This document shows, one piece after another, positions 1 to 48,974 of a stretch of 48,974 nt of DNA. Where the stretch lies: assembly GCA_036389795.1 (NCBI GenBank), contig DASVWD010000157.1, forward strand, positions 1-48,974, written 5' to 3'. A program made the position numbers and the translations under genes. The notes under the pieces are model-generated. The model saw only the letters and a list, made by a program, of their open reading frames with translations, did no database searches and was not told where the DNA came from. The first letter of the stretch is position 1. Each line of letters opens with the position of its first letter. The stretch comes from Longimicrobium sp. (GTDB lineage Bacteria > Gemmatimonadota > Gemmatimonadetes > Longimicrobiales > Longimicrobiaceae).

Positions 1-189
1 GGGCACGAGCTGCTGGAACGCCTCGAGGCCGAGATCCGCGCCGCGATCCCGGCCTCGACGGTCGACACCCACCTGGAGCCGCTGGAAGACCCCGTCTCGT
101 TCGCCGACACCAGCATCGAGCGCGCGCGACCGGGCGACTCGCGCGGCGGGCGGCAGGGCGGGAGAGCGGAACCCGGCCTCCCCTCGTGA
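1..189 (+). CDS. Cation diffusion facilitator (CDF) transporter, C-terminal end only
   Basis: This open frame runs in from the left edge and stops at the TGA at 187-189, so only the last 62 residues are visible. The start GHELLERLEAEIRAAIP, followed by THLEPLEDP, matches the cytosolic C-terminal domain of CDF metal-proton antiporters, where a helix with the pattern hxLxxxIExxIRxxxP leads to a strand ending in HxEP. That domain binds Zn/Fe/Mn and mediates dimerisation; the transmembrane part lies outside the window. The final 20 residues are Arg/Gly-rich and unconserved in look. The family call is inferred from a short piece. Confidence 0.65.
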   Translation, partial: GHELLERLEAEIRAAIPASTVDTHLEPLEDPVSFADTSIERARPGDSRGGRQGGRAEPGLPS

Positions 190-254
190 CCCGCCTCCGC
201 CGCGACCGCGCACCGCCCTCCGGCTCGGCCGCGCAGCCGGGCGGCGGCCCGGCA

Positions 255-1187
255 TCAGGCGATCGTTCCGATCCCGAGCAGCGAGCGGATCGTGATGGCC
301 GCGCTCTCGCGGCTGGCGGTCGACAGCCGGTCGAGCCGGTGGAAGGTCTCGATGAACCTGCTGTATTCCGCGTCTTTCGCGTTGGGGCCCGGACTGTTGA
401 CCTCCCGCCAGCGCAGCTTGAGCATCCGCTCCGTCCTCTCGATCTGGTCCAGGCAGCCGATGTAGTGCCGCTGGCTGTCGTTGTCCTGGAGGGTTCCCAA
501 CTGGTGCGGCGTGACCCGCACGCCCCGCTTCCAGGTGGCGCTTTTGCTATCCCAGCAGCTGATCAGCATGTTGATCGTCTGCTCGTACGCGAACTTCCGC
601 TCCAGCAGCAGCATGTCGAGGGTCTTCGCGTCCAGGTTGAGGAACTCCGACCTGGGCCGGTTCAGGGGGAGAGACAGCACGCTTCGCGTCAGCTCGGGAA
701 ACCAGATCGACATCAGCGGATATGTCCCGTACTGGTCGATCAGGCTCTTCGCCCCGAACCGCCCTCCGATCTGGAACTCGCCGACCGCCAGACTCCAGCC
801 GCCCAGGGTGGCGAACACCTCGAGCTGGCCCAGGAAGGCCTGCTCGTCCTCCAGCCTCTCGATGTCGCCGGGGAACTGGATGACCCGGTCGAGCCTCTTC
901 CTCCTGCACGTGTCCAGCACGTGGCCCCACCCGTGGAGCCACATCTGGCAGGTGTCGACGGACCAGGCGACGACCACGTCCAGCTTGGCGTGGCGAGGGT
1001 CGCGCAGGAACGCTTTCGCCTGGCCTTTCCGCACCGTGTCGCTGTTGAGGACGATGACGGCGGGAGGGATGGTGGTTACGCGCTGCGCCACCTCGACGAT
1101 GCGCCAGAACAGCCGCTCGCTGGAGCTCCCCGCCTTGAATCCGCCGTAGGGGAAGATGACGATCACCTTCGCATTGATTTTTCTCAT
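255..1187 (-). CDS. Uncharacterised 310-aa protein
   Basis: The chosen ATG at 1187 begins MRKINAKVIVIFPYGG; the same frame is open much further upstream, but that stretch is low-complexity Arg/Ala sequence antisense to the next gene. I do not recognise the family. Visible features are an N-terminal beta-strand (KVIVIFPYGG), a motif VDTCQMWLHGWGH near residue 80-95, an acidic turn FPGDIERLED near 105, and a helix KFAYEQTINMLI near 205. There is no signal peptide or membrane segment. The pattern of short strands and the PGDIE turn recall nucleotide-sugar GT-A folds, but this is a weak guess. Base composition is slightly less GC-rich than its neighbours. Confidence 0.7.
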   Translation of the reverse strand: MRKINAKVIVIFPYGGFKAGSSSERLFWRIVEVAQRVTTIPPAVIVLNSDTVRKGQAKAFLRDPRHAKLDVVVAWSVDTCQMWLHGWGHVLDTCRRKRLDRVIQFPGDIERLEDEQAFLGQLEVFATLGGWSLAVGEFQIGGRFGAKSLIDQYGTYPLMSIWFPELTRSVLSLPLNRPRSEFLNLDAKTLDMLLLERKFAYEQTINMLISCWDSKSATWKRGVRVTPHQLGTLQDNDSQRHYIGCLDQIERTERMLKLRWREVNSPGPNAKDAEYSRFIETFHRLDRLSTASRESAAITIRSLLGIGTIA

Positions 1188-1375
1188 TGGACGAACCTCG
1201 TCTGGGAGCGTCCACGGATATATTGTGTCTGGAAGGTAGCTCGCACCTGGCCGCGGGGCAATCTTCCCGCGCGCGCGTGCGAGCCGCGCGCAGGCCGTCC
1301 GTGCCCGATGCTCGACCGGGGAAGCGCGCTGCGGGCCGGACCGCGGAGCTGGCCGGAAGGCTTGCCGCCCCGCCC

Positions 1376-2227
1376 CTACGCGACATCCGCCTCCTCCGCG
1401 CGCGCCAGCGCCTCGACCTCCTCCACCAGCGCGCCCAGCTCGCGCGCCTGCGCGCACAGCTCGGCGACGCTCGCCGGCGCGCCGGGCCACAGGAGCGCCT
1501 CCACGCGCGCCGCGAACGCGCGCGGCGCCGCCGGCAGCCGGCCGAGCGCCCGCGCCAGCTGCTTCTCGCCCGGGAAGTACGTTTCGTTGAGCGCGAACAC
1601 CACCTGGACGAGCGCGTACGCCACCTGGTGCGCGATGCCGCCGGCGTAGATGGCGTCCCCGCGCTCGACGGCGGTGCGGTAGTGGACGTTGCCGGGCCAG
1701 AACTTCGCCTCGGCCAGGAAGCGCGCCACGACGGCCCGCTTGAGCGCGGGCGGGTACTCCGCCACCCGCCGCTTCCACTCCGCCAGGATGCCGGCCGGGT
1801 CCTCGACGATGCGCATCGACTTCACGTCGGAGAGGACGGCGTGGTTGAAGAAGCCCATCACCGTCCACGCCCGGTACTCGCGCTCGACCTCGCCCCGCAG
1901 GCAGCGCTCGATCGTCTCCGCCACGGAGCGCGCTTCGCGGATCCAGACCTCCACCGTCTGCCCCCCGTAGCGGAAGTCCGTCCCGCCCTCGACGAACGGC
2001 TCGCCGCTCCCCCAGCAGGCGACGCCGCCCTCCGCCCCGCAGGCCTGCTCCGCGAGCGCCCGGCGCTGGTCCGCGGGAAGGACGCGCTCGGCGAAGAGAT
2101 AGATGTCGACGTCCGACCGCTCGTCGCCCGTCCCCTTCGCGAGCGAGCCGCCGAGCGCGATCCCGTACTCGCCGCTGGCGAACTGCCGGACGAGGGGGAG
2201 GAGGGCCTGCACGACGGCGTCGGGCAC
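1376..2227 (-). CDS. Nucleotidyltransferase with DUF4037-type C-terminal domain
   Basis: A 283-aa cytosolic protein starting at GTG (2227). Residues 25-45 hold the pol-beta nucleotidyltransferase signature GGSLAKGTGDERSDVDIYLF: the GGS motif followed by DVD, where the two Asp bind metal. The C-terminal part contains FALNETYFPGEKQLARAL, typical of DUF4037 proteins, a family related to minimal nucleotidyltransferases and lincosamide nucleotidyltransferases. Such enzymes transfer a nucleotide to a protein or small molecule; the substrate here is unknown. No HEPN or MntA-type antitoxin partner is adjacent, so a toxin-antitoxin role is not supported. Confidence 0.85.
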   Translation of the reverse strand: MPDAVVQALLPLVRQFASGEYGIALGGSLAKGTGDERSDVDIYLFAERVLPADQRRALAEQACGAEGGVACWGSGEPFVEGGTDFRYGGQTVEVWIREARSVAETIERCLRGEVEREYRAWTVMGFFNHAVLSDVKSMRIVEDPAGILAEWKRRVAEYPPALKRAVVARFLAEAKFWPGNVHYRTAVERGDAIYAGGIAHQVAYALVQVVFALNETYFPGEKQLARALGRLPAAPRAFAARVEALLWPGAPASVAELCAQARELGALVEEVEALARAEEADVA

Positions 2228-2331
2228 GGATCGCGTCTCCGGGGCGGACGGATGGATCTACGGTCGTCGGGGTCGGCCGCGCCGCAAGCTCCACACCGCC
2301 CGCCGGCACGAAAACGCTCCCACCGAGCTGG

Positions 2332-3672
2332 CTACGCCTTCGCGCCGTGCGCCTCGAGGAGCTGGACGATCTCCCGCCAGTTCGGGGCGGGGGGAACCCT
2401 GCCGTACTCGGCCCAGCCGACCGCGTCGCCGTCGTGCTTGCCGTCGCGGACGGCCGGGTCGGCGCCGGCGTCCAGGAGCAGGCGCACGACGTCGGCGTGG
2501 CCCTGCGCGGCGGCCAGGTGCAGCGGGGTGACCCCGGCGTCCCAGTGCGCCCAGACCGCGTTGGGGTCCGCGCCGTGGTCCAGCAGCCACCGCACGGCCC
2601 GTGCGTCGCCCCGCTTCGCCATCAGGTGCAGCGCGCCGCCCTTCCCTGCCAGCCCGGGATCCTCGCGCAGAAGCCGGGCGGCCGTCTCCCAGTCGCCCAG
2701 CGCCAGGACGGCCACCAGGTCCAGCAGGGTGCCGCGCGGCGGGCGTTGGCCGCGCTCGGCGCTGTCCAGCTCCGCCGCGGTCATCTCGCGGATCTTCTCC
2801 AGCAGCCGCCGGTCCGTGTCGGGCGCGGTGGCGTAGACGGCCGCCGGCTGGCCCGATTCGTCCACCGCCAGCGGGTCGGCGCCCAGCTCCAGCAGCAGCG
2901 CGACCATCTCCGGGCGGTTCTTCAGGACGGCGAAGTGCAGGGGCGTGCGGTGGCCGTCGTTGCGGGTCATCCGGCCGTGCAGCGCCGCCGGGTCGGCCGC
3001 CACGATGCGGCGGACCTCGTCCGCCAGGTTCAGCGCGACGGCGGAGAAGACGTGGTGCCGCGCGCCGCGGCTCACCAGGAACTCCGCGATCGCCTGGTGG
3101 CGCTCGTCGGTGCCCTCCCAGCACGTGGCCCAGCCGATGACCTCCAGCGCGTGGTCGTCGCCGCTCCCCACCACGTCGCCGCCCGCGTCGGCCAGGCGCC
3201 GCACGACGTCCAGGTGCCCGGCGGCCGCGGCCCAGTGCATCGCGGTGGTGTTGTCGCCCTTCTCGCGGGTGTTCGCGTCCAGGCCGCGCGCGAGCAGCAG
3301 CTCCACCACGGCCAGGTGGCCGTTGTGCGCCGCGGCGTGCAGGAGCGACCACTCGTACGGCTTCGCGCGCGCGTGCAGCCCGTCCGGCCGCTCGTCGAGC
3401 AGCGCGGCGAGGGCGGCGGCGTCGCCGCCGCGCGCCGCCTCGAACAGCCGGCCGTCGAAGGTCGACGCGTCGACGTGCGCCTTCAGCGCCCGCCAGCTCG
3501 AAAACCCGTACCGCCGGGCCAGGCCGAACTGCGCGTCGGCCAGCCTGGCGTCCGGGTTCGTCCGGCGCAGCTCCTGGAGGTGGCGTTTGGCCTGTTTGCG
3601 GAGCCAGTCGAGGTTGGGGGCGTCCGGGAGCGGCAGCGCGCCGGACGCGGACCCGGGGGTCGGTTCGGACAT
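2332..3672 (-). CDS. Ankyrin repeat protein
   Basis: A 446-aa protein starting at ATG 3672 with a good upstream AGGAAGG ribosome site. Residues 20-65 form a helical N-terminal cap (NLDWLRKQAKRHLQEL, then FGLARRYGFSSWRALKAH) often found ahead of ankyrin repeats in soil bacteria. Repeats follow, with signatures such as SLLHAAAHNGHLAVVELLLARG, TAMHWAAAAGHLDVVRRLAD, TPLHFAVLKNRPEMVALLLE and TPLHLAAAQGHADVVRLLLD, each with the TPLHxA and GHxxVVxxLL pattern; there are about eight repeats in total. There is no signal peptide, so it is probably cytosolic. Ankyrin arrays mediate protein binding; the partner cannot be told from here. Confidence 0.93.
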   Translation of the reverse strand: MSEPTPGSASGALPLPDAPNLDWLRKQAKRHLQELRRTNPDARLADAQFGLARRYGFSSWRALKAHVDASTFDGRLFEAARGGDAAALAALLDERPDGLHARAKPYEWSLLHAAAHNGHLAVVELLLARGLDANTREKGDNTTAMHWAAAAGHLDVVRRLADAGGDVVGSGDDHALEVIGWATCWEGTDERHQAIAEFLVSRGARHHVFSAVALNLADEVRRIVAADPAALHGRMTRNDGHRTPLHFAVLKNRPEMVALLLELGADPLAVDESGQPAAVYATAPDTDRRLLEKIREMTAAELDSAERGQRPPRGTLLDLVAVLALGDWETAARLLREDPGLAGKGGALHLMAKRGDARAVRWLLDHGADPNAVWAHWDAGVTPLHLAAAQGHADVVRLLLDAGADPAVRDGKHDGDAVGWAEYGRVPPAPNWREIVQLLEAHGAKA

Positions 3673-4145
3673 GAGGCACCTTCCTTTCCTCGAAAGGGGA
3701 CGAGCCCTTTCATGCCGCCCGTGTCCGCAGGTTGGGCGAGGAATAGAAGGTCTATGGGATGAACGGCAGGGGGCGGGTTGAACCCTTTACGCGGACCGTC
3801 GGCCGCCCTCACGGCACCGCTCACATGGTAAGGCAGCGCCGCGGGCGCGACAAGAGAGCGACTCCCCGGCAAAAACGGTTCTGATGCTCGATCTCCCGAT
3901 CCGGCATGCAGTTCCCCGAAGACATGTCATTCCGAGTGGAGCCCGTTGCGCCGAACCCACGCCTGCAGTGTGGCCGGACGGGCTCCCGCGGAATCTTCCC
4001 GCGGCTGCGACGAGGCCGGGTCCACGCGGAGAAGCAGCCACCCGGCAGGGGTGAGCAGGTTCCTCGGGCGCCGCACGGCTTCCGTGTGGTAGCAGCTTCG
4101 GCGATGCGGCGCCGCTCGGAATGACGTTCTTTCAGGGGCTGGTTG
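3673..4145. other. Gene-free interval of about 470 bp
   Basis: No convincing gene is visible between the ankyrin gene and the secreted His-rich protein. The interval holds the ankyrin gene's ribosome site at its left edge and, from 3926, an inverted-repeat-bounded element listed separately. Short open frames here lack ribosome sites and coding character. Confidence 0.6.
3926..4125. repeat. About 200-bp element with 11-bp terminal inverted repeats
   Basis: The left end GTCATTCCGAG (3926-3936) is the exact reverse complement of the right end CTCGGAATGAC (4115-4125). Just inside the left end is GTTGCGCCGAACCC, which recurs with one change inside the related element at 5425-5532. The interior does not code. 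This looks like a non-autonomous MITE-like dispersed repeat. Confidence 0.65.
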
Positions 4146-5270
4146 TCAGCGCCGGCCGGGAGCGCGGGCGGACTTGGCGGCGGGCGCGGCGTGGTCGTGG
4201 CCGGTGGACGCGGCGCCGTGCGAGTGGCCGGCGGCCGGGGCGGCGCCGTGTCCGCCGTGTCCGCCGTGTCCGCCGCCCTGGCCGGGCTGGTTGCCGGTGT
4301 GCACCAGGTGCCAGTCCAGCTTCAGCTCCGGGTGGTTCTTGTCGATCCCCGGCCACTTCGCCTCGTCTTCGGGGATGAAGACGCCGCCCAGCGCGCCCAT
4401 CCCCCCGCCGGGGATCGTCTTCCCGGTGGGGTTGTCGTAGAAGGCCGTCAGCCGGTAGACGTGGTCCGTGCGCACGGGGATGCCCAGGCGCAGGATGAAG
4501 CGCTTGATGTCCATCCCCGCCACCTCGCCCGTCTCGTCCAGCACGGGGCGCCCGTCCCAGATCACCTTCCCGGCGGTCACGTCCTCCAGCCGCAGCGACA
4601 GGCCGTAGCGGTGCAGGTGCCCGCCCACGGCCACGATGCGCCCCGCCACCGCCGGCCGCGCCTCCCAGCTCTTGCTGGAGCGCCCCGGCGGCAGGTCGTA
4701 CGAGTGCAGGCTGGCCGGGGGCATCACGTCCATGTAGAAGGGGAGGATCGAGAGCGGCCTGATCCACGCGTCGGCCGGCGTGTGGGGGAAGTGCACCCGC
4801 AGGCGCACGCCGCGGTAGTCGCGCGCGGTGGGGTTGCTCAGCATGGCGGTGACGATCAGCTCCTGCCCGCTCCGCACCCGGTAGCCCATCAGCCGCGGCA
4901 GCATGGCGGGGGCGGTCTCCTGCCCGGCCGCGGCCACCCGCAGCATGATCTGGCTGAACAGCTCGCGCCGGCCGGTGGCGATCACGTTCACGTGGTGCAG
5001 CGTGCGCCGCGGCACCTCCTTCCCCTCCCCGTCCACCATCTCCACCCGGAACCCGTGCAGCCACCCGTCCAGCGGGATCGCCGCGTGGAGAGCGGGCAGC
5101 TGCAGGTGCTCGGCGTTCGCGGGGAGGTCCACCGGCCCCACCTCGATGACCATCTCCTTCTCCCGCGCGTCGTGGCGGATGTTCAGCACGGGCTGCTGCG
5201 CCGTCGCGGGCGCGGCGGCGGGGATCGCGAGCACGAAGAGCGGCAGGAGCGGACGAAGGACGCGCGGCAT
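4146..5270 (-). CDS. Secreted His-rich protein, PHM/SURNod19-like
   Basis: A 374-aa protein with a Sec signal peptide (MPRVLRPLLPLFVLAIPAAA, predicted cleavage after ATAQ). The mature part has a beta-rich look with PRRTLHHVNV near residue 90 and AVGGHLHRYGLSL near 220. The HHVN and GGHLHxYG pattern is reminiscent of copper-binding peptidylglycine monooxygenase-like (PHM) folds and of SURNod19 proteins. The C-terminal 50 residues are a low-complexity Gly/His tail (GGHGGHGGHG, GHSHG, GHDH) encoded by 9-bp tandem repeats near 4247-4275 and likely to bind metal. The protein is probably periplasmic or exported. The catalytic assignment is uncertain: I see the His clusters but cannot confirm the Met and His ligand set. 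Confidence 0.8.
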   Translation of the reverse strand: MPRVLRPLLPLFVLAIPAAAPATAQQPVLNIRHDAREKEMVIEVGPVDLPANAEHLQLPALHAAIPLDGWLHGFRVEMVDGEGKEVPRRTLHHVNVIATGRRELFSQIMLRVAAAGQETAPAMLPRLMGYRVRSGQELIVTAMLSNPTARDYRGVRLRVHFPHTPADAWIRPLSILPFYMDVMPPASLHSYDLPPGRSSKSWEARPAVAGRIVAVGGHLHRYGLSLRLEDVTAGKVIWDGRPVLDETGEVAGMDIKRFILRLGIPVRTDHVYRLTAFYDNPTGKTIPGGGMGALGGVFIPEDEAKWPGIDKNHPELKLDWHLVHTGNQPGQGGGHGGHGGHGAAPAAGHSHGAASTGHDHAAPAAKSARAPGRR

Positions 5271-5424
5271 CTAGCCTCCAGTCGCGGGGTTCGGGAAAGA
5301 ATGGGGGAGGACGGACGTCGAACGGAGAAGGACCGCCAGAGCGGCGGTCAAGAACTTACCGCGTTGCGCCTTCCGGATCAACGCCTTACGGACCGCCCGT
5401 CGCGCGCAGCGCCGAAGTCCCTCA

Positions 5425-5532
5425 TTGTCATTCTGAGGAAGCCGCTGCGCCGAACCCCTGAACACGATGGAGCCGGGCGGCCCAGGCTTCGTCGCGAAGG
5501 CAAGGCCGGCGCAGGCGCTCCCTCAGAATGAC
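5425..5532. repeat. 108-bp element with 12-bp terminal inverted repeats
   Basis: GTCATTCTGAGG (5425-5436) is the exact reverse complement of CCTCAGAATGAC (5521-5532). The next bases inside the left end (GCCGCTGCGCCGAACCC) resemble those of the 3926-4125 element, so the two belong to one family. It lies between the His-rich protein gene and the RiPP-like peptide gene, in a 295-bp stretch with no other gene. Confidence 0.7.
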
Positions 5533-5565
5533 ACGACGGACGAGACCGGAGCCGAGCCGCGCGGC

Positions 5566-5820
5566 TCAGCCTCCGGTGCAGGCGTCGTTCAGATCGGTCG
5601 TGTACAGGGACATCGTGCAGTCCACCTCCATGCTCACGCAGTCGGCCGGGTCGCAGCTCATGACGAACGGCGTGTACTCCATGGGGCAGGTCTCCTGGGG
5701 AAACTGCGTCTCGGTCTTGTCCGCCAGCCCCCGCACGGTTCCCAGCCCGTCCTCCGGGCCGGTGGCCGTTGCGAACGACTCGACTTCCAGCTGCTCGATC
5801 TCCAGCCTGAGCTTCTTCAT
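5566..5820 (-). CDS. Putative RiPP (pinensin/class I lanthipeptide-like) precursor peptide
   Basis: An 84-residue ORF starting at ATG 5820 with a CGGAG ribosome site about 9 nt upstream. The N-terminus MKKLRLEIEQLEVESFATA matches the leader pattern KKLxLxxexLxVESF known from pinensin-type and other lanthipeptide precursors of Bacteroidota and related phyla. The C-terminal half is rich in Thr/Ser and contains five Cys (residues 45, 56, 61, 68 and 81), as expected for a core that forms thioether or disulfide links. It ends TGG. No dehydratase, cyclase or transporter gene is within the window, so it is an orphan: modification would have to occur in trans, or the peptide serves another role. The family call rests on the leader motif only. 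Confidence 0.7.
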   Translation of the reverse strand: MKKLRLEIEQLEVESFATATGPEDGLGTVRGLADKTETQFPQETCPMEYTPFVMSCDPADCVSMEVDCTMSLYTTDLNDACTGG

Positions 5821-6141
5821 GGGATGGTTCTCCGGGAGTGGGGATGGGGGATGCGTTCCTCTCCCGAAAGTTAATCGGGCGGAAAACATACGACCACCTC
5901 CCCGGTGAATCCGACCTTCCGAAGCCGCGAGTCCCCCGCCGCGCCGAGTCGGGGTCAGCCCTCTTCCGTCATCGGGAGAGGGAGTGCCTCGTCGCGAGGA
6001 GCGAGCGACGGGCGCGGGTGAGGGCTGCGAGGCCCGCGCGACGGACCACGATCTCCTCCCACGCCGCATCTCTACGCTTGCATGATCAATTCTGGAGTCT
6101 GGTACCCGACGCCCAGGGTGGCGTCCCGCGCCGTCGCAGCC
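5821..6141. other. Gene-free interval, probable promoter of the peptide gene
   Basis: About 320 bp with no convincing gene on either strand. The right part follows the stop of the YpdA-like gene and the left part must carry the promoter of the 84-aa peptide. The stretch around 5865-5895 is noticeably more AT-rich than its surroundings, consistent with a promoter, but no clear -35/-10 pair can be named. Confidence 0.4.
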
Positions 6142-7137
6142 CTACCCCTTCCGCCCCGACTCCACGACCGCGTCCGCGATCAGCGGCCCGTGCAGCTTGC
6201 CGTTCTCGATGAAGATCTTGTTGGCGTCGAAGCCGGCCGCGATCACCCCCGCGATGTAGACGCCCGGCACGTCGGTCCGCATCGTCCTGGGGTCGTGCGT
6301 GGGGATGCCGGTCTCGCCGTCGATGGTGGCGCCCAGCTCGCGCAGCAGGCCGGGGTCGGGGACGTAGCCGATCATCGCCAGCACCCAGTCGTTCCTGAGC
6401 GTCTTCGTCTTCCCCGTCTGCATGTCGAGGACGTCCACCTCGTAGGGGCGGATCTCGGTGAGCCGGTGCGAATAGAGCACGGGGATCGCCCCCTCGGCGA
6501 TGCGGTTCTCCAGGTCGGGGCGCACCCAGGGCTTGATCCCCTTGTCGAGCGTGGGGAAGAGGTGACAGACGGTGACGCGCGCCCCCTCGCGCCAGCAGGT
6601 GAGCGCCGCGTCGGCCGCGCTGTTGCCGCCGCCCACCACCAGCACGTCTTGGTCGAAGTAGGGGAAGGGGTCGCTGAAGTACGACACCACCTTGGGCAGC
6701 GCCGCCCCGGGGACGTCCAGCCGGCGCGGCGTGTCGAAGTAGCCGGTGGCGATCACCACGTTGCGCGCGCGGTGCGCGGTGGTGGAGCCGTCGCGGCGCC
6801 GGGTGACCAGCACGAACAGGTCGTCCAGCCGGCGCACGTGGAACACCTCCTCGTACTGCCGCACGTCGAGCCCGAAGAAGCTCACCAGCTTGCGGTAGTA
6901 GCGCAGCGCCTCGCGCCGGGTGGGCTTGTCGCCCGCGGTGGTGAAGGGGACGTTCGCGATCTCCAGCTTCTCGGGGCCGCTGAAGAAGGTGGTGTAGGTG
7001 GGGTAGCGGTAGACGGACTGCGTGACGGCGCCCTTGTCGAAGAGCACGCAGGAGAGGCCGCGCTCCTTCGCCGCCACTCCCACCGCGATCCCGCACGGGC
7101 CCGCCCCCACCACGGCGATGTCCGCCACCGCGTCCAT
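6142..7137 (-). CDS. ypdA: YpdA-family bacillithiol disulfide reductase (putative)
   Basis: A flavoprotein of 331 residues if started at ATG 7137, which has a GAGGAGGAG ribosome site; an upstream ATG at 7206 would add 23 Arg/Glu-rich residues with no ribosome site. The N-terminal FAD-binding motif is VVGAGPCGIAVG. The region near residue 35-55 reads YRYPTYTTFFSGPEKLEIANVP in two adjoining pieces, a hallmark of YpdA. A second nucleotide-binding motif, VVGGGNSAADAAL, lies near 170, and VPGVYIAGV with FIENGKLHG closes the FAD domain. There is no CxxC active site, which agrees with YpdA rather than thioredoxin reductase. The family reduces oxidised bacillithiol with NADPH, so the host probably makes bacillithiol. 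Confidence 0.9.
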   Translation of the reverse strand: MDAVADIAVVGAGPCGIAVGVAAKERGLSCVLFDKGAVTQSVYRYPTYTTFFSGPEKLEIANVPFTTAGDKPTRREALRYYRKLVSFFGLDVRQYEEVFHVRRLDDLFVLVTRRRDGSTTAHRARNVVIATGYFDTPRRLDVPGAALPKVVSYFSDPFPYFDQDVLVVGGGNSAADAALTCWREGARVTVCHLFPTLDKGIKPWVRPDLENRIAEGAIPVLYSHRLTEIRPYEVDVLDMQTGKTKTLRNDWVLAMIGYVPDPGLLRELGATIDGETGIPTHDPRTMRTDVPGVYIAGVIAAGFDANKIFIENGKLHGPLIADAVVESGRKG

Positions 7138-7263
7138 CGCCCGGCTCTCCTCCTCCCGCGGCTTCCCGCGGCCGCGCCCCGACCCGGATCTATCCACGCT
7201 CGCCATCGGTCACAGGTAGACGAGTAGACGTTCACACACTCACTCACGCACGTTCGGTGCGTG

Positions 7264-7305
7264 GCGTGAAAGCGACGCCGCCTGTCGGGTGCGACAAGCG
7301 GCGTC
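7264..7305 (-). terminator. Stem-loop terminator
   Basis: GACGCCGC (7274-7281) pairs with GCGGCGTC (7298-7305), continued by TGTCG/CGACA with single-base bulges around a 4-nt loop. Read on the minus strand it follows the stop of the membrane protein at 7337 and is succeeded by GCTTTCACG. It would separate that gene from ypdA. Confidence 0.6.
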
Positions 7306-7336
7306 AGAATCGTGCCGGGAAAATCTACACCACCCA

Positions 7337-7792
7337 TCAAGGGCGGGTTCGCAGCGCCTGGAAGTACGCGCGGACGTTCCGCTTCCGATAGAGATACCAG
7401 TACGAGACGGCGCCCAGCACCGCGGCGTCGGCCAGCGCCTGGAGCAGCTCCGCGCGCCGGACCGCGCCCAGCGCGAAGGCCGTGACGGCGTAGACGGCGA
7501 TCGCCGGCCAGAGCGCCATCAGCGGCCGGCGCGACCACGCCCGCCGCCGCGCGATCCCGTAGCTGGTGGCGGCGAAGAGGAGGCCGGCCAGCGTGAAGAG
7601 CGGCGCCGCCACGCGCAGCCACGTCGCGGCGTCCACCACCCGCGGCCCGATGCGGAACTCTCCCACGCCGAGCGCGGCCAGCCCCAGCAGCACCGGCGTC
7701 CCCGCGGCGAAGAGCGCGCCGAAGAGCATCAGGACGCGCAGCCCCACGGGCCGGTGCAGGCCGGGACGCGCCGGGAGGGCGATGGAGCTCAC
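7337..7792 (-). CDS. Small integral membrane protein, unknown function
   Basis: A protein of 151 residues from a GTG at 7792 that has AGGA about 9 nt upstream. The open frame extends further upstream, but that part overlaps the dispersed repeat at 7848-7950 and has no ribosome site. Four hydrophobic segments are visible: LRVLMLFGALFAAGTPVLLG, LRVAAPLFTLAGLLFAATS, LMALWPAIAVYAVTAFALGA and LLQALADAAVLGAVSYWYL. The tail is basic (YRKRNVRAYFQALR). It does not match a family I can name. Confidence 0.7.
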   Translation of the reverse strand: MSSIALPARPGLHRPVGLRVLMLFGALFAAGTPVLLGLAALGVGEFRIGPRVVDAATWLRVAAPLFTLAGLLFAATSYGIARRRAWSRRPLMALWPAIAVYAVTAFALGAVRRAELLQALADAAVLGAVSYWYLYRKRNVRAYFQALRTRP

Positions 7793-7847
7793 GTGAACTG
7801 TTTCCTGAGAGAGAGTCGAACTGTCGGCTCCACGCGGCCCCGCGCCG

Positions 7848-7950
7848 GGCGGGTGAACCCGCGGCAACAACGGCGAGAAGCCTGCCTGCGCAGGCTGGTT
7901 CGGCGCGGAGGCTGGCTTCCGCGCCGGCAGGCTGCCTCCAGGCGCGAAGG
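7848..7950. repeat. Dispersed palindromic repeat, 'CCTGCGCAGG' family, copy 1
   Basis: The stretch begins GGGCGGGTGAACCCGCGGC, runs through CAACAACGGCGAGAAGCC and the palindrome CCTGCCTGCGCAGGCTGG, and ends near GGCGCGAAGG. Closely similar sequence recurs at 16868-17022 (inverted) and 43711-43928. Non-coding. Confidence 0.8.
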
Positions 7951-7969
7951 ATGGAAACCTCGCGTGGGA

Positions 7970-9244
7970 CTACACGGGGACGGCGCCGGACGCGTCGGCG
8001 GCGACCAGCTCGGCGGGGCGGCGGGCCCAGGGGGTGAGGCGGCGGGCGGCGGCGCGCAGAAAGGTGCGCCACATCACCGGGTGCGTCATCACCCACCCCA
8101 CCACCTGCGGGTCGGTGAAGCGCGAGAGGAGGAGCTTGGCCACCACGGCGGGCGGCATGTCGCGCACGCCGCGCACGAAGCGGTCGCGGTCGCCGTCGTC
8201 CCAGCGCGCCAGCACGCGGTTGACGGCGTGCCCGATGGCCAGGTCGCGCTCGAAGCGGCGGCGGAACTCGCGCTCGTAGCGCCCCAGCCGCGCCGCGCTC
8301 ACGTCGCGCGCGGACAGCGCGTCGGCCACCGTCTCGCCCGCCAGCCGCCCGGCCTCGACGGCCACGCGGATCCCCTCGCCCACCACCAGCGTGGGCTGGC
8401 CGGCGGCGTCGCCCACGGCCAGGATGCCGTCGCCCGTGAAGCGCCGCGGCAGCCCGTCGGAGGGGATCAGCCCGTGGTGCTCCTCCACCACCTCGGCGCC
8501 CGCCAGGTCCACCCCGAAGCCGGCGACGTCGCGCCTGAGCCGGGCGAGCAGGTCGCGCGGGCTGGCGCGGGTGTCGGCGTGCAGCACGCCCACGCCGATG
8601 CGCACCCGGCCGCCGCCGCGCGGGAACACCCACCGGTACTGCGCAGGAGCGTGGCGGCCGTCGAGAAATACCGTGGCGTTCTTCTGGTCGGCGTTCGGCG
8701 CGTGAAGCTCCAGCTCGGCCCCGAAGGCGTAGCGTCGGAACCCGGGGTGCAGCCCCGATGCCTTCGCGAGTACCGAAGCGTACCCGGTAGCGTCGATCAG
8801 CACACGAGCGCGCACGGTGGCGGGCGCGTGTCCCCGGCGCACCAGCCGGCACCCGGTGGCGTAGCCCGAGAAGTAGTCCACCGACGGCCCGTCGGCTACC
8901 GTCCCGGTGAGCACCTCCGCCCCCGCCGCGGCGGCGCGGTCCGCCAGCAGCCGAAAGACGCCGCGCACGTCGATCACGCACACCCGCGGGTCGTCCATGG
9001 CGAACTCCACGTGCCCGCCGGGCGCCTGGAAGCGCAGCGCGTCGATCACGTGGTAGAGCCGCTCGGGGACGCCGAGCTCCCGCATGCAGTGCACGAGCGT
9101 GCCGCCGCTGGTGCGCACCTTCTCGGCGATGCTCGGCATCCGCTCCGCGACGCACACCGACCACCCGCGCGACGCGATCACTTCCGCCGCCGAGAGCCCC
9201 GCCGGTCCGCCGCCGGCGATCACCACGTCGTAAGAGCGCTTCAT
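7970..9244 (-). CDS. FAD-dependent oxidoreductase, geranylgeranyl reductase family
   Basis: A 424-aa flavoprotein from ATG 9244. The N-terminal Rossmann motif VVIAGGGPAGLSAAEVIASR (residues 7-26) is followed by the Glu of VAER, which would bind the ribose. Residues around 150-165 read ARVLIDATGYASVLAK, and GILAVGDAAGQPTLVVGEGI near 285 is the second FAD motif with the conserved GDAAG. This is the layout of geranylgeranyl/digeranylgeranylglycerophospholipid reductases and related isoprenoid or halogenase-like flavoproteins. The C-terminal 100 residues are helical and basic, possibly for membrane association. The substrate is not evident from the neighbours. Confidence 0.88.
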   Translation of the reverse strand: MKRSYDVVIAGGGPAGLSAAEVIASRGWSVCVAERMPSIAEKVRTSGGTLVHCMRELGVPERLYHVIDALRFQAPGGHVEFAMDDPRVCVIDVRGVFRLLADRAAAAGAEVLTGTVADGPSVDYFSGYATGCRLVRRGHAPATVRARVLIDATGYASVLAKASGLHPGFRRYAFGAELELHAPNADQKNATVFLDGRHAPAQYRWVFPRGGGRVRIGVGVLHADTRASPRDLLARLRRDVAGFGVDLAGAEVVEEHHGLIPSDGLPRRFTGDGILAVGDAAGQPTLVVGEGIRVAVEAGRLAGETVADALSARDVSAARLGRYEREFRRRFERDLAIGHAVNRVLARWDDGDRDRFVRGVRDMPPAVVAKLLLSRFTDPQVVGWVMTHPVMWRTFLRAAARRLTPWARRPAELVAADASGAVPV

Positions 9245-9594
9245 GGGAGGAAGGAATTCGGCGCGAAGGACATCGGGGATCGGGGGGAGTCGCCGCTTCC
9301 GGGGAAAGACACCCGGACCGTGGATTGTGCTGAGCCACGAAAAAGGGCGAGGCGCACGCCCTGATGGATACGACTCGGCCGGGAGCTTCGGATCGGCCCG
9401 CCGCGGGAGGGAGCGCCGGCGTGGACCGTTGCGGCGGGATTCGGCCGGGGGGAAGCGGCTGGCCGATCATGCGGCCCTCGTCCCGCCTCCGCCAGGGCGC
9501 CGAAGGGACACTCCCTTGTGTCCGCCGCCCCCATGCCTGATCATAACCGCGCCGGTTCCCCGCCCCCACACCCTTCCTCCCCTCCACCGACCCC
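9245..9594. other. Divergent intergenic region, no gene seen
   Basis: This 350-bp interval separates the minus-strand flavoprotein gene from the plus-strand lipoprotein gene and must carry both promoters. I see no RNA gene, strong hairpin or conserved repeat in it. Confidence 0.5.
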
Positions 9595-10578
9595 ATGAAG
9601 CCGCTCTCCCTCCTCCCCCTGCTCGGACTCGCCTGCCTCGCCGCGTGCCCGGAGCGGGGAGAGACGCCCCGGGCCCCGGAAGCCGCGGACAGCGCGTCCG
9701 CGGCCGCCGCCGTCGCAGCCGCCGCGCGGGTGGAGGCGCCGGACGAGCCCTGGCCGGGGCTGCCGGACTTCGGCGAGCCGCGCCACTTCCTGAGCCTGGA
9801 CTCGCTGCGGTGGTCGGAGGTGGAAGACCCCGTCCCGGGCGACCGGCTGGCCCGGTTGCGCGCGCTCGGCATCCCCGTGGTGCGCGGCGGCGAGGTGGAG
9901 CAGAGCCCGGCCGACTTCCACTTCGTCGACTTCAGCGGCGACGGGGTGCGCGACGTGGTCTACAACGGGCCGTGGATCGAGATGCGCGAGGGCGAGGTGG
10001 CGGCGATGGAGGGCGACCGGCTCCTCTTCTACCAGGTGATCGGCGGGCGCGCCGTGCAGGTGTTCGAAGCGCACGCCACCCTGCAGCGGACCTGGCGCGG
10101 GCGCCCCGGCGAGCCGCTCGGCTTCCGCGCGGTGCAGTACGGCTGCTGCGCCGAGACCCACCTGCTGATCGAGTACTACCGCCCCGAGGTCCGCGGCGAC
10201 ACGGTGCGCTACCGGCTGCGCCACCGCATCCTGGGCTCGTCGGAGACCGCGCCGCCCACGCGCTTCCTCGCCCGGCCGAAGCGGTTCACGGTCGCGCAGG
10301 ACCGCTACCTCCTGCGCTACTCGCCGGAGATCAGCGGCGCGGAGGGGGTGTGGGAGGGGCACGGCAACGCCAGCGCCGAGTACGGCCGCGGCGCGCGCGG
10401 CGTCGCCCTGGCCGAGGCGACCGACGCCACCGGCCGCGTCTGGTGGTACGTGCTGATGGACGGCCGCACCCCGCCCCGGGACGCCTCGCCCGAGGGATGG
10501 CCCGAGGAGGCGCCGCAGGACCGCCTGGGCTGGATGAGTAGCCGCTTCGTGACCGAGGAGCCCGCGCCCGGACGGTGA
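9595..10578 (+). CDS. Lipoprotein with SH3-like C-terminal tail, unknown function
   Basis: A 327-aa protein whose N-terminus MKPLSLLPLLGLACLAAC is a lipoprotein signal with lipobox LAAC (Cys18). An Ala-rich linker follows. Near residue 107 is DFSGDGVRDVVYN, an FG-GAP or calcium-loop-like pattern. The last 60 residues (GRVWWYVLMDGRTP, then LGWMSSRFV) look like a bacterial SH3 domain, with the WxY and GWxxSxxV pattern. It is probably anchored to a membrane and faces the periplasm. It is transcribed away from its left neighbour and has no operon partner. Confidence 0.85.
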   Translation: MKPLSLLPLLGLACLAACPERGETPRAPEAADSASAAAAVAAAARVEAPDEPWPGLPDFGEPRHFLSLDSLRWSEVEDPVPGDRLARLRALGIPVVRGGEVEQSPADFHFVDFSGDGVRDVVYNGPWIEMREGEVAAMEGDRLLFYQVIGGRAVQVFEAHATLQRTWRGRPGEPLGFRAVQYGCCAETHLLIEYYRPEVRGDTVRYRLRHRILGSSETAPPTRFLARPKRFTVAQDRYLLRYSPEISGAEGVWEGHGNASAEYGRGARGVALAEATDATGRVWWYVLMDGRTPPRDASPEGWPEEAPQDRLGWMSSRFVTEEPAPGR

Positions 10579-10628
10579 GCGCCGGCAACTCGATCCGAGG
10601 CTCGCATCGAGATCCATAACTGAATGTC

Positions 10629-10698
10629 TCACACGGAGGAAACGGAGTTAACGGAGAACTGCGGGTGGTTCTCTGTTGACTCCGTTAACTCCGTGTGA
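10629..10698. repeat. 70-bp inverted repeat with TCACAC/GTGTGA ends
   Basis: The left arm TCACACGGAGGAAACGGAG continues to TTAACGGAGAAC and pairs with the right arm GTTCTCTGTTGACTCCGTTA followed by ACTCCGTGTGA, around an 8-nt loop. The arms match over about 31 bp with few mismatches. A related element with the same end motif lies at 48844-48925. It sits between convergent genes and may also terminate transcription. Confidence 0.8.
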
Positions 10699-10857
10699 GG
10701 CCTTTCGCCGTTCGCCGGTAGATCAGAATCCAACCAGAACTATGACATCGGAGCTCCTGCGGAGAGGTGTGCAGGACCCGGCGGTGGGCATCTCCGCGAG
10801 CGAGCTGAGCGGAACATCCGAAGAGAACGGCTTTGTTTTCGTAAGCGGGCGGGCTGT

Positions 10858-11343
10858 CTAGCAGGGGCTGTTCAGGGAGACGATCCCGAGACTACTCTCG
10901 AACTGCGCCCGCTGTTCGGCCGTGAGGCGGTCTTGCATGGCGCGTATGGTGTACCCGCCACAGAGCCGGCCCGCATCGATGGCCATCCAGTCGGAGATCT
11001 CGTTCGGCGCGACGCTCACGGCGTCGCCCGGGCGCACGTTGTGGACGACGACCGGCTGGTTGTCGAGGGTCCCGTGGAGGAGCCGGCCGTCGTAGCGCGG
11101 GCTGTCCAGCCACATGTGCTCCACGTCGTCCCCCTCGCGCAGGGGAACCTTCACGGAGAGGTGGGTCTGCGTAGCCGGCGGGCTCGCGATGCGGGAAAGC
11201 AGCTCCCCGATCGTGGCGCGGGCCGAATCGATCGCGGCCAGCATGGCGGGATCCGACGCGGCGACCATCCGGACGTTGGGATCGTCCGAGGCCGGGCCGC
11301 CGCACGCGGCGACCGCGGCCAGGGCGAGGAAGTGAAGGCGCAT
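10858..11343 (-). CDS. DUF2314-domain lipoprotein
   Basis: A 161-aa protein from ATG 11343. MRLHFLALAAVAAC is a short lipoprotein signal with lipobox VAAC (Cys14). The mature part starts with a helix DPAMLAAIDSARATIGELL, followed by HLSVKVPLREGDDVEHMWLD and RPGDAVSVAPNEISDWM, which is the order of conserved blocks in DUF2314 (helix, then K-V-x-F/L with ExxWL, then the G-D-x-V motif and IxDWM). The final residue is Cys. It is probably membrane-anchored and periplasmic; the molecular role of DUF2314 is unknown to me. Confidence 0.85.
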   Translation of the reverse strand: MRLHFLALAAVAACGGPASDDPNVRMVAASDPAMLAAIDSARATIGELLSRIASPPATQTHLSVKVPLREGDDVEHMWLDSPRYDGRLLHGTLDNQPVVVHNVRPGDAVSVAPNEISDWMAIDAGRLCGGYTIRAMQDRLTAEQRAQFESSLGIVSLNSPC

Positions 11344-11477
11344 GCCGGGATCTCCGCTGCGGGTGTGCGTGGCCGGGTGCGATGAAGGCTCGAGGAGGTC
11401 TTGCGAATCGATCCGCCGCGCCGCGCCCGGTCCGCGGCGATGCGCGCCGGCTGGCCGATCCGGGGAGGAGTCCCTCC

Positions 11478-13739
11478 TCAACGCCCGCCGGCGGGAAGGT
11501 GCTCCAGGAGGTAGCGCGTAAGCAGCGAGTAGACGTGGAGCGTGGTCCCGCCGCCCTCGCAGATGCAGTGGCTGCGGTTGGGATAGACCATCAGGTCGAA
11601 CGGCTTGCCGAGCTCCACCAGGCGGTTCACCAGCCGCTCCGTCCCCTGGTAGTGCACGTTGTCGTCGCCCGAGCCGTGGACGAGCAGGAGGTCGCCGCGC
11701 AGCCCCTCCGCGTGGTTGATCGCCGAGCCGCGGCGGTAGCCTTCCGCGTTCTCCTGCGGCAGGCCCATGTACCGCTCCTGGTAGATGGTGTCGTAGAGGT
11801 GCTGGTCGGGCACGGGCGCCACCGACATCCCCACCCGGTACACGTCGGGGTAGCGGAACATCGCCTGGAGCGTGGACGACCCGCCGCCGCTCCACCCCCA
11901 GATGGCCACCCGCGCCGGGTCGAGGTACGGGCGCGAGCGCGTGAGGGCGCGGACCGCCTCGGCCTGCTCGCGGCTGGAGAGCTCGCCGATGGCCCCGTAG
12001 ACCACCTTGCGCCAGGCGCGGCCCCGGGGCGAAGGGGTGCCCCGGTTGTCCACGCTCGCCACCACGTAGCCGCGGTCGGCCAGCGCGCCGTGCCAGAGCC
12101 GGTAGGCGCCCTGCCACGCGTCGACCACGAGCTGCCCGGCGGGCTCGCCGTACACGAACATCAGCAGGGGGTACTTCTTCGCGGGGTCGAAGTCGCGCGG
12201 GAGGAGCATCCACCCGTCGAGCTCCACGCCGCCGCCCACGGGGACCCGGAAGAACTCCGTCTCGCGGTGGACGAGTGGGGCCACGGCCGCCCGGAGCGCC
12301 CGGTTCTCCGCGAGGGTGCGCACCGCCGCGTGCGAGGGGAGCCGGACGAGGTCGGTCACGCGGGGCGTGTCGAAGGTGTCGAAGGTGTGGAACGCCCAGC
12401 GCGCGTCCGGAGAGACGTCGTACCCGTGCGTCCCCGCCGCCGCGGCCGGCGAGACGCGCTCCGCCCGGCCGCCGGCGAGGGGCGCGCGGTAGAGGTAGCG
12501 CTGCGTGGCGTTGGACGGCGAGGCGCGGAAGTACACCCACCCCTCGCGCTCGTCGACCTGCTCCACGTCGGTCACGTCGAACTCCCCGGGGGTGACGAGC
12601 CGGAGCGGGCCGCCGTCGCGCCTGCCGGCGTAGAGGTGGCGCCAGCCGTCGCGCTCGCTCACCCAGAGGAACTCCGCGCCGCCCTTCAGCCAGCGGAAGT
12701 CGTCGACCACGTCCAGCCAGGCGCTGTCCTGCTCGGTGAGAATGGTCCGCACCGCCCCGGTCGCCGCCTCGGCCAGCATCAGGCGGTTGGTGTTCTGCAG
12801 CCGGTTCATCCGCTGCAGCACCAGCTCGCGCGAGTCCGGCGCCCACTCCATGCGCGGCAGGTAGTCGTTCCTGGGATCGCCGGGGAGCTGCAGCCAGCGC
12901 GTGGGCCCGCCCTCCGCGTCGACCACCCCGGCGCGGACGGCGGAGTTGGTGGTCCCGGCCTTCGGGTACTGCACCGGGACCACGAAGGAGTAGAGCGAGT
13001 CCGTGTCGTTGATCAGGAGGAAGTCCCGCACCCCCGTCATGTCGAACTGCCAGTAGGCGATCCTGCGCCCGTCCGGGGACCAGCGGAAGGCGTCGCGGAG
13101 CGAGAACTCCTCTTCGTAGACCCAGTCCGTGGTCCCGTTCACCAGCGTGCGCGACCCTCCGGTGGTCAGCCGCGTGACGCGGCCGTCGGAGAGGCGCTCC
13201 ACGTAGAGGTCCCCCTCCCGCACGTAGGCCACCCGGTCGCCCTGGGGGGAGAACTTGGCGAACATGAGCGACGACTCCGGCGCGTCGCCGCCGAGCTTGC
13301 GCAGGGCGCCGGTGCCGCGGTCGAGCACCCAGTAGTCGCCGCGCGTGTTGTTGCGCCACACGCGCTGCGAGTTGGTGAAGACCAGCAGCCGCGACCCGTC
13401 GGGCGACCACGCGTAGTCCTCCACCTCGAGCGCGGCCTGCGCGCCGGCCGGGACGAGCTGCCGGGCGGAGACGTAGACGTCCCTGGCGCCGGTCTCCGTC
13501 CGGTAGCGGACGATGTCCCGCGCGCCCTGGACCTGCTCGGACCGCTCCAGCGTGGTGTAGGCGTCGCCCCCGTCCAGCCAGCGCGCGGGGCCGAAGCGCT
13601 CCGAGGCGAAGTCGCGCGAGGCGAAGATGCGGCGCAGCGCCTGCTCCATCGCCTGGTCCTGCGCCGGGAGGCGGGCGGGACCGAGGACCATGGCGGCGCA
13701 CGCGGCGAACAGCGGCAGGGGGCGGAGGATAGCGTGCAT
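11478..13739 (-). CDS. S9B dipeptidyl peptidase IV family serine protease
   Basis: A 753-aa exported peptidase. The N-terminus MHAILRPLPLFAACAAMVLG is a signal peptide with a likely cleavage near LPAQ. Residues 60-490 form the DPP-IV beta-propeller, with motifs such as YTTLER, DYAWSPDGSRLLVFTN and DWVYEEEF, the last carrying the double Glu that binds the substrate amino terminus. The C-terminal alpha/beta hydrolase has the nucleophile in WGWSGGGSSTL (Ser about 615), the Asp in VHGSGDDNVHYQ (about 691) and the His in NRSHCIC (about 723). Members cleave X-Pro or X-Ala dipeptides from peptide N-termini in the periplasm or outside the cell. The gene stands alone. Confidence 0.95.
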   Translation of the reverse strand: MHAILRPLPLFAACAAMVLGPARLPAQDQAMEQALRRIFASRDFASERFGPARWLDGGDAYTTLERSEQVQGARDIVRYRTETGARDVYVSARQLVPAGAQAALEVEDYAWSPDGSRLLVFTNSQRVWRNNTRGDYWVLDRGTGALRKLGGDAPESSLMFAKFSPQGDRVAYVREGDLYVERLSDGRVTRLTTGGSRTLVNGTTDWVYEEEFSLRDAFRWSPDGRRIAYWQFDMTGVRDFLLINDTDSLYSFVVPVQYPKAGTTNSAVRAGVVDAEGGPTRWLQLPGDPRNDYLPRMEWAPDSRELVLQRMNRLQNTNRLMLAEAATGAVRTILTEQDSAWLDVVDDFRWLKGGAEFLWVSERDGWRHLYAGRRDGGPLRLVTPGEFDVTDVEQVDEREGWVYFRASPSNATQRYLYRAPLAGGRAERVSPAAAAGTHGYDVSPDARWAFHTFDTFDTPRVTDLVRLPSHAAVRTLAENRALRAAVAPLVHRETEFFRVPVGGGVELDGWMLLPRDFDPAKKYPLLMFVYGEPAGQLVVDAWQGAYRLWHGALADRGYVVASVDNRGTPSPRGRAWRKVVYGAIGELSSREQAEAVRALTRSRPYLDPARVAIWGWSGGGSSTLQAMFRYPDVYRVGMSVAPVPDQHLYDTIYQERYMGLPQENAEGYRRGSAINHAEGLRGDLLLVHGSGDDNVHYQGTERLVNRLVELGKPFDLMVYPNRSHCICEGGGTTLHVYSLLTRYLLEHLPAGGR

Positions 13740-13873
13740 GAGCGGTCCAGGTGGAAAGAGGGAGCGCGGGAAGAGGGAACCGGCGCTTAATTCACTTCAT
13801 CGAAGGGAGCCGCTGACAGCTTCTGCGAAAAGGGTGTGCAGGACTGGCGGTGCGCCCCGCGGCGGTGTCGGCC

Positions 13874-14227
13874 CTACGCGTGGATCAGCAGTGAGTCGCG
13901 GGTCACCTCGATGAAGTCTGCCGTCGTGAACGCGGAAACAATCGTGGACAGGTTGGGCAGGAGAATCTGTTCGAGATCGGCGTTGGCAATGTTACCAGTG
14001 GAGATCAGCAGCAGCTTTTCGGGCTGACGGGCAAGTGTGAAGGAATTGACGAAGTCGGCGTCCTTGGTAACCACTACCCGTTGCTCACGGGCGGAGATCG
14101 CCAGGATTTCGGCGTCGGACGTCCTGTTCCCGTTGGGTAAGTCCAGCGTATGAATCGCGTCATGCCCCTGTTCGCGCAGCCGCAGTGCGATCCGGCGCGG
14201 GAGCTGAGCATCGACGAGAAAGTTCAT
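13874..14227 (-). CDS. DUF5615 PIN-like toxin
   Basis: A 117-aa protein from ATG 14227 that overlaps the upstream DUF433 gene by 4 bp (ATGA). The N-terminus NFLVDAQLPRRIALRLREQG has the acidic residue of the PIN-like fold. TSDAEILAISAREQRVVVTKD, read in two pieces, then DADF supplies the further acidic residues. This is the DUF5615 pattern (DxxLP, sDxEIL and vvTxDxDF). Such proteins pair with DUF433 antitoxins and are predicted RNases. The codon bias is less GC-rich than the neighbouring genes, which suggests acquisition by transfer. Confidence 0.9.
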   Translation of the reverse strand: MNFLVDAQLPRRIALRLREQGHDAIHTLDLPNGNRTSDAEILAISAREQRVVVTKDADFVNSFTLARQPEKLLLISTGNIANADLEQILLPNLSTIVSAFTTADFIEVTRDSLLIHA

Positions 14228-14457
14228 GCCGCCAGCGGGACCATCCGCTTCACCTGGCTCAGGCGAGCCGCGAACGCGAGCACGGCGATGATGTCCTCGC
14301 GCTCGAGGTCGGGGTAGTCCGCGAGAATCTCGTCGTGACTCATCCCCGCGCTGAGCAACTCCAGGATCAACTCCACGGGATAGCGAAGACCCCGAATCGT
14401 AGGCTTCCCGTGGCAGATTTCGGGGTCCATGGTGATCCGCTCACCAAGTTGCATCAT
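14224..14457 (-). CDS. DUF433 antitoxin
   Basis: A small protein of 77 residues from ATG 14457 (a second ATG lies at 14454). A strong AGGAGGT site stands 5 nt upstream and supports this start over the upstream in-frame ATG at 14472. The sequence ITMDPEICHGKPTIRGLRYP followed by ILELLSAGMSHDEILADYPD is the DUF433 signature: the conserved GKP-I-G strand, then a helix-turn-helix-like helix pair. It forms a translationally coupled antitoxin-toxin operon with the DUF5615 gene and probably represses its own operon. Confidence 0.9.
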   Translation of the reverse strand: MMQLGERITMDPEICHGKPTIRGLRYPVELILELLSAGMSHDEILADYPDLEREDIIAVLAFAARLSQVKRMVPLAA

Positions 14458-14545
14458 CAGGCACCTCCTCACGCGGTCTGCGACGAAACGCCCACAAACG
14501 ATAATCCGCAGTGGCCGCGATGACCAGCGATACCCCGGCCGATAC

Positions 14546-15736
14546 TCAATCCGCCGCGGCGTCGGCCCGCACCGGCTCCGTCGCGGCGGCGAGCGCCTGC
14601 TCCAGGTCGGCGATGATGTCTTCGGGGTCCTCGACGCCGAGGGAGACGCGCAGGAAGCCGTCGCGGATGCCGTTGGCGGCGCGCGCCTCGGGCGTCATCC
14701 CCGCGTGCGAGGTGTAGCGCGGCTCCGAGACCAGCGTCTCCACCCCGCCCAGGCTCGGCGCCACCTTCGCCAGCCGCAGCGCGTGGACGAAGCGCGCCGC
14801 CGCCTCGCCGCTCTCCAGCTCGATCCCGATCATCCCCCCGAACCCGTCCAGCGTCCGCCGCGCCGTCTCGTGGTCGGGGTGCGACGGGAGCCCCGGGTAG
14901 TGCACGCGGGCGATGCCGGGGCGGCCCTCGGCCCAGCGCGCCACCGCCATCCCGTTGCGGTTGTGGCGCTCCATGCGCAGGGCCAGCGTCTTGATCCCCC
15001 GCTCCAGCAGCCACACCGCGTGCGCGTCCAGCAGCGGCCCCCACACCTTCGCCCGCTCGCGCACGGCGGCCACCCGCTCGCGCGCGCCGACGATCACCCC
15101 CGCGGTGAGGTCGGTGTGGCCGCCCAGGTACTTGGTGGCGCTGTGCATCACCAGGTCCACCCCCTTCTCCAGCGGGCGGCAGTTGATCGGCGAGGCGAAG
15201 GTGGAGTCCACGATCACCACGGCCCCGCGCCGGTGCGCCTCGTCGCAGATCGGGCGGAGGTCGAGGACGCGCAGGAGCGGGTTCGACGGGCTCTCGCCGA
15301 CCACGACCTTCGTGTTCGGGCGGAAGGCGTCCACCCATCCGGGCGAGGAGAGGTCCACGAAGGTGGTCTCGATCCCCAGCCGCGCCAGCTCCACGGCCAG
15401 CAGCGTGCGCGTGCCGCCGTAGATGGCGTCGGTGGCGACCACGTGGTCGCCCGCCTGGATCACGGAGAGGAGCGCGCACGCCATGGCCGCCATCCCGCTG
15501 GCCAGCACGACGGCGTCTTCCCCGCCCTCCAGCGCCGCCAGCCGCTCGGCGACGGCCAGGTGGTTGGGCGCGTTGCCGTAGCGCTGGTAGAGGACGGGCC
15601 CCTGGCCGCCCGGCTCGCTGAAGAAGGTGCTGCTCAGCACGATCGGGTTCACCACCGGCCCGTACGTCTCGGCCGGCGGCTCGCCCGCGTGCACCGCGCG
15701 GGTGGACGGGCCCGCGCCCCGGTAGTCGTTCGCCAT
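14546..15736 (-). CDS. Cystathionine gamma-synthase/lyase family PLP enzyme
   Basis: A 396-aa enzyme of the Cys/Met metabolism PLP family. It starts at ATG 15736, overlapping the stop of the STAS gene by one base (TGATG). STRAVHAGEPP at the N-terminus, GGEDAVVLASGMAAM near 75, YGGTRTLL near 105, ESPSNPLLRVLDL near 145 and the PLP-lysine motif MHSATKYLGGHTDLTAG near 195 are all present. The Arg in the SLGGVETL/EPRYTSH region binds substrate carboxylate. It could act as cystathionine gamma-synthase, beta/gamma-lyase or methionine gamma-lyase; the sequence alone does not decide. Coupling to a STAS-domain gene is unusual for a biosynthetic enzyme. Confidence 0.95.
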   Translation of the reverse strand: MANDYRGAGPSTRAVHAGEPPAETYGPVVNPIVLSSTFFSEPGGQGPVLYQRYGNAPNHLAVAERLAALEGGEDAVVLASGMAAMACALLSVIQAGDHVVATDAIYGGTRTLLAVELARLGIETTFVDLSSPGWVDAFRPNTKVVVGESPSNPLLRVLDLRPICDEAHRRGAVVIVDSTFASPINCRPLEKGVDLVMHSATKYLGGHTDLTAGVIVGARERVAAVRERAKVWGPLLDAHAVWLLERGIKTLALRMERHNRNGMAVARWAEGRPGIARVHYPGLPSHPDHETARRTLDGFGGMIGIELESGEAAARFVHALRLAKVAPSLGGVETLVSEPRYTSHAGMTPEARAANGIRDGFLRVSLGVEDPEDIIADLEQALAAATEPVRADAAAD

Positions 15737-16287
15737 CACTCCTCCAGCAGCCGTGAGACGGGCGTCACCGCGCCGTCGGCCAGCCGCGCCGCCACGCGCA
15801 GCGCCACGAGCCCGTCGAGCGTCGCCTCCACCGCCTCCACCGCGAGCCCCGTGTCCGCCGCCACCTCGGCTGGCACCGCGCGGCCGCGGCGCACCAGCGA
15901 GTCCCACACGGCGCGGTGCACGGGGTCCGGCTCGCCCAGCAGCTTGACGGCGCCCGCCTCGTCCTGCGCGACCAGGAGGAGGCTGTGCCGCTCCAGCACC
16001 GCCTCGATGGCCTCCTCGTGGTGCTCGTCGATCCCGCGCACCACGAAGAAGGCGTCGGCCGGCCGGTCGTCGCCCGCGAAGCGCAGCAGCAGCTTGGCTA
16101 CGATCTCGTCGGCGCAGCTGTAGTCGAGCACGCGCACCTGGCTGAAGTCCAGGATCGACAGGCACGCCTGGCCGCCGCCCTCCAGCTCGGCGATCTGGCT
16201 CTCCACGCCGGTGCGGATGGCGCGCCCGGTGGGCCGGGTCACCAGGTTGCTGAAGAGCGACGTCACCGAGCGGCGGTGCAGGAGCAT
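15736..16287 (-). CDS. STAS-like protein with C-terminal winged-helix-like domain
   Basis: A 183-aa cytosolic protein from ATG 16287. Residues 40-70 (CLSILDFSQVRVLDYSCADE) carry the strand-turn-helix of an anti-anti-sigma STAS domain: a D-F/S-x-V turn followed by an Asp-Tyr-Ser at the usual phosphorylation site. Residues 125-180 form a compact helical stretch (HRAVWDSLVRRGRAVPAEVA, then VEATLDGLVALRVAARL) resembling a MarR-like winged helix. It is translationally coupled to the downstream PLP enzyme. It may belong to the same partner-switching system as the STAS-like/HATPase protein encoded at 17060-18004; that link is inference. Confidence 0.75.
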   Translation of the reverse strand: MLLHRRSVTSLFSNLVTRPTGRAIRTGVESQIAELEGGGQACLSILDFSQVRVLDYSCADEIVAKLLLRFAGDDRPADAFFVVRGIDEHHEEAIEAVLERHSLLLVAQDEAGAVKLLGEPDPVHRAVWDSLVRRGRAVPAEVAADTGLAVEAVEATLDGLVALRVAARLADGAVTPVSRLLEE

Positions 16288-16325
16288 GGCAAAGCTTGCG
16301 GGTGAGTGGGCGCGGGCGCGGGACG

Positions 16326-16793
16326 TCAGGCGTCGTGGACGGTCACCTTCTCCAGCCGGTCGCCGCGCTGGATCTGCCGGACCACGTCCATCCCGTCCGT
16401 CACCTTGCCGAAGACCGTGTACTGGCCGTCCAGGTGGCGCGCGTTCGCCTCGTCCAGGACCACGAAGAACTGGCTCCCCGCGCTGTCGGGATGGGCCGTG
16501 CGGGCCATGGACAGCGCGCCCGTCTCGTGGCGGTGCGGGTTGCCCTGCACCTCGAGCTTGACGGTGTAGCCGGGCCCGCCCGTGCCGATGCGCCGGTCGG
16601 TGAGCGGGAGCTCTTTAGTGAGCGGGTCGCCGGCCTGGATCACGAAGCCCGGCTCCACCCGGTGGACGACGATCCCGTCGTAGAAGCCGTCGCGCACCAG
16701 CTTCTCGAAGCTTTCGACGGTCCTGGGCGCCGCGTCGGGGTACAGCTCGGCGGTGAAGGAGCCTTTGTTGGTCTCGAAGGTGACGGTCTTCAT
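16326..16793 (-). CDS. Cyclophilin-type peptidyl-prolyl cis-trans isomerase
   Basis: A 155-aa protein from ATG 16793 with no signal peptide, so probably cytosolic. The conserved blocks are VESFEKLVRDGFYDGIVVHR (two pieces; the HR pair contains the catalytic Arg), EPGFVIQAGDP, HETGALSMARTAHPDSAGSQ followed by FFVVL, and LDGQYTVFGKVTDGMDVV. This is the whole minimal cyclophilin fold of the bacterial PpiB size class. It catalyses proline isomerisation during protein folding. A tandem octamer repeat lies directly before the start codon and leaves no obvious ribosome site, so translation initiation may be unusual. Confidence 0.95.
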   Translation of the reverse strand: MKTVTFETNKGSFTAELYPDAAPRTVESFEKLVRDGFYDGIVVHRVEPGFVIQAGDPLTKELPLTDRRIGTGGPGYTVKLEVQGNPHRHETGALSMARTAHPDSAGSQFFVVLDEANARHLDGQYTVFGKVTDGMDVVRQIQRGDRLEKVTVHDA

Positions 16794-16794
16794 C

Positions 16795-16822
16795 AGTGCG
16801 TGAGTGCGTGAGTGCGAAAGTG
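16795..16822. repeat. Tandem octamer repeat touching the cyclophilin start codon
   Basis: The 28 bases consist of AGTGCGTG repeated twice and then AGTGCGAAAGTG. On the coding (minus) strand this reads as CGCACTCA-type units ending one base before ATG. The same 28-mer, with a single change, lies just upstream of the PfkB gene at 21176-21203. Confidence 0.85.
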
Positions 16823-16867
16823 AAACGTCCCGGTCCTCGGCCATCTCGGGCGAATGAATTCGCTGCG

Positions 16868-17022
16868 ACGACCACACGAAGTCCGCCTGCGCGGACTAGC
16901 GGGCTGCGCCCGCGCGCTTCGCGCCCCGAAGCCGGCCTGCCCGCGCCGAAGTCGGCCCCCGCGCCGAACCAGCCTGCGCAGGCAGGCTTCTCGCCGTTGT
17001 TGCCGCGGGTTCACCCGCCCCT
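16868..17022. repeat. Dispersed palindromic repeat, 'CCTGCGCAGG' family, copy 2 (inverted)
   Basis: It begins with CCACACGAAGTCCGCCTGCG, includes GCGGGCTGCGCCCGC, then the palindrome AGCCTGCGCAGGCAGGC and GCCGTTGTTGCCGCGGG. It is the reverse complement of the long copy at 43711-43928, sharing the blocks in the same order. It fills the gap between the HATPase gene and the cyclophilin gene. Confidence 0.85.
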
Positions 17023-17059
17023 GCCCCACCTGCCCCGGCTCCGAGGCCGTGTGCAGGGG

Positions 17060-18004
17060 TCACGTCCGCCGCATCGAGGCGCGCGCGCGGCCGGCGGCCT
17101 GGGGCTCGGGGGCCGGGGGCGCGGGCTCGCGCGCGGGGAGGATGATCTCGATCTGCGCGCCGGGGAAGCCCGGCAGGTCCTTCACCAGCGGCGGCGCATC
17201 GTCCCACTCGGGGACGTCGGCGATCCGCGCGGTGCCGCTGCGGATGGCGATCTTGCCGCCCCAGCGCCCCACCTTCTTCCGGATCTGCTTGAGCCCCTGC
17301 CCGCGCCCGGGGTCGCGGAAGCGGGTGACGCCGTGGATGAAGGCGGCCTCCAGCGCCGTGGCGTCGCCCCAGCGGTCGCCGAAGCGCGCGGCGTGCTCGC
17401 GCTCCAGCGAGCCCTTGAAGCCCACCCCCAGGTCCATCACCGCGATCACCGCCACGCGCCGGTCGATCCCCCGCCAGCGCCGGTACGTCTGGATCCCCAC
17501 CCAGCCGGGCGCGTCGGCGTGCTCGATGATGTTCTGCGAGACCTCGGAGAGGAGCATGCTGAAGGCGATCGCGTCGGCCTTGCTGTAGCCCAGCTGCTCG
17601 GAGAGGAGCGCGCTCACCCGCCCCTCGTTCAGCTCGTTGATGACGTCGTGGACGTCTTCGTGCGACTGGATGACGGTGATCGGCAGCAGCGCCGTGGGCT
17701 CGGCCGCGCGGCCGCGGGGGGCGTCGTGCAGCTCGAAGGCGCCGGCCGCCGCGCGCAGGAAGCCCATCGCGGCGAAGTAGCGCACCACGTCGGACGACTG
17801 CGGCAGGTGCAGGATCGGCGGGACCCCCCGGCCGCGCAGGTGCTCGCCCACGGCCAGCAGCCCCAGCATCCCGTACGGGTCGGCGAAGCGCACGTGGCGC
17901 GCGTCGAAGAGCAGCTTCTGGCCGCCGCCCTCGGCGACCTCGGCCAGCACCGCCTCGAAGGCGTCGTCGTTCAGCGTGGGGGGAATGGCGACTACGCGCG
18001 TCAT
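17060..18004 (-). CDS. STAS-like plus GHKL ATPase (HATPase_c) regulatory protein
   Basis: A 314-aa protein from ATG 18004. Residues 1-100 look like a STAS-type domain: KLLFDARHVRFADPYGMLGL resembles the central strand and helix. Residues 130-290 hold a histidine-kinase-like ATPase: the N-box FSMLLSEVSQNIIEHADAPG, the G1-like DLGVGFKGSL and the GRGQGLKQIRKKVG loop. There is no dimerisation His, so it resembles an anti-sigma/partner-switch kinase fused to its STAS module rather than a sensor kinase. A proline/alanine tail (REPAPPAPEPQA) ends the protein. It probably regulates through the STAS protein encoded about 0.8 kb downstream (inference). Confidence 0.8.
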   Translation of the reverse strand: MTRVVAIPPTLNDDAFEAVLAEVAEGGGQKLLFDARHVRFADPYGMLGLLAVGEHLRGRGVPPILHLPQSSDVVRYFAAMGFLRAAAGAFELHDAPRGRAAEPTALLPITVIQSHEDVHDVINELNEGRVSALLSEQLGYSKADAIAFSMLLSEVSQNIIEHADAPGWVGIQTYRRWRGIDRRVAVIAVMDLGVGFKGSLEREHAARFGDRWGDATALEAAFIHGVTRFRDPGRGQGLKQIRKKVGRWGGKIAIRSGTARIADVPEWDDAPPLVKDLPGFPGAQIEIILPAREPAPPAPEPQAAGRARASMRRT

Positions 18005-18225
18005 GCGCCGGGCTCTCGGTGAGGCATGCGGGGAAGCTACATCCCGCGGAGCGGATCGGAAAGTGTTCGGTGTGGAAGGCCGGGCGTGCCGCGCCGGCCG
18101 CCTCGGACGGGCGATTGAAATCACCGCTACAACGGCGCAAAACTCCGCCTGCGCGGACTGGTTCGGGCGCGAGGCGAGGACGGCGCGGGAGGACCCGGCT
18201 CCCGTCATCGCACGCTCAAGCGCAA

Positions 18226-18256
18226 GGTCCCGCCCCCCGGATGGGGAGGCGGGACC
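18226..18256 (-). terminator. Stem-loop terminator of the Ig-like lipoprotein gene
   Basis: GGTCCCGCC (18226-18234) pairs perfectly with GGCGGGACC (18248-18256) across a 13-nt loop. It lies 28 bp after the stop codon on the minus strand and is followed by TTGCGCTTG. Confidence 0.65.
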
Positions 18257-18283
18257 AGGCGTGCTCCGCGTCGCGCGGAAGGC

Positions 18284-20044
18284 TCAGCGGGTGACGACGA
18301 CCTCGGCGGGGAAGCCGGCCGCCCTGAGTTCCGCCGCGGTGTACGCCCGGCTGTTGCCGAGGGCGTCGAAGAACACCATCTGCACCGTCCAGGTCCCCTC
18401 CACCGACGAGGGGGGGAGCAGGATGGAACAGCGGAAGACGGCCGACTGCTGGGGGGCGCCCCCCGCCGGGTCGGCGCTGCACCCCCGCCCTCCCTGGTTG
18501 TCCGGCTGGCGGAGGTTCGCGCCCCCGACCCTGACCCCGGTTCCCGCGTCGGCCGCCGTGAAGCTGAACTCCACCGTGCTCCCCAGGTCGCCCAGGCTCA
18601 CCCGGGTGGGGCTCACGGAGAGCGAGGTGAGGACGGGCGCCGTCACGTCCTCGCTGGCGCTCACCACCCGCAGCGTGCCGGGCAGGCCCGCGGCGGCCAG
18701 GGCGGGCGGGTCGTAGAGGACGCTGTTCCCCGCCTGGTCCCTGATCGTCACCCACAGGTTCCACGTCCCCGCCGCGGCGGACCGGGGGATGCTCAGCGTG
18801 CACCTCCACGTCCCCGCCGTCTGCGTGCCGCTGGCGGGCGCGAGCGCGGAGCACCCGGCCGACTGTCCGCCGGGCGGCTCCCCGCGGGTGGCCGCCAGGG
18901 CGGCGTTCACCTCCCTCACCCCGGCGCCTGCGTTCGCGGAGAGCACCACCTCCACGGACGCGGCGGAGGTGCTCACGTCCACCGCATCCGGGGTGATCGC
19001 CACCGCCGTCAGCGCGGGGCGGGCCGGCGGCGCGGTGTTGGCCACGGAGAAGGAGAAGGGGAGCCCCGCGGCCCGCAGGTCCGCCGTCCCCGAGTGTCCC
19101 TGGTTGCCGGCCCGGTCGATCAGGATCACGTCGTTGATGGTCCAGGTCCCCGGGACGGCCCCGCGCGGGACGGCGGCCGTGCACCTCCACACCCCGCTCG
19201 CCGGCGACCCGCCGACCAGCACGGCGGTCCCCGACGGCGAGTCGCTGCAGCCGGTCCCCGTCCCCGGCGCGGAGCCCTGGAAGATCACGAAGATCGACTC
19301 CACCCCGGTGCCGCCGTCGGCGGCCGACACCAGGACCTCCACGCTGGCGGCCGCCGAGGTCACGTCGACCGCCGCCGGCGCCAGCGACAGGCCCGTCAGC
19401 CTCGGCGCCGCCCGGTCCTCCGCCGTCACCGTCACCACCACCGAGCCGCTGCGCTCCTCGCTGGCCGCCGTGATGGTGGCCGTGCCGAGCGCGACGCCGG
19501 TGACCACCCCCGCCTCGCTCACCGCGGCCGTGCCGGGGTCGGACGACGACCAGCGCACCGGGCGCCCCGCGAGGGGGTTCCCCGCGCTGTCGCGCGGGAC
19601 GGCGGCGAGCTGCAGCGCGTCGCCCTTCCCCAGGCTGGGCGCGGCCGGCGAGACGGTGACCGAGGCCACCGGGACCGCGGTGGCGGTGAAGGTGGCCGGA
19701 GGCACCCCGGCCACGCTGGCGGTCGCCGCGTTCCGCCCCGGCGCGCCCAGCGTCCACCCCGCCTTCGCGACCCCGGCCGAGTCCGTGACCGCGGCCGGCG
19801 CGCCGAGGGCGCCGCCTCCCTCCGCCACGCTCCACGTCACCGTCACCCCCGGCACCGCCCGCCCCCCGGCCGAGACGACCCTCACCGCCAGCGAGTCGAG
19901 GAGCGCCCCGGCTGGTGCGCCGGTCTGCCCGTCTCCGCCCACCTTCTCCAGGCGGGCGGGCCGCGGCGCCGTGGGGGAGTCGCCCGAGCAGGCGGCGAGC
20001 GCGGCAAAGAAGACCGTGGCGAGGAGACGGCGTCGGAGCGTCAT
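18284..20044 (-). CDS. Large lipoprotein with bacterial Ig-like domains
   Basis: A 586-aa protein from ATG 20044; MTLRRRLLATVFFAALAAC is a lipoprotein signal with lipobox LAAC. Residues 30-125 look like a Big_1-type domain (AVPGVTVTWSVAEGGGALG, then TDSAGVAKAGWTLG). Residues 125-210 match Big_2 (VTVSPAAPSLGKGDALQLAA and VSEAGVVTGVALGTATITA). Three longer repeats follow, each starting like LTGLSLAPAAVDVTSAAASV, LTAVAITPDAVDVSTSAASV or LTSLSVSPTRVSLGDLGSTV and each containing a Cys pair and a WxCxxxxPR-like block. It is probably anchored at the cell surface with an adhesive or structural role; no enzyme domain is visible. Confidence 0.88.
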   Translation of the reverse strand: MTLRRRLLATVFFAALAACSGDSPTAPRPARLEKVGGDGQTGAPAGALLDSLAVRVVSAGGRAVPGVTVTWSVAEGGGALGAPAAVTDSAGVAKAGWTLGAPGRNAATASVAGVPPATFTATAVPVASVTVSPAAPSLGKGDALQLAAVPRDSAGNPLAGRPVRWSSSDPGTAAVSEAGVVTGVALGTATITAASEERSGSVVVTVTAEDRAAPRLTGLSLAPAAVDVTSAAASVEVLVSAADGGTGVESIFVIFQGSAPGTGTGCSDSPSGTAVLVGGSPASGVWRCTAAVPRGAVPGTWTINDVILIDRAGNQGHSGTADLRAAGLPFSFSVANTAPPARPALTAVAITPDAVDVSTSAASVEVVLSANAGAGVREVNAALAATRGEPPGGQSAGCSALAPASGTQTAGTWRCTLSIPRSAAAGTWNLWVTIRDQAGNSVLYDPPALAAAGLPGTLRVVSASEDVTAPVLTSLSVSPTRVSLGDLGSTVEFSFTAADAGTGVRVGGANLRQPDNQGGRGCSADPAGGAPQQSAVFRCSILLPPSSVEGTWTVQMVFFDALGNSRAYTAAELRAAGFPAEVVVTR

Positions 20045-20178
20045 GACGGGGATCGTCCTGTGAAGGGGGGACCAGCGGAACGCCTTCCATGAAAATTTTC
20101 CCAACAGGAGCGATGATAGCCCCGGCGGCCGGTCATGTCAACCGGTCGCCGGCCCCGGTCCCCGGCGCCTGCACGGCC

Positions 20179-21168
20179 TCAGGGCGGGGCGTCGATCGGG
20201 GAGCGGGCCCAGGCGTCGGCGGTGCGGCGGAGGTGGCGGTAGAGGCCGGTGGCGCCGCGGTGGCCCATCTTCGCGGCGGCCAGAGCGGTGGCGCGGGTGA
20301 CGGCGTGCTCCAGCGACAGCCCGCCCAGGAGCCCGGCGAAAACGGCGGCGCCCCAGGCGTCGCCGCACCCGGTGGGGTCGCCGCCGTCGACCCGGCGCGC
20401 CAGGACGCGCCCGCCGCCGTCCTCCAGCCGCGGGCCGCCGCGCAGCCCGGGGCGCGAGTCGGCGTACGGGCGGGCCGCGTAGACGGCGCCGGCGGGGCCC
20501 AGCGTCACCAGCACGGCGTCGGGGCCGTGCCGGAGCAGCTCGGCGGGGACGGAGCGCGGGTCGGTGGAGGCGCCCAGCAGGCGCCGCTCGTCCTCGTTGA
20601 GCTGCACCACGTCAAAGCAGGCGAGCCACTCCTCCCAGTCGGGGAGCGGGCGGGGCTCGCGCGGCCCCTCGCCGGGAGGCCCCAGGAAGAGCGAGTGCAG
20701 GTCGGCGTAGACGGGGCCGCGGAACTCCCTCGCGATGCGCCGGGCCGTCTCCAGGTCCGTCTCCCAGCCGGAGAAGTAGTTGAGGTAGAGCGCGTCGAGC
20801 CCCTCGAGCACGGGCGCCAGCTCCTCCCACGTCCACCCGGGGACGGCGCCGGTGAGCCGCTCGCCGCGCCGCTCCGCGTCCAGGTAGCGCAGCTCCACGC
20901 GGTTGTTCGCCTGGGCGACGCGGACGAGCCCCGCGCGCGGGCCGACGCCTTCGAGGGTGTCGAGGTAGCGGTGCGCCTCGCCGAAGAGGTCGGCGCCGAC
21001 CTTCGCGATGGGGACGATCTCCCACCCGCGCGGGAGCGCCGCCGCGCCGGCCGCCAGCGAGTACGCCACCCCGCCCCAGCTCTCGAACGGCCGCCCCGCC
21101 GCCTGGTCTTCCAGGGTCCAGATGGTGTCCCAGACGAAGGTGCCGAGAATGCCGACGCGCTTGGGCAA
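20179..21168 (-). CDS. PfkB-family carbohydrate kinase
   Basis: A 329-aa kinase from ATG 21168. VGILGTFVWDTIW replaces the usual N-terminal GE/GD strand, and WGGVAYSLAAGAAAL holds the GG substrate-binding motif. DVVQLNEDERRLLG near 190 is the typical N-x-x-E region. The C-terminal signature GDPTGCGDAWGAAVFAGLL near 265 gives the anion hole and catalytic Asp (DPTGCGD, the usual D-T-x-G-A-G-D with Cys for Ala). It phosphorylates a sugar or nucleoside with ATP; the substrate is unknown. It lies upstream of the Ig-like lipoprotein gene's end of the cluster but does not overlap its neighbours. Confidence 0.92.
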   Translation of the reverse strand: MPKRVGILGTFVWDTIWTLEDQAAGRPFESWGGVAYSLAAGAAALPRGWEIVPIAKVGADLFGEAHRYLDTLEGVGPRAGLVRVAQANNRVELRYLDAERRGERLTGAVPGWTWEELAPVLEGLDALYLNYFSGWETDLETARRIAREFRGPVYADLHSLFLGPPGEGPREPRPLPDWEEWLACFDVVQLNEDERRLLGASTDPRSVPAELLRHGPDAVLVTLGPAGAVYAARPYADSRPGLRGGPRLEDGGGRVLARRVDGGDPTGCGDAWGAAVFAGLLGGLSLEHAVTRATALAAAKMGHRGATGLYRHLRRTADAWARSPIDAPP

Positions 21169-21175
21169 GGTGGAA

Positions 21176-21203
21176 AGTGCGTGAGTGCGTGAGTGCGGAA
21201 GTG
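21176..21203. repeat. Tandem octamer repeat upstream of the PfkB gene
   Basis: It is the same 28-mer as at 16795-16822 except one base (GGAAGTG in place of GAAAGTG). Here it ends 7 bases before the ATG. Two unrelated genes thus have the same repeat as their immediate 5' leader. Confidence 0.85.
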
Positions 21204-21270
21204 TGCTGGCACCGAAGTGCGCGTGACGAAGACCGAGCCTACCCGACCTAACGCTTTTTCGCCGTTGCGG

Positions 21271-21335
21271 TTCGCTGTTGAAGCCTCACGTGGTTTGTGA
21301 GGCTTTCTGCAGTTGTAGCCGCGGATTCATCCGCC
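21271..21335. repeat. 65-bp dispersed repeat with internal stem-loop, copy 1
   Basis: It begins TTCGCTGTTGAAGCCTCACG and ends GTAGCCGCGGATTCATCCGCC (the last 20 of these are the right arm region). AAGCCTC pairs with GAGGCTT around an 11-nt loop, and GCGGATTCATCCGC is a second small palindrome. The copy at 26646-26710 has the same length with only a few changes. Confidence 0.85.
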
Positions 21336-21400
21336 TTTGCCTGCGGATGCCGCGCTGCGTGGATCCCCGATGCAACCCGAGGTGCGGACCCGAGCCTCCC

Positions 21401-22405
21401 TCACACGTGCCCGTAGTTCTCCATCTTGAACACCGCCGCCGCGCCCACCACCCCCGCCGTCCCCGGCAGCTCGCCCGAGACGATGCGGCAGCACTCCTGG
21501 GCGGAGCGGAAGGCGCGCCGGCGCACCTCGGCGCGCAGGGGCCCGAAGAGGTGGTCGCCCGCGCGGGTGACGCCGCCCGCGATCACCACCATCTCGGGGT
21601 TCAGGATGTTGATGATGCTGGCGATCCCCGCCCCCAGGAACTTGGCGGTGTCCTTCATCACCTCGGTGGCGTAGGGGTCGCCCAGCACGGTGGCCTCGTA
21701 GACGGTGGCGGCGGTGATGTCCTCCACCTTCCCGTTCACCATCTCGGTCAGCATCGACTCGGCGCCCGCCTCCAGCCCCTCCACGGCCCGCACGGCGATG
21801 GCCGGGCCGCTGGCGTACTGCTCCAGGCACCCGTAGTTGCCGCACTTGCAGCGCCGCCCGTTGCTGTCGATGGTCATGTGCCCGATCTCGCCCGCCACGT
21901 CGCTGCAGCCGTGGTAGATCTCGCCGTTCAGCACGATCCCGCCGCCGATCCCCGTCCCCAGCGTGAGCCCCACCAGCGTCTGCGTCCCCCGCCCGGCGCC
22001 CAGCCACCACTCGCCGTAGGTGGCGCAGTTGGCGTCGTTGTCCAAGGTGCAGGGGAGCTTCACCGCGTTGGCGATCAGGTCGCGCAGCGGGAAGTTCCGC
22101 CACCCCAGGTTGGGGGTGTTGATCACCGTCCCCGTCTTGCGGTCCAGCGGCCCCGGGCTGCCGATCCCCACCCCGGCGATGGCGCCGCGCGTGGTCCCCG
22201 CCTCGGCGGTGACCTCGGCGATCGCCTCCTCCACCATGTGGACCATGCGGTCGACCACCGACTTGGCGCCGCGGTGGGCCTCGGTGGGGTGGGTGCGGAA
22301 GCCGAGCACGTCGCCGCCCTGGATCGGCAGCAGCCCCACCACCACGTTGGTGCCGCCGAGGTCCACGCCCACGATCCACCGCTTCTCGGCCGTTCCCGGG
22401 GTCAT
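21401..22405 (-). CDS. ROK-family glucokinase-like sugar kinase
   Basis: A 334-aa enzyme starting at ATG 22405, which overlaps the GT2 stop by 4 bp. VGVDLGGTNVVVGLL is the phosphate-1 ATP motif. DNDANCATYGEWWLGAGRG holds the catalytic Asp, and LTLGTGIGGGIVLNGEIYHG is the ROK signature. CKCGNYGCLEQYASG is the zinc-binding cysteine cluster of ROK proteins. There is no N-terminal helix-turn-helix, so it is a kinase rather than a NagC-type repressor; it most likely phosphorylates glucose or a related hexose in the cytosol. Its position at the end of an FkbM-GT2-ROK operon hints at a role in activated-sugar supply for a glycan. Confidence 0.95.
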   Translation of the reverse strand: MTPGTAEKRWIVGVDLGGTNVVVGLLPIQGGDVLGFRTHPTEAHRGAKSVVDRMVHMVEEAIAEVTAEAGTTRGAIAGVGIGSPGPLDRKTGTVINTPNLGWRNFPLRDLIANAVKLPCTLDNDANCATYGEWWLGAGRGTQTLVGLTLGTGIGGGIVLNGEIYHGCSDVAGEIGHMTIDSNGRRCKCGNYGCLEQYASGPAIAVRAVEGLEAGAESMLTEMVNGKVEDITAATVYEATVLGDPYATEVMKDTAKFLGAGIASIINILNPEMVVIAGGVTRAGDHLFGPLRAEVRRRAFRSAQECCRIVSGELPGTAGVVGAAAVFKMENYGHV

Positions 22406-23268
22406 GCGTTCTCCTGTCGTACGGTCTCTCCCTCGACGCGGAGCGTGGGGTCGGGCCCCAGCTCGGCGATGCCGCGGCGGGCGCGCACCAGCCCCTCGCG
22501 GCGGATGGCGGCCAGGATCTCGCGGTTCCGGGCCACCACCTCGGGGCGGCGGTAGGGGCGGTCGTGGTGCAGGTGCAGGGCGACGGCGCGGTGGCGCACC
22601 TGGACGCCCTTCACCCCCGCGTTCTCCAGCCGGTAGCCCAGCGCCCGGTCCAGCCCGCCGTACCCCATCTCCCCCTCGAAGCCGTTGACGGCCAGGAGCG
22701 CCTCGCGCCAGGTGGACGCGTTGTTTCCGTGGAAGTGCGCCGCCGTGGGCGTCAGCCGGTCGAAGAAGGCCGCCAGCGGCCGCGAGCGCACCAGCCGGAG
22801 CGCGCGCCGCCCGGGGCGCCACCCCTGCGCGCGCAGCCACCCCAGGTCCGCCACCCGCCCCGACACCACGTCGTCCACCCCGATCCGCTCGCTGACGATC
22901 TGCGGAAGCTTGAGGTAACCCCCGGCGAGGTAGCGCCCGGGGCGCGCGAGCTTCCGGTGCACGTGCACCAGGTCGCGCCGGGGGATGCAGTCGCCGTCGG
23001 TGAACACCAGGTAGTCGCCCGCGGCGGCCACGATGGCGCGGTTCAGGATCTCGCTCTTGCGGAAGCCCCGGTCCTCGTGCCAGACGTGCAGCAGCTCGAG
23101 CCCCGCCTCGCGCCGCATCCGCCGGATCAGCTCGGCCGTCTCGGGCCCAGAGCCGTCGTCGGCCACCACCAGCTCGAAGTCGCGGTCGCTCTGCACGGCG
23201 TAGCCCCAGAGCACGCGCTCCAGGAAGGCCGGCTTCTCGTAGGTGGAGACCACCACGGAGATCCGCAT
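22402..23268 (-). CDS. Glycosyltransferase family 2 with galactosyltransferase-type C-terminus
   Basis: A 288-aa GT-A enzyme from ATG 23268, whose start overlaps the FkbM stop by one base. ISVVVSTYEKPAFLERVLWG is the N-terminal strand and helix. VVADDGSGPET is the first Asp motif, and YLVFTDGDCIPRRDLV supplies the DxD-like metal site (DGDC). HFHGNNASTWREALLAVNGF followed by GYGGLDRALGYRL matches the Glyco_transf_7C region that carries the catalytic acid. There is no transmembrane helix, so it probably acts at the inner face of the membrane. The overlap with both neighbours implies co-translation. Confidence 0.93.
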   Translation of the reverse strand: MRISVVVSTYEKPAFLERVLWGYAVQSDRDFELVVADDGSGPETAELIRRMRREAGLELLHVWHEDRGFRKSEILNRAIVAAAGDYLVFTDGDCIPRRDLVHVHRKLARPGRYLAGGYLKLPQIVSERIGVDDVVSGRVADLGWLRAQGWRPGRRALRLVRSRPLAAFFDRLTPTAAHFHGNNASTWREALLAVNGFEGEMGYGGLDRALGYRLENAGVKGVQVRHRAVALHLHHDRPYRRPEVVARNREILAAIRREGLVRARRGIAELGPDPTLRVEGETVRQENA

Positions 23269-23948
23269 CACCGCGCCGCCGCGCCGTCCGCGAGGCAGAG
23301 GACCTCGGTGGCGCGCTCCACGTCGTCCCCCACGATCGGCCGGAAGCCGTACCCCGTCTCCCGCAGCAGGTCCAGGCAGTACCGGTGCACTCCGGGGCCG
23401 TGGGTGGAGAGGAAGACGACCGGCCGCGCCGCCGCGAGCGTCTCGCGCGCCCCCTCCAGCACCGCGCCCTCGGCGCCCTCGACGTCGATCTTGACCGCCG
23501 CGGGGCGGAGGCCGTGCCGGCGGCAGAAGTCGTCGAGGCGCACCGTGCGCACCTCCAGCGCGCCGCCCTCGGCCAGGTGCCCCGTCCCGCTCCCCGTGCC
23601 GAAGTCGAAGCGCGCGGTTCCCTCCGCGTCGGAGACGGCGGCCCGCTCCGCGCGGACGTTCCGTCGCCCGTTGATCCGCGCGTGCCGCTCCAGGAACGAG
23701 AAGTTCTTCGGGTTCGGCTCGAAGGCCCACACCGTCCCCGCGTCGCCGGCCAGGACGGAGGCCAGGAGCGTGTAGTAGCCCACGTGCGCGCCCACGTCGA
23801 GCACGGTGTCGCCGGGGCGGATCCACTCCTGGAAGAGGCGGGTCTGCTCGCGCTCGTAGGTGCCGTTCAGGATGCGCAGGACCTTGCCGCGGCTCGCCGG
23901 CAGCCACCAGCGCCCCCGCAGCGGGCCCGCGATGATCGGAAGCCGCAA
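23268..23948 (-). CDS. FkbM-family methyltransferase
   Basis: A 226-aa SAM-dependent O-methyltransferase and the first gene of the three-gene operon. DTVLDVGAHVGYYTLLAS near residue 47-64 is the SAM-binding motif I with the typical FkbM form GAHxGYYT. VWAFEPNPKNFSFLERHA is motif II, with the Glu that binds ribose. VRTVRLDDFCRRH and AVKIDVEGAEGAVLEGAR form the C-terminal FkbM signature (KIDVEGAE). Such enzymes often methylate sugars of surface glycans, which fits its coupling to a glycosyltransferase. Confidence 0.94.
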   Translation of the reverse strand: MRLPIIAGPLRGRWWLPASRGKVLRILNGTYEREQTRLFQEWIRPGDTVLDVGAHVGYYTLLASVLAGDAGTVWAFEPNPKNFSFLERHARINGRRNVRAERAAVSDAEGTARFDFGTGSGTGHLAEGGALEVRTVRLDDFCRRHGLRPAAVKIDVEGAEGAVLEGARETLAAARPVVFLSTHGPGVHRYCLDLLRETGYGFRPIVGDDVERATEVLCLADGAAAR

Positions 23949-24572
23949 GGCTCGCCTGGTTTTCGGTTGATCGGAGGCAGTGGGCCCCGGGCGCGTTCGG
24001 TCCGTCCGGAGCCGCTCGCGACCTATTCTAACTCCCGCGCCGGAATCCTCAAAACCGGGCGGAGGTGGACGCTCGGCGGGACGAGGTGCAGCGTGATTCC
24101 TGCTGCTTCTCGAGTGGATTGGAAAACTACGGATCCGCCCGCTTCGACCAATCTCGGCGCGGCCGCGGGCGGGGCGCCGCCTCCCCGGCCCTCCCCCGCT
24201 GCGCGGGAGAGGGAGAACAGCAGTCCGGGCTCCGCCTGTCGCGCGCGAAGCCGGCCACCGGGAAGGCAGAGTAGATCCCTCAGGCGCCGCCGGGCCCCGG
24301 TACGGACACGGATTCGGTGCTGCGGCGCCTTCGGGATGACATTCGTCCGATTAGACGGTGGGAAACCAGTCCCGCTCGTCGCGCGCAGCGCCGAAGTCCC
24401 TCCCCTGAAGTTCGGGGGAGGGACAGGCGCGCCAGGCGCCAGGGCGGGGGCCGCCGGCCGCCGCGCCAATGTCAGTCGCAGCCGGCTCGATCCAGACGAG
24501 GAAACGACGGGGGCCGGAAGCAACCCATGCTCCCGGCCCCCTCGCACTTTCGCACTTTCGCACTCACGCACT
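23949..24572. other. Gene-free interval of about 620 bp with repeats
   Basis: No coding region with plausible start and composition was found. It contains a CCCTCCCCCGCTGCGCGGGA hairpin-like repeat near 24190, a block CGCGCAGCGCCGAAGTCCCT near 24386 that also occurs at 5401-5420, and, at its right end, octamer repeats of the CGCACTTT/CGCACTCA type (24544-24575) that run into the lepA stop codon. It probably holds the promoter of the FkbM-GT2-ROK operon. Confidence 0.55.
24490..24541 (-). terminator. Stem-loop terminator downstream of lepA
   Basis: GGGGGCCGG (24509-24517) pairs with CCGGCCCCC (24533-24541) across a 15-nt loop. It lies about 30 bp beyond the lepA stop on the minus strand and is followed by GTCGTTTCCTCG, a weakly T-rich tail. 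Confidence 0.65.
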
Positions 24573-26372
24573 TCAGTCTCCCACCTGCAGCACGGCCAGG
24601 AACGCCTCCTGGGGGATCTCCACGGTGCCCACCTGCTTCATCCGCTTCTTTCCTTCCTTCTGCTTCTCCAGGAGCTTGCGCTTGCGGGTGATGTCGCCGC
24701 CGTAGCACTTGGCGGTCACGTTCTTCCGCATGGCCTTGATCGATTCGCGGGCGATGATCTTGTTGCCGATCGCCGCCTGGATCGCCACCTCGAACATCTG
24801 CCTCGGGATCAGCTCGCGCAGCTTCTCGGCCACGTTGCGCCCGTACTCGTACGCCTTGTCGCGGTGGATGATCACGCTGAAGGCGTCCACCGGGTCCCCG
24901 TTGATCATCATGTCCAGCTTGATCAGCGGGTTCTGGCGGTAGTCGGCGAACTCGTAGTCGAGGCTCGCGTAGCCGCGCGTGGCCGACTTCAGGCGGTCGT
25001 AGTAGTCCAGGACGATCTCGGCCAGCGGCAGGTCGTAGGTGAGCTCCACCCGCTGGGGGTCGGGGTACGTCATCCCCTTGAAGTCGCCGCGGCGCTCGTG
25101 GCAGAGCTTCTGGACGGCGCCGATGTACTCGGCGGGCGTCATGATGCGCGCCCGCACGTACGGCTCCTCGATACGGTCGATCTTGGTGGGGTCCGGCAGC
25201 CCGCTGGGGCTCTCGATCCAGCGCTCGCTCCCGTCGGTCATCACCACCCGGTACTTCACGTTGGGGACGGTGGTGATCAGGTCCAGGTCGAACTCCCGCT
25301 CCAGCCGCTCGCGGATGATCTCCAGGTGCAAGAGACCCAGGAAGCCGCAGCGGAAGCCGAAGCCGAGCGCGGTGGAGGTCTCCGGCTCGTACGAGAGCGA
25401 GGCGTCGTTGAGCTGCAGCTTGGCCAGCGCGTCGCGCAGCTCCTCGTACTGCTCGGTGTCGGTGGGGTAGATCCCCGCGAACACCATCGGCTTGACTTCC
25501 TGGTAGCCGGGCAGCAGCTCGGTGGCGCGGTTCTCGGCGTCCAGGATGGTGTCGCCCGAGCGGGTGTCGGAGACGCGCTTGATCCCGGCGATCAGGTACC
25601 CCACCTCCCCGGGGCGCAGCTCGGGGAGCGGGTAGCGGCCGAGCTGCAGGTAGCCCACCTCGTCCACCGGGTACACCGAGTCGTTGGAGCCGAAGGCGAT
25701 GCGCATCCCCGGCCGGAACACGCCGTCCACCACGCGGATGCTGGGGACGGCGCCCACGTACTTGTCGTAGTAGCTGTCGAAGATGAGCGCCCTGGGCGGC
25801 GCGGCCGGATCTCCCTGCGGCGGCGGCACGCGCGCGACCACCGCCTCCAGGATGTCGTCGATCCCGACGCCAGCCTTGGCCGAGGCCAGGATCACCTCGT
25901 CGGGGTCGATCCCCAGCAGGTCCACCAGCTCCTCGCGGCGCCTCTCGGGCTCGGCGCCGGGGAGGTCGATCTTGTTGAGCACGGGGATGATCTCCAGCCC
26001 CGCGTCCATGGCCAGGAACAGGTTGGAGAGCGTCTGCGCCTGCACCCCCTGGCTGGCGTCGACGACCAGGATGGCGCCCTCGCACGCGGCCAGCGAGCGC
26101 GAGACCTCGTAGGTGAAGTCGACGTGCCCGGGGGTGTCGATCAGGTTCAGCTCGTACTCCCGGCCGTCGCGCGCGGCGTACTGCATCCGCACGGCGTTCA
26201 GCTTGATGGTGATCCCCCGCTCGCGCTCGATGTCCATCGAGTCGAGCACCTGGTCCTTCATCTCGCGGCTCTGGAGGGTGCGGGTGGATTCCAGCAGCCG
26301 GTCCGCCAGGGTGCTCTTCCCGTGGTCGATGTGGGCGACGATGCAGAAGTTACGGATGTGCTCTATGCGCAA
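24573..26372 (-). CDS. lepA: Elongation factor 4 (LepA) GTPase
   Basis: A 599-aa translational GTPase, the normal LepA length. G1 is [16 protein letters not shown] (residues 13-28) and G2 lies in [14 protein letters not shown]3 is [20 protein letters not shown] and G4 is [15 protein letters not shown]. The LepA-specific C-terminal domain is present ([20 protein letters not shown] near residues 560-580), as is the EF-G-like domain V segment [20 protein letters not shown]. It binds the ribosome and back-translocates or remodels stalled complexes. The start ATG 26372 gives [20 protein letters not shown], the usual start. The gene appears monocistronic, not paired with lepB. Confidence 0.98.
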
Positions 26373-26928
26373 CGTGCGGTCTCTCGCAGGCGGAAACGGG
26401 CGTACGAACGATCGGGTCTGAAGCGGCTACAAGCTACCGCAAACGCGAAGGGCGAGGAAGCCCCGCCCTTGCGGCTCCGGTACACCGCTGGAGCGGCGAG
26501 GTGCGGCACCGGGGGAGGCCCCCTCCCCGCGCGACCCTCGGCTGCTCGTTCCTCGCGGCCGGAGGGCGCGCTCCCTCCCCCGCTGCGCGGTGGAGGGGAA
26601 ACACCCCCGGCGCTTCGCGCGACGAAACCAGGTGCCGGCAAGGGGTTCGCTGTTGAAGCCTCGCGGGGTTTGCGAGGCTTTCTGCTGTTGTAGCCGCGGC
26701 TTCAGCCGCCCGTGCGAGCCGGGCGCTCGTGCCACCCCCGCGGCCCGCGAGTTGCCCCTCCCCCTGCGCCGGACCGGCGCGCGCGGCCCCACTCGCGCGC
26801 GGCGGTCCGCGAGGCTAACTTCAAACCCCACAACGAGAACCACACCGCCCGCGCCCCCGCCCCGGCTCCCTTCCGGCGCCGGGGCCGCCACCTCGCGCGC
26901 GCGGGCAGAACGCCACGACGAAAGCAGA
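26373..26928. other. Divergent intergenic region of about 550 bp
   Basis: This lies between lepA (minus) and the outer-membrane protein gene (plus). It contains a stretch of GC-rich repeat near 26570-26600 (CCTCCCCCGCTGCGCGGTGG, shared in part with 24190) and the 65-bp repeat at 26646-26710. No gene is supported. Confidence 0.55.
26646..26710. repeat. 65-bp dispersed repeat with internal stem-loop, copy 2
   Basis: It has the same length and order as the copy at 21271-21335: TTCGCTGTTGAAGCCTCGCG, then GAGGCTTTCTGCTGTTGTAG, then CCGCGGCTTCAGCCGCC. The AAGCCTC/GAGGCTT stem is conserved, while the small terminal palindrome has changed on both sides (GCGGATTCATCCGC to GCGGCTTCAGCCGC), so base pairing is kept by compensating changes. 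Confidence 0.85.
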
Positions 26929-28239
26929 ATGCAGATGAGGAGTTCGCTCGTTCGCACCGCGGTCACGGTCTTCACGCTCGCCGCCGCCGCGCCGGCGGCC
27001 GCACAGGTGCCGCTCACCCCGCGCTCGCTGGGGATGGGGGGCGCGTACGTGGCGGTGGCGCGCGGGCACGAGGCGCTGTTCCTGAACCCCGCCAACCTGG
27101 GGCTACCGGGCACCTCGCACTGGTCGTTCGGCATCCCCACCCTCACCCTGGGCTACTCGCTGCTGGGGATCGGCTACGGCGACGCGCGCGACCTGCTGGG
27201 CTTCGACGAGCTGGACCAGGCCGAGCGCGACGAGATCCTGGAGAAGATCCCCGAGCCCGGCACCGAGCTGCGCGGCGACCTGCGCATCCCCCTGGTGGCG
27301 GCGCAGATCCGCCGCTTCGCCGTGGGCGTCTCGTACGGCATCATCGGGAGCCACACGGTGGACCGCGACATCGTGGACCTGCTGCTGAACGGCCCCATCC
27401 TGGGCCGCAACGACGACGTGCTCCCGGACGAGACGCAGGGCTTCCGCGCCGAGTACGTCGACTTCGCGCTGGCCCACGGGCGCCGCTTCGGGCCGGTGAG
27501 CGTGGGGGCCACGGCGCACTGGTACCTCGGCAACACGCTGCTGCGCGCCGGGATCACCAGCGTGCAGGTGGTCACCGCGCCGCAGCCGGACGTGCTGGTC
27601 ACGTACAGCGGCGTGAAGTCCGAGGGCGGCAGCGGCTTCGGGCTCGACCTGGGGCTCGCCGCCGAGCCGGCGCCGGGGGTCACCGTCTCCGCCTCGCTCG
27701 GCAACGTGGTGAACACCTTCGAGTGGGACGATGCTCTGCGCCGGCGCCGCCTGGTCCTCGACCGCACCGACTACCAGAGCGGCGACCCCGACGCGCTCCT
27801 GGGCGAGTACGAGGCGAGCGAGACCGACTACGACCCGGCCACCTCCACTGCGGCCGAGCAGGCGCTCGCCGCGGACCTGGAGGAGGGGACCGAGCTGCCG
27901 CGCACGCTGCGCGTGGGCGCGGCCTGGCGGCCGGCGGCGCTGCGCAACGCCGTCTTCGCGGCCGCCTACCAGGGGAACCTGGAGGACAGCCGGGTGGGCG
28001 GGATGTGGGACCGGAGCCTGAGCGTGGGTTGGCAGCAGCAGTTCACCCGCATGGTGGGCCTGCGCGCCGGCGTGGCGTCGAACCTGGACGACGGCGGCCT
28101 GCTGGGGGCGGGCGTCTCGTTCGGCCCCGTGCACCTGGGCGTCGCGCGGCTGAGCGACGGCAGCGTCGACGGCAAGGGCCGCGACGGCTGGACCTTCACC
28201 TTCGGCCTGGGCACGCGCAGCAACAGCACCATGCCGTAG
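26929..28239 (+). CDS. Outer-membrane beta-barrel protein, PorV/FadL-like
   Basis: A 436-aa exported protein; ATG 26929 (or 26935) gives MQMRSSLVRTAVTVFTLAAA, with cleavage near AAAQ. The mature N-terminus SLGMGGAYVAVARGHEALFL then NPANLG is the motif seen at the start of PorV, UPF0164 and FadL-type barrels. Alternating amphipathic strands follow to the end, e.g. VSVGATAHWYLGNTLLRAGI and VGWQQQFTRMVGLRAGVASN, with the final strands VHLGVARLSDG and WTFTFGLGTRS. It probably sits in the outer membrane, which implies a diderm cell. The ligand is unknown. A strong terminator follows, so it is not co-transcribed with the microprotein array. Confidence 0.85.
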   Translation: MQMRSSLVRTAVTVFTLAAAAPAAAQVPLTPRSLGMGGAYVAVARGHEALFLNPANLGLPGTSHWSFGIPTLTLGYSLLGIGYGDARDLLGFDELDQAERDEILEKIPEPGTELRGDLRIPLVAAQIRRFAVGVSYGIIGSHTVDRDIVDLLLNGPILGRNDDVLPDETQGFRAEYVDFALAHGRRFGPVSVGATAHWYLGNTLLRAGITSVQVVTAPQPDVLVTYSGVKSEGGSGFGLDLGLAAEPAPGVTVSASLGNVVNTFEWDDALRRRRLVLDRTDYQSGDPDALLGEYEASETDYDPATSTAAEQALAADLEEGTELPRTLRVGAAWRPAALRNAVFAAAYQGNLEDSRVGGMWDRSLSVGWQQQFTRMVGLRAGVASNLDDGGLLGAGVSFGPVHLGVARLSDGSVDGKGRDGWTFTFGLGTRSNSTMP

Positions 28240-28271
28240 CGCGTCGGCGGGAGACGGGGAAGATGCGAACG

Positions 28272-28302
28272 ACGGGGGCGGCGCCGGGTGCGCCGCCCCC
28301 GT
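28272..28302 (+). terminator. Perfect 13-bp stem-loop terminator
   Basis: ACGGGGGCGGCGC (28272-28284) pairs perfectly with GCGCCGCCCCCGT (28290-28302) around CGGGT, then TCTCGTGTGT. It lies 33 bp after the outer-membrane protein stop and separates it from the array. Confidence 0.8.
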
Positions 28303-28431
28303 TCTCGTGTGTCCTGGCACCGGCCGGGCCGCGGAGATGATGGGTCGACCACCACCGGGCCCCGCCAGGCGCGCCGCGGCCCGCGCGCCCTCGGCTCGTC
28401 CCGCCGGCCGAACGCGTACGCCGGTCCGGCG

Positions 28432-28459
28432 ATACCGTGGACGGTAGCCCGGCAAGACG
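28432..28459 (+). promoter_or_regulatory. Upstream element of microprotein block A
   Basis: ATACCGTGGACGGTAGCCC and GGCAAGACG stand 69 bp before the first microprotein ATG. An element matching it at about 21 of 29 aligned positions stands 67 bp before block B's first ATG (29421-29449). Shared sequence at the same distance suggests a common promoter or operator; this is inferred from the match only. Confidence 0.55.
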
Positions 28460-28500
28460 GCCGGAGCGCGACCGAACCAGGGAGGAAAGCGAGGAGGAAG

Positions 28501-28584
28501 ATGAACACCGCTACCGGCATCCGCGCGGGGAACGACTCGGGGCAGGACGTCGACTACAGGATCTCGCCCGGCGGCAGCCACTGA
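28501..28584 (+). CDS. Tandem-array microprotein A1 (27 aa)
   Basis: First gene of block A. It begins at an ATG preceded by GAGGAGGAAG and reads MNTATGIRAGNDSG, then QDVDYRISPGGSH. It shares TGIRAG, GQDxDxR and SPGG with A2-A5. There is no Cys, no hydrophobic segment and no signal peptide. No match to a known family comes to mind. Differences between copies are largely at third codon positions, so the peptide itself appears to be under selection. Confidence 0.8.
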   Translation: MNTATGIRAGNDSGQDVDYRISPGGSH

Positions 28585-28663
28585 ACATCCGGGGCGGGTG
28601 GGCGCGCGTGGGGCCACCCGGCCGGATCGGCTCCACCCCACGCACCAGGGCCACGGAGGTCCC
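28585..28663 (+). repeat. 79-nt intercistronic spacer 1 with hairpin
   Basis: This is one of three spacers of exactly 79 nt in block A. CGGGTGG (28595-28601) pairs with CCACCCG (28614-28620). The end, CCACGGAGGTCCC, supplies the ribosome site for A2. Confidence 0.75.
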
Positions 28664-28741
28664 ATGCACGCAGCCACCGGCATCCGCGCGGGGACGGGAC
28701 AGGACGTGGACTACAGGCTCTCGGGCGGCGACAGCCACTGA
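28664..28741 (+). CDS. Tandem-array microprotein A2 (25 aa)
   Basis: It reads MHAATGIRAGTG, then QDVDYRLSGGDSH, with GGAGG 4 nt before the ATG. Compared with A1 it lacks the two residues ND after the RAG motif, but keeps GQDVDYR. Being in-frame, this deletion keeps the reading frame, as expected of a real coding sequence. Confidence 0.8.
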   Translation: MHAATGIRAGTGQDVDYRLSGGDSH

Positions 28742-28820
28742 ACACCCGGTCGGGTGGGTGGGCGTGGGACCCACCCGGCTGGTCGACTCCCATCCTACGC
28801 GCCAGGACCACGGAGGTCAC
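28742..28820 (+). repeat. 79-nt intercistronic spacer 2 with hairpin
   Basis: CGGGTGGGT (28751-28759) pairs perfectly with ACCCACCCG (28769-28777). The stem is two pairs longer on the loop side than in spacer 1. The right end CCACGGAGGTCAC is the ribosome site of A3. Confidence 0.75.
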
Positions 28821-28901
28821 ATGCACGCAGCTACCGGCATGCGCACGGGGAACGACGCGGGACAGGACATCGAGTTCAGGATCGCGCCCGACGGCCGCTG
28901 A
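28821..28901 (+). CDS. Tandem-array microprotein A3 (26 aa)
   Basis: It reads MHAATGMRTGNDAG, then QDIEFRIAPDGR. It is the most divergent member of block A (I to M, A to T, D to E, Y to F, S to A), yet all changes are conservative or at variable sites and the GQDxxxR core holds. Confidence 0.78.
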   Translation: MHAATGMRTGNDAGQDIEFRIAPDGR

Positions 28902-28935
28902 GCCCACCCCACGCACCAGGACGACGGAGGGTCAC

Positions 28936-29010
28936 ATGCACGCAGCTACAGGTATCCGCGCGGGAGGGCAGGACATCGACATCAGGACCTCGCCCGGCGG
29001 CAGCCACTGA
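28936..29010 (+). CDS. Tandem-array microprotein A4 (24 aa)
   Basis: It reads MHAATGIRAGG, then QDIDIRTSPGGSH, with GGAGG 6 nt before the ATG. It is the shortest copy and lacks the whole NDS segment. The spacer before it (28902-28935) is a 34-nt remnant corresponding to the right end of the 79-nt spacer, so the hairpin part has been deleted there. Confidence 0.78.
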   Translation: MHAATGIRAGGQDIDIRTSPGGSH

Positions 29011-29089
29011 GCACCGCGGCCGGGTGGGCGCGCGTCGGGCCACCCGGCCGGACGGCTCCACCCCACGCACCACGACGACGGAGGGTCAC
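29011..29089 (+). repeat. 79-nt intercistronic spacer 3 with hairpin
   Basis: GGCCGGGTGG (29018-29027) pairs perfectly with CCACCCGGCC (29040-29049). Downstream, CCGGCCGGACGGCTCC resembles the left arm of the block terminator. The spacer ends GACGGAGGGTCAC, the ribosome site of A5. Confidence 0.75.
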
Positions 29090-29167
29090 ATGCACGCAGC
29101 TACCGGCATCCGCGCGGGGAACGACTCGGGGCAGGACATCGACTTCAGGATCTCGCCCGGCGGCTAG
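29090..29167 (+). CDS. Tandem-array microprotein A5 (25 aa)
   Basis: Last gene of block A. It reads MHAATGIRAGNDSG, then QDIDFRISPGG, ending before the SH seen in A1, A2 and A4. It is followed 37 bp later by a strong terminator. Confidence 0.8.
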   Translation: MHAATGIRAGNDSGQDIDFRISPGG

Positions 29168-29204
29168 CGGCCGAAGCGCCTCCGCATCGCGGAGGGCCGC
29201 ACCC

Positions 29205-29245
29205 GGCCGGACGGCTCCCGCGAGCCGTCCGGCCCGAGCGTTTTA
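29205..29245 (+). terminator. Terminator of microprotein block A
   Basis: GGCCGGACGGCTC (29205-29217) pairs perfectly with GAGCCGTCCGGCC (29222-29234) around CCGC, followed by CGAGCGTTTTATC. The same 13-bp stem closes block B at 30112-30141. Confidence 0.88.
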
Positions 29246-29420
29246 TCTCCGCCGGACGACCGATCGACGCCGGGTCGCCATCCCTGGTTTCCGAGCCTGC
29301 CGCGGCCGGGTCCTGTGCTCGTCCCGTATGCACGCACGACAGCCGAGCCCACCCAGTCCGCACCACGGCCCGCTCGCCCACAGTTCATCCCAACCTCCAC
29401 GCGCGCACGGCCATCCACGG

Positions 29421-29449
29421 GTACCCTGGACCGTGGCTCCGGTACGACG
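29421..29449 (+). promoter_or_regulatory. Upstream element of microprotein block B
   Basis: GTACCCTGGACCGTGGCTCC and GGTACGACG stand 67 bp before the first ATG of block B, aligned with the element before block A. GGTACGACGCCGG follows. It is a probable shared promoter or operator region. Confidence 0.55.
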
Positions 29450-29487
29450 CCGGGGGCCACCGCTTCCCCGGGACGAGGGAGGTTCCG

Positions 29488-29583
29488 ATGCACACCTCGA
29501 CGGCTCTCCGTGCGGGCATGGACGTCACCAACAGCACGGGCGAGAGCACGGATTACCGGGTAACCGCCAGGCCGGGCGGCTGA
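29488..29583 (+). CDS. Tandem-array microprotein B1 (31 aa)
   Basis: First gene of block B, with GGGAGG 6 nt before the ATG. It reads MHTSTALRAGMDVTNSTG, then ESTDYRVTARPGG. It joins the MH start of block A with the RAGMDVxNSTG and TDYRV core of block B, so it links the two subfamilies. Confidence 0.8.
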   Translation: MHTSTALRAGMDVTNSTGESTDYRVTARPGG

Positions 29584-29620
29584 CCGGGACACCCCCGACT
29601 CCCTGACCAGGAGGCCCACG

Positions 29621-29716
29621 ATGAAGAACGCCACGAGCATCCGTGCGGGGATGGAAGTCTCCAACAGCACGGGCCAGAACACGAACGTCAGGGTCACCGG
29701 CACCGGCGGAAACTGA
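29621..29716 (+). CDS. Tandem-array microprotein B2 (31 aa)
   Basis: It reads MKNATSIRAGMEVSNSTG, then QNTNVRVTGTGGN. AGGAGG stands 6 nt before the ATG. The spacer before it is only 37 nt. The usual TDY is changed to TNV; the RAGM and NSTGQNT parts hold. Confidence 0.8.
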   Translation: MKNATSIRAGMEVSNSTGQNTNVRVTGTGGN

Positions 29717-29729
29717 GCGGGAGGCCACG

Positions 29730-29828
29730 ATGAAGACCGCCACCAGCATCCGTGCGGGGATGGAAGTCTCCAACGGCACGGGCCAGAACACCGACTACCG
29801 GGTCAGCGGCACCGGTGGTCAGGGCTGA
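29730..29828 (+). CDS. Tandem-array microprotein B3 (32 aa)
   Basis: It reads MKTATSIRAGMEVSNGTG, then QNTDYRVSGTGGQG, and is nearest to the block consensus. Only 13 nt separate it from B2, and GGGAGG within that gap is the ribosome site, so B2 and B3 are probably translationally coupled. Confidence 0.82.
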   Translation: MKTATSIRAGMEVSNGTGQNTDYRVSGTGGQG

Positions 29829-29841
29829 GAAGGAGGATCGG

Positions 29842-29934
29842 ATGAACGCCACGACCAGCATCCGCGCGGGGATGGACGTGTCCAACAGCACGGGGGAGAG
29901 CACGGGATACCGGGTCCTCGGCTCCGGGCAGTGA
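29842..29934 (+). CDS. Tandem-array microprotein B4 (30 aa)
   Basis: It reads MNATTSIRAGMDVSNSTG, then ESTGYRVLGSGQ. It starts 13 nt after the B3 stop with AGGAGG in between. The Asp of TDYRV is Gly here. Confidence 0.82.
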   Translation: MNATTSIRAGMDVSNSTGESTGYRVLGSGQ

Positions 29935-29986
29935 GCCCGCGGACAGCGCGCCATCTGGAGAACGACCCATGCACGCAGAGGCAACG

Positions 29987-30088
29987 ATGAAGACCACGAC
30001 CAGCACCCGCGCAGGAATGGACGTTTCCAACAGCACGGGCCAGAACACGGACTACCGCGTCGCCAGCGGTGGCGGCGGATCTCCCTGA
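29987..30088 (+). CDS. Tandem-array microprotein B5 (33 aa)
   Basis: It reads MKTTTSTRAGMDVSNSTG, then QNTDYRVASGGGGSP. An in-frame ATG at 29969 would add six residues (MHAEAT), but alignment with B2 and B3 places the start at 29987, with GAGG 5-6 nt ahead in both. The upstream MHA resembles block A and B1 starts, so this leader may be a fossil of a fused copy. Synonymous differences from B3 and B4 (GCA/GCG, GGA/GGG, GTT/GTC) support coding. Confidence 0.8.
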   Translation: MKTTTSTRAGMDVSNSTGQNTDYRVASGGGGSP

Positions 30089-30111
30089 ACGGGCTCGGGA
30101 CAGCACACACC

Positions 30112-30148
30112 GGCCGGACGGCTCCTGCGAGCCGTCCGGCCGCGTTTC
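30112..30148 (+). terminator. Terminator of microprotein block B
   Basis: GGCCGGACGGCTC (30112-30124) pairs perfectly with GAGCCGTCCGGCC (30129-30141) around CTGC, then GCGTTTCG. The stem is identical to that after block A; one loop base differs. Confidence 0.85.
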
Positions 30149-30244
30149 GTCCCCGCCCGACGATTTGCTCCCGCCGCGCTTCCGCCCTACGTTTGTCCCG
30201 TCTTCCCCTTCCTTTCGGCACCGGTTCTATCCGCAGGAGCACCC

Positions 30245-32335
30245 ATGAAGCGCACGCTACGAGCGGCGGCCCTCGTCCTGGCCGCGCTGCCCCCGCTGGC
30301 CGCCCCGGCCCGCGCGCAGCAGCCCCCGGTGGACACCCTCTTCACCGTGGAGAAGTACCTGGACCTGGAGCAGGTGACCGACCCGCAGGTCTCGCCCGAC
30401 GGGCGCACCGTGGTCTACACCCGCCGCTGGGTGAACCGGGTGGAGGACCGCTGGGACTCGTCGCTGTGGATCATGGACGCCGACGGCTCGCACAACCGCT
30501 TCCTCACCCGGGGCTCCAACCCCGTCTGGTCGCCCGACGGCACCCGCATCGCCTACCTGGCCGAGGGCGAGCCGCGCGGCGCGCAGGTGTGGGTGCGCTG
30601 GATGGACGCCGAGGGGGCCTCCTCGCAGGTCACCCGCGTGGACCGCGCGCCGGCCAACATCGGGTGGTCGCCCGACGGGAAGACGCTCGGCTTCACCATG
30701 TTCGTGCCGAAGACCACGCCGTGGAACATCAGCATGCCCTCCGCTCCCGAGGGCGCCCGCTGGACGGCCGCGCCCCGGGTGGTGGACCGGCTGCACTACC
30801 GGCAGGACCGGCAGGGCTTCACCGAGCCCGGCTTCGTGCACCTCTTCGTGGTCCCCGCCGACGGGGGCACCCCGCGCCAGCTCACCCGCGGCGACTGGAA
30901 CGTGGGGTACCGCTTCGACATGCTGGCCGGCACGGTGAACTGGAGCTGGACGCCGGACGGGCGCACCATCGTGATCGAGGGGCTGAACGACCCGCAGGCC
31001 GACCTGCGCTACCGCGACTCGCACCTGTACGCGGTGGACGTGGCCGGCGGCACGGTCCGCCAGCTCACCCGCGAGCGCGGCACCTGGCGCCAGCCCGCCG
31101 TCTCGCGCGACGGGCGCTGGATCGCCTTCACCGGCTACGCCTTCACCCCGCAGACCTACCGGGCCGAGGACCTGTACGTGATGGCGCTGGACGGCGGCGG
31201 GATGCGCAAGGTCTCCGGCTCGCTGGACCGAGACCCGCTCAACCTGCGCTGGGCCCCCGACGACTCCGGCGTCTACTTCTCGGTGGAGGACCGCGGCGCG
31301 CGCAACGTCTACTTCGCCCCGCTCTCCGGCTCTGTCCGGGCGGTCACCACGGGGGCGCACTACCTGACGCTCGGCTCGGTGGCCAGGAACGGCACCGCGT
31401 TCGGCATCCGCTCCAGCCCGCGCGAGGCCGACGACGTGGCGCGCATCGACCTGCGCCGCGGCGGCGTCGCGCAGCTCACGCGGGTGAACGAAGACGTGCT
31501 GGGGCGGCTGAAGACGGGAGAGGTGGAGGAGGTGTGGTACACGTCGAGCGGCGGCGCGCGGGTGCAGGGGTGGATCGTCAAGCCCCCCTCCTTCGACGCC
31601 GGCCGCAAGTACCCGCTGATCCTGGAGATCCACGGCGGCCCGCACGCGATGTACAACGTGGGCTTCAACTCGATGTTCCAGAACTTCGCGGCCGGCGGCT
31701 ACGTGGTGCTCTACACCAACCCGCGCGGGAGCACGGGCTACGGCACCGCCTTCGGCAACGCCATCGACCGGGCGTACCCGAGCGTGGACTACGACGACCT
31801 GATGGCGGGGGTGGACGCCGTGCTCGCGCGCGGCTACGTGGACCCGGCGCGGATGTACGTGGGCGGGTGCAGCGGCGGCGGCGTGCTCACCAGCTGGGTG
31901 ATCGGCCACACCGACCGCTTCGCCGCGGCCGCCGTGCGCTGCCCGGTGATCAACTGGCTCTCCTTCCACGGGCAGACCGACATCCCGCTCTTCGTGGGCA
32001 ACTTCTTCGAGAAGCCGTTCTGGGAGGACCCGCAGCCGTGGCTCAGGCAGAGCCCGCTGATGTACGTGGGCAACGTGAAGACTCCCACCCTGCTGATGAC
32101 GGGCGACCTGGACCTGCGCACCCCGATGCCGCAGACCGAGGAGTACTTCGCGGCGCTCAAGGCGCGCGGCGTCCCCTCGGCGCTCCTGCGCTTCGCGGGC
32201 GAGTACCACGGCACCAGCAGCCGGCCCAGCAACTGGATGCGCACCCAGCTCTACATGATGAGCTGGTTCGAGCGCTACGGCGCCAGGAAGGAGGACGGCG
32301 CCGCACCCGCGCGGACCACGGCGTCGCAGCCGTAG
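30245..32335 (+). CDS. Secreted S9 prolyl oligopeptidase-family peptidase
   Basis: A 696-aa exported peptidase. MKRTLRAAALVLAALPPLAA is a signal peptide with cleavage near ARAQ, and AGGAG precedes the ATG. Residues 40-430 form a WD40/TolB-like propeller with repeats such as QVSPDGRTVVYTRR, NPVWSPDGTRIAYL and NIGWSPDGKTLGFT. The C-terminal hydrolase has LILEIHGGPHAMYN, the nucleophile in GGCSGGGVLTS (Ser about 541), the Asp in TGDLDLRTPMPQTEEY (about 620) and the His in EYHGTSSRP (about 654). It is of the acylaminoacyl-peptidase/DPP type and likely digests peptides in the periplasm. It lies directly after the microprotein array, but the block B terminator separates them, so a processing role for it is only a possibility. 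Confidence 0.95.
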   Translation: MKRTLRAAALVLAALPPLAAPARAQQPPVDTLFTVEKYLDLEQVTDPQVSPDGRTVVYTRRWVNRVEDRWDSSLWIMDADGSHNRFLTRGSNPVWSPDGTRIAYLAEGEPRGAQVWVRWMDAEGASSQVTRVDRAPANIGWSPDGKTLGFTMFVPKTTPWNISMPSAPEGARWTAAPRVVDRLHYRQDRQGFTEPGFVHLFVVPADGGTPRQLTRGDWNVGYRFDMLAGTVNWSWTPDGRTIVIEGLNDPQADLRYRDSHLYAVDVAGGTVRQLTRERGTWRQPAVSRDGRWIAFTGYAFTPQTYRAEDLYVMALDGGGMRKVSGSLDRDPLNLRWAPDDSGVYFSVEDRGARNVYFAPLSGSVRAVTTGAHYLTLGSVARNGTAFGIRSSPREADDVARIDLRRGGVAQLTRVNEDVLGRLKTGEVEEVWYTSSGGARVQGWIVKPPSFDAGRKYPLILEIHGGPHAMYNVGFNSMFQNFAAGGYVVLYTNPRGSTGYGTAFGNAIDRAYPSVDYDDLMAGVDAVLARGYVDPARMYVGGCSGGGVLTSWVIGHTDRFAAAAVRCPVINWLSFHGQTDIPLFVGNFFEKPFWEDPQPWLRQSPLMYVGNVKTPTLLMTGDLDLRTPMPQTEEYFAALKARGVPSALLRFAGEYHGTSSRPSNWMRTQLYMMSWFERYGARKEDGAAPARTTASQP

Positions 32336-32361
32336 GGCCGGCGACGAAATGATGGCACCGA

Positions 32362-32395
32362 CGAGGGGCGGCGGCCGCATGGTCGTCGCCCCTCG
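32362..32395. terminator. Bidirectional stem-loop between convergent genes
   Basis: CGAGGGGCGGCG (32362-32373) pairs with CGTCGCCCCTCG (32384-32395), 12 pairs with one G-U. It sits between the stop codons of the S9 peptidase and the RAYT gene and can serve both strands. Confidence 0.7.
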
Positions 32396-32399
32396 GTGG

Positions 32400-32903
32400 T
32401 TATCGCCAGGTGTTCGGGTTCTCGCGGTCCAGGTGCCACGCCAGCGGGTTCTCGGCGATGTACTTCCGCACCTTGAAGAGTTCTTCGTCCGTGCGGATCA
32501 CCCGGTCATGGAATCCCCGCTGCCAGATCGTAGTGCCCGGGGTGTTCCGGAGCGTGTTGACGCGTGACGACACCGCGGACTTGAACGAACCGACAATGGA
32601 ACCAAGCGCAGGCATACGACCACCTTGCCCTGAGCCTGCCGAGCGCTGCGTGAGGTCGAGAATACCGTGCACATGGTTCGGCATGACGACGAATGCATCG
32701 ATCACCACACCGGGGTAGTGCGTAGGGATCTCATCCCAGCATAAACGGGCAATTTCACCTGCATCGGAAAGACGGACTCCATTCTCATGCACCTCTCCGA
32801 ACAGCAGCGCCCGGTCGTGCGTACAGATCGTGACGTAGTACATCCCCGGCTGAGAGTAATCGTACCCCCGTACCCGCGTGTGCTTGCGTACCGGCAGATC
32901 CAT
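32400..32903 (-). CDS. REP-associated tyrosine transposase (RAYT)
   Basis: A 167-aa Y1-type HUH nuclease. YSQPGMYYVTICTHDRALLF is the N-terminal strand. VVMPNHVHGILDL holds the HUH metal site (His77 and His79), and KVRKYIAENPLAWHL holds the catalytic Tyr148 in the YIxxNP motif characteristic of RAYTs rather than IS200 elements. The length is typical. Four palindromes of the REP type lie within 350 bp upstream, in both orientations, which is the classical RAYT/REP arrangement. All catalytic residues are intact, so the enzyme may be active in spreading REPs. ATG 32903 is chosen because the region upstream of it contains the REPs. Confidence 0.95.
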   Translation of the reverse strand: MDLPVRKHTRVRGYDYSQPGMYYVTICTHDRALLFGEVHENGVRLSDAGEIARLCWDEIPTHYPGVVIDAFVVMPNHVHGILDLTQRSAGSGQGGRMPALGSIVGSFKSAVSSRVNTLRNTPGTTIWQRGFHDRVIRTDEELFKVRKYIAENPLAWHLDRENPNTWR

Positions 32904-32913
32904 TTGTCTCTCC

Positions 32914-32938
32914 GTAGGGGCGAGGCATGCCTCGACCG
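32914..32938 (+). repeat. REP palindrome 1
   Basis: GTAGGGGCGAGGCATGCCTC then GACCG; the central 14 bases CGAGGCATGCCTCG are a perfect palindrome. It lies 11 bp upstream of the RAYT start codon. Confidence 0.85.
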
Positions 32939-32983
32939 TGAATGCCAGTCCCTGCACGAGCGCTCCCCGTCGCACTGAAACCT

Positions 32984-33009
32984 CGTAGGGGCGAGGCATG
33001 CCTCGACCG
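32984..33009 (+). repeat. REP palindrome 2 (same orientation as 1)
   Basis: CGTAGGGGCGAGGCATGCCT then CGACCG, the same as copy 1 over its core and both flanks, about 70 bp further from the RAYT gene. Confidence 0.85.
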
Positions 33010-33113
33010 CTGGATCTTCGCCCTGGTACACAGGCCACTAAACGGACGGACCTTACAATCGCGTCAATTCCGCCGAAACGCAATAGTTAGTCGAGGGAGT
33101 GGATACACCCAGT

Positions 33114-33153
33114 GTATCCGCCGGGACGGGCGAGGCATGCCTCGCCCCTACGG
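33114..33153 (-). repeat. REP palindrome 3 (inverted)
   Basis: TGTATCCGCCGGGACGGGCG then AGGCATGCCTCGCCCCTACG. The palindrome here extends to 20 bases, GGGCGAGGCATGCCTCGCCC. The CCCCTACG flank is on the right, so it points opposite to copies 1 and 2. Confidence 0.85.
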
Positions 33154-33203
33154 ACTGTGGGGCGCTGGCCAGCTGATATCGAGGCGGAGACCGCCTCACC
33201 CGG

Positions 33204-33245
33204 CGTATCCGCCGGGAACGGGCGAGGCATGCCTCGCCCCTACGG
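33204..33245 (-). repeat. REP palindrome 4 (inverted)
   Basis: CGTATCCGCCGGGAACGGGC then GAGGCATGCCTCGCCCCTAC and GG. Copies 3 and 4 share about 40 bp including the GTATCCGCCGGGA flank, forming a direct repeat 91 bp apart. Confidence 0.85.
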
Positions 33246-33403
33246 TGGGATGTGGCACAGAGCAGCCGGGAGGCCGGGGCGGGACCGCCCTGGATCGCCC
33301 CGGTCGCTTCCCCGCGCGGCCCCCGCGACGTAGATTGCCCGCCTTTCGAACTCCCGGGCCGGCCGCCGGCCCGGACCGCGCTCCCCCGCAGCGCCGCGAC
33401 CCC

Positions 33404-33784
33404 GTGGGCCCCTTCCGCAGAGGCCTCAGCCGGGCCTGGACCGACCCCGACTCGCCCGACCCGCGGCTCACGGGGCGCGAGTACGCCGTCCCCTTCGTAC
33501 GGGTGTGGACCGCAGCGCTGGAGACCGCGGCCCAGGGGCAGCGCTGGACGGTGCTGGCCAGCGACCCCCGCCGCGGCGAGATCCACGCCGAGGCGCGCCC
33601 GCGCCTGCAGCGCTTCGCCGGCGACGTGTGGGTGCGCGTCTCGCTCGACGAGGACGGCCAGACCCGCGTGGACGTCGCCTCGCAGTCGCGCCGCGAGGGC
33701 GCCGACTTCGGGGCCAACGCCCGCCGGATTGCCCGGTTCTTGCACGCGCTCGACCGCCGCCTCGGCGACGGGGCGCCGGGCTAA
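33404..33784 (+). CDS. DUF1499-family protein
   Basis: The conserved part is TGREYAVPFVRVWTAALETA, then ASDPRRGEIHAEARPRLQRF, VRVSLDEDGQTRVDVASQSR and NARRIARFLHALDRRL. This is the order seen in DUF1499 proteins: a helix after the YxVPF motif, a beta-sheet with DVxxRV, and R-x-G-x-x-D-x-G-x-N-x-x-R-I at the end. It has no signal peptide at the GTG chosen (33404), and no clear ribosome site, so the start is uncertain; the frame is open further upstream through the REP repeats. It ends 24 bp before lon and may be co-transcribed with it. Confidence 0.75.
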   Translation: MGPFRRGLSRAWTDPDSPDPRLTGREYAVPFVRVWTAALETAAQGQRWTVLASDPRRGEIHAEARPRLQRFAGDVWVRVSLDEDGQTRVDVASQSRREGADFGANARRIARFLHALDRRLGDGAPG

Positions 33785-33808
33785 CCAGAAGCCAGACCGC
33801 GAGATAGG

Positions 33809-36226
33809 ATGCCGAAGCTCCCGGAGCGGATCCCGGTCCTCCCCATCCGCAGCACCATCGTCTTCCCCGGCGGGGCCACGGCGCTGCAGATCGGCTTCGC
33901 CCCCAACGTGGAGGCGCTCACCCGCCACCCCGAGCGCGACCTGGTGGTGGCCATGGTGTCCACCTCCGACGACGACTTCCCCCTGGACCCGCGGGGGCTG
34001 GAGAAGGTCGCCACCGCCGTGCGCGTGCTGGACCGGCTGAACCTCCCCGGCGGCACCATCCAGACCACCCTCCAGGGCTTGCGCCGCATCCGGCTCGACG
34101 ACGTGCGGCTGGAGGACGACTATTACTCGGCCACCCCGCGCGAGGTGAAGGAGGTCCCCGCCGCGCCCGAGGACGCCGACCCGCTCATCGAGAAGGTCCT
34201 CAGCACCCTGGGCGGGGTGGCCGCCCGCGTGGAGCGCATCCCCGACGAGGTGCCGCGCATCCTGCGCATGAACCTGGGCGACCCCGGCCGCTTCGCCGAC
34301 CTGGCAGCCAACCTCTGCAACCTCAAGCTGCAGGCGCGCGACGCGGTGCTCCAGGAGCTCGACGTGGAGAAGCGCCTGCAGCTGGTGCTGGCCGCGCTCG
34401 AGGAGGAGTGGGAGCACCTCCGCGAGATTGAGCACGAGCACGAGGCCGCCCAGGGCGAGGAGCCGCTCCCCCAGGGCGGCCGGGAGCGCAGCGCCGAGAT
34501 CCGCCGGCGCATCCAGTCGCTGCAGGCCGAGCTGGGCGAGCTGGACCCGGTGGAGCGCGAGGCGAACGAGGCGCTGCGCCTGGTGGAGCGCGCGCAGCTG
34601 CCGCCGCGCGTGGCCGCCACCGCCCGCCGCGAGGCCGAGCGGCTGCGCTCCACCTCGCTCACGGCGTCCGAGGCGCAGGAGATCCGCGCCTACCTCGACA
34701 CGCTCGTCTCCATCCCCTGGACGCGGCAGGCCAACGGCGGCGTGATCGACCTGGCGGCCGTGCGCACGGCGATCGACTCCGAGCACCTGGGGCTGGAGGA
34801 GCCCAAGCGCCGCCTGCTGGAGGTGGTGGCCGTGGCCGAGTTGCGCGGCGACCTGCGCGGCCCCATCCCCTGCCTGGTGGGCCCGCCCGGCGTGGGGAAG
34901 AAGACGCTGGCCCAGGCTGTGGCGCAGGGGCTCGGCCGCCCCCTGGTGCGGCTGGAGCTGGGCGGGCGGAGCGAGGCCCAGCTGGTGGGCTCGCGCCGCT
35001 CCAGGAGCGGCGCGCAGATGGGCAAGCTCATGCAGCTCATCCGCGACTCGGGCGCGCGCGACCCCGTGTTCCTGCTGGAGGAGCTGGACGAGGTGGGGCT
35101 CGGCAACGTGGACGGCGATCCCGTGGAGGCGCTGGAGGAGACGCTCGACCCCGAGAACCGCGACGCCTTCACCGACCGCTACCTGGACGTGCCGTTCGAC
35201 CTCTCCGAGGTGTTCTTCATCGGCTCGGCGGCCGACTTCTACCGCATCCCGCGGGACCTGCGCGACTACTTCATCGAGATCCGCATCGCCGGCTACACCC
35301 CCGAGGAGAAGATCGCCATCGCGCGCGAGTGGCTCTTCCCGCGCATCGTGGCCGAGCACGGGCTGCTGCCGGAGCACGTGCGCATCGACGACGACGCGCT
35401 CCTCTTCCTCACCCGCGGCTACGCGCGCGACTCTGGCGTCGGCAACCTGCGCCGCTCGCTCGCCGCCATCATGCGCTACATCGCCGCCGAGCGGGCCGTG
35501 GGCACCGACGCGTGCTGGATCATCGACCGCGGGCTGATCGAGGAGGTGCTGGGCTACCCGCGCCACAGCGCCACCCCCGCCGAGTCGGCCCCCGAGGTGG
35601 GCGTGGTCACGGGGCTGGCGTGGACGGCTTCGGGGGGCGAGCTGATGTTCATCGAGGCGCTCAAGATGCCGGGGACCGGGCGGCTGATCATCACCGGCCT
35701 GCTGGGCGACGTGATGCGCGAGTCGGTGAACGCCGCCTTCAGCTACGTGCGCTCGCGGGCCCGGGAGCTGGGGATCGAGAAGGGCGCCTTCGTCGACTTC
35801 GACATCCACGTGCACTTCCCCGTGGGCGCCACCCCCAAGGACGGCCCCTCGGCGGGCGCGGCGGTCACGCTGGCCATCGCCTCGTCGCTCTCCGAGCGCC
35901 CCGTGCGCCACGACGTGGCCATGACGGGCGAGGTTACGCTGCGCGGCAAGATCCTGGAGATCGGCGGGGTGAAGGAGAAGGTGCTGGCCGCGTACCGCGC
36001 CGGCATCCAGCAGGTGATCCTCCCCTCGGGGAACAGGCGCGACCTGCGCGACGTCCCCGCCGACGTGCGCGAGGGGATGAGCTTCCACTTCGCGGACCGC
36101 ATGGACCAGATCTTCGACCTGGCGCTCCTGGGCGAGCCCAGGGTGGTGCGCGACGAGGAGGAGGAGCCCTCCGAGCCCGTCCGCCTCCCCGTCGAGCCCG
36201 ACCGCCAGGCCGCGAAGGAAGCGTAG
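33809..36226 (+). CDS. lon: Lon-family protease with divergent ATPase motifs
   Basis: An 805-aa protein with full Lon architecture: an N-terminal LON substrate domain (RIPVLPIRSTIVFPGGATAL), a helical linker to about 300, AAA+ (about 330-560) and S16 protease (about 580-770). The protease dyad is intact: Ser681 in PKDGPSAGAAVT and Lys722 in IGGVKEKVLAAYRAG. The ATPase is atypical. Walker A reads GPPGVGKKTL, with Lys365 where Thr/Ser is expected; Walker B is VFLLEELDE (Glu424 for Asp); sensor 1 is FFIGSAAD with Ala for Asn; sensor 2 is SGVGNLRR with Gly545 for Arg; the pore loop RTYIG is RSRSG. ATP hydrolysis is therefore doubtful although the fold is preserved. It probably degrades proteins in the cytosol, by a different mode from standard Lon, and may be a paralogue of a housekeeping Lon elsewhere. 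Confidence 0.95.
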   Translation: MPKLPERIPVLPIRSTIVFPGGATALQIGFAPNVEALTRHPERDLVVAMVSTSDDDFPLDPRGLEKVATAVRVLDRLNLPGGTIQTTLQGLRRIRLDDVRLEDDYYSATPREVKEVPAAPEDADPLIEKVLSTLGGVAARVERIPDEVPRILRMNLGDPGRFADLAANLCNLKLQARDAVLQELDVEKRLQLVLAALEEEWEHLREIEHEHEAAQGEEPLPQGGRERSAEIRRRIQSLQAELGELDPVEREANEALRLVERAQLPPRVAATARREAERLRSTSLTASEAQEIRAYLDTLVSIPWTRQANGGVIDLAAVRTAIDSEHLGLEEPKRRLLEVVAVAELRGDLRGPIPCLVGPPGVGKKTLAQAVAQGLGRPLVRLELGGRSEAQLVGSRRSRSGAQMGKLMQLIRDSGARDPVFLLEELDEVGLGNVDGDPVEALEETLDPENRDAFTDRYLDVPFDLSEVFFIGSAADFYRIPRDLRDYFIEIRIAGYTPEEKIAIAREWLFPRIVAEHGLLPEHVRIDDDALLFLTRGYARDSGVGNLRRSLAAIMRYIAAERAVGTDACWIIDRGLIEEVLGYPRHSATPAESAPEVGVVTGLAWTASGGELMFIEALKMPGTGRLIITGLLGDVMRESVNAAFSYVRSRARELGIEKGAFVDFDIHVHFPVGATPKDGPSAGAAVTLAIASSLSERPVRHDVAMTGEVTLRGKILEIGGVKEKVLAAYRAGIQQVILPSGNRRDLRDVPADVREGMSFHFADRMDQIFDLALLGEPRVVRDEEEEPSEPVRLPVEPDRQAAKEA

Positions 36227-36258
36227 AGGCGCCTTCGCGGTTCGATGAGGATGCGGCA

Positions 36259-36291
36259 GGGGCGGCTCCGTGTGCGGGGGTCGCCCCTTTT
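36259..36291 (+). terminator. Terminator downstream of lon
   Basis: GGGGCG (36259-36264) pairs with CGCCCC (36282-36287), extended inward by imperfect GCTCCG/CGGGGG pairing, then TTTT. It lies 33 bp after the lon stop. Confidence 0.7.
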
Positions 36292-36354
36292 CGCATTGTC
36301 TGCTCTCCGCCCGCCTGACCCGCTCCTCGTCCCTTCCCATACCCGGACGGAGCA

Positions 36355-36471
36355 GTGAAGGACCGCAGGAAGCATGTCCTCTGGCCGCTCTTTCCCAGCT
36401 ACGTGTTCGTGCGCTTCGACCCGCGCGAGCTTGCCGACGGGACCCCGGGCAGGTGTACCGGGCGGCGGTGA
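36355..36471 (+). pseudogene. NusG/RfaH-like antiterminator fragment
   Basis: Translation from the GTG at 36355 gives VKDRRKHVLWPLFPSYVFVR, then FDPRELADG, before drifting into a stop at 36469. The WPLFPSYVFVRFDxRE block is the conserved centre of the NusG N-terminal domain, as in specialised UpxY/RfaH-type antiterminators. Everything before it (the first ~35 residues) and after it (the KOW domain) is missing, so this is a remnant. It abuts an MbtH fragment in a different frame. Confidence 0.6.
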
Positions 36472-36632
36472 ACTACGAGGAGCAGTACTCGCTCTGGCCC
36501 GCGCACCGCGAGCTGCCGCTGGGCTGGAACGACGCGGGGAAGACGGGGCCGAAGGACGAGTGCCTCGCCCACATGGAGGAGGTGTGGACCGACATGCGCC
36601 CGCTGAGCCCCCAAAGGAAGATGGAGGAGATG
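36453..36632 (+). pseudogene. MbtH-like protein remnant
   Basis: The frame reads VYRAAVNYEEQYSLWPAHRE, then LPLGWNDAGKTGPKDECLAH and MEEVWTDMRPLSPQRK. These are the conserved MbtH motifs: the NxEEQYSxWP block, the PxGW turn and the EVWTDMRPLS end, a small partner that activates adenylation domains of non-ribosomal peptide synthetases. The usual first ~10 residues are absent and no start with a ribosome site is present; the left part overlaps the NusG fragment. No NRPS gene is in the window. The frame stays open to 36752 but the extra residues look non-coding. It is probably a decayed remnant of an NRPS locus. Confidence 0.8.
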
Positions 36633-36799
36633 GCGGCGACACCGAGGCGAGGAGGAGCCAATGGCCCGAGATGGGGAGGTACTGCAAGGCGTACCACATA
36701 CGCAGGCCTGTGCTGCTTCCGGGAGGGTGACCCTCGAAACCTGGAGAGCTGATACGCCGCGAGACATGTCAGAACAAATCGTTATAGGGTGTTGTAGCG

Positions 36800-37245
36800 C
36801 TCCCTGCACCGCACAAAGAGGTGCTTGCACAGGCTGGGGAGTCTTCTTTGCGCTCGCGCAGGGGCGGCAGGGTGAGCTCGATCATCCGCAGCCGCTAGTA
36901 GAGGTCCTCCCGCAGCACTCCCGCCTCGAACACCTGGCGGAGGTCGCCGCTGGACGCGGTGATGATCCGCACGTTGACCTTGGGAGACGTGGTGCTCCCC
37001 ACCCTGCGGATCTCCCGCTCCTGGATCGCCCGCAGCTTGGCCTAGATATGGGGTGCCCACCTCGGTGATCTCGTCCAGCAGGAGCGTGCCCCTTCGGCCG
37101 CCTCGAAGCACCCTACCCACGCGGCCGTGGCGCCAGTAAAGGTCTTTTTCGTGGCCGAACAGCTCCGCTTCCACCAGCCTGTCGGGAAGCGCAGCGCAGT
37201 TTACGGCAGCGAATGGACGATTCGAACGGCCCGGAGTGGGCTTAG
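36800..37245 (-). pseudogene. Decayed sigma-54 activator (NtrC-type AAA+)
   Basis: Reading on the minus strand from about 37245, one frame gives [20 protein letters not shown] and LFGHEK, the start of the sigma-54 activation domain, then [16 protein letters not shown] (Walker B). The GAFTGA loop is replaced by DLYWRHGR. After a frameshift near 37040, another frame continues with [33 protein letters not shown] and VLREDLY, then an in-frame TAG where family members have Tyr, then [18 protein letters not shown]. The Walker A end and DNA-binding domain are not seen. It is a clear pseudogene with frameshift, nonsense and lost motifs. Confidence 0.88.
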
Positions 37246-37671
37246 ACAAGTGTACAACTCGTTAGGAGGCGAACATTGCGAATCGAGCCCAGCTTCGCGA
37301 ACCGGACAGGTGTCTTGTTTGTTAGAATAAGTTGTCCTAAAAGTCTTGGGGATGCCCAGGAGCATGGATGCAGTGTCGTGCACAGAATAAACAGAATAAG
37401 AGAGGACCGTGCACAGAATAAACAGACGCTCCAAAAGTGACAAAATACCGGAAGTGCATACAATCAAACGACTTATTCGTCTGGGGCTCCTGATGCTTTC
37501 TCCTGGCCCTCACCTTGCCTTCCTATGGTCCCGCCACGTTGCGAAATGTAACGCGGCAGTCGTCCCTATTGCGTCGTATTTCGGACGAGACGTGGTGCGG
37601 CGAGATGCCCTGTAGGGTACTACGACGCGTCAAGCAGTCGTAAGCCCAAACGTTTTAATGCAGGAGACACG
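37246..37671. other. AT-richer gene-free interval
   Basis: This is about 430 bp of clearly lower GC than the rest of the window and no recognisable gene. A short direct repeat, GTGCACAGAATAAACAGA, occurs near 37379 and 37408. The composition suggests foreign or degenerating DNA next to the pseudogene cluster. The right end probably carries the promoter and ribosome site (CAGGAGACACG) of the small frame at 37672. Confidence 0.5.
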
Positions 37672-37941
37672 ATGAAGTGGCCTCTATCGATCCCAGGCAA
37701 TTCCCGTGGAGTCACGATGAGCCGATCTCTTGCTCCTCGCCCGGAGCGGCGGTCCGCCAAGACGCTACTCTGCTACGTCCTGCCGGTTCAGTCGGAGTTG
37801 GCGCCGGTGTCGGCGCCGTGGCACCGCCGCCCCACCTTTCCAGCGGTGCCCCACCGCCAGCCGCAGTATTCGCAACGCAACCCCCGTGTGCACAGCGGCG
37901 CCGTTCGGAGCTCCCGGCTCCGCGCGCAAACGGGTAAGTGA
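37672..37941 (+). CDS. Possible small protein of unknown function (89 aa)
   Basis: ATG 37672 has a reasonable GGAG site 6-7 nt upstream. The product (MKWPLSIPGNSRGVTMSRSL...) is basic and Pro/Arg-rich with no domain I recognise. A competing frame from the GTG at 37677 gives an 86-aa Gly/Ala/Pro-rich product (ending in CAQRRRSELPAPRANG), and the choice between the two is not clear. It could be a non-coding leader of the SARP gene that begins about 200 bp downstream. Confidence 0.3.
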   Translation: MKWPLSIPGNSRGVTMSRSLAPRPERRSAKTLLCYVLPVQSELAPVSAPWHRRPTFPAVPHRQPQYSQRNPRVHSGAVRSSRLRAQTGK

Positions 37942-38138
37942 TTATGCGCCCGCTGCTTACGTTGGACAGTACCCCCCCGCCGCGACGGGCGGTCTTCCTG
38001 CCCTGTGCTGCTGGAATTCAAATAAACCACAGAACCGGCCTCGGAGTTGCCACTGAAAAGTTGGCGTCTCGCGCACCGTCCTTCTCGCGGAGCGCCCCGG
38101 GCCACACGCGTTTCCGACACACACCCATCCCTTCCATT

Positions 38139-39122
38139 ATGACGGCAACGAACTTCGGGCCACGGCTCTACCTGCGCACGTTCGGCGCTCCCCATCTGCT
38201 CGCCCACTCGGTTCCCTTCAAGCTGCGGGCGAAGGACCTGGCGCTGCTGGTGTACCTGCGCCTGCAGCAGCCGACCGTCCACCGCCGCACCAGGCTGGCG
38301 GCGCTCCTGTGGGCCGAGCACTCCGAGCACGACGCGCGGCACTCGCTCACGCAGGCTGTCGTCCGGCTGCGCAAGGTGCTGGGCGCGGGGTCCATTGTCA
38401 CTACCAAGGAAACGGTCCAGTTCGTCGGGCGACTCGAGTGCGACGCCGCGCAGCTGCAGGAGGCCGCGCGCCGCGACGAGCCCGGGCTGCTGGAGCTCTA
38501 TGCGGGCGAGTTCCTGGCCGGGCTGAGCCTGGGGGAGGGCGCCCACGACTTCGACAACTGGGCGAGCGCGCGGCGGACGGAGTACAGGGAGCTCGCGGCC
38601 GGGCTGCTGGACCGGTGGGGCGCGGCCGCCGAGGAGCGCGGCGACTGGCCCGCCGCGCTCCGCTTCGCCCAGCGCCAGGTGGAGATCGACGAGTACGACG
38701 AGTCCGGGCACCGGCGCGCGATGCGGGCCTTCGAGGCCCTCGGCCAGCGCAACCGGGCCCTCCTGCACTACATGCAGTACGCCGCGCGCGTGCTCTCCGA
38801 GCTGGGGCTGAAGCCGGAGGACGAGACCACGGCCCTGTACGAGAAGATCCGCCGCTCCGCCGGCCCCGACTCCCCCGGTCCCCCCGATTCGCCCGATCCT
38901 CCCGATCCCCCCGACCCGCCCGAGCCGGGCCCTTCCCTCCCCGGCCCGTGGGCGGGACCGGCCCCGGCCGCACCGGAAGCGGAAGCGGGCGGCGAGCCGC
39001 GGGAGGCGGAGCCCGATGGCGCACACCCGGCGCGGCGCCGCTGGCTGGTGCCCGCGGCGTTGGCTGCGGGGCTCGCGCTCGCCTGGGCGGCCACACGCGG
39101 CGGCCCGCGCCTCCACCTGTAG
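38139..39122 (+). CDS. SARP/BTAD-type transcriptional regulator with C-terminal membrane anchor
   Basis: A 327-aa protein from ATG 38139. Residues 8-95 form an OmpR-like winged helix (FKLRAKDLALLVYLRLQQPT, then RTRLAALLWAEHSEHDARHS and LTQAVVRLRKVLG). Residues 100-245 are the bacterial transcriptional activation domain, with helical repeats such as LLELYAGEFLAGLSLGEGAH and GDWPAALRFAQRQVEIDEYD. A Pro/Asp-rich spacer (PPDSPDPPDPPDPPEPG) encoded by CCCGATCC-type repeats follows. A hydrophobic segment, WLVPAALAAGLALAWAA, lies near the C-terminus. The protein may be held at the inner membrane while binding DNA. A second, shorter relative lies at 40693. Confidence 0.88.
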   Translation: MTATNFGPRLYLRTFGAPHLLAHSVPFKLRAKDLALLVYLRLQQPTVHRRTRLAALLWAEHSEHDARHSLTQAVVRLRKVLGAGSIVTTKETVQFVGRLECDAAQLQEAARRDEPGLLELYAGEFLAGLSLGEGAHDFDNWASARRTEYRELAAGLLDRWGAAAEERGDWPAALRFAQRQVEIDEYDESGHRRAMRAFEALGQRNRALLHYMQYAARVLSELGLKPEDETTALYEKIRRSAGPDSPGPPDSPDPPDPPDPPEPGPSLPGPWAGPAPAAPEAEAGGEPREAEPDGAHPARRRWLVPAALAAGLALAWAATRGGPRLHL

Positions 39123-39200
39123 CGCGTCCTGTCACCCCGCCGGATCACAGGATTCCTCATAGACGGAGATGGGCGGCGGTGCGGTCTCCGCCGAAGAGCC

Positions 39201-39232
39201 GAGGGGCGGCCGTGGACCGGCCGCCCCTCTTC
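39201..39232 (+). terminator. Stem-loop terminator after the SARP gene
   Basis: GAGGGGCGGCCG (39201-39212) pairs perfectly with CGGCCGCCCCTC (39218-39229) around TGGAC, then TTCCGC. It lies about 80 bp past the SARP stop. Confidence 0.75.
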
Positions 39233-39320
39233 CGCGTCATCCCCGGCGGTCCTCCTGGGCGGCGAGGCCGCGTGCGTCGCGCGCGGCGAGACGCGCCGGG
39301 GAGGCCGCACGGGGCTCCGG

Positions 39321-39500
39321 CTAACAGCGCGTCCCTGAACCGAGCATGCCGTTGCGACAGACGGTGTCGGGCGGCTGGGTCGTGTCTTCGAAGCGCGGCT
39401 GCACGGAGCTGGTCGTGTCCCGCGGCTCCGTGGGCAGGGAGTCGGCGCACGCCGCCACGAGCGCGGCGGCCACCAGTGCGGCAAAGAACTTTCTCGTCAT
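39321..39500 (-). CDS. Small lipoprotein peptide, copy 1 (59 aa)
   Basis: The product starts MTRKFFAALVAAALVAACAD, a lipoprotein signal with lipobox VAAC (Cys18). The mature part is about 42 residues, SLPTEPRDTTSSVQPRFEDT, then TQPPDTVCRN and GMLGSGTRC, with two Cys at the end. It is nearly the same as the copy at 39833-40018, and most of the difference is a short insertion. The function is unknown; such small secreted lipoproteins often accompany SARP-like regulators in these genomes, which is my inference. Confidence 0.8.
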   Translation of the reverse strand: MTRKFFAALVAAALVAACADSLPTEPRDTTSSVQPRFEDTTQPPDTVCRNGMLGSGTRC

Positions 39501-39832
39501 TTTTCCTTCTCCGTTAAACGGTGAGGGGGTGCGCTCGGCGTTGTCACCGAGCAGGTTGGCACCCACCAAGGCTATTGTGGACCTCGCACATAAAACGAAT
39601 TTTCCCCGCACCTCCCGCTCAGGTGCGGCGTGCACCATGGCCTCCCCCCGCACGGTCGCCGCTCACCTGCGGCTCGCCTGAGAATTTGCCTGAGAATTAG
39701 TAGGACGGGCGGGGAGAATTTCACCCCTGGAGCCGAGCCCCCGGCCGACTCGCCTGGTACGAGTATGCGGAAAACGAAAATCCTTCCGCATTCCGCCGCG
39801 GCCGGGCGCCGACGCCACGGAAGACCCCCGGA
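39501..39832. other. Interval between the lipoprotein peptide copies
   Basis: About 330 bp with the upstream region of copy 1. Just upstream of both copies lies CTTCTCCGTNANACGGTGA (39507 and 40023 regions), a conserved short block that probably belongs to their promoters or leaders. No further gene is seen. Confidence 0.5.
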
Positions 39833-40018
39833 TCAGCACCGGGTGCCCGAGCCGAGCATCCCGTTGCGGCACGTGGTGTCGGGCGGCGGCTGGGTTGCCC
39901 CGTCCTCGAAGCGCGGCTGCACGAAGCTCGTCGTGTCCCGCGGCTCCGTGGGCAGGGAGTCCGCGCACGCCGCCACGAGCGCGGCGGCCACCAGTGCGGC
40001 GAAGAATTTTCTCGTCAT
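39833..40018 (-). CDS. Small lipoprotein peptide, copy 2 (61 aa)
   Basis: The first 31 residues, including the lipobox MTRKFFAALVAAALVAACAD, are identical to copy 1. It then differs as SFVQPRFEDGATQPPPDTTC, but ends with the same CRNGMLGSGTRC. The two extra residues keep the frame. The pair arose by recent tandem duplication of about 500 bp; the conserved C-terminal Cys-x10-Cys may form a disulfide. Confidence 0.8.
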   Translation of the reverse strand: MTRKFFAALVAAALVAACADSLPTEPRDTTSFVQPRFEDGATQPPPDTTCRNGMLGSGTRC

Positions 40019-40204
40019 CTTACTTCTCCGTCAGACGGTGAAAGGTGCACCCGGCATGGCACCGGGCAGGTTGCGCCTTCCACGCTATCGGCCACCCCGC
40101 ACCCGGGACGCACGCGCCCCGCACTCGGGGCACACGCAGCTCGCACCCGAGGCGCACACACCCCGCACCGAAAGCACACGGACGTTTGCACCGGCGTCAG
40201 ACGT

Positions 40205-40337
40205 GGCGTAATCACTGATCCGCAACCCCGCACGCGTCGCGAGGCCTCGATGAACATCAGCTCGCCCCCGAGGCCGTCCACGCCAGCCCCGTAACCACGC
40301 CACTTCAGGGACCGACTCGGCGGGGGTGGCGCTGTGG
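40205..40337 (-). pseudogene. Fragment of a lon gene
   Basis: The minus strand here matches positions 35570-35698 of the lon gene in this window. In the best part, from CCACAGCGCCACCCCCGCCG to GAGCTGATGTTCATCGAGG, I count about five substitutions and three single-base deletions over some 97 bases. Deletions break the frame, so it cannot code. It carries the segment just before the S16 protease domain only. It is a decayed partial duplicate in the repeat-rich accessory region. Confidence 0.9.
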
Positions 40338-40415
40338 TGTTGGTGCACAGTCGCTTCACGTCTCTTGTCACTGATTTGCAATGGCGCGAAGGGAGTCTTG
40401 CTGTCTCTAAGTGCA

Positions 40416-40467
40416 GAGATTGCACACCCCTACCACTGTGCGTGCGAGCGCGTGCACAACGCTCCTT
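40416..40467 (+). repeat. 52-bp direct repeat, copy 1
   Basis: It reads GAGATTGCACACCCCTACCA, then CTGTGCGTGCGAGCGCGTGC and ACAACGCTCCTT. Copy 2 lies 203 bp further on and lacks only two bases (GA). The sequence is rich in GTGC/GCAC motifs that could bind a dimeric regulator. Confidence 0.9.
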
Positions 40468-40618
40468 GAGGGCCAACAATTACAAACACGACGAATTTAT
40501 AGGACTTATTTGCGACAAGTGGTGACGTTCCTCTCTGGTCCTAGCCTTGCCCCTCTCCAGGCCCGCTATGGGGTTGTAAGGTCTTGGGCCTGTAGGATCG
40601 CCCTGAGGCTGACACTTC

Positions 40619-40668
40619 GAGATTGCACACCCCTACCACTGTGCGTGCGCGCGTGCACAACGCTCCTT
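40619..40668 (+). repeat. 50-bp direct repeat, copy 2
   Basis: It has the same sequence as 40416-40467 except a two-base deletion in the GTGCGAGCGC part. It ends 25 bp before the start codon of the second SARP gene, so it overlaps its promoter-proximal leader. Confidence 0.9.
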
Positions 40669-40692
40669 TACTGGAGAACGTGGGAGGAAGGG

Positions 40693-41418
40693 ATGGAGCG
40701 AGACGGGCGGAAGTTCCTCCAGACGCTCGGGCACCCGGTCCTGCGAAGGGAGGACGGCAGCGTCGTGGGCGGCCTGCTGCGCTATCGCAAGGACCTGGCG
40801 CTCCTGGCCTACCTGGCCATTGAGGGCGCCCGGCCGCACTCGAGGGCCTGGCTGGCCGCGCTGCTTTGGGGCGAGAGCACCGAGCGCCTCGCCCGGCACT
40901 CGCTCACCCAGACGCTCGGGCGCATCGCGCGCACGGCCGGCCGCGACGCGCTGGTGGTGGAGAGGGAGAGCGTGCGCTGGACGGGCGCCGTGCAGTGCGA
41001 CGCGGTGCTGCTGCTCGGCGGCGGCCCGCCCGCGGGCGTAGACGACGAGCTCGCGCTCTACGCGGGGCCGTTCCTGGAGGGCTTCGAAGCGGGCTTCGGG
41101 TCGAGGGAGTTCGACGAATGGGCGGGGCGCCGCCGCGCGGACCTGCGCAACGCGGCGCTGGCCCGGCTGGAGCGGCTCGGCGCCGAAGCCGAGGCTACCG
41201 GTGACTGGGACCGCGCGCTCCGCTTGGGCGAGCGCGCTGTACAGATCGACCCCGTCTGTGAGCAGGGGCGGCGGCGGGTGATGCGCGCGCTGGCCGCCCG
41301 GGGCGAGCGCAACCGCGCTCTGCGCTACTACGAGGAGTTCGCCGCCTGGCTGAAGAAGGAAGTCGGAGCCGACCCCGACCCCGACACCCGCGCGTTGGCC
41401 GAGCGCCTGCGCGCCTGA
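40693..41418 (+). CDS. SARP/BTAD-type transcriptional regulator (short form)
   Basis: A 241-aa protein from ATG 40693 with a strong GGGAGGAAGG ribosome site. Residues 5-90 are the winged helix (RYRKDLALLAYLAIEGARPH, then RAWLAALLWGESTERLARHS and LTQTLGRIART). Residues 100-240 are the BTAD domain (ELALYAGPFLEGFEAGFGSR, then GDWDRALRLGERAVQIDPVC and RALRYYEEFAAWLKKEVGAD). It has the same architecture as the regulator at 38139 but no Pro-rich spacer or membrane anchor. Its own promoter region has the 50-bp direct repeats. The target genes may include the small lipoprotein peptides nearby (inference). Confidence 0.9.
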   Translation: MERDGRKFLQTLGHPVLRREDGSVVGGLLRYRKDLALLAYLAIEGARPHSRAWLAALLWGESTERLARHSLTQTLGRIARTAGRDALVVERESVRWTGAVQCDAVLLLGGGPPAGVDDELALYAGPFLEGFEAGFGSREFDEWAGRRRADLRNAALARLERLGAEAEATGDWDRALRLGERAVQIDPVCEQGRRRVMRALAARGERNRALRYYEEFAAWLKKEVGADPDPDTRALAERLRA

Positions 41419-41575
41419 GACGCCGCCCACCGCTCGCGCAACGCAGCGACCGTCCCGGCGCCAGGCCCTGCCCGCCTCTTCAGGCAAGCAGCTCTCCTGT
41501 CGATGGAAATTCGCGGGAATATTGAAGCCGCCGCAGCGGATCTCGCTACGGCGGCATCTCCATCGTGCGAAACGA

Positions 41576-41875
41576 TCAGGATCGCTCGTCGGGTGGCCCG
41601 TGCGGCGGCGGTTCGCCGCGAGGCGCGTCGGCCGGCTCTCCCACGCCGTCGTCGTCCCCGTCCTCTGCGTCTGCGTCCGCGTCCGGCGGCCCCTCGTCGC
41701 GCTCGAAGAAGCGCAGCGCGAAACCGGCGACCAAAATGACGAGGGCGAAGCCCACCAGCGCGTCGCGCCGCAGCGCCATCCCCAGCAGGAGCACGGCCGC
41801 GCCCGCGAAGAAGAACTGCACCTTGAGGTCGAGGAACCGCCCCGGGCCGCGGGGCCGGCGGGAGAGGAAGATCAT
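41576..41875 (-). CDS. Small membrane protein with acidic tail
   Basis: A 99-aa protein whose ATG at 41875 overlaps the stop of the enoyl-CoA hydratase gene (ATGA). Two hydrophobic segments are visible: LKVQFFFAGAAVLLLGMALR and DALVGFALVILVAGFALRFF. The C-terminal 40 residues are acidic and Pro-rich (DADADAEDGDDDGVGEPADA). It is not recognised as a known family. Translational coupling makes it part of the four-gene operon. Confidence 0.75.
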   Translation of the reverse strand: MIFLSRRPRGPGRFLDLKVQFFFAGAAVLLLGMALRRDALVGFALVILVAGFALRFFERDEGPPDADADAEDGDDDGVGEPADAPRGEPPPHGPPDERS

Positions 41876-42648
41876 CCGCGCTCCAGGAAGCGCGCCACGC
41901 CGGCCTGCATGTCCTCCGTCATCCGCGCCACCACGTTGACGTCGGCCCCCGCGCGGACGGCCGCCTCGAAGCCCATGGCGTCGGAGTGGTAGAGGAGGCG
42001 CTTGGAGAGCTGCACCGCCGAGGGGCTGCGCTCGGCCAGCTCGGCCAGCACCGCGCCCGTCTCGGCCGCGAAGGCGTCGTCGGGGAAGACGCGGTTCACC
42101 AGCCCGATCCGCTCCGCCTCGGCCGCGGAGACGGGCGCGCCGCGCACGATCAGCTCGAAGGCGCGCTTCTCGGAGACATTGCGGCGCAGGATGGCCATCA
42201 CCATGGCCGGGACGAAGCCGATGCGCACCTCCGGGTAGCCGAGCTGCGCCGACTCCGCCGCCAGCACCAGGTCGCACGCCGTGGCCAGGCCGCACCCGCC
42301 GGCCAGCGCGCGCCCCCGCACCAGCGCCACCACCGGCTTCTTCATCCGCCGCGGGAGGAGGAAGAGCTCGGCCAGCTCGTCCACGTCCTCCAGGTTCTCC
42401 ATCACCGACGCCCCGGCGATTTTGCGCAGCGCCGAGAGGTCCGCCCCCGAGCAGAAGTCCTTCCCCGCCCCCTCGACGGCCACCACGCGCACCTCCGGGT
42501 CGGCGTCGGCCTCGCCGAGCGCGGCCTTGAGCGCGGCCACCAGCGCGGCGTCCAGGGCGTTGCGCTTCTCCGGCCGGTTCAGCACCAGCCGGGCGACGCC
42601 GCCCTCGCGCCGCGCCAGGAGCGGCGAGGCCTCCGGCGCGTCGCTCAC
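41872..42648 (-). CDS. Enoyl-CoA hydratase/isomerase family protein
   Basis: A 258-aa crotonase-fold enzyme starting at GTG 42648, overlapping the AtuA-like gene by 4 bp (GTGA). LVLNRPEKRNALDAALVAAL, then VEGAGKDFCSGADLSAL (oxyanion-hole strand) and ALVRGRALAGGCGLATACDL, VLAAESAQLGYPEVRIGFVP are the typical crotonase blocks. One catalytic Glu position can be seen in YPEVRIG; the other position, usually Glu in GxxxGGG/AxEL, reads GGCGLATACD. Members hydrate or isomerise enoyl-CoA; with the AtuA-like partner, a role in methyl-branched acyl-CoA (acyclic terpene-type) breakdown is possible. Confidence 0.92.
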   Translation of the reverse strand: MSDAPEASPLLARREGGVARLVLNRPEKRNALDAALVAALKAALGEADADPEVRVVAVEGAGKDFCSGADLSALRKIAGASVMENLEDVDELAELFLLPRRMKKPVVALVRGRALAGGCGLATACDLVLAAESAQLGYPEVRIGFVPAMVMAILRRNVSEKRAFELIVRGAPVSAAEAERIGLVNRVFPDDAFAAETGAVLAELAERSPSAVQLSKRLLYHSDAMGFEAAVRAGADVNVVARMTEDMQAGVARFLERG

Positions 42649-43007
42649 GACGGCGTCCCGGCCGCCCCGAGCGCCAGGGCGGCCACCTCGTCGGGGACGT
42701 CGACCTCCAGGCGCAGCATGGCGGTGGAGAGCACCTTCCCCTGCGCGTCGGTCTTGAGCGAGACGGTGCCGCCGCCGCCCAGCGCGCCGTGCAGCAGGAA
42801 GTTGAGCGCCTCCAGGTTGGGGAGCTCGAAGCGCTCGACCCCGCCGTGGACGATTCCCGCGAAGTGCGCCTTCACGCGCTCCGGGGTGAGCTGCTCCACC
42901 AGGACCGGGTAGAACTCGGGGCGTAGCGCGATCACGCCCACGTTGGCGGTGTCGCCCTTGTCGCCCGAGCGGGCGTGGGCCAGGTGCACGAGCTGGATGC
43001 GGGGCAT
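42645..43007 (-). CDS. AtuA-related small protein
   Basis: A 120-aa protein from ATG 43007. LVHLAHARSGDKGDTANVGV, then HFAGIVHGGVERFELPNLEA and LNFLLHGALGGGGTVSL are the hallmark of the short AtuA-associated domain found at the C-terminus of, or next to, AtuA-type acyclic terpene utilisation proteins: the ARSGDKGD motif and the LP-L-A-N/LNFLL motif. The larger AtuA protein itself is not in the window. Gene order with a downstream enoyl-CoA hydratase agrees with what is known of these operons. Confidence 0.9.
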   Translation of the reverse strand: MPRIQLVHLAHARSGDKGDTANVGVIALRPEFYPVLVEQLTPERVKAHFAGIVHGGVERFELPNLEALNFLLHGALGGGGTVSLKTDAQGKVLSTAMLRLEVDVPDEVAALALGAAGTPS

Positions 43008-43018
43008 GCGGCAGGGTT

Positions 43019-43192
43019 TCAGTCGGTCGGTGTCCTGGCGCGCGCGAAGAGCGCCGCCGCGCCGAATATCAGCGCGAACACGAAGATCGCAAGGGCGATG
43101 TAGAGCTGGCCGAAGGCGACGAAGACGATCGCGATCAGCACGGCGGCCGCGATCAGGAGGATCCTGAGCGGCGATGCACCCCGGTTGTCCAT
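43019..43192 (-). CDS. Small membrane protein, 57 aa
   Basis: ATG 43192 gives MDNRGASPLRILLIAAAVLI, then AIVFVAFGQLYIALAIFVFA and LIFGAAALFARARTPTD. Two transmembrane helices fill almost the whole protein. The stop lies 11 bp before the AtuA-like start, so it is the first gene of that operon. It is not recognised. Confidence 0.65.
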   Translation of the reverse strand: MDNRGASPLRILLIAAAVLIAIVFVAFGQLYIALAIFVFALIFGAAALFARARTPTD

Positions 43193-43306
43193 GACCCGGT
43201 CTCCATCCGAAGTCGACGGTCCGACCGGGCCGCCGGGCTGCAAGCGCCGCGCCGATGCCCGCTCCAGCGCCTGATCGGGATCGGCGAGCGCGCGGGATCC
43301 AGGCAC

Positions 43307-43334
43307 AAAAAACCCGCCGGCCCGGGGCCGGCGG
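43307..43334 (-). terminator. Rho-independent terminator (minus strand)
   Basis: Read on the minus strand: CCGCCGGCC (43334-43326), a 3-nt loop, GGCCGGCGG (43322-43314), a G, then TTTTTT (43312-43307). It is a textbook terminator for the 54-aa protein gene at 43430-43594. Confidence 0.88.
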
Positions 43335-43429
43335 ATGCGGCACGCACCTCTCTCTACCGGTCTCCCGCGCGGGAAGAGGCCGGGGGCTCGGACCGGCTCC
43401 GGAGCCCGGGCGCCGCGGCGCCCCGGGGC

Positions 43430-43594
43430 TCAGTCGCCGCCGAGGTACGACATCAGCGCGCCGCCGACGAGTCCTCCCGCCAGCAGCAGGAGCGGCAGGG
43501 CGACCAGCCCGTAGCCCATCGCCACCACCACGGCGACGACCACGAGGGCCGTCAGCCAGACGGCCGCCCAGCGGGAAAGCTGGACTGCGTGCAT
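43430..43594 (-). CDS. Small membrane protein, 54 aa
   Basis: ATG 43594 has GGGAG 8 nt upstream. The product reads MHAVQLSRWAAVWLTALVVV, then AVVVAMGYGLVALPLLLLAG and GLVGGALMSYLGGD. Two hydrophobic helices and a Gly-rich end can be seen. The gene stands alone, with its own terminator 95 bp downstream, which supports it as a real transcription unit although it is very short. Confidence 0.7.
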   Translation of the reverse strand: MHAVQLSRWAAVWLTALVVVAVVVAMGYGLVALPLLLLAGGLVGGALMSYLGGD

Positions 43595-43710
43595 CGGTAC
43601 TTCTCCCGGGAGGCGGCAGGTTCAGCGTGTCGCGCCTCCCTGCCCCGAAGATAGACGGGCGCTCCGGAAGGGACAAGCGGAACAGATGGCGGGTGCCGGG
43701 GCGGGTTGCC

Positions 43711-43928
43711 GGGCGGATGAATCCGCGGCAACAACGGCGAGAAGCCTGCCTGCGCAGGCTGGTTCGGTGCGGAGGCTGCTTTCAGCGCAGGCAGGCTGGC
43801 TTCGAGGCGCGAAGCGCGCGGGCGCAGCCCGCCAGTCCGCGCAGGCGGACTTCGTGTAGTCGTAGCGGCGAATTCATTCGCCTGTGCAGGCGAACTTCGT
43901 GTAGTTGTTGCAGCGAATTCATTCGCCC
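43711..43928. repeat. Dispersed palindromic repeat, 'CCTGCGCAGG' family, copy 3 (long)
   Basis: It begins GGGCGGATGAATCCGCGGC and contains CAACAACGGCGAGAAGCC, the palindrome GCCTGCGCAGGC, GCGCGGGCGCAGCCCGC and CGCAGGCGGACTTCGTGTAG. It then ends with two tandem AATTCATTCGCC blocks. Compared with copy 1 it carries an additional right half, which is shared with copy 2. The 360-bp interval 43595-43958 holds nothing else. Confidence 0.85.
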
Positions 43929-43958
43929 CTGGATGGTCTCACCCTGGACGAACCCTCT

Positions 43959-45548
43959 TCAATCGTCCTCCCGCAGCTGCGGCCAGAGCGCCTGGAGCGT
44001 GGTGGTGAACCCCTCGGCCACGTAGATGGTGTTGCCGCGCTCCTCGCCGACGGCCCAGGGGTGGTCGACGTAGCCGGCGCGGGTGACGGTGCGGAAGAGC
44101 GGGCGCAGGTCCTCCGCCGGCTCGCCGATGGTGATCAGCACCTCGCCGGGGAGGCGCCCCGGGCCGAAGAACCAGTACGTGCCCGCGTCGCTCACCGCGC
44201 CCGGCAGCCCCCAGCGCGGCCCGTAGAAGTCGATGGCGCCCGCCTCGCCGTAGTTGCCGCCCCACACCACCGCCTTCGCGCGCTTCTCCGGCGGCAGCGA
44301 GCGGTAGACCCGCGCGATCTCGCGGACCTGCTCCGGCCAGCCGAGCATATCGGCGTAGTCCTGCGGCAGCCGCTCCATCTCCCCGCGGTTGTTGCGGTTG
44401 GCCTCCTCCATCCCCACCGAGCGGGTGTACGCCGCCATCCGCTCGGGCGGCAGGATCGGCACGCCGAGCGGCAGGAGCACGATCCCCACGGCCGCGACCA
44501 CCGCCACCAGGCCCCAGCGCAGCGCACCGGCCCCGCGCCCCCGCAAGTCCGCCAGCCACGCCGCGCCCGCGCCCAGCAGCAGCGGGTAGACGGGCCCCGC
44601 GTAGTAGGCCTTCCCGTGCAGCAGCATCAGGATCAGCACCGCTAGCACGCACGCCCACCCCGCGACCCGGAACGCCCTCGCCCGCCCCGCCAGGAGCGAG
44701 ACGGCGCCTGCGGCCGCGAGCACGAACGCCGGGCCGATCATCATCACCTGGCCGAGCAGGAAGTCCAGGTAGCCCACGTGCGCGAGCTGCGACTCCTGGA
44801 GGTCGGACATCGAGCCTGCCACCGGGAAACCGAGCCGCACCTGGCCGACCAGGCTCGGGCTGCCGACGGCGAGCGCGGCGGCGAGCGCCAGCCAGGGCCA
44901 GGGCGTCAGCAAGTCGCGCCGGTGCCGGGTGAGCAGGACGGCCCCGGCGAGCGCCGCGCCGAAGAAGAGGATGCTGAACTTGGTGAGGAGCCCCGCCCCG
45001 CACGCCAGCCCCACCGCGAGCCACCAGCGCGGGTCGCCCGAGCGGCGCAGCCGCAGCAGCGCGTACAGCGCCAGCGTCCACCAGAGCTGGTCGAAGACCA
45101 CGGGCTGGAAGAGGTTGGCCGTGCGCTGGAAGAGGACGCCCGAGAGCACCGCCAGCGCCGCCGCCCCCTGCGCGAAGCGCCCGCCCCCCAGCTCGCGCGC
45201 CGCGAGCGCCGCCAGCACCAGGACGAGCGTCCCCGCGAGCGCCGGCAGCAGCCGGATCGAGAGCAGCGAGTCGCCGAAGAGCGCGCGCTCCGCTTCCGCC
45301 GCGATGGCGATGAACGGCGGGAACTCCATCCGCCACAGCTCCAGATGCCGCCCCATCGCCAGGTACAGCAGCTCGTCGCGGTGGACGCCGTACGGCGTGA
45401 AGGCGTTGGTCGCCAGGTGCAGCGCCAGCTTGACGGCCGCGAGCGCGCCCACGACCGCCCACGCCACCGGCGGCCGCGGCGGCGGCGCGTCGGATGCCGT
45501 CGGTTCGCGGGTAGCGGCGCGAGACGGGTCGGCCTGTACGATGGCCAT
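43959..45548 (-). CDS. Glycosyltransferase family 39 (PMT/ArnT-like) membrane protein
   Basis: A 529-aa multi-pass protein from ATG 45548. After a cytosolic N-terminal tail the first helix is VAWAVVGALAAVKLALHLAT. The first periplasmic loop then has FTPYGVHRDELLYLAMGRHL, whose HRDE acidic pair is the catalytic and metal motif of GT-C enzymes. About ten further hydrophobic segments follow, e.g. LLPALAGTLVLVLAALAARE and FVLAAAGAVSLLAGRARAF. HGKAYYAGPVYPLLLGAGAA recalls the GKxYY turn of ArnT-like enzymes. The last 130 residues form a periplasmic domain. It transfers a sugar from a polyprenyl-phosphate donor to a protein or lipid at the outer face of the inner membrane; the acceptor is unknown. 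Confidence 0.92.
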   Translation of the reverse strand: MAIVQADPSRAATREPTASDAPPPRPPVAWAVVGALAAVKLALHLATNAFTPYGVHRDELLYLAMGRHLELWRMEFPPFIAIAAEAERALFGDSLLSIRLLPALAGTLVLVLAALAARELGGGRFAQGAAALAVLSGVLFQRTANLFQPVVFDQLWWTLALYALLRLRRSGDPRWWLAVGLACGAGLLTKFSILFFGAALAGAVLLTRHRRDLLTPWPWLALAAALAVGSPSLVGQVRLGFPVAGSMSDLQESQLAHVGYLDFLLGQVMMIGPAFVLAAAGAVSLLAGRARAFRVAGWACVLAVLILMLLHGKAYYAGPVYPLLLGAGAAWLADLRGRGAGALRWGLVAVVAAVGIVLLPLGVPILPPERMAAYTRSVGMEEANRNNRGEMERLPQDYADMLGWPEQVREIARVYRSLPPEKRAKAVVWGGNYGEAGAIDFYGPRWGLPGAVSDAGTYWFFGPGRLPGEVLITIGEPAEDLRPLFRTVTRAGYVDHPWAVGEERGNTIYVAEGFTTTLQALWPQLREDD

Positions 45549-45613
45549 GGTCGACGAGGAAAGGAGGGGAGGAGAGCCGGCGACCGGGAGAGAAGGTCAG
45601 CACGAACAAGATG

Positions 45614-45641
45614 CCCTCTCCCGCGCCGCCACGGGAGAGGG
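45614..45641. terminator. Perfect 10-bp stem-loop between GT39 and DUF202 genes
   Basis: CCCTCTCCCG (45614-45623) pairs with CGGGAGAGGG (45632-45641) around CGCCGCCA. Similar CTCTCCCGC-type hairpins recur in other intergenic regions (near 5970 and 24200), so it may be a dispersed repeat doubling as terminator of the minus-strand DUF202 gene. Confidence 0.5.
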
Positions 45642-45743
45642 ACGCTCTTGCGAGAGAGCTGTGCGGCCACGATCACCGCCGCACGGCAGGCCCGATCGAG
45701 AAGCATGGCCTCGGCGCGCCACCGCCTTCGATCGCGCGCGGCG

Positions 45744-46013
45744 TCAGGCCTGTGCGGCGGGTGTGCGGTTCCGGTGCAGGTGCCGCCGCACGGTGAGGAA
45801 CCGCCAGATCCCGAGCACCATCACGAGCGCGCCGGCCACGAGCAGGACCCAGCCCCCGCTCCGGGCGGCCGGGGTTTCGACGAACCCGAGCAGTCCGGCC
45901 CCCGCCCCGGCGAGCGCGAGCGCGGTGCGGACGTACGCGAGCAGGGTGCGCTCGTTCGCCAGGAAGGTGCGGTCGAGGGCGAGCTGGTCCCGGAGTTCGG
46001 TCTCGGATGCCAT
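45744..46013 (-). CDS. DUF202 membrane protein
   Basis: An 89-aa protein from ATG 46013 (an upstream GTG at 46028 is also possible). RDQLALDRTFLANERTLLAY followed by VRTALALAGAGAGLLGF is the DUF202 signature (LAxxRTxLAxERTxLAWxRTALALxxxG). The second helix is GGWVLLVAGALVMVLGIWRF, and the tail is basic. These are small inner-membrane proteins of unknown function, sometimes fused to polyphosphate-linked VTC domains elsewhere. It stands between the copper-oxidase-like gene and the GT39 gene, all on the minus strand with gaps. Confidence 0.93.
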   Translation of the reverse strand: MASETELRDQLALDRTFLANERTLLAYVRTALALAGAGAGLLGFVETPAARSGGWVLLVAGALVMVLGIWRFLTVRRHLHRNRTPAAQA

Positions 46014-46110
46014 GCCGCAGGATGGCACCGCTCCCGGCGGCCGGCAAGATCCGGCCTCCGGATCCCGGCGTCACGCACTTCGCACCTCGCATTTCGCACT
46101 CTCCCGCTCC

Positions 46111-48507
46111 TCACGGCCCCACCTGCACCAGCCTCCCCACCGAAGGCACCTGCCGCCCGTCCGCCAGGCGGTCGATGCCGAAGAGCATGTACCACCCCGG
46201 CGGCGCCACGCGCGCGTTCGGGGGCGCGGCCACGGTGAGCGAGCTCGTGGTCCGGCCCGTGATGGAGAGGAAGAGGTGCCGCTGGTCCGCGTTGAAGGCG
46301 TGCGTCACCGAGCCGCAGCGCACCAGGGTCACCGCGTCGATGGCCGCCGCCTGCGGCGAGCCCACGGTGAACGAGGTGCCGTAGCGCACCAGCGCCGGCG
46401 CGCTCACCGACGGGCGCGCGGCCCCCCACCCCAGGTACGGCGGCGAGTAGACCTCCAGGCGCAGCTCCTGGGTGCGCCCCTGCTTCCCGTCGTGGTTGGA
46501 GCCCGCCACCCACACCCGCCCGTCCGGCAGCAGGAGCGCCACCGAGTGGTAGACGCGGGGGACGGCGATGCTCCCCGCCGTGGACCAGGCGCCCGTCTGC
46601 GGGTCGAAGATCTCCGTGATCAGCACCGCCTGCGCGTCGGTGTCTTCCGTGGAGGCGGTACCGCCGACCACCAGCACCTTGCCGTCGGGGAGGAGCACCG
46701 CGTTGCACTGGCGGCGGCGCGGGTTGGCGCCGTGCCGGGGCGTGGCCGGCACCACGCGCCCGGTGAGCGACGCCCAGGCCGCGCCGGTGGCGCTCCCGCC
46801 CGGACCCAAATCCAGCAGCCGCGGGCTCACCTCGCCCACCTCCAGCACCCGGGTGCGATAGTCGGGCGGCTGCAGCGGCAAGAGCACCGACGACCACCAG
46901 TAGCCCACCGGGTAGCCGGTGCCGGTCGACACGGTCGTCCACGCGCCCGTGGCGGGGTTCCACTTCATGGTGTCGCCCGACATCGGGCTGGCGCACAGCA
47001 CCTCGCCGGTGGGGAGCACGTGCAGCCGCGGGTAGGTCTCGGGAACGTCGTGCCGCTCGCCCGCGCGGACCCAGCTCCCCGCGGGCGCCGGACTGGGCTG
47101 GAAGACCTCGAGCGTGGTGTTGACGTGGCGCGCGTCCCCCTCGCCCGGGATGCCGGACATGGCCAGGATGCGCCCGTCCGGGAGCGTCACCAGCGTGGGG
47201 TACCAGCGCCCGCCGGCCGGCATCGGCGCGGCCGCCGCGAAGGCCTGGGCGGCGGGGGTGAAGAGGGTGGCCTCGCGCAGGCCGCTGAAGTTCCCCTCGT
47301 GGCTGGAGCTCCCGTAGTCGTCGGTCCCCCCCGCGGCCAGGAGCCGCCCGTCGGGGAGGAGCGCGTGCCCGCTGCAGAAGAGGTCGTGGGCCGGGGCGCG
47401 CACGTAGGCGATGGCCTGGGTGGCGGGGTCCCACACGCGGGCGGTGTCGACCTGGCCGTTGTCGTTCGCGGCGGGGTCGTTCTCGCTCCCGCCGAAGTAG
47501 AGCACGCGGCCGTTGCCGAGCAGCGCCGCGTGCACCGCCAGCGCCTCGGCGTTTTCCAGGAGGAAGTTGAAGCCCACGCGGTACTGCCCGCGGTTCTCGC
47601 CCACGGGGTTCTGGACGTGGAAGACCACCAGGTCCTGCCCGCCGTCGCCCTGCAGGTCCGCCACCGCGATCCCCGCCCCCTGGTCTTCGGGGCCGAACCC
47701 GCCGGGGACCCGCGCGCCCCGGCTCCACCCGCCGGCCACGTCTCCCGCGGCGCTCAGGTTCCAGCCCACGTTGTAGAACGCCTGGTTCTCGCCCTCGAAG
47801 TCGGCCAGCTGGAAGACCACCAGGTGGCGGGCGGCGCCCACCCGGGCGATCGCCACCCCGGCGCCCTGGTGCTCCGGCAGCCACAGGCGCGACACCTCCT
47901 TCACCGGGCTCCACCCGCCGGTCACGGCCCCTACCCCGCCCGCGTCCAGGTTCCAGCCGATGCGGTAGTAGCCGTGGTTCTCGCCCGGCGGGTTGGTGAT
48001 GTGGAACACCAGCAGGTCCGGCCGGCCGTTGCCGCTGATGTCGGCCACGGCGATGTCGGCCCCCTGGTCCTCGGCCCCGAACCACCCCGGCACCTGCTGC
48101 ACCGGGGTCCACCCGCCCGTCACGTTGCCGCTGGTGTCCAGGTTCCACCCGATGCGGTAGAAGCCCTGGTTCTCGCCCGCGGGGTTGGTGACGTGGAACA
48201 CCACCAGGTCGGGGCGCCCGTTGCCGCTGACGTCCGCCACCGCGATCCCGGCTCCCTGGTTCTCGGCGCCGAACCAGCCGGGGACCGGCTTGACGTCGCT
48301 CCAGCCGCCGGTGACCTGGCCGTAGGGGTTCAGGTTCCAGCCGATCCGGTAGTAGCCGTGGTTCTCGCCGGCAGGGTTGTCCAGGTGGAACACGACGAGG
48401 TCCGGCCGGCCGTTGCCGCTGACGTCGGCCACGGCGACCGCCGCGCCCTGCGTCTCGTGCCCGAACCAGCCGGGGACGGTGAACTGGTCGCTCCAGGAAG
48501 GGTGCAT
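46111..48507 (-). CDS. Galactose/glyoxal oxidase-like radical copper oxidase with N-terminal propeller-like repeats
   Basis: A 798-aa protein from ATG 48507, with GGAGG 6 nt upstream. Residues 1-290 hold five repeats of about 52-55 residues of the FG-GAP/VCBS type, each with QGAxIAVADVSGNGRPDLVV and NPAGENxGxYRIGWNL. The rest is a Kelch propeller plus the DUF1929 C-terminal domain (WYMLFGIDRLADGRQVPSVG). All copper-radical residues of galactose oxidase can be placed: Cys378 in FCSGHALLPDG (thioether partner), Tyr436 in RWYPTLVTLPDG, Tyr653-His654 in RVYHSVALLLPDG, and His736 in VTHAFNADQRH. It should oxidise primary alcohols or aldehydes to give H2O2. No signal peptide is seen at the supported start, odd for this usually extracellular family. 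Confidence 0.92.
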   Translation of the reverse strand: MHPSWSDQFTVPGWFGHETQGAAVAVADVSGNGRPDLVVFHLDNPAGENHGYYRIGWNLNPYGQVTGGWSDVKPVPGWFGAENQGAGIAVADVSGNGRPDLVVFHVTNPAGENQGFYRIGWNLDTSGNVTGGWTPVQQVPGWFGAEDQGADIAVADISGNGRPDLLVFHITNPPGENHGYYRIGWNLDAGGVGAVTGGWSPVKEVSRLWLPEHQGAGVAIARVGAARHLVVFQLADFEGENQAFYNVGWNLSAAGDVAGGWSRGARVPGGFGPEDQGAGIAVADLQGDGGQDLVVFHVQNPVGENRGQYRVGFNFLLENAEALAVHAALLGNGRVLYFGGSENDPAANDNGQVDTARVWDPATQAIAYVRAPAHDLFCSGHALLPDGRLLAAGGTDDYGSSSHEGNFSGLREATLFTPAAQAFAAAAPMPAGGRWYPTLVTLPDGRILAMSGIPGEGDARHVNTTLEVFQPSPAPAGSWVRAGERHDVPETYPRLHVLPTGEVLCASPMSGDTMKWNPATGAWTTVSTGTGYPVGYWWSSVLLPLQPPDYRTRVLEVGEVSPRLLDLGPGGSATGAAWASLTGRVVPATPRHGANPRRRQCNAVLLPDGKVLVVGGTASTEDTDAQAVLITEIFDPQTGAWSTAGSIAVPRVYHSVALLLPDGRVWVAGSNHDGKQGRTQELRLEVYSPPYLGWGAARPSVSAPALVRYGTSFTVGSPQAAAIDAVTLVRCGSVTHAFNADQRHLFLSITGRTTSSLTVAAPPNARVAPPGWYMLFGIDRLADGRQVPSVGRLVQVGP

Positions 48508-48843
48508 GAAGGCCTCCGCATTACCGGGAAGGGGACGTGCCCGCGGGAGCCGCGGGCGGTGGGCACGCGCCGCGCAGGCACCTTCCGCGCCCCTTTCCGA
48601 GCCCGCGCCGGGCCCGCCCAACCCCCTGCGGAGGAACGGAATTACACGGAACGTCCCTCCAGTGCGCAGGACGGCCCAATGCGCGCGCTGTCCGGGATAC
48701 GTCCCTATCGAGACACCGCCGCCACAGGCCGGGAACGGATGTGCACGTGTCAAGCTTCGCGTCGCGCGCCTCCCCGGCATCCGTTTGAAACGAGCCTCTG
48801 ATACCAGATTGCCGAGCATTGTTCTGGTTCCGAACAGATTGGA
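48508..48843. other. Upstream region of the copper-oxidase-like gene
   Basis: About 340 bp with no supported gene. It carries the ribosome site just left of the start codon and presumably the promoter. There is no hairpin or repeat until the inverted repeat at 48844. Confidence 0.5.
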
Positions 48844-48925
48844 ATCACACAGAGGACACAGAGAACACGGAGGAACTGAAGACGCGATTGAAGTTTCTCT
48901 GTGTCCTCTGTGTCCTCTGTGTGAT
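48844..48925. repeat. 82-bp inverted repeat with TCACAC/GTGTGA ends
   Basis: The left arm ATCACACAGAGGACACAGAG, then AACACGGAGGAAC, faces the right arm AAGTTTCTCTGTGTCCTCTG then TGTCCTCTGTGTGAT. The last ~20 bases of each arm pair almost perfectly. It shares its end motif and CACGGAGGA segment with the repeat at 10629-10698. Confidence 0.85.
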
Positions 48926-48974
48926 GCTCTATCAGAAAGCTGTACCCGAACGATGCTCTGCAAAGTGGTATCAG

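Follow-up and report, generated by a model that had tools for sequence, protein, structure and literature searches.

The lon gene described here probably encodes a LonA protease that lost its motor on the stem of its clade but kept its protease, and that works as an energy-independent, self-compartmentalised (chambered) enzyme for unfolded chains. Judging from the alignments, the residues lost across the clade serve Mg-ATP hydrolysis, inter-subunit catalysis and aromatic gripping. The gene lies in a 48,974-nucleotide stretch of Longimicrobium sp. DNA, hereafter called the window.

The lon gene and its motifs

The 805-aa open reading frame has Pfam matches to every LonA domain, namely LON_substr_bdg, AAA, Lon_lid and Lon_C, and is accepted by TIGR00763, “endopeptidase La”, by a small margin (628 bits, with a cut-off of 608). 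The initial annotation had read a Lon without frameshift, and the frame is indeed open and full-length. Its GC3 of 0.99, which matches that of the neighbouring real genes, is a strong coding signature. The best scoring PDB relatives are full-length LonA proteins, 6u5z (530 bits) and 7p6u from Thermus (510 bits). Neither Rfam matches nor a CIRCE heat-shock element were found in searches of the window.

Table 1 Features of the lon locus, in window positions
Feature	Position	Strand	Evidence
LonA paralogue, dead ATPase motifs and intact protease dyad, 805 aa	33809..36226	+	open frame, Pfam/NCBIfam domains, AF2 model
N-terminal LON_substr_bdg domain, residues 8-197	33830..34399	+	PF02190, 83 bits
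Degenerate Walker A, GPPGVGKKT, residues 358-366 (Lys364 kept, Thr to Lys365)	34880..34906	+	alignment
Pore loop 1, RRSRSG, residues 396-401 (Tyr to Arg399)	34994..35011	+	alignment
Walker B, FLLEELDE, residues 421-428 (Asp to Glu424; Glu425 kept)	35069..35092	+	alignment
Sensor 1 region, FFIGSAADF, residues 469-477 (Asn to Ala475)	35213..35239	+	alignment
Arg-finger region, RDLRDYF, residues 482-488 (Arg to Tyr487)	35252..35272	+	alignment
Sensor 2 region, RDSGVGNLRR, residues 540-549 (Arg to Gly545)	35426..35455	+	alignment
Lon_C Ser-Lys protease domain	35522..36130	+	PF05362; Ser681 codon 35849-35851, Lys724 codon 35978-35980
Small DUF1499 gene, ends 24 bp upstream of lon	33404..33784	+	PF07386, 45.7 bits on longer ORF 32942-33784; start codon uncertain, GTG at 33404 one candidate

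When aligned with E. coli Lon and a set of 66 canonical Lons, the protein showed all five ATPase and pore-loop substitutions that the initial annotation had named: E. coli Thr363 to Lys365 in Walker A, Tyr398 to Arg399 in the pore loop, Asp423 to Glu424 in Walker B, Asn473 to Ala475 in sensor 1, and Arg542 to Gly545 in sensor 2. A sixth change had been missed, the arginine finger, where E. coli Arg484 is replaced by Tyr487. The E. coli residue occurs in 66/66 canonical Lons at each of these positions, apart from sensor 1 with 65/66. Lys364 of Walker A is retained, as is the catalytic Glu425 of Walker B. Six ATPase and pore residues are gone, four of them clade-wide, and the sequence thereby gives good support for the loss of both ATP hydrolysis and ATP-driven translocation. 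With its invariant P-loop Gly and Lys, the sequence is compatible with either of the two forms that the annotation had offered, an ATP-independent or a binding-only Lon.

The protease site is of the A-type, KDGPS681AG, with a Pro before the Ser. Ser681 had been placed correctly, but the Lys722 proposed as its partner is a neighbour of the catalytic residue and is an Arg in 12/66 canonical Lons. The catalytic Lys is Lys724, 43 residues past Ser681, a spacing identical to that of Ser679 and Lys722 in E. coli.

The fold, which had been described as preserved, is predicted to be that of LonA, at least in a monomer model, because the AAA+/protease core superposes on the solved LonA chains 6u5z_A, 7yuh_A and 4ypl_F with TM-scores of 0.89-0.90. 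This AlphaFold2 model, made from a mixed alignment of 73 Lons, has a mean pLDDT of 89.9, and most of the AAA+ and protease domains exceeds 90. An alignment of 21 clade members only gave a poor protease domain (mean pLDDT 76.8), which the mixed alignment repaired.

A clade of dead-motor Lons

A search of 61 related genomes retrieved full-length copies, 55-82% identical, from two families of the same order (f1 and f2), and additional fragments at contig ends. The 22 full-length orthologues form a single clade (support 100), within two families of one Gemmatimonadota order; the changes are thus common to a clade, a point that the initial annotation had proposed to check. Named records of clade members (L057-L061) are metagenome-assembled Gemmatimonadetes bacteria, one of them binned as Proteobacteria. 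In an order-wide search of 154 genomes at E <= 1e-200, matches were confined to f1 and f2, with none in family f3; one f1 match, in G013, was a canonical Lon (L027). In a phylum sample of 395 genomes, full-length dead-motor Lons scored 1274-1429 bits, and the next full-length proteins, from Gemmatimonadaceae (f7), at most about 1046 bits.

Ser681, Lys724 and the Walker A Lys364 are present in all 22 members, and the P-loop residues Gly358, Pro359, Gly363 and Lys364 are invariant among the aligned ones. No member retains the arginine finger, the sensor-2 Arg, the Walker B Asp (Glu in 18/22) or the pore Tyr (Arg in 21/22, Gln in one). For such losses, common to all members, the simplest placement is the clade's stem. 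Walker A Thr/Ser survives in 7/22, with Lys, Arg or Ala in the other 15 (Lys/Arg in 13), and sensor-1 Asn in 2/22. The Walker B catalytic Glu is found in 20/22.

The recurrence of the changes in 22 orthologues from independent assemblies rules out chance and sequencing error. Misalignment was rejected as well: the motifs align in 88 sequences and their flanking residues are conserved.

Canonical relatives

The closest relatives outside the clade are second LonAs of Gemmatimonadaceae, at about 50% identity (e.g. L153, G088). All copies inspected carry canonical motifs (GPPGTGKT, RRTYVG, IDEIDK, CTAN, DRM/DRL and GLR). In the maximum-likelihood tree, the dead-motor Lons form one group (SH-aLRT 100) beside these sequences (99), on a long stem of 0.47, so that their place inside LonA has a support of 99-100. 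A tree calculated without the AAA+ columns, under a mixture model, again placed the dead-motor clade beside the Gemmatimonadaceae copies; therefore, the altered motifs themselves do not create the grouping.

All 25 genomes found to carry a dead-motor lon in the 61-genome search have another Lon elsewhere. The second, canonical lon that the annotation had suggested looking for is present in the window's genome, at G000:C9 (L036), and the two further co-resident Lons that were read (L037 and L038) are canonical too, with the motifs GKT, RRTYVG, LDE, ATAN, DRM and GVR intact in all three. Co-resident Lons are about 43-47% identical to the dead-motor Lon over the AAA+/protease part, fall in a distant subclade of the tree and have no genomic linkage to it. 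In its translation, the canonical Lon at G000:C9 (L036/L002) has a long acidic Ala-rich insertion directly before Walker A.

The plasmid relatives listed are distant (<40% identity), and the one with motifs read (L035) is canonical. Family f3 of the same order has a different second LonA (L028, L031, L040 and others), canonical and only about 39% identical, and this difference indicates that Lon paralogues arose more than once in the phylum. Among a wider Lon set from many phyla, the sole notable motif exception was a Gemmatimonadota LonA (L167, from G128 of family f10) with an HRSYAG pore and a sensor-1 Ser, and with the arginine finger and sensor 2 intact. It is possibly a milder case of the same drift.

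Selection and constraint

Near-invariant columns, defined as at least 97% conserved in the 66 canonical Lons, were lost in the dead-motor clade at 18 of 62 positions in the AAA+ domain, compared to 1 of 42 protease positions and none of 7 N-domain positions. The difference between AAA+ and protease has a Fisher p of about 0.0005, although the columns are not strictly independent. Mean pairwise distances within the clade are 0.468 for the AAA+ domain and 0.231 for the protease (ratio of about 2.0), and in the canonical Gemmatimonadaceae sister 0.222 and 0.300 (about 0.74). By these measures, the constraint that lay on the motor now lies on the protease.

Every domain and pair tested gave a dN/dS below 1, with 0.06-0.09 for the AAA+ domain in two close pairs. 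A GC3 near 0.99 compresses dS, and hence these ratios are overestimated, if anything. Such values indicate that the AAA+ domain of the clade is still under purifying selection and not simply drifting. Furthermore, several residues that are rare or absent elsewhere are fixed or nearly fixed in the clade: Arg399, Glu440, Glu443, Arg451, Asp476, Phe477, Glu490 and Asp541.

Genomic neighbourhood

Among 16 neighbourhoods of the dead-motor lon in f1 and f2, 11 contained a relative of the DUF1499 gene; none was seen near the four canonical Gemmatimonadaceae lon genes examined, which adjoin a gene reading as ffh. Because DUF1499 recurs beside the dead-motor lon and not beside the Gemmatimonadaceae genes, it is a probable operon partner, and perhaps the two are functionally linked.

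Further features were observed in the window. An array at 28501-30088 (+), directly upstream of a prolyl-oligopeptidase gene, comprises ten short ORFs of 24-33 aa, and a GGAGG-like ribosome site accompanies most of them. They fall into two sub-families, starting MHAATGIRAGNDSGQDIDFRISPGG and MKTATSIRAGMEVSNGTGQNTDYRVSGTGG, and have the look of peptide-precursor genes in a family that multiplies in tandem. In a congener (G008), 19 matches lie on contigs C142 and C57, and none were present in 29 other relatives searched. At 32400-33250, on the minus strand, a REP-associated tyrosine transposase (NF047646, 63.8 bits, under the cut-off of 80) is adjoined by four REP-like palindrome copies around GGGCGAGGCATGCCTCG. 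Downstream of lon, two consecutive ORFs with bacterial transcriptional activator (BTAD) domains (37938-41418, +) are possibly fragments of large regulators.

Discussion

We favour the reading of an energy-independent, chambered LonA. Its subunits would still form a hexameric ring. The AAA+ layer would act as a vestibule, either static or gated by nucleotide, and arginines would line the pore in a ring. The N domain would recruit chains that are unfolded, damaged or tagged; these would diffuse into the Ser-Lys chamber and be cleaved there with no ATP hydrolysed, in the manner reported for LonC. ATP-driven unfolding would be the job of the canonical Lon in the same genome. The precedent is MtaLonC: its AAA+ module is without the catalytic residues and shows no ATPase activity, its hexamer binds six nucleotides, and it degrades unfolded substrates only, without needing ATP (PMC3391209). 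The pore-loop aromatics of Lon, replaced here, grip the substrate, and mutation of Tyr565 in human LONP1 slows casein degradation (PMC8163871).

Some points weigh against this reading. In canonical LonA, the protease site is switched on partly by the nucleotide state, and for this reason a Lon whose motor is dead could have a latent protease. Since the P-loop Gly and Lys (22/22) and mostly the catalytic Glu (20/22) persist, the clade may also have kept a residual role for nucleotide. Classic AAA proteins tolerate the loss of the sensor-2 Arg alone, and some clade members still have the Walker A Thr/Ser or the sensor-1 Asn. A nucleotide-gated protease, in which ATP or ADP is bound by the intact P-loop but not hydrolysed, and in which this binding keeps the ring assembled or acts as a switch for the protease site, would make the adenylate level an allosteric regulator. 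We consider this unlikely overall, yet it is the strongest of the competing explanations. The invariant P-loop and the nucleotide bound without hydrolysis by MtaLonC (PMC3391209) agree with it, but the Mg-coordinating Thr/Ser is replaced in 15/22 members, the Walker B Asp is gone in all 22, both gamma-phosphate-reading arginines are lost, and the retained P-loop may be structural. An enzyme that is still driven by ATP, its site rebuilt by the Lys/Arg and Glu substitutions, is very improbable. The retained Walker A Lys and catalytic Glu, together with purifying selection on the AAA+ domain, would suit such an enzyme; however, the arginine finger is absent along with the sensor-2 Arg throughout the clade and the pore Tyr is never retained.

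Pseudo-enzymes frequently regulate active paralogues, and the dead-motor Lon could, as the initial annotation had proposed, be a partner or regulator of the canonical one, through mixed hexamers or through substrate competition by the N domain. The sole fact in favour is the second Lon in every genome with a dead-motor lon, canonical where read. This role is improbable, as the two proteins are distant in sequence and in the tree, their genes are unlinked, and a perfectly kept protease site would be needless for a pure regulator. A decaying duplicate or an assembly artefact could account for an AAA+ domain evolving about twice as fast as the protease, but is already refuted by the intact frames of 22 full-length orthologues from two families; a pseudogene was likewise rejected. 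Moreover, dN/dS is below 1, the protease is nearly invariant and new residues are fixed in the AAA+ domain, which leaves decay with a negligible probability.

Going beyond the favoured reading of an energy-independent LonA, we tentatively suggest a new subtype of Lon. In a single event, its LonA AAA+ ring would have ceased to be a motor and become an immobile entry gate with positive charge (the pore Tyr becoming Arg, alongside newly fixed residues such as Glu443, Arg451 and Asp541). Charge and unfolding state, not ATP, would then set the choice of substrate. In that case, fuel-free Lon proteolysis would have arisen a second time, independently, and the DUF1499 protein encoded by the adjacent gene might control it. 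No description of an ATPase-dead LonA, or of Lon in Gemmatimonadota, was found in a search confined to an open-access collection of papers; as far as these papers show, fuel-free Lon was known before only as LonC. A LonA clade with a lost motor and a tightly constrained protease suggests that the fuel-free type can evolve from an ordinary ATP-dependent enzyme. The canonical sister at about 50% identity offers a before-and-after comparison, and the clade allows a direct test of the extent to which LonA proteolysis depends on ATP hydrolysis and not on the ring architecture. There is also a practical side: because TIGR00763 accepts the protein, annotation pipelines can be expected to name it “endopeptidase La” (ATP-dependent), which would hide the loss.

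Compared to known systems, the protein shares with LonA (E. coli Lon, Meiothermus LonA, mitochondrial LONP1) its descent, the domain order (N domain, helical part, AAA+, Ser-Lys protease), the KDGPSAG site, the predicted fold and TIGR00763. It differs in being without the Walker A Thr, Walker B Asp, sensor-1 Asn, arginine finger, sensor-2 Arg and pore aromatic, with an Arg in the pore instead. By sequence, its descent is that of LonA, but its motifs are not those of an ATP-dependent one. The second LonA of Gemmatimonadaceae is its nearest relative and belongs to the same LonA subclade, yet has canonical ATPase motifs in every copy inspected. BrxL, a Lon-related BREX protein, has a distant Lon-like C-terminal domain, and its similarity is limited to a weak hit in the protease domain.

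The likeness to LonC (MtaLonC, Thermus TTC1975) lies in an intact Ser-Lys protease combined with an AAA+ module without catalytic residues, on the LonC side by description (PMC3391209). LonC, however, is without the LonA N domain and has a helical-hairpin extension (PMC9569914). TTC1975 matches only residues 618-756, in the protease domain, with 33-35 bits, compared to 480-530 bits for bacterial LonA. The stretch from Ser to Lys and the region that follows match LonA without gaps, in a comparison made with LonA sequences, which would argue against LonC-specific insertions in the protease domain. Horizontal replacement by LonC was considered and rejected. A specific kinship to LonC over the whole length was not found, and these relationships indicate that the ATPase was lost independently of LonC. 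By analogy, the function probably resembles that of LonC.
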